Assembly: GCA_948468535.1 (NCBI GenBank)
Contig: CAOKIL010000010.1
Coordinates: 1-33,306 of the forward strand
Source: an uncultured Eubacteriales bacterium
GTDB lineage: Bacteria > Bacillota > Clostridia > Monoglobales > Monoglobaceae
DNA length: 33,306 bases
Direction: 5' to 3'
The first letter of the stretch is position 1; each line of letters begins with the position of its first letter. The translations under genes were made by a program, and so were the position numbers. The notes beneath the pieces are model-generated. The model was not told the origin of the DNA, did no database searches, and was given only the letters and a program-made list of their open reading frames with translations. This document shows, piece after piece, positions 1 through 33,306 of the stretch.

Positions 1-1
1 A

Positions 2-439
2 AATATAGATGATGTATTCAGAATACAACAAGCTGCATATAAACCGCTATTTGAAAAATATCAAGATACAGAAACTAATCCGTATATGGAAACAAAAGAA
101 GATATTTTAATGAAATATACAAAGGCAGGAACACAAGGATATATTTTTGTTGAAGATGATATTGCAGTCGGTGCAGTCAGAATTATAATGAGCGATAAAA
201 TTTGCAAAGTGTCTGCGCTTGCAGTTCTTCCTGAATATCAAAATAGGGGCATTGCGCAATCGGCATTAAAAGAAATAGAGAAAATTCATAGTGATTGCAA
301 ATGTTGGATATTAGACACGATATTGCAGGAAAAAGGAAATTGTCATTTATATGAAAAATTAGAATATGTGCGAGTCGGCGAACCGAAGAAGATTAATGAC
401 AGATTAACTTTGGTGGATTATAAAAAAGAGGTAGATTGA
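2..439 (+). CDS. GNAT-family N-acetyltransferase, 5' end outside window
   Basis: The reading frame is open from the first bases of the window, so the true start lies upstream. The internal ATG at 86 is not the start, because the 28 codons before it read as normal protein (FRIQQAAYKPLFEKY). About 145 residues are visible. The acetyl-CoA-binding signature of GNAT enzymes is clear: VSALAVLPEYQNRGIAQSAL contains the Q-x-x-G-I/x-A pyrophosphate loop, preceded by a VGAVRI strand. The family transfers acetyl groups to amines or amino acids; the substrate cannot be told here. The stop TGA overlaps the ATG of the next gene (TGATGA), so the two are probably translationally coupled. It is the first visible gene of a four-gene cassette. 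Confidence 0.85.
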   Translation, partial: NIDDVFRIQQAAYKPLFEKYQDTETNPYMETKEDILMKYTKAGTQGYIFVEDDIAVGAVRIIMSDKICKVSALAVLPEYQNRGIAQSALKEIEKIHSDCKCWILDTILQEKGNCHLYEKLEYVRVGEPKKINDRLTLVDYKKEVD

Positions 440-1065
440 TGAACAACTATAAAATAATAGATGAAAAGACTTGGAAGCGCGCTATGCATTGCGTTGTGTT
501 CAGAAATTGTATCGAGCCTGCATTTTGTGTGACATTTGAGCTTGATATAACAAACTTTTTGAAGAAAATCAAAGAACAGAAATATTCCTTTACAATGGCT
601 ATGATTTATGCCGTTTCAAAATGCGCGAATGAAATAGAGGAATTTCGTTATCGTTTTGTTGACGGTAAGGTTGTTCTGTTTGATAAGATTGATACAGCTT
701 TTACATATCTCAATAAGGAAACAGAACTGTTCAAGGTCGTAAATGTTTCTTTGACGAACACAATGGCAGAGTATGTTGCAGTTGCAACAAAAACAGCAAA
801 CGAACAGCAGGAATACTTTACTGGCCCGCTTGGTAATGACGTATTTCAATTCTCACCTATGCCGTGGGTATCATATACGCATATTTCACATACCAATTCA
901 GGAAAAAAGGATAATGCGACACCACTGTTTGACTGGGGCAAATTTTTCGAAAGGGACGGGAAAATAATTTTGCCGTTTTCCGTTCAGGCACACCATTCAT
1001 TTGTTGACGGATTGCATATAGGGAAGCTGGCAGATAAAGTTCAACAGTTCTTGGATAAATATTAA
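439..1065 (+). CDS. Chloramphenicol acetyltransferase-like (CatA-type) acyltransferase
   Basis: This 208-residue protein is close to the usual length of type A chloramphenicol acetyltransferases. Near the C-terminus it carries the catalytic HHxxxDG motif as HHSFVDGLH, where the second His is the general base of the family. Upstream, FSPMPWVSYTHI matches the conserved substrate-pocket segment. I start it at the ATG at 439, which overlaps the TGA of the GNAT gene; a TTG three bases earlier would merely add one residue. The family is trimeric and O-acetylates chloramphenicol using acetyl-CoA, but many clostridial homologues have not been shown to give resistance, so the drug substrate is an inference. 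The next gene begins 11 bases downstream, with GGAG just before its ATG. Confidence 0.82.
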   Translation: MNNYKIIDEKTWKRAMHCVVFRNCIEPAFCVTFELDITNFLKKIKEQKYSFTMAMIYAVSKCANEIEEFRYRFVDGKVVLFDKIDTAFTYLNKETELFKVVNVSLTNTMAEYVAVATKTANEQQEYFTGPLGNDVFQFSPMPWVSYTHISHTNSGKKDNATPLFDWGKFFERDGKIILPFSVQAHHSFVDGLHIGKLADKVQQFLDKY

Positions 1066-1076
1066 AAGGAGCAAAA

Positions 1077-1607
1077 ATGATTATTTTAATAGCAGGAAGC
1101 ACGCATACGGGCAAAACAAATTTATCTCAAAAGTTATTGGAAAAATATCATTATCCGTATTTATCCATAGACCATTTGAAAATGGGACTTATACGAAGTA
1201 ACAACACAACCTTAATGCCCAACGATGATGACGAGCTTGTTCCGTATCTGTGGAATATAGTCAAAGAAATTGTAAAAACAGCGATTGAAAACAATCAAAA
1301 TCTTATTATTGAGGGCTGTTATATCCCGTTTGATTGGCAGAATGATTTTGATGATTATTATTTAAAGCATATTAAATATTACTGTATTATTATGACTAAG
1401 GAATATATTGAAAATAATTTTAGCGATATTCTAAGCTATGCGAGCGTTATTGAGGCGCGTGGTGATGAGGATTTATCAATGGAATATTTGATTTCCGAAA
1501 ATCAAAATAATTTATTAATGTGCACAAAGTATGGACTTAGATATATTTTAGTTGATAAAGATTATTCAATTGATATTGATATATTCAAAAGCGAGGATTT
1601 AAAATGA
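1077..1607 (+). CDS. P-loop kinase-like protein
   Basis: The N-terminus is MIILIAGSTHTGKTNLSQ, a Walker A loop (GSTHTGKT) directly after the first beta strand, as in small-molecule kinases of the adenylate kinase or shikimate kinase fold. LSIDH near residue 31 and NLIIEGCYIPFD near residue 76 look like the nucleoside/Walker-B-like strands of that fold. It has 176 residues and no signal peptide. The family resembles proteins loosely annotated as 2-phosphoglycerate kinase or AAA family ATPase; the substrate cannot be deduced. Its last codons overlap the next start (AAAATGA), which argues for one transcript with the neighbouring methyltransferase. Confidence 0.7.
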   Translation: MIILIAGSTHTGKTNLSQKLLEKYHYPYLSIDHLKMGLIRSNNTTLMPNDDDELVPYLWNIVKEIVKTAIENNQNLIIEGCYIPFDWQNDFDDYYLKHIKYYCIIMTKEYIENNFSDILSYASVIEARGDEDLSMEYLISENQNNLLMCTKYGLRYILVDKDYSIDIDIFKSEDLK

Positions 1608-2263
1608 AACACACAACCGCATTTTCATCAAAAGAATATGATAGAAAAATAAAGCAAACGCTGCCATATTATGAGGAGTTTTATAAACAAATTATTAATG
1701 TAGTCAAGTGTCATTTTGACAATCAAATATCTTGGCTTGATGTCGGCAGTGGAACAGGTAAAATGGCAGAATTAGGTTTGGAATTATCAAACAGATTTGT
1801 TCTTTTGGATAATTCCGCAGATATGCTTGATATTGCAAGAAAGCAAGTCAATTCAGGGAAAGTGGACTTTGTTTTAAAATATGCTGAGGATATGGATTAT
1901 GAAAAAGAATTTGATGTTGTAACGGCAGTTCAAGTATTTCATTACTTGTCAGCAGACAAACGGCGTGAAGCTATTTGTAAATGTTATAATGCTTTAAAGT
2001 CAAGTGGTATATTTATTACATTTGAAAATTTTGCGCCCGATACAGAGCTTGGAACAATGCTATATCTTAACAGGTGGAAACAATATCAAATAAGTCAAGA
2101 TAAAACAGAACAAGAGAGTAAAGACCATATTGCACGCTATGGAACAGAGTATTTTCCGATTACAATAGATAATCATAAAATGCTGTTGAAAGAGTGCGGA
2201 TTTAAAGCAGTTGAGTTGCTATGGTGTTCATATATGCAGGCAGGATTTATAGGGATAAAATAG
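1604..2263 (+). CDS. Class I SAM-dependent methyltransferase
   Basis: This 219-residue protein has methyltransferase motif I as WLDVGSGTGKMAE near residue 44. It also has an acidic residue ending strand 2 (LLDNSADMLDIA), FDVVTAVQVFHYL as motif IV/post-IV, and ITFENFAPD in the later strand. This is the usual methyltransf_25/ubiE-like small-molecule arrangement. It overlaps the kinase-like gene by four bases (ATGA). The substrate is unknown. The cassette of acetyltransferase, CAT-like enzyme, kinase and methyltransferase is chemically similar to drug-modifying sets, but nothing in the sequence proves that role. Confidence 0.8.
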   Translation: MKHTTAFSSKEYDRKIKQTLPYYEEFYKQIINVVKCHFDNQISWLDVGSGTGKMAELGLELSNRFVLLDNSADMLDIARKQVNSGKVDFVLKYAEDMDYEKEFDVVTAVQVFHYLSADKRREAICKCYNALKSSGIFITFENFAPDTELGTMLYLNRWKQYQISQDKTEQESKDHIARYGTEYFPITIDNHKMLLKECGFKAVELLWCSYMQAGFIGIK

Positions 2264-2533
2264 TATTTTCGTTAGGAGCAAGCACAGCAAACGGGTACCC
2301 GTTTACGAATAATCAATTTGCCTCGCATGCTCAAAATTTGCTACCAGCAAGCAAAGCGAGCGTGGCTACACTCACACAAAATTGATTTTGTTTTTTGGGA
2401 TTTCCCAAACCCTTTTTTGACTTTTAGGCACTATATACAGGCTAATATAAAATTTTTTATACGCTTTCCCGGCTGGGCGCGCAAAACTTCTTTTGATATA
2501 ATTATATTATAAAAATATTGAAAGGAGTTTTTT
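2264..2533 (+). other. Intergenic repeat-rich stretch with palindromes
   Basis: No convincing gene. It holds a perfect 16-bp palindrome AAACGGGTACCCGTTT (2289-2304). A 9-bp inverted repeat, AATCAATTT at 2311-2319 and AAATTGATT at 2379-2387, encloses a shorter CTCGC/GCGAG pair. A terminator-like hairpin TTTGGGA-TT-TCCCAAA (2394-2409) is followed by CCCTTTTTT and could end the cassette transcript. A 64-codon frame through it (2318-2512) has an unnatural composition and I do not call it. TATAAT at 2497-2502 without a good -35, then AAAGGAG at 2521-2527, probably serve the next gene. Confidence 0.5.
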
Positions 2534-2836
2534 ATGGCAGGTTTTATAGAAGAACTGTATTACGGTAACATCAATCCAAATGCTAAGCAGTTCAATTTAT
2601 CATCACAGTACGCAAAAGCTATGAAAACATTTTGCAATAATGAGAAAACTTTAACAGAGAAGTTGTCAGGTGAGAATCTGGATTTGTTTAATGACCTCAT
2701 AAACGCACACGATGAAATAACAGCAACAAGCGATATTGAAAATTTCAAGCTCGGTTTCAGACTGGGAGTACAGATGAGATGCGATAGTTTAGTATTTGAC
2801 GAAAACAAAATTTTCAGAGATATAACAGATGAATAA
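2534..2836 (+). CDS. DUF6809-family small protein
   Basis: This 100-residue soluble protein begins MAGFIEELYYGNINPN, the characteristic opening of DUF6809 proteins that accompany clostridial mobile elements. The middle is helical and acidic, and the segment ENFKLGFRLGVQM also fits the family. The start is supported by AAAGGAG seven bases upstream. Function is unknown. It ends just before the exported-protein gene: the AGGAGG site of that gene begins inside or directly after this stop codon, so the two are a transcription and translation pair. Confidence 0.7.
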   Translation: MAGFIEELYYGNINPNAKQFNLSSQYAKAMKTFCNNEKTLTEKLSGENLDLFNDLINAHDEITATSDIENFKLGFRLGVQMRCDSLVFDENKIFRDITDE

Positions 2837-2849
2837 GGAGGATATGAAA

Positions 2850-3410
2850 ATGAAAAAACGAATAATCACATTAGCAATTACAGCAGCATTGACAATATCA
2901 AATATGTCAGCTTATGCCGCAGAAATTCCGAGAGAAAGCGCGCCACTTAATGCGACAGAAAATCAAATACAAATTGTTGAAAATTTAATCAGTGATATTC
3001 TTGACGAAGTACAGAGTGGCAAGCTCAGTTATACATTGGCCGCAGGGTATGCAAATACAAGAATACGAAAAGCAGTTATGGCAAATCAGACAGACGGTTA
3101 CGGTATATTATCACCAATTGCACAGAACGCAATCAGAGTTATGCGTGATATGCAAATCCGACCTGAAGCCTACGCACAAGCAGAGGCAGAATTAAAGGTA
3201 TTACTCGCCGACCTTATTACAGAGGTTCAGAACGGTAAGGATTATATGGAAGCTGTCAAAGAGGCATACGGAATAATTTATAAATCAGTAGATGCGTCAT
3301 TTAACTATGACGAGCAATTTTCACTTGATACCTGTTACCGAGATATTCCCACTGTCGGAATGGAAAAACTAACAGTTACAAAAAAGCTGTTATTAGAGGC
3401 TCAAAAATAA
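2850..3410 (+). CDS. Small exported protein of unknown function (intact copy)
   Basis: I do not recognise a named family. The protein has a clear Sec signal peptide: MKKR, a hydrophobic core ITLAITAALTIS, and a likely cleavage at AYA-AEIP. About 160 mature residues follow, mostly helical and without cysteine pairs. I chose the ATG at 2850 because AGGAGG (2836-2841) sits eight bases upstream; in-frame ATGs at 2829 and 2844 overlap or crowd that site. A clear paralogue lies at 21613-22199, sharing stretches such as LNATENQIQIVE, AAGYANTRIRK and GILSPIAQNAIR. Both copies follow a short gene typical of transposon accessory regions, so this looks like a cargo protein carried by clostridial elements. 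A terminator follows at 3447. Confidence 0.75.
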   Translation: MKKRIITLAITAALTISNMSAYAAEIPRESAPLNATENQIQIVENLISDILDEVQSGKLSYTLAAGYANTRIRKAVMANQTDGYGILSPIAQNAIRVMRDMQIRPEAYAQAEAELKVLLADLITEVQNGKDYMEAVKEAYGIIYKSVDASFNYDEQFSLDTCYRDIPTVGMEKLTVTKKLLLEAQK

Positions 3411-3446
3411 AAATGCAAGGCTCATTATCGCTAAATAAACTTTATG

Positions 3447-3478
3447 AGGACATAATCGTTTCGATTATGTCCTTTTTG
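3447..3478 (+). terminator. Rho-independent terminator after the exported protein
   Basis: Perfect 12-bp stem AGGACATAATCG / CGATTATGTCCT with a TTT loop, followed by TTTTT. It lies 36 bases after the stop codon at 3410. Confidence 0.85.
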
Positions 3479-3517
3479 CAATCAAGTATAAAATTTCTAA
3501 TGAAATCATGAGATTTA

Positions 3518-3546
3518 TTGACTTTATATAAAGAATATGGTATTAT
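3518..3546 (+). promoter_or_regulatory. Sigma-A-type promoter for the restriction-modification genes
   Basis: TTGACT (3518-3523), a 17-bp spacer and TATTAT (3541-3546) stand 43 bases before the methyltransferase start. The methyltransferase carries an HTH domain that could act on this promoter, but I see no strong symmetric operator here. Confidence 0.55.
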
Positions 3547-3588
3547 TTTAATAACCCATGGTTGTGTAAGATTTAGAGAGGTGTAAAA

Positions 3589-4821
3589 ATGCCAGTATGC
3601 TATAATAAACTTTGGAAAGTATTGATTGACAAAAATTTAAAGAAAACAGATTTAAAAAAATTTGCAGGTATTAGTTTTAATGTGTTGGCAAAAATGGGCA
3701 AAAATGAAACTGTCTCTATGGAAAGTATTGAAAAAATATGCCTTACATTAGATTGCAACATAGGAGATATAATGGAAATTGTAAGCGATAATACTTCTCA
3801 TATTTGTAAACCAAAGGCTATTGAATTGTTTGCAGGTGCAGGCGGATTGGCTCTTGGAATAGAAAAAGCTGGTTTTGATACGGTAGCTTTGATTGAGATT
3901 GATAAAAATGCGGCTGATACATTGAAATGCAACCGTCCTCAATGGAATGTTATTTGTGATGATATTGCAAATATATCATGCTTGGATTTAGAAAAATATT
4001 TTGGAATAAAAAAATGTGAATTAGATTTGTTATCAGGCGGTGCACCGTGTCAATCATTTTCTTATGCCGGAAAACGATTAGGTTTAGAGGACGCAAGAGG
4101 AACATTGTTTTACCATTATGCGATGTTTTTAGAAAAACTACAGCCTAAAATGTTTTTATTTGAAAACGTGAAAGGTTTATTGACTCATGACCGAGGAAAA
4201 ACATATAAAACTATAATTGATATATTTGAGAGAGCCGGTTATACAATAACCAAATCACAAATAAAAGTATTAAATGCTTGGGACTATGGCGTTGCACAAA
4301 AAAGAGAACGTCTTATAACAGTTGGGATAAGAAACGACTTAGCGAATAAAATAAAATTTGATTTTCCTGCTCCACACAAGTATAAGCCCGTTCTACGAGA
4401 TATATTGTTAGATTGTCCCAAGAGCGAGGGAACACCCTATTCAGAATATAAGAGAAAAATATTTGAGTTAGTTCCTCCAGGTGGTTATTGGCGTGATATT
4501 CCTAAGGATATTGCAAAAGAATATATGAAAAGCTGTTGGTATATGGAAGGTGGCAGAACAGGAATTTTAAGACGATTAAGTTTAGACGAACCATCTCTTG
4601 CGGTTTTGACTTCTCCAAGCCAAAAACAAACAGACCGCTGCCACCCTTTAGAGGCAAGACCTTTTACAATCAGAGAAAATGCTCGTTGTCAAAGTTTTCC
4701 CGATGATTGGCAATTTTGTGGTAGTATCGGACAGCAGTACAAACAGGTTGGTAATGCTGTGCCGGTAAACTTAGCATACGAAATAGGCTTAAAAATCAAA
4801 GAAGGATTGGAGTGTTTATAA
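3589..4821 (+). CDS. DNA (cytosine-5) methyltransferase with N-terminal HTH
   Basis: The modification subunit of a type II restriction system, 410 residues. Residues 1-66 form an XRE/HTH_26-like DNA-binding domain (KTDLKKFAGISFNVLAKMGK ... LDCNIGDIMEIV). The methyltransferase follows with all landmarks visible: motif I ELFAGAGG (79-86), motif IV GGAPCQSFS with catalytic Cys154, motif VI ENV (192-194), motif VIII QKRER (237-241) and motif X QVGNAVPVNLA (from 386). It flips out cytosine and methylates C5 to protect host sites. The fused HTH resembles those of autoregulating methyltransferases and probably represses its own promoter (inference). GAGGTG precedes the ATG. The stop TAA overlaps the endonuclease ATG, giving coupled translation. 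Confidence 0.93.
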   Translation: MPVCYNKLWKVLIDKNLKKTDLKKFAGISFNVLAKMGKNETVSMESIEKICLTLDCNIGDIMEIVSDNTSHICKPKAIELFAGAGGLALGIEKAGFDTVALIEIDKNAADTLKCNRPQWNVICDDIANISCLDLEKYFGIKKCELDLLSGGAPCQSFSYAGKRLGLEDARGTLFYHYAMFLEKLQPKMFLFENVKGLLTHDRGKTYKTIIDIFERAGYTITKSQIKVLNAWDYGVAQKRERLITVGIRNDLANKIKFDFPAPHKYKPVLRDILLDCPKSEGTPYSEYKRKIFELVPPGGYWRDIPKDIAKEYMKSCWYMEGGRTGILRRLSLDEPSLAVLTSPSQKQTDRCHPLEARPFTIRENARCQSFPDDWQFCGSIGQQYKQVGNAVPVNLAYEIGLKIKEGLECL

Positions 4822-5636
4822 TGTGGAATTTGTCATTTATCAGTGAGCAGGATTTTAAAAACCATGTTCAAGATACTATAAAGAAATATGGTGAGAAATT
4901 AGAGTCATTTGATTTAAAAAGATTTAATAAAAATCTTGTTGACCCTATTAAACTTATTTTCGATAAAACAGTATATCAAGCCACTTGGGAAGAAATTGTC
5001 AGTAACGAAATTTTCAGGCAGAGAGATAAATCAAATAATAATGATATAGGATATTTTCATCAAAGAATATTCCAGTACATAAAAAATTGTCATGTTCCGC
5101 CAAACGGAGAAGAAGGAGGTTGGGATGTTATATATCAAGATGAGCATGGGATAAAATTACCAGATGATAATGTGGTTAAAACTATCTATGTGGAAATGAA
5201 AAATAAACATAACACAATGAATTCCGCATCTGCAGGAAAAACATTTATAAAAATGCAAAATCAATTATTAAAAGATGATGATTGTGCTTGTTTTCTTGTG
5301 GAAGCTATTGCGCAACGTTCACAAAATATTAAGTGGGAAACGACAGTGGACAAGGTTAAGGTTGGTCATAGGCTTATACGCCGAGTAAGTATTGACAAGT
5401 TTTATTCTTTAGTAACTGGTCAGGATGATGCTTTTTATCAAATGTGTATGGTTTTGCCAAAAGTTATTCAAAGTGCCGTTGAAGATTTAGGCTCTGCACT
5501 TGTCCCTTGTGATACTGTTATGGAGGAATTACAAACCATAGCAAAAAGACAAAACATTAAATCAAATGATTTAGCTATTGCAATGGCAGTGTATATGTTG
5601 GGATTTGGCTCTTACAACGGATTTGCAATAGCATAA
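4821..5636 (+). CDS. Eco47II-family type II restriction endonuclease
   Basis: A 271-residue nuclease. The segment YVEMKNKHNTMNSASAGKTF with the following KMQNQL is the hallmark of the Eco47II/Sau96I-type family (RE_Eco47II). E125 and K127 of VEMK are the ExK half of a PD-(D/E)xK site, and the Asp of GWDVIYQ (about D102) is the likely first metal ligand. Known members cut GGNCC, so that is the predicted target. I start it at the ATG at 4821, overlapping the methyltransferase stop, with GGAG at 4809-4812. A GTG at 4812 would lie inside that ribosome site. The length is normal and no defect is visible, so the pair looks functional. Confidence 0.88.
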   Translation: MWNLSFISEQDFKNHVQDTIKKYGEKLESFDLKRFNKNLVDPIKLIFDKTVYQATWEEIVSNEIFRQRDKSNNNDIGYFHQRIFQYIKNCHVPPNGEEGGWDVIYQDEHGIKLPDDNVVKTIYVEMKNKHNTMNSASAGKTFIKMQNQLLKDDDCACFLVEAIAQRSQNIKWETTVDKVKVGHRLIRRVSIDKFYSLVTGQDDAFYQMCMVLPKVIQSAVEDLGSALVPCDTVMEELQTIAKRQNIKSNDLAIAMAVYMLGFGSYNGFAIA

Positions 5637-5650
5637 ATTAGATGTAAAAT

Positions 5651-5909
5651 TCTATAGAATTTAATGAAACAATCATAGCAATCATTTATGAGGGTATTGA
5701 TAAATATGTAATAGATAAATATGAAATTAACTATGCAAATATAGATATAAATAATCTTAGTATATGATGAATTAATAATACCGCCAGAATTATGCAAGAC
5801 ACATCAAGCAAATGACCGCGCTGTAATGTAGGCATACGACTTTGACGTTAAAACTACGACAGAAAGCCAATGCATTGCGGAATTGATCAAAATGTATCAG
5901 GAGAATTGA
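5651..5909 (+). pseudogene. Degraded C-terminal remnant of an adenine-type DNA methyltransferase
   Basis: This stretch between the endonuclease and the cyclase gene has no intact frame but reads as protein over about 85 codons after one frameshift near 5757. The tail PPELCKTHQANDRAVM, a TAG at 5829-5831, then AYDFDVKTTTESQCIAELIK and MYQEN before TGA at 5907, resembles the end of large MmeI-like (type IIL) DNA methyltransferases, which finish with PPELRKAHQANDRAVMEAYG-like sequence. The upstream frame from 5651 (IIAIIYEGIDKYVIDKYE) is less certain. It suggests a second restriction system was lost here. The family assignment is from memory of conserved tails, not a search. Confidence 0.45.
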
Positions 5910-5930
5910 AGGATAAGAGGATATACAATT

Positions 5931-6743
5931 ATGATAAAAGAGATTGAAGAAATAGAAAATAAAGAAAGCAATTCAGAAATTATATATTTTGAAAGATATA
6001 TTGTCTGTTTTGTAGATTTGCTAGGTTCTACTGAGGCGATAGAAAAAGATGAATTTAATTTCTTTGCTTCAGTATATAATTTGTTTGGGACTGCAAAAAA
6101 TATGTGCGAGGTTTATGGAAAAGAATTAAATTTTTCTGAAATAAAAATCAAAGCTTTTTCTGATAATATTATTTTTGTGCATAAACTTCCTCAAGAATAT
6201 ACATATAAAGAATGTTGTACTGCTGTTCAAACCATGACAGCATTTATTTCAACATTCCAATTCCTTGCATTGAATGATAGAATTTTAATTCGAGGTGGAA
6301 TATCAGTAGGACAGTTATGTTTTAATGATATGTTTGTTTGGGGAAAAGCATTAGTTGAGGCATATCAATTAGAAAATATCTATGCGATATACCCCAGAAT
6401 ACTTTTCAATAGCAGCGTATTAGAACTTCTAATTGATAGTGATGGCGAAATTAAGTTTGGAGTCCCAATATGTCAAGATGATGATGGGCAATATTATCTT
6501 GATTTTTTATATTGTATAGCTGAGGGTTCAAGACCGTGGTTAATCAATCATTATTATTCTATTATCAGTGAATTAAAAACTAAAAATACAGGTAAAACAA
6601 AAGCTTTACAAAAAATAATATGGCTAGAGTCTTATTTGCATAGATTTCAAAGTATAAATGGTATTACTGATAAAATGATAGAGGATGCTATTATAGCAGA
6701 TAAAAAACTTCACGATGACATTATTTCAGGCAAATATAAATAA
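5931..6743 (+). CDS. Class III nucleotidyl cyclase-like protein, Pycsar-cyclase-like, unpaired
   Basis: A 270-residue soluble protein with the order of motifs of class III cyclase-fold proteins. IVCFVDLLGS has a candidate metal ligand D29, and IKAFSDNIIFV has the second, D78. RGGISVGQL (121-129) is followed by VWGKALVEAYQLE and YPRI (to 157). This pattern is shared with the cyclase subunits (PycC) of Pycsar anti-phage systems, which make cCMP or cUMP, and with many unassigned homologues. Pycsar normally pairs the cyclase with a membrane or TIR effector; neither neighbour here encodes one, so it is an orphan in this window. Its place beside a restriction system fits a defence role. It could also be a non-defence or inactive cyclase homologue. 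Confidence 0.55.
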   Translation: MIKEIEEIENKESNSEIIYFERYIVCFVDLLGSTEAIEKDEFNFFASVYNLFGTAKNMCEVYGKELNFSEIKIKAFSDNIIFVHKLPQEYTYKECCTAVQTMTAFISTFQFLALNDRILIRGGISVGQLCFNDMFVWGKALVEAYQLENIYAIYPRILFNSSVLELLIDSDGEIKFGVPICQDDDGQYYLDFLYCIAEGSRPWLINHYYSIISELKTKNTGKTKALQKIIWLESYLHRFQSINGITDKMIEDAIIADKKLHDDIISGKYK

Positions 6744-7059
6744 GAGTTATATGCTAATGGCAAATACAAAAATGAGGACGTTTAGAACCGCATTTTTGAG
6801 GGTCTTAATATACCTATACGCACCCCATAAATTTGACGGCATTTCACACCCAAGAAAGTAAGTGTTTATGCGGTTTTCAAGACCTAAAATTTCGTCTAAA
6901 TGCTCATTTTTATTCCACTATTGAGGGTTATGCGTAGATAGAAAAATATCCTATCGTTTTGCAACGATAGGATATTTTTTAACCCTGTTTGTCGGTAAAT
7001 AGTAATTTTTTCAATACTTCCTTATCACCATTCACCTAACGGAACGGAGTTTTAATATG
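6744..7059. other. Gene-free spacer between cyclase-like gene and giant SLH gene
   Basis: No gene seen. The right half holds a bidirectional terminator (separate entry). The left half contains GTTTATGCGGTTTT (6864-6877), whose complement AAAACCGCATAAA recurs at 21478-21490. Both copies are near fragments TTCCACTAT and AAAATGAG, so both may be ends or debris of related mobile elements. Confidence 0.35.
6942..6979. terminator. Bidirectional rho-independent terminator
   Basis: Perfect 17-bp stem, AAAAATATCCTATCGTT (6942-6958) against AACGATAGGATATTTTT (6963-6979), with a four-base loop. T-tracts occur on both strands. It can end the cyclase-like transcript on the plus strand and the giant gene (stop at 7060) on the minus strand. 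Confidence 0.88.
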
Positions 7060-10000
7060 TTATTTTAAATTCTCAATAATCATTTCAAATACTGCCGCCG
7101 CTTGTGCGCGTGTTGTATTTGAAAGCGGTCTAAAGGTATTATCGTCATTACCGAGCATAATATCGCTCTGCATATTCCATATTACAGCTTCCTTTGCATA
7201 ATCTGAAACATCGTCATTATCAGCATAAGATAATTCGCCGTAGGCTTCTGTATTGTACGCTTTAAATTTAGCATATCTATATACAATAGCCGCCATTTGT
7301 TCACGTGTTATATTTTCCTCCGGCGCAAATTCCTCTGCGGAATATCCCTCGACAATTCCGTTAAGTCTTGCCCAATATACCGCGTTGCCATACCAACTAT
7401 CAGCGTCCACATCTGCAAACGGGTATCCCAATATCTCGTCTGATATATCCGGCTCGTTTTCCATTCTGTAAAGAACAGTTACAAACATCGCTCTTGTAAT
7501 ATCCGTTTCGGGCGCAAATTCCGCATTGCTGACACCGACCATCAGACCGTTTTCAAAAGCATATTTAACGGAACTATAATACCACGCGTTTTCGGGAACA
7601 TCTGTAAACCAATTATCGGTTTCTAACGGTTTATCCGCTTCTGTTGGAACAGGTGTTTCCGTTGGCTTCGGAGTTGATTTTATTGACGAACCGCCGCCAC
7701 CGCTGCCGTGTTTTGTATTTGATTTTGCTACTTCAACATCTAATTCCTTTGTTTTAATCAGACAGGACGGAAGTGTATTATATCTGTCAATCGCTTGCAT
7801 ATAATCGCTATCGTTTGTTGTATATGCGGCAATATTAGGATACATATTTACTTTAACTTTCGCATTACCCGCTTTCTCTGCGGTGATTACGCCGTTTGTA
7901 ACAGATACAATATCCTCATTATCAGATACTATATTTAAGTTTGGATAGTTTACTTTGTCCCCGCTGTTTATACTGCTTTCAAGCAATAGTAAATCGCCTG
8001 CCGACATCTGAATTTTATCCGTATAACTTTTGCCGTTTTCATCTGTAATTGTTATTGGCTTATTCATCAAGGCTTCAATCTCTATATCTGCGCTTCGGAT
8101 AATTGAATAATCCTCAATACTTCCGTTTGTGTATATTCTGACACTTGCGGTTTCTGTAATGGTAGTTTCGGTTCTGCTTTCCTCAAACGCTTCTTCAGGA
8201 ATATCCGCATTAAAGGTTATGCTTGCCGTATCGCCTGAAACAAGGTCAAATTCATCGCTTTTCATCACATTTCCGTTACAGTTAATATATATTTGTTCGC
8301 CCTTTGCGTTTTCGCTTCCGCTATTTTTCACTGATACGGTAAATTGCGCTGTGTTTCTGTCAAGCATTTTGTGAGAAATATCGGTAATTTCAATTAAACT
8401 GTCATAATCGAGCGTTTCGGTTACGCTATCATATTCCAATCCGCCGTGGTCTATCGCCGCGACAAGCGAAACTCCGTCAAGCTCATCAGGAACATTCCAT
8501 TCGAGAGTTTGCGTTATGCTGCCGCCGCCTGATATTTCATCAATTAAAATATCGTCAATAAGAGATTTTTCTCCATCCTTTATCATAAAAAGTGATAAAG
8601 GAACATCAGACATTGTTAAAAGCGACTCATTTTTAACCGTAATATTTATCGGCATATCTTCGCGTCCTGCTGTAATATCCTCCGTATTGTCAATGCTTAC
8701 GGTATATCTTTCCACATTAAAGTCAAAATCTGCGCTGACTAACTCTCTGTTGTCCGTATTTTCAACGGGTATCATTTCACCTGAAACATCTGTTATTTCC
8801 GACATACCTTTGAGATATATACACCGAAGCACTCCGTTTCCGACCATTACGCAATCAATGTCGCTGTAATTTGCTCCTTTTTCATCTGTCATTTGAACAG
8901 GCTGTGTCCATTTGCTCGCATATAGTTTTTCAATAATCGGGTCACCTGCATTAACAATGCCGACCTCTCCGTTTATATCAGGAGTTACAGACCAGTCAAC
9001 CGCATTTCCGTTATCATCAACAGACGGATATGTTTGGGGGGTTCCGTTTTCGTAAACATACGGATAGTTAAACGGCTCAAAGGTTTCCATTGCCATATAC
9101 ATCTGACGCTCTGTATAATAGTTTTCAGGTTCGGTTGCCGCGTCGCTGTTACGGTCAATTCCATCTTTGAAGCTGACGCCGTTTTCCGTCCAAGTCAAAT
9201 ATACATTACTGTCATCTGAATTTACAATAAATTCAGTATAAGGGTTATTCTCTTTTGCTTCTATAATTGTCTTTTCACCCGAATAGACCGGATAATGCTT
9301 ATTTATAAGCATTACATCTGTTCCGTCCTTGTCGGTTGTTTCAATTATGTTATCTAAAATCCTGCTTATGCTTTGTTCCGCAATATTACCGTTTGAGATA
9401 TAATAAAGTGTTACTCCGTCCGGCGTATTCGCAAGCTCCAAATAGCTTTGGTTATATGCGTCATTTGTAAGGCGCATTGCCGGATAGAATTTCTCATTCT
9501 CAAAGTCATAAAGCTGTAAGAATATATCTCTGTCATCTATGGTTTCTGTACGCTTGTCTAAATCGACAAGGTATGCCGACACGGCATATTTGCCGCAGTT
9601 TATTGTTTCGTGTTCAATTACCTTCGGGTCGCTTGAAAGAGCTGCTATTGAAATTTCACTGCTTTGAGGCTCTCTCAGCCAAAGACCCGCGTATTGCGAC
9701 ATTTCTTCATCGTCTTTGGATATAACAATGCTGTCGTCTACCGTTACATAATGTGATAAATCAACAAAACCCTGTCCGTACCAGTTTTCCTCAAACACCG
9801 TAATATCATCGTCCGACATTGCGCTTATTAAATTTTGCGACGCTTGATTTGAATATGTATCCACCCATTTATCCGTTTCAAAATCATAGAAACGATATGC
9901 TACAGTTGAATATGCGTCAAGTAAATCTCCAACGGTAAGCTCACTGTCTGTCTGCTTATAATCCGTTTTTACATATGTAACCAAAAGCTGTTTTCTGCCG

Positions 10001-13000
10001 TCCGGTCCGACATAGTAAGAAGCGGAAGCAAAATCGTCCGCTGTGTTATCCGCAGCGGTTGTATGCGTTACATACTGCGGCGCTGATAAAGTCTTCGATT
10101 CTTTATCAAAGAACACCGCTTTTATATCACGGCTGTTAAGACGCGCGGTAAAGTCATTGCTGTCTGCATTACCCTCGCTTGACCAAGTTATGAGAAGCTT
10201 GTCGCCCAAATCCTCAATTTGCGGAGTATCGTCATTTGTTCCGTCATTATCTACATTTTGCGGATTAGACCACCTTCCGTTTTCATAAATAGTATATTTC
10301 AGATTTATTCCGCTTGCGTCACTGTCAAGGAATATCATAATCTGCTTTGAATCAGCTCCGTTATATTCATCTCCGCCATCAATAGTAAATATTTGCGGAT
10401 ATGCGTGAGGATATGCGCCGGTCATCAGAGTGTTTTCATTATATGTGTCTGTTCCTGTGGAGAACAGGGCAATATCACCGCCGCCATTCCATTCTCCTCG
10501 ATTTTCAAGGTACAGCTTTTCGTCTGTGTCATTTTCGGTAATCACATCATATCTGTAATCACCGTCAACCGACATAAGCTTTGAAAGCGTTCCGCTGTTA
10601 ATGCTAAACATATCGTATTTCTTATTTGCTATAAGCCAGCGTTTTTTAACCAATCCGCCGAGAATTTCAAGCAGTAGGTCGGCTGTCAAGGTAACATTTC
10701 CGGCGCCGTCGCCTGCTGTTGTAAATATCATATCAAAATCAGCCGCGCCGTTTAGGGAAACAGACGCTATTTTATCGCTTAGAAGCGATGCACCGACGGT
10801 AAGCGTAACTTTAGGTCTTATCATCAGCTTTCCGTAAATGCTTAATTGTCTGTTTACATCTGAATTGCCGAGTTTTGTCAGGTCAATCGTTCCTGCTTCG
10901 TCCATATATAAATAATTCGGTTCAGCAGGATTTTGATAGTACGGCTCAATAGCGAGCATTGCCGTTATATCGCCGCTTAATTCTCCCTTGACGAATATTA
11001 CAATTCCGATAGGCGTTGTATATTCATATTTTGCGCTTGCATTGCCTGTTACAACACCCGTTACAACAAAATCCTTGAAGTAGTAGCGGTTTTCATCTAC
11101 GTCATAACCCATTAAAAGTTCAAGAGCAACGCTTAAATTAACCTTTAAGTCTGCCGTAACCTTGCTGCTCTTTTCATTTTCCTTATCCTTTTTGTCAACC
11201 GCGTCTTTGGCTGTGTCGGCAGCTTCATTCTTGATTTTGTCGTCCTTTGCCTTTTCTGCGGCGGTTTTTTCGTTATCGGGCTTGTCGGAGGCTTCCTCTA
11301 ATTTCTGTGCGCCCTCTTTTACAGCTTCCGCCGCTGTTTTAGGCGCTTCGCTGCTTTCAGGGTCTTTCTTATCCTTATCTTTATTGTCTTTTTTCTTGCT
11401 GCTGTCATAGGATTTCTTAAAATCCTTATTCCAGCCGAAACTGATAGTTCTGTCATTTTCGGTTGTTTCAACATTCAGCTTGCTTTCAACCGTATCGGAC
11501 AGCTTGTTGTCAAGCGCGTCCATTTTTGCGTTAAGTCCCAAATCAAACGCCATATCAACGTCGCCTATAAATTCAAGCGTTGGATTTAACGGTGATTTAA
11601 AGGAGTTTACAATATTTATAACCGACAGCTTTGGTTTATATGTAAAGCCTATGTTGTGCTTTATATAACCTACATCATATTGGTCATACACCCGTATTGT
11701 GAGATAATCGCCTGCCGCAACGGCTTCTGTTGCCGGATTAAAGCTGTAATTATATGCGTCGGGATTGCTTTTGTTCTGTTCCAAAAGCACAGGGTCTTTA
11801 ATCTCATATACACCGTTTTCCTCGTTATATATTGCCGTATATGTTTTTTTGAGCATACCGTCCGAGCTGTGGCGTTCAACCTCAACCTTGCCGACCGCCG
11901 CGGTTGTCGGTAAAAGCTCATCTATCTCAAAAGTGTATAAATGGCGCTTATCCTCATTTGAAATCGCCGAATTTGAAATGCCGTTTAAATCCCCGCCCTC
12001 GGTGCGATAGGCATTGAAATTCTTTACATTAAAGGTATTATACTCGTCAACAACAAAATCAGTTGCCGCGCGGTTTACCGTTACATCTCCCGTATAGCTT
12101 CTGCCGCCGTAAGCAAGCGTTGCCGTATAGGTTTCGCCTGCGTCAAAATCGCTTGCTTCAATTCGCCATTCGCCGTCTGCGTTTGTTGTAACCGTATGAC
12201 CGCCCGCCGTAATACTTGCGTTCGCTATCGGCTGTGACTTTTTGTTTGGCTTAGGTCTTGAATTTTCAATTACGGAACAGGCGTCAATTGATACTTTTCC
12301 CGTAAGCACATTCTTAAAATCTGTGTCTTTCGTGGATTTTGGCACAATATTAAAATACACTATCGGACTGCCCATAACATTCGGCGCAAAATTGAATATA
12401 TCGCCGGCATACACGTCTTTATTTATGCTGTTGTAGCTATTTCCGAGCGCCTTTATTTCCGCCGCTTCCAAAATTCCATTACGGTCAATATCACCCGTAA
12501 AATCCTGCCATTGGAATTTATATCCTGTATTGCCTTGGTCGTTCATACCGCCTGCAAACTGATATATTTTTCCTGTTCTGAAAGGCGATACCTTAATTTC
12601 ATCACCCCTCAAAAGTCCGTTTGCGTCAGTATTTTTATATTTTGCAACTTGACCGCTGCCGTTTTCGTCCATATATGCAACATAGCCCTGCTGCTGTGCG
12701 TCCTTGCTGTTTGCTTTCGGATTTACCGCAACGGATATTTCAGGTTTTTGATATAACGCTTCAAGCGAATTATCCGTTTTCAGCGGTGAAAAGAGGTAAT
12801 TGCCCGGTGTTGACGCGTCTGCATTTTCAACAGTTTTTGTCCAATCGCTGTATTTATTGTATATCGGCGACCACGATTTATATACATTATGCGCGTCAGA
12901 CAGCTTTTCGCTATACAAATCGCGTTCGGTTTGAGTTAAAGTTACTTTCTGAGCATATCTGTTTCCGTGCGCGTAGTTAAATCCGCTTACAGCATAATCG

Positions 13001-15192
13001 CCTTTTCCCGCGATGTTAATTTGAATTTTATCAAGCACACCTGTCTTTATTGTTTCCTCATTTTTGAATGTGCCTGTTGCAAACTGTGACTTGCTTGTAT
13101 CAATTTTAATTGTTGTATATGCCATCTTTTGTTTATATACGGGATATATACGGTAACAGGTAAAGTCCTCGCCGTTTCTTTTGTCTGTCAGCTGTGCCGT
13201 ACTGCCTATTGCTTTGCCGTCTACGTCCTTTAGTTTGCCCGTATATAAGTCTTTTATGGAGAAGGAATCACCCTTGTAATAGAAAAATTTATTTGTCGAG
13301 CCTGCCTTTGTTTCAAATTTTATTCCCCACAAATATGTATTGTCTTTTTCCGTCCTGTTTGTTTCCTCAAAGCTAACGATATCATTATTATAAAAAAACT
13401 TTGATGTGGTTGATGCGTTTTCGCCCTTAAATTTAATCTTACCTGCAAGAAATGCGTTGCCGTCATTGCTTGATGAAGTCGGTGAGGTATAAATCTTCTT
13501 TTGTATCAGAGCGTCGTCATCATACATACCAATCTGAATTTCAATAGGAAGATAATGCAGTTCTACATCCTTTTTGAACAGCCCCATTGCTTCATGGCAC
13601 TTTCCGGATACATACGTTCCGTATGTGATACTGCCGGTTTTTCTGTTAGAATCATTCAAAGTGATAACATCGGTTGTGTCATATTTATGATAGTGATTAA
13701 TTTTATTATCCCATCCGATATTAACATAATTCCACATATCATGATAATAGCCCTTGCTTCCATGCCAGCCGAACAGCCACCATGTATCATCATACCATGT
13801 TCCTTCATAGAATTCTTTAGATGTTATGCCAAGTTTTCCTACCATTGAAAGGTCAAGATTTAATTTGATATATGAATTCTGATTACACGAACTGATTGGA
13901 ATATACCAATAACTGTTGTCTCCCCCCCATGTTCCGTAACTTCCGTTATTAGATATAATCTTTGGAGTAACTTTTTCTTTCCTACTCCATATATTATCGT
14001 TTGCCGCCATAAGCTGAATATCATCAGACATAAGCTGCACGGAATTATTTTCGGTGTCCGCAACAACATCATCACCGTTTTCCTTTTCGCCGATTATGCT
14101 GCCGTGTTCAATGTTAACGACAGCTACCTCGTTACTGTCATCAATATATACCTTAAAAGATACATCGTCTATGGCAGGGTGTTTTTTAATTGGAATTTCA
14201 ATTCTCTTATATTCCTGTCCCGGTACAAAAGCGATTTCCGTTGAAAACCCATCATAATATGTTCCCTCTGCGGCTGTATATTCAGCAGATGAAACAGTGA
14301 CAGTACCATAACGATACAGTCCTGTTTTACGTTCAATTATAAGCTCGGCTTTGTCGCTGTTTTCATCAACTGTAACAGAATTTTCAGAAAAACCAAAAGT
14401 AATGTTTTCTGCTTCCTCATTGTCCTTTATATTCATAAACCCCGTAGGATTTTCGGAAACCGCCCCGTTTTCAGTGTGAGAAAGTACAAAAAGCACTTGT
14501 TCCTCATCCTCTGAAATTTTATCGTCTATTGTTTTGAATTTAAGCTTTTTAATGTATTCGCCGGGCTCAAATTCAAGAGTATATTCCACGCCCTCAAGCT
14601 CGTCATACATTTCTCCATAGGCTTCGGAAAGCATTTCTGTGGTTTCCTCATCGGCTTCGCGCCAATTAGTATAGTCTGACTCCGCGCCTGTTAAGGCTGT
14701 CCTTGCACTCTGCAAGTCCATACCCGTGGTTTTGTTTTCGTTGACGTCAATTTCTTCGCCGTCAACATCTGTAAGCTCAACCTCGCTGTTATCATCTGCA
14801 GCTGTTTCATCATATATGAGCGTCTGCGCTTCGGGGTTTTCAGGTAATGTTTTGTCAAAGATTATGCCCGGAACTTCGAGAGTATAATCCTCGCCGTATT
14901 TTGCGGTCATATCTATCGCCTTAAAGACGACGCTTGCCGCTTCGTCCGTATTGCCGCGGCGAACAATAGCAAATTCTGCTTCAGTTACATCTTCGTTTGT
15001 TTCCATTCTTGGTGTGAGGAAATCAAACATACCCTGCGGATATTGTTCCTCATCAACCGACGCTAAAAGCGTTTGCTTAATTGCCGCGTCCGACGCTGTT
15101 TCGCTGTCGGCAAAGACTGTCGCGGGCAATAACTGTATTAGCATACTGACCGCTAATGCAGCACTTAGTAATTGTGTAATCTTTCGTTTCAT
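7060..15192 (-). CDS. Giant S-layer-anchored surface protein (2710 aa)
   Basis: A signal peptide (MKRKITQLLSAALAVSML, cleavage near A28, TVFA-DSE) sends it out of the cell. Two Calx-beta-like repeats follow at about 60-250 and 258-357. Later comes a calcium-loop-like DRNGILEAAE near 900, a carboxypeptidase-regulatory-like domain near 986-1044, and a very Lys/Asp/Glu-rich low-complexity stretch at about 1262-1345. A region with beta-propeller-like repeats lies at 1600-1765, CARDB-like domains at about 2164-2330, and a Big_2-like Ig domain at about 2377-2447. A Gly/Pro-rich linker (GSGGGGSS, PKPTETPVP) leads to three SLH domains (about 2525-2705; WFTDVPENAWYY, YPFADVDADSWY, YADNDDVSDYAK). SLH domains bind cell-wall polymers, so it is displayed on the surface, probably as an adhesin or sensor. 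GGAGGG precedes the ATG. The frame is intact throughout. Confidence 0.9.
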   Translation of the reverse strand: MKRKITQLLSAALAVSMLIQLLPATVFADSETASDAAIKQTLLASVDEEQYPQGMFDFLTPRMETNEDVTEAEFAIVRRGNTDEAASVVFKAIDMTAKYGEDYTLEVPGIIFDKTLPENPEAQTLIYDETAADDNSEVELTDVDGEEIDVNENKTTGMDLQSARTALTGAESDYTNWREADEETTEMLSEAYGEMYDELEGVEYTLEFEPGEYIKKLKFKTIDDKISEDEEQVLFVLSHTENGAVSENPTGFMNIKDNEEAENITFGFSENSVTVDENSDKAELIIERKTGLYRYGTVTVSSAEYTAAEGTYYDGFSTEIAFVPGQEYKRIEIPIKKHPAIDDVSFKVYIDDSNEVAVVNIEHGSIIGEKENGDDVVADTENNSVQLMSDDIQLMAANDNIWSRKEKVTPKIISNNGSYGTWGGDNSYWYIPISSCNQNSYIKLNLDLSMVGKLGITSKEFYEGTWYDDTWWLFGWHGSKGYYHDMWNYVNIGWDNKINHYHKYDTTDVITLNDSNRKTGSITYGTYVSGKCHEAMGLFKKDVELHYLPIEIQIGMYDDDALIQKKIYTSPTSSSNDGNAFLAGKIKFKGENASTTSKFFYNNDIVSFEETNRTEKDNTYLWGIKFETKAGSTNKFFYYKGDSFSIKDLYTGKLKDVDGKAIGSTAQLTDKRNGEDFTCYRIYPVYKQKMAYTTIKIDTSKSQFATGTFKNEETIKTGVLDKIQINIAGKGDYAVSGFNYAHGNRYAQKVTLTQTERDLYSEKLSDAHNVYKSWSPIYNKYSDWTKTVENADASTPGNYLFSPLKTDNSLEALYQKPEISVAVNPKANSKDAQQQGYVAYMDENGSGQVAKYKNTDANGLLRGDEIKVSPFRTGKIYQFAGGMNDQGNTGYKFQWQDFTGDIDRNGILEAAEIKALGNSYNSINKDVYAGDIFNFAPNVMGSPIVYFNIVPKSTKDTDFKNVLTGKVSIDACSVIENSRPKPNKKSQPIANASITAGGHTVTTNADGEWRIEASDFDAGETYTATLAYGGRSYTGDVTVNRAATDFVVDEYNTFNVKNFNAYRTEGGDLNGISNSAISNEDKRHLYTFEIDELLPTTAAVGKVEVERHSSDGMLKKTYTAIYNEENGVYEIKDPVLLEQNKSNPDAYNYSFNPATEAVAAGDYLTIRVYDQYDVGYIKHNIGFTYKPKLSVINIVNSFKSPLNPTLEFIGDVDMAFDLGLNAKMDALDNKLSDTVESKLNVETTENDRTISFGWNKDFKKSYDSSKKKDNKDKDKKDPESSEAPKTAAEAVKEGAQKLEEASDKPDNEKTAAEKAKDDKIKNEAADTAKDAVDKKDKENEKSSKVTADLKVNLSVALELLMGYDVDENRYYFKDFVVTGVVTGNASAKYEYTTPIGIVIFVKGELSGDITAMLAIEPYYQNPAEPNYLYMDEAGTIDLTKLGNSDVNRQLSIYGKLMIRPKVTLTVGASLLSDKIASVSLNGAADFDMIFTTAGDGAGNVTLTADLLLEILGGLVKKRWLIANKKYDMFSINSGTLSKLMSVDGDYRYDVITENDTDEKLYLENRGEWNGGGDIALFSTGTDTYNENTLMTGAYPHAYPQIFTIDGGDEYNGADSKQIMIFLDSDASGINLKYTIYENGRWSNPQNVDNDGTNDDTPQIEDLGDKLLITWSSEGNADSNDFTARLNSRDIKAVFFDKESKTLSAPQYVTHTTAADNTADDFASASYYVGPDGRKQLLVTYVKTDYKQTDSELTVGDLLDAYSTVAYRFYDFETDKWVDTYSNQASQNLISAMSDDDITVFEENWYGQGFVDLSHYVTVDDSIVISKDDEEMSQYAGLWLREPQSSEISIAALSSDPKVIEHETINCGKYAVSAYLVDLDKRTETIDDRDIFLQLYDFENEKFYPAMRLTNDAYNQSYLELANTPDGVTLYYISNGNIAEQSISRILDNIIETTDKDGTDVMLINKHYPVYSGEKTIIEAKENNPYTEFIVNSDDSNVYLTWTENGVSFKDGIDRNSDAATEPENYYTERQMYMAMETFEPFNYPYVYENGTPQTYPSVDDNGNAVDWSVTPDINGEVGIVNAGDPIIEKLYASKWTQPVQMTDEKGANYSDIDCVMVGNGVLRCIYLKGMSEITDVSGEMIPVENTDNRELVSADFDFNVERYTVSIDNTEDITAGREDMPINITVKNESLLTMSDVPLSLFMIKDGEKSLIDDILIDEISGGGSITQTLEWNVPDELDGVSLVAAIDHGGLEYDSVTETLDYDSLIEITDISHKMLDRNTAQFTVSVKNSGSENAKGEQIYINCNGNVMKSDEFDLVSGDTASITFNADIPEEAFEESRTETTITETASVRIYTNGSIEDYSIIRSADIEIEALMNKPITITDENGKSYTDKIQMSAGDLLLLESSINSGDKVNYPNLNIVSDNEDIVSVTNGVITAEKAGNAKVKVNMYPNIAAYTTNDSDYMQAIDRYNTLPSCLIKTKELDVEVAKSNTKHGSGGGGSSIKSTPKPTETPVPTEADKPLETDNWFTDVPENAWYYSSVKYAFENGLMVGVSNAEFAPETDITRAMFVTVLYRMENEPDISDEILGYPFADVDADSWYGNAVYWARLNGIVEGYSAEEFAPEENITREQMAAIVYRYAKFKAYNTEAYGELSYADNDDVSDYAKEAVIWNMQSDIMLGNDDNTFRPLSNTTRAQAAAVFEMIIENLK

Positions 15193-15451
15193 TTTGGAAA
15201 TCCCTCCTTTAGTTATTGGCGCGTCTTTTACATAAAAAAGTACGCAAGCACACCGAAGTCCTGCTTACGTACTAAAAAAACATAGGCAAGACTTTATTGT
15301 ATTGCAGCACAATTTATCTTACAAAAACAGCCCAATAGGGTACAATTTATTAAGCCTATGCTTTTTACTAACATAAGCCTACTGAACTGTTTTTATTCAA
15401 AAGTGCTGTAAATTTTCCATAAGGCAACGGGTAGAAACTCTATCCATTTTT
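15193..15451 (-). promoter_or_regulatory. Structured 5' leader of the giant gene, candidate attenuator
   Basis: About 250 nt of transcript separate the promoter from the giant gene. In plus coordinates the minus-strand RNA can form several stems: A, 403-408 with 305-310 of the 15,000s (CAGCAC/GTGCTG); nested B, 15387-15394 with 15323-15330 (8 bp); and C, 15354-15360 with 15281-15287 (CATAGGC/GCCTATG). C crosses A and B and so makes a pseudoknot. U7 follows stem C directly. An early hairpin GG(A)TAGA-GTT-TCTACC lies near 15431-15446. A terminator hairpin comes last. The GTTTCTACC string recalls the purine riboswitch J2/3 segment, but the rest of that fold is not visible, so I do not assign a class. 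Confidence 0.55.
15233..15273 (-). terminator. Terminator hairpin inside the giant gene's leader
   Basis: On the minus strand AGTACGTAAGCA pairs with TGCTTGCGTACT (one G-U pair) around a loop containing CTTCGG, followed by a run of T. It sits about 40 bases before the giant gene's ATG and downstream of its promoter, so it would stop transcription unless prevented. Confidence 0.7.
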
Positions 15452-15480
15452 ATTATATAATAAACGGCAGGAAATTTCAA
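15452..15480 (-). promoter_or_regulatory. Promoter of the giant SLH gene
   Basis: On the minus strand TTGAAA (15480-15475), a 17-bp spacer and TATAAT (15457-15452). This is near consensus. It lies 12 bases beyond the end of the relaxase pseudogene, so the giant gene is independently transcribed. Confidence 0.8.
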
Positions 15481-15492
15481 GAGAAATATGAT

Positions 15493-17175
15493 TTATCGCT
15501 CATATTCGTGATTTCTGTGCTTGCAGAAGATTGTTTTCTGCTGTTGCTTTCCTTGTTCTATTTGCCTGACAAGCGACTTTCTCAACGGCTTTTCTCCTAA
15601 ATCGTCATTGACAGAGGTTTGTGCTTCTGAAAATATATCATCATCAAATTTATTCTTATAGATATATTCTAATTCCTTGCGTATTTGCCGTATTCCGTCT
15701 GATTGAGTTTCCGTCCGCTCCTCCTGTACGGCTGATATATTTTCAGGCATAATATTATTTTTGATTTTAATATAATTTGATTTTTCTGTCCTGTATTCCG
15801 TCTGTAAATCAGTATTTCGAGCCTTTAATTTCTCGGCTATGTCAAGGTTATATTTGTAATTTTGCTCAACTGTGTCAACATCACTTTTGGTTTTACAACC
15901 TAATTCAAACAGCACAAATTCTTTATCAGATTTCAATTCCTTGATTTCCTTTGATAATACTTCGAGCTGTCTTGATAACTGATTTTGCTTAATAATATTT
16001 AATAGATTGCAAGCGGTTTTTTTAGCTTTGATTTTCTTATATTCTGCTGTTTTATTCTCAATGTCTGCTGATAGTTTTCTAAATTGCTTAATTAAATTCG
16101 GGATAAGCTGTTTTTCCGTTTCAACCTGTTTAATCTGCTTTTTATTAAATATGAATTTATATTTCAGCGTAATCAGATTGTTGCGGATATTCTCTAATCT
16201 TTCAGCTATTTTAGCAACGGTATTTTAAAGGCTGTTGACTAATTCTTTCAGCTTATGCAATAATAGGTTATCCTCTTTAATTTGTCTGTTCATCTCGCAG
16301 CGTTCAGAAACACCGCCACGCTTTTCTATAATACGAGCTGTAACGCCCTCGTGGATTGTAGGCTGTTCATCAATTCCGCGCTCTTTAAAGCTACGGCAGT
16401 CCACACGCTCATCAAGCTGTTTATGCTCCAATTTAAGATTGACAACATCTTCCCACGCTTTGCGCCATTTCGTGATTTGCTCCTCGCTGTTCCATTCAGC
16501 ACATATCGGATTTTGTCTGCCGTATCGTGTGCTTTTCGGATTTTTATTCGCTCGTTCAAGACCTTGCGTCATAGCTTCGGAGTGTGTCATATACACTTTC
16601 TTTTTACCCACAAAATACAGATATTGTTTTTCCCAACCGTCAGCTTGTGTCATTTTAAATTCATCAGCGGTAAAACCTTGTTCTTCATCACCGCGCTTGC
16701 AAATGTATTCCTTTTGTGTTTTTGCTTGCTACTTGCCTTTTTCATCAAGAGGGCGCATTGTCAATAAAATATGTGCGTGAGGATTGTGTCCGTCAGTATC
16801 GTGAATATTGACATCGGCGCACATACCCTTGTCAACAAAATTCTCTGTAATAAAGGTTTTAAGAATAGATTTCCGTTCATCAATTTGTAATTCAACCGGC
16901 AAGGCAACTATCAGTTCTCTTGCAAGCCGACTGTTTTTTGATTTTTCGGCAGCTTCGACAGCGTTCCATAGTTCTGCTCTGTCTTGCCATTCTGTCGGAG
17001 CGTTTGACGGTAAAAATACTTCACTGTAAATGCAACCTTGCTTACGAGTATAATCGTGTTGAACACCGTCATAATCGTTATATATTTTTGAACAGGACGC
17101 ATAAGCGGCGGCAGCGACAACTGAACGCCCTATTCCGCGTGTGATTACCTTTGCTTCAAAATGATAAATTGCCAT
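15493..17175 (-). pseudogene. MobA/MobL-family relaxase, broken by two in-frame stop codons
   Basis: The frame runs unshifted for 561 codons from MAIYHFEAKVITRG but is interrupted by TAG at 16731-16729 and TAA at 16227-16225. The first 148 residues hold the relaxase core: YHFEAK, the Tyr-containing AAAAYAS, and the metal-binding HNPHAHILLT. The TAG falls after LDEKGK, where relatives often have Trp (TGG to TAG would explain it). After the stops the frame still reads as relaxase tail (QAKTQKEYICKRG..., then a long helical coiled-coil region ending HRNHEYER). The family nicks oriT and leads strand transfer in MobQ-type mobilisation. Alternatives are readthrough of the stops or sequencing error; decay is likeliest because its neighbours are also broken. 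Confidence 0.85.
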
Positions 17176-17442
17176 TGCGATTTACTCCTTTCCGTCTGCC
17201 GAGCAGACTGTTTTTGTTTCTTTTTCTGAAAAAGAAAATAGGCGATAGCCTATATTGCTAAAAGCTATCGGGGATAGGTTTTAGCACAAATTACGACAAG
17301 GTATTGAAAATACCGTTATGTATCAATTCGCATTGATACATTGTTTTGTAATTCACAAAACTGTCGGAATTTACGGCGAATGAGCGTCAGCGAATTTGAC
17401 GCGCTCTTACGCAGAGGGCGCGACGGCTTCCGCAGGAAGTAC
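17176..17442. other. oriT-proximal region with many small hairpins
   Basis: No gene. It lies directly upstream of the relaxase. Inverted repeats include GTCTGC/GCAGAC (17194-17208), TAGGC-GATA-GCCTA near 17240, ATGTATCAAT/ATTGATACAT with a TCGC loop (17318-17341) and GTTTTGT/ACAAAAC just after it. Such arrays are usual around transfer origins and may bind the relaxase or accessory proteins. Confidence 0.6.
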
Positions 17443-17476
17443 CACCACTTGAAAAGTGGTGAGTAAGTGCGCCCTT
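17443..17476. other. oriT: Origin of transfer (oriT), MobQ/RSF1010-like core
   Basis: The inverted repeat CACCACTT-GAA-AAGTGGTG (17443-17461) is followed at once by AGTAAGTGCGCCCTT (to 17476). The string TAAGTGCGCCCT matches the nick-region core known from RSF1010/R1162 and pIP501-type origins, where an inverted repeat sits on the same side. By analogy the nick would fall within GCG-CCC near 17471-17472. The cognate MobA/MobL relaxase gene lies about 270 bases away. Confidence 0.8.
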
Positions 17477-17483
17477 CGGGATA

Positions 17484-17513
17484 AAAAAGAGAGCGTTCTG
17501 AAAATCGGAACGC
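17484..17513 (-). terminator. Terminator after the DUF3847 gene
   Basis: On the minus strand GCGTTC (17513-17508 side) pairs with GAACGC (17498-17493), followed by TCTC and six T. It separates the DUF3847 gene from oriT. Confidence 0.6.
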
Positions 17514-17524
17514 CCATAATAACG

Positions 17525-17725
17525 CTATCGCTTTAAAATATGTAATAAATAATCCTCTAAATTATCAAGGTCAACATCTTTAATATTAGATACAACCTTT
17601 TATAAAATTGCTCCCTCTTGAATTAACCGCCTTGTCCGAGCTTTACGTTCTTTTTCTCGGTTTCGGTTTTGTGCCTGTTCAAGTCTGTGTTTTGCTTGTA
17701 TTAACTTCTTTTCATTTTCTGTCAT
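17525..17725 (-). pseudogene. DUF3847-family mobilisation-linked protein with in-frame stop
   Basis: ATG at 17725 follows AGGGG. The product reads MTENEKKLIQAKHRLEQAQN..., then RKARTRRLIQEGAIL, then TAA at 17602-17600. Beyond it, still in frame, come KVVSNIKDVDLDNLED and LLHILKR before TAG at 17527-17525. Basic coiled-coil proteins with the KARTRRL...GA.LE signature are DUF3847, found next to MobA/MobL relaxases. The TAA replaces the position where relatives have Glu, so one G-to-T change would explain it. The first 41 codons might still be made as a short peptide. Confidence 0.72.
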
Positions 17726-17779
17726 AAATAACACCCCTTTTTTTAATATTGTATTTTATATTCGCATAAATTAAAGTAT

Positions 17780-17806
17780 AAAAAAAGAGCAACCTTTGGA
17801 TTGCCC
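17780..17806 (-). terminator. Terminator after the small membrane protein gene
   Basis: On the minus strand GGGCAATC/GGTTGCTC pair (with G-U pairs) around CAAA, followed by at least seven T. It lies about 45 bases past the stop at 17852. Confidence 0.65.
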
Positions 17807-17851
17807 TGCATTGTATGATTAAATTGAAATCTATTTAACAAATATAATCAT

Positions 17852-18211
17852 TTATGCGCAAAAGTCTGATATTGAACGCAAAAAATCAGCTGATACAAAG
17901 TAAGGATTATTGGTATCTCCAATTTTTTCAATTAGTACAGATTCACCATCTGATTCTAAAATTCTATATTTATCGCCTAAATTCAGAATTAAGTCCTTGC
18001 TGCTTGTACCGTAAGAAGTAACAGTATATACTTTCAACACTTCAAGTTTTCCGCTTTGATTTTTTATCTTCTTGTACATTTTTTTGAATGCAACTTCGCC
18101 ACTTTTGTAAATCACACCACCTACTCCCATAGTCAAAACAATGAGATTTATAGGTCCTCCCACCTTTTTTGCAACTTTAGTCATTACTTGATACATTCCC
18201 AAATTGCTCAT
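17852..18211 (-). CDS. Small single-pass membrane protein of unknown function
   Basis: A 119-residue protein I do not recognise. The N-terminal part MSNLGMYQVMTKVAKKVGGP leads into one hydrophobic segment (INLIVLTMGVGGVIY, about 21-36). A basic stretch follows (KKMYKKIKNQSGK), then a beta-rich cytoplasmic tail (LGDKYRILESDGESVLIEKI). The topology is probably N-out or N-in with a single membrane pass. AAGGAG (AGGAGAAAAG on the minus strand) precedes the start. It stands alone between the recombinase terminator and the DUF3847 gene and, unlike both neighbours, has no visible defect. That suggests it is either still selected or simply spared. Confidence 0.6.
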   Translation of the reverse strand: MSNLGMYQVMTKVAKKVGGPINLIVLTMGVGGVIYKSGEVAFKKMYKKIKNQSGKLEVLKVYTVTSYGTSSKDLILNLGDKYRILESDGESVLIEKIGDTNNPYFVSADFLRSISDFCA

Positions 18212-18298
18212 ATCTTTTCTCCTTTATCAATTCTGTTTTATCTGCATGACAATTATATCATATCAATTCTGTAAAAACAATCCATAACTTTACTAAAA

Positions 18299-18328
18299 GA
18301 GCGACTTATGATTTCTCATAAGTCGCTC
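18299..18328. terminator. Terminator after the serine recombinase
   Basis: Perfect 13-bp stem GAGCGACTTATGA / TCATAAGTCGCTC with a TTTC loop, followed on the minus strand by TTTT. It begins seven bases past the recombinase stop. Confidence 0.8.
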
Positions 18329-18334
18329 CGTTCT

Positions 18335-20335
<2,001 letters not shown>

Positions 20336-20439
20336 ATTGTGTCCTCCTTGTAGTTTTTTTGAATATGACAAAAGGCACAATATCAAATATGGCTAAAAAA
20401 GCTTCTACCCATTTTATAACCATAAAAGACTTGTATCTC

Positions 20440-20477
20440 TCGACAAAAAGTAATCTAAAATATATAATATAGATTAC
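20440..20477 (+). promoter_or_regulatory. Promoter with overlapping inverted repeat
   Basis: TCGACA (20440-20445), a 17-bp spacer and TATAAT (20463-20468). GTAATCTA (20450-20457) and TAGATTAC (20470-20477) form an 8-bp inverted repeat that brackets the -10 box, a good place for an operator. It faces the small ORF and the DUF4288-like gene and lies between them and the divergent TnpW gene. Confidence 0.55.
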
Positions 20478-20497
20478 CATCTACTAATAGGAGAAAT

Positions 20498-20563
20498 ATG
20501 AGGGGTAAAACGGAACTGTTTTTGAAAGAATTTAATATTTTCATAAAAATCAGAGAGGAATAA
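20498..20563 (+). CDS. Possible 21-residue leader peptide
   Basis: ATG with AGGAG six bases before it opens a frame MRGKTELFLKEFNIFIKIRE ending at TAA two bases before the next ATG. The ribosome site for the following gene (GAGAGGAA) lies inside its last codons, so translation could be coupled. It is short, and its reality rests only on the ribosome site and position. Confidence 0.3.
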   Translation: MRGKTELFLKEFNIFIKIREE

Positions 20564-20565
20564 TT

Positions 20566-20940
20566 ATGAAAAATCTATATGGTGTAAAAATAATATATCA
20601 ACATACTGTCGATGACGATAAAGGCACAACTTTTTTTGAAGAACAAATTTTAACAGTAATAGCAAATTCATTTGACGAGGCATATCAACATGCTGAAAAA
20701 TACGCAAAAGAAACTTGCGACAATCATTTGAATCCACAAGGGCAGAACGTGAATATGAAAGTATATAGTATTGCTGATTGTTTTCTTGCATTTGATGAAG
20801 AAGACGGTATCAGAGAAGTATATTCAATGATAGTTCAAAACAAAACAAAGTTGAGTAATGATGAATTTATTGATATATTGACTAATGGATGTACTAAGGA
20901 TGAATTATATATATTAAGATATAAAGAATTTAATAAATAA
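20566..20940 (+). CDS. DUF4288-like hypothetical protein
   Basis: A 124-residue soluble protein. Its layout is an N-terminal strand (NLYGVKIIYQH), FFEEQILTVIANSFDEAYQH, KVYSIADCFLAF, then EVYSMIV, followed by a short helical tail. This matches small DUF4288-type proteins, in which a strand, an EE-rich strand and a helix with DEAxxxA recur. Function is unknown. It is encoded on the strand opposite to the recombinase operon, under the promoter at 20440, and looks intact. Such proteins are common passengers in clostridial elements. Confidence 0.5.
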   Translation: MKNLYGVKIIYQHTVDDDKGTTFFEEQILTVIANSFDEAYQHAEKYAKETCDNHLNPQGQNVNMKVYSIADCFLAFDEEDGIREVYSMIVQNKTKLSNDEFIDILTNGCTKDELYILRYKEFNK

Positions 20941-20995
20941 TTAAATCTTTGGTGACAGCATTTTAATATGTGTTTAAATTTTATAAATAGCGAAT

Positions 20996-21451
20996 ATGAT
21001 GGCTCTTGCTATGACTATGGATAAGCGACCTATGGCAGTCAATATGCTATTTCAGCGTGAATATGCGGAAAGGTACGATTGGATATTAAAACAATTCAAA
21101 AATTGGGCATTTACTTTCTTTACAACAGTGTTGTATTATGAGAATTTAGACAGCGACAACGAAACCGCAAGAGAAGTTTACAGAGAAGCTATGGTGGCTT
21201 TTGACGGTATTGCCCCGACCTATCATCTTGAATTGCTTGACGCTCCGACTATGGTATGGGATTTTCATTCGCTGTTACTCGGTATTCAGATGATGTTTAG
21301 CTTTATGCTTGTAAATGACAAAAATCCACTCCGAATTTTCAAGCATTGTAACACCGTATTCAAGGCGAGCCGTCTGAGTGCGGTATTTTGCAGTCCGCAA
21401 TGTAAAAATCGGTATAACGTATATAAAAGTAGGAAAAAGGATAGAAAATAG
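20996..21451 (+). pseudogene. C-terminal fragment of a DUF6076/CGNR-type zinc-finger protein
   Basis: The frame opens after a TAA at 20984 and lacks the N-terminal half expected of this family, in which the visible part (ALAMTMDKRPMAVNMLFQRE ... TYHLELLDAPTMVWDFHSLL) is the C-terminal half. The end KHCNTVFKASRLSAVFCSPQ with CKNRYNVYKSRKK is a CGNR-like zinc finger. The first ligand of the expected CKHC is Phe here (FKHC), so zinc binding would be impaired. I see no ribosome site before the ATG. It is probably a remnant, although a short product is possible. Confidence 0.6.
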
Positions 21452-21574
21452 GTAATTCGTGGATATTCAGAGATTTTAAAACCGCATAAAACCTATACTT
21501 TCAAAACACGAAATAAGCAAACCATTATGTTTATATTCAGGGTGCAAAAATGAGGTTTAAAAATTCCACTATAA

Positions 21575-21603
21575 AAGACGCAGACCAAATAGGTCTGCGT
21601 CTT
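21575..21603. terminator. Hairpin between convergent element genes
   Basis: Perfect 12-bp stem AAGACGCAGACC / GGTCTGCGTCTT with a five-base loop; A-rich on the left and with no long T-run on the right. It probably ends the minus-strand exported-protein transcript (TTTTAT follows on that strand). Confidence 0.65.
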
Positions 21604-21612
21604 AAATTTAGC

Positions 21613-22199
21613 TTATTTCTGTAAATATGTATTCTGTGCTTCATACAGTAGCTTTCTTGCTATTGTAAAATCCGTACTGTCAATAGGCGGTATATCCCAA
21701 TAACAGAAATCGCCCGCCATATCCGTATCGGGATTGAATGACGCATCAGCGGCTTTGTAAAGCATTATCCGCGCCTCATCATAGGCTGTGTTATAGTCTT
21801 TGCCACATTCTTTACCTCAATCATCAATTCTGCAAGTAATACTCTTAAATTTTCCTCTGTTTGTATGTAATAATCAGGTCTTAACAGTAAATCACGATAA
21901 TATCGGATTGCGTTCTGTGCAATAGGTGATAGTATTCCGTAACCGTAACCGTTCGTCTGATGTGCTATGATTACTTTTCTAATTCTTGTGTTTGCATATC
22001 CGGCAGCTAATCCGTAGCCGAGCTTGTCCGCTTGTACCTCATCAAGAATGTCGCCTATAAGACTTTCAACGATTTGTATTTGATTTTCCGTAGCATTTAG
22101 CGGAGTAGTTTCATGCGGAATATTCGCCGCATTTGCCGTAACGCTTGATAATGCTAAAATAGCTGTGATTATATATGTACTAAATTTCTTAATTTTCAA
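21613..22199 (-). pseudogene. Exported protein of unknown function, broken second copy
   Basis: This is a paralogue of 2850-3410. It has a signal-peptide-like start (KKFSTYIITAILALSSVTAN), then LNATENQIQIVESLI, AAGYANTRIRK and GILSPIAQNAIR. At the position where the intact copy has its ATG (eight bases after GGAGG) this copy has ATT (22193-22191). The only other choice is a TTG at 22199, just two bases from GGAGG. Near 21803-21808 the frame slips, giving an early stop at 21765; one frame over, the homologous tail continues (GKDYNTAYDEARIMLYKAAD ... IARKLLYEAQ) to a TAA at 21615-21613. Both defects point to loss of function. It overlaps the end of TnpV, as its paralogue abuts DUF6809. Confidence 0.78.
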
Positions 22200-22551
22200 A
22201 ACCTCCGTAAACATAATTTTGATAGACAAATTCTTCCGCGCAATTGCGTATTCCATTCATTCGCCGTACCCATTCCATTTGATTACTTGACTTCAACGCT
22301 TCTGTTATACCCTCATTTTTCGCCATAGCAGGAATGAGCCTGTCCAACTCCTCACAACATAATTTATTGACATCTTCAATGTGCTGTAACAATGTACCGT
22401 TCATCATCATAACCGAATATATCGCGTTATGATGTTTTTGTAAGAATGTCCGGCGCAACATTCCGTATTTGCCGATATTGTACCGTTTGTCAGGTACGGT
22501 CAGCGCGGGGATATAATAATCTCCGCATTTTACATAATCAATTTCTTTCAT
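22189..22551 (-). CDS. TnpV-family transposon-encoded protein
   Basis: A 120-residue soluble protein starting MKEIDYVKCGDYYIPAL, with GKYGMLRRTFLQKHH, a helical middle (LLQHIEDVNKLCCEELDRLI) and the highly conserved segment NQMEWVRRMNGIRNCAEE. This is the TnpV signature known from Tn4451-type and many other clostridial elements. GGAGG precedes the ATG. Function is unknown. It appears intact, and its stop lies inside the ribosome-site region of the broken exported-protein gene. Confidence 0.82.
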   Translation of the reverse strand: MKEIDYVKCGDYYIPALTVPDKRYNIGKYGMLRRTFLQKHHNAIYSVMMMNGTLLQHIEDVNKLCCEELDRLIPAMAKNEGITEALKSSNQMEWVRRMNGIRNCAEEFVYQNYVYGGFEN

Positions 22552-22709
22552 TTGCTTTTCCTCCGTTTTTGTGATATAGTAGTTATATGAATATGTGTGA
22601 AATTATCAGGTTTCCACCGCCTTTCGCTATATATAACTACATTTCAGATTATCGCAAATGAACCGCAGCCATATATATTGTATTAGGTGTATTACATTCA
22701 CCCTCTACA
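22552..22709. other. Spacer upstream of TnpV, no gene seen
   Basis: The first 30 bases carry the TnpV ribosome site. ATAGTAGTTATATGA near 22574 and CTATATATAACTAC near 22627 form an imperfect inverted repeat (GTAGTTATAT/ATATAACTAC). The mobile-element boundary probably lies in this stretch, since it interrupts the integrase remnant to its right. Confidence 0.35.
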
Positions 22710-22848
22710 TTATATATCCCATTTTAAGCCCAACATTTCACTATGCCTCAGACCATAAATGAAAGTTATATAAATCATATCATGTAAGACAGTTCCTTTT
22801 ATAAGTTCTAATAAATGTTTGCACTGTTCGGGGAAGTATACGCCTTTA
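22710..22848 (-). pseudogene. Tyrosine recombinase (integrase) fragment
   Basis: On the minus strand a run of about 45 codons reads KGVYFPEQCKHLLELIKGTV and then YGLRHSEMLGLKWDI before TAA at 22712-22710. YGLRxSEMLGLKW is the box I region of phage-type tyrosine integrases, including the first catalytic Arg. Nothing recognisable follows, so only the middle of the gene survives. The fragment ends where the element with TnpV begins, consistent with the newer element having inserted into, or deleted part of, an older one. Confidence 0.6.
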
Positions 22849-22890
22849 TATATACGTATATAACAATTAAGCAAAATTGTATTTTTGATA

Positions 22891-22919
22891 TTGCCATTTT
22901 GTTAATAATATGGTATTAT
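22891..22919 (+). promoter_or_regulatory. Promoter for the solute-binding lipoprotein
   Basis: TTGCCA (22891-22896), a 17-bp spacer and TATTAT (22914-22919) with a TGn extension before the -10. It lies 22 bases before the likely start codon. Confidence 0.55.
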
Positions 22920-22941
22920 TTATACGAGGTGAATATTTGTT

Positions 22942-23793
22942 TTGAAGCTTAAATATATTATGGTAATTTCTGCGATTGTCTTGACTATTGCCATGGTATC
23001 ATGTACATCTCAGAAGTCATTGATGTCAAGCAGCGACGGTGACAGTAAGTCTGGTACAGAGCGGGATGATTCGGTGATATATATTGCTGTTCAGCCGGGC
23101 AGCGAGCCATTTGCATATATAGATGATGATGGGTGTTATAACGGTTTTGACATTGCACTGGCAATGAAGTTGTGCGAGGAACTCGGCAGAACTCCGGTGT
23201 TTGTCAGTGAATACGGTGACGGATTGTATAACAGTCTAAATTGCGGTACGGCGGAGATGTCAGTGTCGTCTCTTACTGAAAACGACAGAGTAAGGCAAAA
23301 AGTAGATTTTACCGATGGTTATATCACTGTTTCTTCAGCCATAGTGACGAGAGCTGACGATAGCAGAACGGTAAACATTAGTTCGATTAAGAACATACCG
23401 TCTGTTGGGGTTATCTGCGGCAGTTTTTCTGCGATGTATTTAAATGAGGTTTTAGGTCTTAATAATATGATAGAATACAGAAGTTATGACGAGGCAAATG
23501 AGGCCTTTGCAGCAGGACAATGCTTTGCTCTGTTTATTGACGAGTATCTTGCCGATAAACTTGAAAGCAGTGATTCGGGTGTTCTTGTCAGTCAAAGAGG
23601 GATAAATAAAAAGACGTATTCAATCGCTGTGGCAAAGGGAAACTCAGAGCTTGTACGCGTACTTAATGAAAAGATAAAACGATTTAAAGTTGACGGCACA
23701 CTTGCTGATTTAAGAGCGGCATATCTTGTCGGAGATGAGGGCTTAAATGAGTTATTTGAGTCAGAGGTCAAGGCGGTTCAAAACAAAAATTAA
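22942..23793 (+). CDS. Amino-acid-type ABC transporter solute-binding lipoprotein
   Basis: A 283-residue family 3 solute-binding protein. The signal region ends in a lipobox-like MVSC (MVISAIVLTIAMVSC), so it is a lipoprotein held on the outer face of the membrane. The mature part starts the first lobe with IYIAVQPGSEPFAYIDDDG and GFDIALAMKLCEELG. It contains SVSSLTENDRVRQKVDFTDG and ends with VLNEKIKRFKVDGTLADLRA, all typical of polar amino acid receptors. The likely start is TTG at 22942, with GAGGTG about 11 bases upstream; ATG at 22960 is possible but cuts the signal peptide. No permease or ATPase genes lie beside it, so it is an orphan receptor here. Confidence 0.83.
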   Translation: MKLKYIMVISAIVLTIAMVSCTSQKSLMSSSDGDSKSGTERDDSVIYIAVQPGSEPFAYIDDDGCYNGFDIALAMKLCEELGRTPVFVSEYGDGLYNSLNCGTAEMSVSSLTENDRVRQKVDFTDGYITVSSAIVTRADDSRTVNISSIKNIPSVGVICGSFSAMYLNEVLGLNNMIEYRSYDEANEAFAAGQCFALFIDEYLADKLESSDSGVLVSQRGINKKTYSIAVAKGNSELVRVLNEKIKRFKVDGTLADLRAAYLVGDEGLNELFESEVKAVQNKN

Positions 23794-23796
23794 TTT

Positions 23797-23817
23797 CGGG
23801 CGGAATATTTCCGCCCG
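23797..23817. terminator. Bidirectional terminator between convergent genes
   Basis: Stem CGGGCGGAA / TTCCGCCCG with a three-base loop, T-rich on the right (GTTTATT) and A-rich on the left. It ends the lipoprotein gene and the opposing amidase gene. Confidence 0.8.
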
Positions 23818-23833
23818 TTTATTATATCTGTTA

Positions 23834-24400
23834 TTATGACTGCTGACCTGTGACAAACTTGTTGATTCCGTCCGCTATGGCTGACGCAACCTTCTGCTGC
23901 CATGCGGGGCTGTTAAGGTTAAGAGCCTCGGTCGGGTTTGACACATAGCCGAGTTCAACCAATACAGCAGGCATGTTCGTGTTGCGAAGTACAGAGAAGT
24001 TAGCCTGTCTTACACCGCCGTCTCTCATGCCGAGCGCAGCAACAACGGTATCCTGAATCGACTGTGCAAGCTGTGCCGACCTTGAACCGAGACGGTACAC
24101 ATATGTTTCAAAGCCGTTTGCCGCAGGATTGACCGAACTGTTTGAGTGAATGCTAATAAAGTAATCAGCGCCCCATTCGTTGGCTGTCTGTGCACGTTTT
24201 CTGAGATCCGCAGCTATAGGTGAAATTACGTTTTCGTCATTGTTTGTCCTGTACATTCTCACATCATAACCCAAGTTTCTTAAATCATTGGCAAGGTATG
24301 TCGCAACCGACAGATTAACCTGGGCTTCTGTTACGCCGTTTGCGACAGCTCCCGGATTGGTTCCGCCGTGACCCGGATCCACAAATATTTTAACTGCCAT
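23834..24400 (-). CDS. N-acetylmuramoyl-L-alanine amidase (Amidase_3)
   Basis: A 188-residue zinc amidase that cleaves the bond between MurNAc and L-Ala in peptidoglycan. The order of motifs is full: IFVDPGHGG (first zinc His), EAQVNLSVA (zinc Glu), YFISIHSNSS (second His) and PAVLVELGYVSN (catalytic Glu). It has only the catalytic domain, with no signal peptide and no wall-binding repeats, so it resembles short CwlD-like or phage-type enzymes; an unusual export route or use at lysis is possible. GGGAGTG lies before the ATG. It converges on the lipoprotein gene. Confidence 0.9.
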   Translation of the reverse strand: MAVKIFVDPGHGGTNPGAVANGVTEAQVNLSVATYLANDLRNLGYDVRMYRTNNDENVISPIAADLRKRAQTANEWGADYFISIHSNSSVNPAANGFETYVYRLGSRSAQLAQSIQDTVVAALGMRDGGVRQANFSVLRNTNMPAVLVELGYVSNPTEALNLNSPAWQQKVASAIADGINKFVTGQQS

Positions 24401-24542
24401 ATATATTCACTCCCTATAATTATAAAATTTTGACGTATTTTGTAATACTCTACATTAATATTATATTAATTTGTATAAATATGGTGAAAACAGAGGGAAA
24501 TTGTACTTTTAAGGTATCTGTAACTTTTCTGTAATTTTTTTA

Positions 24543-24551
24543 TGCTATAAT
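24543..24551 (+). promoter_or_regulatory. Extended -10 promoter upstream of murA
   Basis: TGCTATAAT (TG, one base, TATAAT at 24546-24551) without a clear -35. It lies about 240 bases before murA. The 24401-24789 spacer holds no gene. Confidence 0.4.
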
Positions 24552-24581
24552 TATGATATAAAAGGCAGATTTGCACAATTT

Positions 24582-24602
24582 AGTTGTACAAATTGTACAA
24601 CT
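24582..24602. promoter_or_regulatory. Inverted repeat, candidate operator upstream of murA
   Basis: AGTTGTACAA, one base, TTGTACAACT: a perfect 10-bp inverted repeat. It lies between the extended -10 promoter at 24543 and the main murA promoter, about 30 bases after the former's start point. Confidence 0.45.
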
Positions 24603-24723
24603 GCAAAATCGCAAACACAATATATTGGGGATTTGCAAATAGGATTAATAATAAAATGTGTAGTAAAATGCGGCTGATTTGATAATCTTTTTGTCAAATA
24701 GTTTTAAAAACGCATAAGTGGTA

Positions 24724-24751
24724 TTGTCAAATGTTTTTTTTATGTTATAAT
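24724..24751 (+). promoter_or_regulatory. Main murA promoter
   Basis: TTGTCA (24724-24729), a 16-bp spacer rich in T, and TATAAT (24746-24751). AGGAGG (24777-24782) and the ATG at 24790 follow. Confidence 0.7.
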
Positions 24752-24789
24752 ATCTAAGGTTGATTTTGGTCACAACAGGAGGAATTACA

Positions 24790-26097
24790 ATGGACAGCAA
24801 CAAAGAAAAAATGGTTATACTGGGCGGTGTCAGACTGCACGGTGAAGTTAAAATCAGCGGTGCTAAGAACTCTGCTGTTGCCATTCTCGTTGCCGCTATA
24901 CTGGTAAAGGGAAAATGTATAATCGAGAATGTTCCTAATGTCAGTGATATCATTGATTTGATAGATATAATTAATGGTCTTGGAGGCAAGGCTAAGTTTG
25001 TGGGTGATGATGTGGTTGAGGTTGACTGCACTAACCTCAGTAATCATGTTGCATCATCTGAAAGAGTAAAGAAGATTCGCGCGTCCTCTTATTTAATGGG
25101 TGCGCTTTTGGGCAGACTAAAAAAGGCAAAGGTTGCTTTGCCCGGCGGCTGTGATTTTGGAGTGCGTCCGATTGACCAGCACATAAAGGGGTTTGAGGCG
25201 CTTGGCGCAATTGCGGATATAGAGTATGCAATGGTTAATCTTGAAGCTGAGAAGCTTGTCGGTGATACTGTGTATCTGGATGTTGTTTCAGTTGGAGCAA
25301 CCATCAATATTATGCTTGCGGCAACTCTCGCAGAGGGTACAACAATTATAGACAGTGCGGCTAAAGAACCGCATGTTGTTGATGTCGCTAACTTCCTCAA
25401 CTCAATGGGCGCAAACATCAAGGGCGCAGGTACAGATGTTATAAAGATAAAGGGCGTTTCAGAACTCCACGGCGGTACATTCAGCGTTATTCCCGATCAG
25501 ATTGAGGCAGGCACGTTTATGATTGCCGCTGCTGCTACGCGTGGTGATGTGACTGTTACTAATATCATTCCAAAGCATATGGAATCGCTCAGTGCAAAGC
25601 TTGAGGAAATGGGCGTAGGGGTTCAGGAGTTTGACGAGGCTATCAGGATTTACGTTGACGTTCCGGAGCTTAAACGCGTTAATGTAAAAACTCAGCCGTA
25701 TCCGGGATTCCCAACTGACCTCCAGCCGCAGATGCTGACGCTTTTGACTGTGGCAAACGGTACGAGTATTATGAAAGAGAATGTTTGGGAGGATCGCTTG
25801 AGATATGTTGACGAGCTGAACCGCATGGGTGCAAACGTCAATGTTGAGGGCAAGGATACCGCTGTAGTTGAAGGCGGAACACGCCTTAAAGGAGTTCCTG
25901 TGAAGGCTAAGGATTTAAGAGCCGGTGCGGCAATGGTTATCGCCGGACTGATTGCAGACGGCGTAACGGAGATTACCAATCTGCAATACATAGACAGAGG
26001 ATATGAAAACTTTGAAAATAAGCTTAGAGCGCTTGGCGGACAGATTACGCGCCGTATAGTGAATCAAGACGCTCCGGATATGCCGGCGGTGATATGA
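24790..26097 (+). CDS. murA: UDP-N-acetylglucosamine 1-carboxyvinyltransferase
   Basis: The first committed step of peptidoglycan synthesis in the cytoplasm: transfer of enolpyruvate from PEP to UDP-GlcNAc. At 435 residues it is of normal length. GAKNSA (24-29) carries the conserved Lys and Asn of the substrate site. [12 protein letters not shown] contains the catalytic loop Cys121, the residue fosfomycin alkylates, so no Cys-to-Asp resistance change is seen. [10 protein letters not shown] and the ENVWEDR segment complete the two-domain EPSP-synthase fold. The ATG at 24790 has AGGAGG eight bases upstream; an in-frame extension to 24760 lacks one. It overlaps the next gene. Clostridia often have two MurA copies; which this is cannot be said. 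Confidence 0.95.
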
Positions 26098-26858
26098 TGA
26101 AGCTTAAATCATTAAAAAGCGGAAGCAAGGGCAATGCAAGTCTTGTTTATACAAATAATACTAAAATTTTGGTCGATTGCGGAATCAGCGGCAAGGCAGT
26201 AAGAGAAGCAATGGAGCAAATAGGCATATCGCCTGAGGATATTGACGGGATTGTTGTTACTCATGAGCATAATGACCATATCAGAGGGATAGGCGTAATG
26301 ATGCGCCGCTATGATATACCGGTCTATGCAAATTCGATTACATGGGCGGCAATAATGCAGAACGACTTGGGCAAGCTGAATGATAAGAATATAAAAATAT
26401 TTGAGGGTACTGAGCCGTTTGTCATAGGGGATATAAATATAAATCCGTTTAAAATTCCGCATGACGCGGCTTTTCCTGTTGGGTACACATTTGATGACGG
26501 CAAGAGCCGCGCCGCTGTCGCAACTGATATGGGAATGCTCACAGAAGAGGTGTTTCGCGCAATCGGCGGCTGCCGCGATGTGCTTGTCGAGGCAAATCAT
26601 GATATAAATTTGCTGGAGATGGGATCGTATCCGTATCCGCTGAAGCAGAGAATACGAGGAAGCTACGGACATTTGTCCAATGACGATGCGGCAAAGGCGA
26701 CAGAGCTTTTGGTTCGCATGGGCGCTGAAAATATCATGCTTGGACATTTGAGTGAAGAAAACAACTATCCTGACTTGGCGTATGAAACGGTCAAAACGGG
26801 ACTGAGCCAATCGGGTATAGAAGTGAACAGAGATTTGGTATTGTCAGTAGTTGTATAG
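26094..26858 (+). CDS. Metallo-beta-lactamase-fold hydrolase, YycJ/WalJ-like
   Basis: A 254-residue MBL-fold protein beginning [16 protein letters not shown], the SGSxGN opening of the YycJ/WalJ group. THEHNDH (56-62) supplies the metal site, and [10 protein letters not shown] and LGHLSEENN supply further ligands. Members are thought to act as 5'-to-3' DNA exonucleases or to affect cell-wall and division control through the WalKR locus; here there are no WalKR genes nearby, so the exact role is open. The ATG at 26094 overlaps the murA stop (ATATGATG); the next codon is also ATG. Co-transcription with murA and murJ is likely. Confidence 0.85.
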
Positions 26859-26879
26859 CATAATTCAAGAGGTACGTTT

Positions 26880-28463
26880 ATGAATAACGAACTAAATAAA
26901 ACTAATCAAGGCGAAAAAAAGGCTGTCTGGGCAATTGCTCTGATGGCGGTTATTATACTTATTGCAAAGTTTATGGGATTGTTTCGTGAAATCCTGGTGG
27001 CTCAGATTTACGGTCAGGGCTATGAGTCTGATATTATCAATACGGCAACTCAAATACCTCTGTTGTTTTTTGATATGGTTCTGGGGGTGGCAATTTTGTC
27101 AACCTTTGTTCCTATATATAATAAATATCTTGAGAAATCAGGCAAGAAAGCAGCGGATTATTTTGCCAATAACTTTATAACAATAATCGGTTCTATTGCA
27201 GTGCTTGTCGCTGTTCTCGGAATGATATTTGCCGAGCCGCTTGTTAAAATTATGGTTCCCGGTTATGCCGATATCCCCGGAAAGGTAGAGGCAACAGCGC
27301 AGGTTCTCAGAATTTTGTTCCCGTCTATCGCGTTTACGGCTATCGCATATGTGGCTGTCGGAATCCTTCAGTCCAACGGTGAATTTACTGTTCCGTCACT
27401 TATCAGTGTTGTGTCAAACGGCATAATGATAGTCTATTTGATTGTGTTCGGCAACAGAATGGGACTTGTGGGAGTAGGCGTGTCGATGCTTGTCGCATGG
27501 GCAGCACAGCTTTTGTTCCAAATTCCGTGGCTGATTAAGTACAAATTCAAGTACCGTCCGACAGTGAATTTTAAGGACGGAAGCATGAAGGAGGTCGCTC
27601 TTGTAGCATTGCCGGTGCTTATCAGTTCGTGGGTTCAGCCTATATGCAATGTTATAAACATGTCGTTTGGCTCATCAATGGGTGACGGTGCGGTATCTGC
27701 CCTGAACTGGGCGAATAAGATTTATATAATCATGGTCGGCGTTTTCGCATATGCGATTACAAACTTTATTTTGCCGCGTCTGTCAAGACTGAACGCAGAC
27801 GATAATCATGAGGCGTTTGCCGAGACCACGCGGACATCGGTCGGCTGGATAGTGTTTATTATCACATTGGTGTCTGCGTTGTTTTTGGCGCTAAGCAATC
27901 CAATTATTAAGGTCGTTTTTGAGCGCGGACAGTTTACGCAGGAATCATCGTATATTACTGCCTCGGCATTGTTCTTTTATTCATTCGGTATGGTTGGATA
28001 TTCAATATGTGAAGTTTTGAACAAGAGTTTTTATGCGATTCAGGACGGCAAAACTCCCATGCTCACGTCAATATTCGGAGTTTTGGTTAACATCGTCTTT
28101 GCGGCGTTGTTTGTACTTGTGTTTAAGATAGGAATTCAAGGTTTGGCGCTTGCTTCGGCAATCAGTTCAACAGCAATTGCAGCGGCTCTGATGATAATGA
28201 TAAACCGCCGCAGAGGCAGTGTTATCACTAAAGAATTTGTATGGAATACGGCAAAAACACTTGTGTGCGGAGCGGCCGCATTTATCATTGCTCAGCTGGC
28301 TTATGACTTTATCGATATATATATTGCCGGAGGAACGGTTATTACATTATTAAAGCTGTGCGCTGCGGCTCTGCTTTCAGGTGCGGTTTATATGGTTCTG
28401 GCACGGCTGTTTAAAGTGAGTGAAATAGTTACGGCGATTAGGTTTGTTTCACACGGGAAATAG
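26880..28463 (+). CDS. murJ: Lipid II flippase MurJ (MviN family)
   Basis: A 527-residue polytopic membrane protein with the MOP-flippase pattern of about 14 helices. The first helix is followed by KFMGLFREILVAQIYG, whose Arg is a conserved functional residue of MurJ. IPLLFFDMVLGVAILSTFVP and FERGQFTQESSYITA are further family signatures. It carries lipid II from the inner to the outer leaflet so that peptidoglycan can be polymerised. AGAGGT stands before the ATG, 21 bases after the previous stop. Its place after murA supports the peptidoglycan role over a general polysaccharide export role. Confidence 0.92.
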   Translation: MNNELNKTNQGEKKAVWAIALMAVIILIAKFMGLFREILVAQIYGQGYESDIINTATQIPLLFFDMVLGVAILSTFVPIYNKYLEKSGKKAADYFANNFITIIGSIAVLVAVLGMIFAEPLVKIMVPGYADIPGKVEATAQVLRILFPSIAFTAIAYVAVGILQSNGEFTVPSLISVVSNGIMIVYLIVFGNRMGLVGVGVSMLVAWAAQLLFQIPWLIKYKFKYRPTVNFKDGSMKEVALVALPVLISSWVQPICNVINMSFGSSMGDGAVSALNWANKIYIIMVGVFAYAITNFILPRLSRLNADDNHEAFAETTRTSVGWIVFIITLVSALFLALSNPIIKVVFERGQFTQESSYITASALFFYSFGMVGYSICEVLNKSFYAIQDGKTPMLTSIFGVLVNIVFAALFVLVFKIGIQGLALASAISSTAIAAALMIMINRRRGSVITKEFVWNTAKTLVCGAAAFIIAQLAYDFIDIYIAGGTVITLLKLCAAALLSGAVYMVLARLFKVSEIVTAIRFVSHGK

Positions 28464-28504
28464 AGAACGTAATCTGCTATAAAATAAAGAAAGGATTGAA
28501 CATC

Positions 28505-30415
28505 ATGAAAGAGATTGATTACTTTCAGACAGTTTGGCTGTTTATATTGAACATAATAAAACAGAGCTATGTCTACAAACTGCTCAGATGGTGCTATGAC
28601 GGAATTTCGGGCGCGTGGCAGAGAAGCGTAATTACAAACTTCTTCAGACGTGAACATTTTTTGAGTGGAAGCGCTGAGTACAGTGTTTTCGGTAAAATAC
28701 TGCACTCACCATTCACGTTTTTTGCGTGGCTCCAAAAGGTTTGGGGTAGCAGGTTAAAGCAAAAAATTGAAACGTCATGCGTTGTCAGATTTTGCAATAT
28801 ATATCTGCACAACCTTCTGGCGTTTAATACTCGATTTATCGGAATACTGATGGTCGGTGCAGGTCTCGGTTCGATAATTGTATCGGCGGTTAAAGGCGGA
28901 CATGGCAGTATATTTGTGTATGCTATGCTGCTCATCGGAGCCGCAGTGACAATACCGAACTTTAACCTGACAGAATTTTTTGCCGAGTCATGGCTTGCAA
29001 AGATTGTTCAGCATCTTAGCGGTGTTGAACTTGGATATAAGTTTTATGACAAAAACTATACTGCAAAATCTTCAAGACTGTGGATTGCGCTTCTTATAGG
29101 AATTGTGTCAGGAGCTGCCGGCGCATACGCCGGAACTTTAATCGGCATAGGCGTTATCACGGGCTTGTTTGTGCTATTCCTTATATTAAAGTCAACTCTT
29201 GCAGGAGTATATATGACTGTATTTTTAGCTCCGCTCATGCCGACTATGGCAATGGCAGGTCTTGTTATGCTCTGTCTTTTGTCACTGCTGATAAAGGCGT
29301 TGTCAGACAATGGCTTTAAGTGGCGTTTTGAAGGCGTGGGATTCCTTGTTTTAGGCTTCCTTGCCGTGTATTTGTTCGCCTCGGTAAACTCATTTGCTAT
29401 GGTTAACAGTCTGAGCATTTTTGCCATTTATCTCGTGTTTATGATGTTCTACTTCGTAGTGATTAATACTGTCAGGTCAAGAAAACAGCTCTTTGATGTG
29501 CTGACAATATTTGCGGTTTCAGGTACGATAGTGTGTCTTTACGGTGTTGCACAGTATTTGTTCGGCTGGGATACGGCGGCGGCATGGATTGACGACGAGA
29601 TGTTCAGCGATATTAAAATGCGTGTTTATTCAACGCTTGAAAATCCGAATGTTCTCGGTGAATATATATTGCTTGTGCTTCCGGTGTGTGCAGCTCTTGT
29701 ATGGCAAAAGCCCAATAAGCTGTCAAAGCTTGTGTTTACACTTGCTGCCGGAGTAATGTTTGCAACCCTGATACTTACGTTCTCCAGAGGCTGCTGGATA
29801 GGGTTTATGGTTACGGCAGGTTTGTTTGTGACGTTTGTATGCGGAAAGATGTGGGGTTTGGCGCTTATTGCGCTGCCGTTTGTGCCTATGATTATTCCTG
29901 AGAGTATAATCAACAGGTTTACAAGTGTCGGAGACATGAAGGATTCTTCAACCTCATATAGGGTTTACATTTGGATGGGTTCACTTGCCATGATAAAGGA
30001 TTTTTGGGCATCGGGTATAGGGCCCGGTACTGAAGCGTTCAAGGCGGTCTATCCGTTCTATTCGTATAGCGGTATAGTTGCGCCGCATTCGCACAATATG
30101 TTTCTTCAGATTTTGGTTGAGACGGGTATTGTCGGTATCGGCGTATTTTTGACAACACTATATATGTTCGGAAAGAAGATGATTGACGGCTATCAGGCAA
30201 CAAAGCGCAAGGGCAGCAGGCTCGGCGCAATGATTATCGCGATTACGGCAGGCGTTATCGGATTTGCCGTTCAGGGAATGTTCGATAACTGCTTCTATAA
30301 CTACCGTGTATTTCTTATATTCTGGTTCATTCTTGCCCTCGGAATATCCGCAGTGTATATTGCAAAGGATGAGAAAAAGAAGAACGACTTGGGCTTAAAG
30401 GTGGTGAAGGATTAA
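28505..30415 (+). CDS. O-antigen ligase-family membrane protein (Wzy_C/WaaL-like)
   Basis: A 636-residue membrane protein with a hydrophilic N-terminal extension of about 100 residues (KLLRWCYDGISGAWQRS and on). About 10-12 hydrophobic segments follow. The large-loop and ligase signatures are present: LENPNVLGEYILLVLP, LTFSRGCWIGF, YRVYIWMGS and HSHNMFLQILVETGIVG. The family polymerises or transfers lipid-linked glycans on the outer face of the membrane; in a Gram-positive cell this means a capsule, teichoic-like or S-layer glycan. I start at ATG 28505, with AAGGA nine bases upstream; a TTG at 28496 would touch that site. Its stop overlaps the next ATG. Confidence 0.85.
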   Translation: MKEIDYFQTVWLFILNIIKQSYVYKLLRWCYDGISGAWQRSVITNFFRREHFLSGSAEYSVFGKILHSPFTFFAWLQKVWGSRLKQKIETSCVVRFCNIYLHNLLAFNTRFIGILMVGAGLGSIIVSAVKGGHGSIFVYAMLLIGAAVTIPNFNLTEFFAESWLAKIVQHLSGVELGYKFYDKNYTAKSSRLWIALLIGIVSGAAGAYAGTLIGIGVITGLFVLFLILKSTLAGVYMTVFLAPLMPTMAMAGLVMLCLLSLLIKALSDNGFKWRFEGVGFLVLGFLAVYLFASVNSFAMVNSLSIFAIYLVFMMFYFVVINTVRSRKQLFDVLTIFAVSGTIVCLYGVAQYLFGWDTAAAWIDDEMFSDIKMRVYSTLENPNVLGEYILLVLPVCAALVWQKPNKLSKLVFTLAAGVMFATLILTFSRGCWIGFMVTAGLFVTFVCGKMWGLALIALPFVPMIIPESIINRFTSVGDMKDSSTSYRVYIWMGSLAMIKDFWASGIGPGTEAFKAVYPFYSYSGIVAPHSHNMFLQILVETGIVGIGVFLTTLYMFGKKMIDGYQATKRKGSRLGAMIIAITAGVIGFAVQGMFDNCFYNYRVFLIFWFILALGISAVYIAKDEKKKNDLGLKVVKD

Positions 30416-31521
30416 TGATAAAGGTTTTGGAGGTGTCGTCCGATTCCAATATCGGCGGCGCCGGGAAGTGTATAATCACCTTTTTGAAGTATTTTGACCG
30501 AAGCAAATTTGATGCGGCGATAGTTCTGCCGCGGAACTCATTGTTAAAGCCGGAGGCAGAAGCGCTGGGCGTTAAGGTATATGAGCTTGATAACCTCGCT
30601 GAAAAGTCGCTTGACTTTAAGGCGGTCAAGTCGCTTAAAAAATTGTTCCGTGAGCTGAAGCCTGATATTGTGCATACTCATGCGAGTATGTCTGCAAGGA
30701 TAGCAGCAAAGCAGTGCGGAATCAAAGTTGTATACACAAGACACAGCGTGTTCGAGCCGGCCGCGAAGATTTCAAAAGGTATCGGAAAGCTGATAAACGG
30801 CGCGGTTAACAATGCAATGGCAGACCGGATTATCGCGGTTGCGGAAGCGGCAAAAGACAATCTGACGGCTACAGGAGTAAGCGATAAGAAAATTGATGTT
30901 ATATTAAACGGTGTTGAAGCGCTGACAGCATTTGACGCAGAGAAGAGAGAGCAGGCGCGCAGCAGCTTTGGCATAAAGTCTGATGAAACGGCAGTTGCGA
31001 TTGTCGCGAGACTGACCGAGGTCAAGGGACAAAAATATTTTGTCAAGTGTGCCAAAATTCTGTCAGAACGCGGATATAAGGTTAAGTTCCTGATTGCCGG
31101 AACAGGTGATACAGAGCAGGAGCTTAGAGCTAAGATTAAGTCAGAAGGACTTGAAGATACAGTTATAATGACGGGCTTTTTGACGGATGTTGTACCGCTG
31201 ATGAATGCGATGGATATACAGGGCAATTGTTCGTTCGGGACCGAAGCGACAAGTCTTTCGCTGCTACAGGGAATGAGCCTCGGCAAGCCGGCGGTAGTGA
31301 CCGAGTTCGGCGGCAATCCCGGAGTGATAAAGGACGGACAAAACGGCTTTCTTGTACCCATCAAAGATGCAGACGCAATGGCGGATGCGATAGAAAAGCT
31401 GATAGCAGATAAAGAGTTATATAATAAAATGAGCGAAAACTCAAAACGAATATATCAAACAAACTTTACTGCGGAGGTTAACACGCAGCGGATTGAGGAT
31501 GTGTATTTATCCCTTGAATGA
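30415..31521 (+). CDS. GT4-family glycosyltransferase
   Basis: A 368-residue GT-B enzyme. The N-terminal acceptor domain opens with VLEVSSDSNIGGAGK and has DIVHTHASMSARIA. The C-terminal nucleotide-sugar domain has ILNGVEA, VAIVARLTEVKGQ, FLIAGTGDTEQELR and GTEATSLSLLQGMSLGKP. In that last motif the second Glu of the usual EX7E is Gln, which is tolerated in some GT4 enzymes. It adds a sugar to a growing lipid-linked or surface glycan; the sugar is unknown. It overlaps the O-antigen-ligase gene by one base, so the pair probably works on the same polymer. Confidence 0.87.
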   Translation: MIKVLEVSSDSNIGGAGKCIITFLKYFDRSKFDAAIVLPRNSLLKPEAEALGVKVYELDNLAEKSLDFKAVKSLKKLFRELKPDIVHTHASMSARIAAKQCGIKVVYTRHSVFEPAAKISKGIGKLINGAVNNAMADRIIAVAEAAKDNLTATGVSDKKIDVILNGVEALTAFDAEKREQARSSFGIKSDETAVAIVARLTEVKGQKYFVKCAKILSERGYKVKFLIAGTGDTEQELRAKIKSEGLEDTVIMTGFLTDVVPLMNAMDIQGNCSFGTEATSLSLLQGMSLGKPAVVTEFGGNPGVIKDGQNGFLVPIKDADAMADAIEKLIADKELYNKMSENSKRIYQTNFTAEVNTQRIEDVYLSLE

Positions 31522-31611
31522 AAGGCAGGATATAAATATTAAAATTACACAGACGCTTAGGCGGCTTAGCAAAGCGCCGGGCAATTCTATATGAGACAGG
31601 AGAGGAATTCT

Positions 31612-32109
31612 ATGAAAAGTAATTCAAAACCGAGATTTAACTGTATTGATTTTATAATAATTCTAATCGTTGCCGCTGTTGTTGCAGTGGGGATTTATAT
31701 GATTATGCCAAAGGGCGGTTCATCGTCTGACGGAGCTGCTGTCGGAAACAGAAACGTGAAAGCGACTATAGAGATTGAGTTTATGAAAAAAGACGAGTTT
31801 CTGACCGAGCTTCCTAAGGTCGGCGACAATGTAACAATCGGCGTTAAAGAGAAGATGCCTGCGGTTGTAACAAAAGTCGAATCAAGACCGGCAGAGGAAA
31901 TTTCGTATGATTTGAGCGTGGGAACGGCTTCATGGCAGACTATTCCGAATAAGTATGACATATATGTAACAATGGAAGCCGATGCGGTCGAAACAGAAAG
32001 TCAAATAAACATCAACGGCAGTCCGATAAGAATAGGTGATAATGACGCGGTTCGCTCAAAAGGTTGGGCAGGTCACGGATTTGTCACTAAGCTTGACATC
32101 AGCGAATAG
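31612..32109 (+). CDS. DUF4330 membrane-anchored protein (first of two)
   Basis: A 165-residue protein with a short basic N-terminus (MKSNSKPRFNCID), one transmembrane anchor (FIIILIVAAVVAVGIYMI) and an extracytoplasmic domain rich in beta strands. FIDFIIILIV-like starts and the later KVGDNVTIGVKEKMPAVVTK and DIYVTMEADA segments match DUF4330. Function is unknown. The ATG at 31612 has AGGAGAGG six bases upstream; an in-frame ATG at 31591 does not. The 90-base gap after the glycosyltransferase has no terminator, so the gene probably belongs to the same transcript. Confidence 0.75.
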   Translation: MKSNSKPRFNCIDFIIILIVAAVVAVGIYMIMPKGGSSSDGAAVGNRNVKATIEIEFMKKDEFLTELPKVGDNVTIGVKEKMPAVVTKVESRPAEEISYDLSVGTASWQTIPNKYDIYVTMEADAVETESQININGSPIRIGDNDAVRSKGWAGHGFVTKLDISE

Positions 32110-32156
32110 TTTGGGTTAAAACACAGACATAATCAGACAGAAAGGAAATACTAACT

Positions 32157-32645
32157 ATGAATAAAAACGGAAAGTTATTCGGAAAAATCAGTATTATAGA
32201 TATAATTGTTGTGGTTTGCGTTATTGTCCTGGCATTCGGACTGTATGCAAAGTTTACGTCAAGAAGTGACGCCGTTACATCATCAGAGAAGTCAAACATA
32301 GAGTTTGTGTACAAGGTAAAGAGTGTCCGAGATTATACGGTTGAAGGGTTCCAAAAGGGAGGACCTTTGTACGACAGCGAAACAAAAGAATATATGGGTG
32401 AAATAACAGATGTCAATTCAGAACCTGCAAAGATGCAGGTTAGCCTGGTAGACGGAACATATAAGGAACTTGAAGTTCCTGATAAGTACGATGTATATAT
32501 AACGGTTCAGGTGAGCGGAAAGTATAACAGTCTCGGATTTTATACCAATGATAACAAGTATATAGGCGCAGGCTCTACGCTTAACGCATGGTCAAAGTTC
32601 ACAAATACCGGCGGCGAGATTGTCGCCGTAAACGAAGTGCAGTAA
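32157..32645 (+). CDS. DUF4330 membrane-anchored protein (second of two)
   Basis: A 162-residue paralogue of the preceding gene: MNKNGKLFGKISIIDIIVVV continues into one transmembrane segment, then an outer domain with FVYKVKSVRDYTVEGFQKG, a GDITDV-like GEITDVNSEPAK and the family's DVYITVQVSGKY. AGAAAGGAAA lies before the ATG. The two copies share order and length but differ in most residues, so the duplication is old. They may form a hetero-oligomer at the outer membrane face and help the polymer-building genes upstream, which is an inference from position only. A terminator follows at once. Confidence 0.8.
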   Translation: MNKNGKLFGKISIIDIIVVVCVIVLAFGLYAKFTSRSDAVTSSEKSNIEFVYKVKSVRDYTVEGFQKGGPLYDSETKEYMGEITDVNSEPAKMQVSLVDGTYKELEVPDKYDVYITVQVSGKYNSLGFYTNDNKYIGAGSTLNAWSKFTNTGGEIVAVNEVQ

Positions 32646-32676
32646 AAAAGGACACCCTTTTTGGGGTGTCCTTTTT
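32645..32676 (+). terminator. Terminator ending the murA-to-DUF4330 run
   Basis: Perfect 13-bp stem AAAAAGGACACCC / GGGTGTCCTTTTT with a six-base loop, directly after the stop codon. Confidence 0.92.
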
Positions 32677-32902
32677 GATGTATCGAAAAACTGCATTTCA
32701 GCCGTATGGGTGGTTAATATTTGCCCATGGATTTAAAAGGGTGCATCAAAATGGGCGGATAGACAGTGCACAACTGAGTAATTTATTGACTCCTCAAATT
32801 TGAGTACAACATTCAGTTTGAGCATGCCATATCATAGATATGGGTCACAGCCTCTGTGATTGGAAAAACAAATAGTTCTGAAAAAATAGTTTAAATTTAG
32901 TA
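32677..32902. other. Spacer between terminator and next promoter
   Basis: No gene or strong signal. Small repeats only: CATATC/GATATG near 32827 and CACAG/CTGTG near 32846. Confidence 0.5.
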
Positions 32903-32931
32903 TTTACAAATGCGCAAAAGTGTGGTATAAT
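32903..32931 (+). promoter_or_regulatory. Strong sigma-A-type promoter
   Basis: TTTACA (32903-32908), a 17-bp spacer and TATAAT (32926-32931). Transcription would begin near 32938, about 340 bases before the next start codon. Confidence 0.8.
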
Positions 32932-32937
32932 AATTTT

Positions 32938-33278
32938 GCCAAATAAATCTGAATAATTATCAAAGCCTTTTCATTTTTTTTGTTAAAAATGCAGGCTCTA
33001 TTCAGCATTACCTTATGGTTTTGATAATTGATGGATTTGTTTGGCGACAATCTGAGGCTGCGTTTTTGAGACGGCAGCTTTTTTTCATGGAAAAAAAGCT
33101 GCACAAAAGGTTTTAAAACAAATCGAAACCGTGTGTTTCGATTTGAGAGGAGGAGCAACGGAGCGAGCGGATATGTAATTTGTATACAAATTACATGAAG
33201 CATAGTGAAGTTTGCGACGACGAGGCTTCGGCTGAAGCATTTTTTAGTTTATGAGGTTATTTAAAAGGGGGAATATTT
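32938..33278 (+). promoter_or_regulatory. Long structured 5' leader, candidate regulatory RNA
   Basis: Several perfect stems can form. S1 is CTGAATA 32949-32955 with TATTCAG 32999-33005, enclosing AGCCT/AGGCT. S2 is AATTATCAAA 32955-32964 with TTTGATAATT 33020-33029, which crosses S1. A 12-bp hairpin lies at 33074-33102, an 11-bp hairpin at 33119-33145, and a 24-bp perfect palindrome at 33173-33196 centred on GTATAC. GCTTC-GGCT-GAAGC (33225-33238) is followed by ATTTTTT, like a terminator. GAAGC at 33197-33201 can compete for the same GCTTC. GAGGTTA (33253-33259) pairs with TAACCTC (33284-33290), looping the ribosome site and start codon. The class is not recognised. Confidence 0.6.
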
Positions 33279-33306
33279 ATGATTAACCTCAAAACAAAAA
33301 ACAGGA
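33279..33306 (+). CDS. Start of a gene cut by the window edge
   Basis: ATG at 33279 follows AAAGGGGG by seven bases and opens MINLKTKNR before the window ends. The basic start would suit a signal peptide, but nine codons do not allow a function to be named. Confidence 0.5.

Follow-up and report, generated by a model that had tools for sequence, protein, structure and literature searches.

Organisation of the locus and of the leader

We examined a stretch of 33,306 nt from an uncultured Eubacteriales bacterium (the window, at its full length), in which the gene of a giant secreted SLH protein is preceded by a structured leader on the minus strand (15480 to 15190). Along this strand we detected, in order, a promoter, nested helices, a crossing helix, a U7 tract, a terminator, a ribosome-binding site and the ATG (Table 1). 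The window also contains a decayed mobilisable element on the minus strand (15493-17175 and 18335-20138), whose MobA/MobL gene carries in-frame TAG and TAA codons and whose serine recombinase is split by frameshifts. On the plus strand (3589-5636) lies a restriction-modification pair, consisting of a DNA cytosine methyltransferase-like protein and, next after it, an Eco47II-type restriction endonuclease.

Table 1. Positions of the leader elements, the presumed regulated gene and the second RNA copy in the window.
Feature	Position	Strand	Evidence
Promoter TTGAAA-17-TATAAT	15452..15480	-	11/12 consensus matches; region conserved in homologue L083
5' extension, start site to P1	15409..15445	-	present in window copy and L083, absent from most members
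P1 5' strand CAGCAC	15403..15408	-	folding; covariation
P1 3' strand GUGCUG	15305..15310	-	folding; covariation
P2 5' strand (~18 bp, includes the 8-bp stem of the first-pass annotation)	15379..15396	-	folding; covariation
P2 3' strand	15321..15338	-	folding; covariation
P3 hairpin, most conserved core; loop AGUAAAA, 3' strand AGCAUAGGC	15354..15378	-	covariation, conservation
Pseudoknot 5' strand AGGCUU, family register	15352..15357	-	within-copy pairing in homologues
Pseudoknot 3' strand AAGUCU, family register	15289..15294	-	within-copy pairing; L083 alignment
Crossing strand CAUAGGC (first-pass annotation)	15354..15360	-	sequence
Crossing strand GCCUAUG (first-pass annotation)	15281..15287	-	sequence
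Antiterminator 5' strand AAGUCUUGC, overlaps pseudoknot 3' strand	15286..15294	-	folding; within-copy pairing
Antiterminator 3' strand GCAGGACUU, inside terminator 5' arm and loop	15256..15264	-	folding; within-copy pairing
U7 tract after crossing helix	15274..15280	-	sequence; U-run conserved in family
12-bp intrinsic terminator hairpin and U tract	15234..15273	-	z -4.8; terminator common among homologues
Ribosome-binding site AGGAGG	15203..15208	-	sequence
2,710-residue secreted protein, Calx-beta and SLH domains, presumed regulated gene	7060..15192	-	ORF; Pfam
Second RNA copy	32936..33067	+	E 3.7e-5 (model R2), 2.3e-8 (model R3)

Compared with dinucleotide shuffles, folding reached a z of -4.1 for the whole leader, -4.0 for the helix region and -4.8 for the terminator. 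The lowest background z among 56 stretches (one per 600 bases) was found at 33001, the site of the second RNA copy. All elements of the first-pass annotation were recovered at the positions given: the 6-bp nested stem (CAGCAC/GUGCUG) was found exactly where it had been placed, and the 12-bp terminator indeed ends about 40 nt ahead of the ATG (15192). The 8-bp stem AAAAACAG/CUGUUUUU is also present, but it is only the base of the ~18-bp P2 and not the whole helix. The P3 pairing of the window leader is formed by AGGCUUAUG and CAUAGGCUU.

The near-consensus promoter of the same annotation is supported by L083, since this homologue retains both the promoter and the 5' extension. In particular, L083 is one full-length homologue that keeps the promoter, a 36-nt 5' extension, the helices, both U tracts, the terminator and the beginning of a secreted-protein gene. 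Most members carry the promoter right at P1, unlike the window copy, which is a sub-variant of the family. An upstream ORF at the start site (MDRVSTRCLMENLQHF; 15447-15397) was rejected, as its ATG would fall on the transcription start and has no ribosome site.

Homologues of the leader in Clostridia

DNA searches of the BLAST type recovered no relatives of the leader in its own genome, in relatives, in the order, in another family, in plasmids or in phages; their sole match (L009) was rejected as a chance similarity within a transporter gene. Within the family, related giant genes were preceded by sequence unlike the leader. The giant SLH protein has its closest orthologues (~57% identity) in another Clostridia family, and these lack the leader, which suggests horizontal transfer or a mis-binned contig.

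The covariance search proposed with the first-pass annotation did recover homologous leaders, upstream of SLH and of other surface genes. With the window leader as its only sequence, a first model picked up relatives in three further genomes and another three in this genome. The refined model, rebuilt from 13 sequences, gave 123 matches in 31 out of 41 genomes of Clostridia family f16. In the family to which the window belongs it gave 157 matches in 29 out of 38 genomes, and this genome accounts for 26 of these. Together, the two families yielded about 280 matches, spread over 60 of 79 genomes, where E-values are rough, the weakest matches may be false and the genomes searched are often incomplete. 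Additional copies were found in families f32 and f34. Beyond the closely searched families, the broad searches scored 8 candidates per genome, and the phylum-wide search at this depth, a weak negative, matched this genome alone. Exact core patterns gave 0, 0, 0 and one match in viral contigs, and that one was unrecognised by model R3.

The Rfam scan, also proposed at the outset, assigned the RNA to no known class: at the gathering threshold Rfam 15 had no match in the window or in the RNAs at 29 homologous loci, and at E up to 1 the homologous RNAs gave just one irrelevant weak microRNA match (the copy in L072).

Several copies had particular surroundings. In the second window copy, near the contig end, a repeat ('gagaggaggagcaacggag...') stands in place of the terminator stretch. 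This repeat also follows copies on three contigs of the same genome, C12, C40 and C88 (on C88 it is truncated by the contig end). One contig of another genome (C59 of G377; L079, L114) contains three tandem copies, all of which have a promoter and a T-run hairpin of their own, and a fourth copy opposite these three, upstream of an XRE-type regulator.

Covariation and features outside the model

Covariation in homologues, on which the first-pass annotation had made its proposal depend, was found throughout the modelled helices: in 109 aligned copies, 94.5% of paired cells were standard, against 29-47% in slid registers, and double-sided changes occurred in all 33 modelled pairs. Because the alignment used for this count had itself been fitted to the modelled structure, the independent features weigh more, namely the promoter position, the terminator, the crossing helix and the antiterminator, all of which lie outside the covariance model. 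A promoter scoring at least 8/12 was present upstream of 136 out of 141 copies (31% of random positions), and in 82 of the copies scoring at least 9/12 the -10 box lay 4 nt ahead of the model start. A terminator followed the RNA in 118 out of 141 copies, compared with 6.7% of random windows. The terminator thus stands between promoter and gene in the window and in homologues, the arrangement expected of an attenuating leader. Judged from sequence conservation, the RNA is a structured domain with a nearly invariant core, as in riboswitches.

Crossing helix, antiterminator and terminator

Across the family, a strand of the GGCUUU type just past P3 complements a strand of the AAAGCC type just before the first U run. 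This pairing crosses P1 and P2, and the AAAGCC strand also complements the 5' arm of the terminator. The window allows the crossing helix to form in two registers. The 7-bp helix of the first-pass annotation (CAUAGGC/GCCUAUG, directly before U7 at 15280-15274) is present, and it recurs in L083, where one U-A pair has become U-G (n = 2), but the family register is the neighbouring AGGCUU/AAGUCU. Moreover, the 7-bp helix competes with P3, because CAUAGGC doubles as the P3 3' strand. We also found a 9-bp antiterminator (AAGUCUUGC/GCAGGACUU) in the window leader, which had been missed.

For the crossing helix, the mean duplex energy was -8.26 within copies, -6.34 when partners were swapped between copies and -3.82 when shuffled, and for the antiterminator it was -12.73, -10.17 and -5.64, respectively; a control pairing showed no difference between within and swapped (-3.95 and -3.99). 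By column count, the crossing helix was paired in 74.7% of cases, compared with at most 70.8% across 200 swaps. Support for the predicted crossing helix is real but modest, because the core hardly varies. The antiterminator is kept by covariation and is exclusive of the terminator, as in an attenuator; in the homologous copies, mean energies were -12.6 kcal/mol for the antiterminator hairpin and -16.1 kcal/mol for the terminator. Pseudoknot, antiterminator and terminator exclude one another, since the 3' strand of the crossing helix serves as the antiterminator 5' strand and the antiterminator 3' strand as the terminator 5' arm; they follow each other as in terminating riboswitches.

Genes downstream of the RNA copies

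A same-strand gene starts within 250 nt downstream in 87 out of 141 copies. According to a simple, home-made test, 58 of these 87 genes have signal-peptide-like starts, against 16 out of 128 upstream neighbours. The most common Pfam domain in the downstream proteins was the BspA-type LRR (LRR_5; 29 out of 78), followed by SLH (8 out of 78, with most long proteins truncated at ~1,000 residues and the SLH domain often lying at the C terminus) and the copper-amine-oxidase N-domain (4); lectins, peptidases, CHAP and Ig-like domains were also present, as were AbrB-like and XRE regulators and small unknown proteins. An SD-preceded ORF followed 75 out of 136 copies, compared with 8.5% of random windows.

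About a third of the copies had no clear adjacent downstream gene, and many of these were in this genome. Downstream of several copies in this genome we found a ribosome site, then a tiny ORF and another hairpin. On contigs C1, C2, C7, C19, C4 and C62 of G000 (L219-L242), the tiny ORF after several copies is of the M(L/I)NLKTKNRKQ type and the second hairpin precedes a gene of ~98 residues; this layout is possibly a second attenuator in series.

Proposed mechanism and alternative explanations

We consider it likely that the leader is one member of a conserved RNA family whose copies attenuate, in cis, the transcription of surface-protein genes. The RNA probably decides between an early polymerase stop and read-on into cell-surface genes in gut-type Clostridia. 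The initial proposal of a riboswitch- or protein-type attenuator of no known class is supported by the predicted, mutually exclusive set of pseudoknot, antiterminator and terminator, together with the negative Rfam result. The anatomy can be read directly from the sequence; from it we infer the switching, its direction and its signal. Transcription would start near the foot of the long P1-P2 hairpin, capped by P3. If the crossing helix forms, the antiterminator would be blocked, the terminator would fold and transcription would stop; were this helix kept from forming, or opened, the antiterminator would form and the polymerase would read into the surface-protein gene. Pseudoknot for termination and antiterminator for read-through would be the most economical reading. 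A single cellular signal, be it a small molecule or a protein, could set the balance by reading the conserved P3 core, and such a signal, acting at many loci together, would create a surface-protein regulon.

One sub-case of attenuation would be protein-controlled or processive antitermination, in which an RNA-binding protein or a modified polymerase reads the P3 core and so overrides the terminator of very long genes. Many downstream genes are indeed very long (at least 300 codons in 56 out of 87, in the part fetched) and the conserved P3 core is compatible with protein binding, but short genes are also found downstream (AbrB-like regulators and ~100-residue proteins) and a helix dedicated to antitermination points to a structural switch; we regard this sub-case as rather unlikely. 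It is unlikely, too, that the RNA is a stand-alone sRNA of ~170 nt, with its own promoter and terminator, that acts in trans while the genes are neighbours or are read by leakage. A promoter locked to P1, a terminator immediately after the RNA and tandem copies, each with a separate promoter and terminator, would suit such an sRNA, which stays a rival because of the third of copies without an obvious adjacent same-strand gene. However, a simple terminator would not need the conserved antiterminator, the bias towards secreted genes is strong, SD-preceded ORFs are in clear excess, and the ribosome sites lie a few tens of nt past the terminator, with scant room for a promoter.

That the leader is a mere end of the decayed mobilisable element next door, a mob terminator with chance folding, is hardly credible. 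The degenerate MobA/MobL gene does end 13 bp before the promoter, with the broken recombinase beyond, but covarying homologues exist at hundreds of loci, mostly at other sites, and full-length homologue L083 precedes another surface gene; these refute an origin from the element end as the full explanation. Mobilisable elements may still spread RNA copies. In two other families (L051/L188 and L059), an open MobA/MobL gene is directly followed by an RNA copy and then by a gene, which encodes a giant surface protein in L188 and a ~100-residue protein in L059; given this order, MobA-type elements may spread the RNA together with cargo.

A tentative extension of the attenuator reading, to which we give somewhat less than an even chance, is that the family is a new riboswitch class. 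In uncultured gut Clostridia, a signalling molecule would then set the read-through of a whole surface-protein regulon comprising BspA-type LRR, SLH, lectin and cell-wall proteins and AbrB regulators. A genome would hold as many as ~26 such loci, and MobA-type elements would have spread some of them. Absent from Rfam, yet present more than 20 times in a genome of 1.8 Mb, the RNA would rank among the most used regulatory RNAs of its lineage. If confirmed, one signal would coordinate what these poorly known gut Clostridia display on their cell surface, and the common core makes the hunt for this signal directly testable.

Comparison with known systems

In terminating riboswitches with pseudoknot aptamers (such as c-di-GMP-II and fluoride), a crossing helix is followed by an antiterminator and a terminator that exchange a strand. 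The window family resembles them in its structured domain with a crossing helix and in the strand exchange, but differs in having no Rfam match, a different core and a start that usually coincides with the transcription start site. Clostridia carry c-di-GMP-I and c-di-GMP-II riboswitches many times in a genome, ahead of surface-protein genes and in some cases as tandem arrays. Multiple copies, a position in surface-gene leaders and tandem arrangements are shared with the present family, although neither the window nor the homologues match those Rfam models.

The sole literature lead among open-licence papers, a scope that makes the lack of other reports weak evidence, was the 'SLH motif', described by Stav et al. 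2019 (PMC6429828, Fig. 3e) as an orphan riboswitch candidate upstream of S-layer-homology genes in Clostridia among others. The description gives 80 examples, including Synergistaceae and Negativicutes, with ~60% upstream of SLH genes, and its authors proposed a cell-wall signal such as c-di-GMP (PMC6429828). Compared by description only, its 80 examples contrast with our ~280 matches in two Clostridia families, where the BspA-type LRR is commonest. Both are leaders upstream of SLH genes and both occur in Clostridia; the two RNAs may be the same or a related class.
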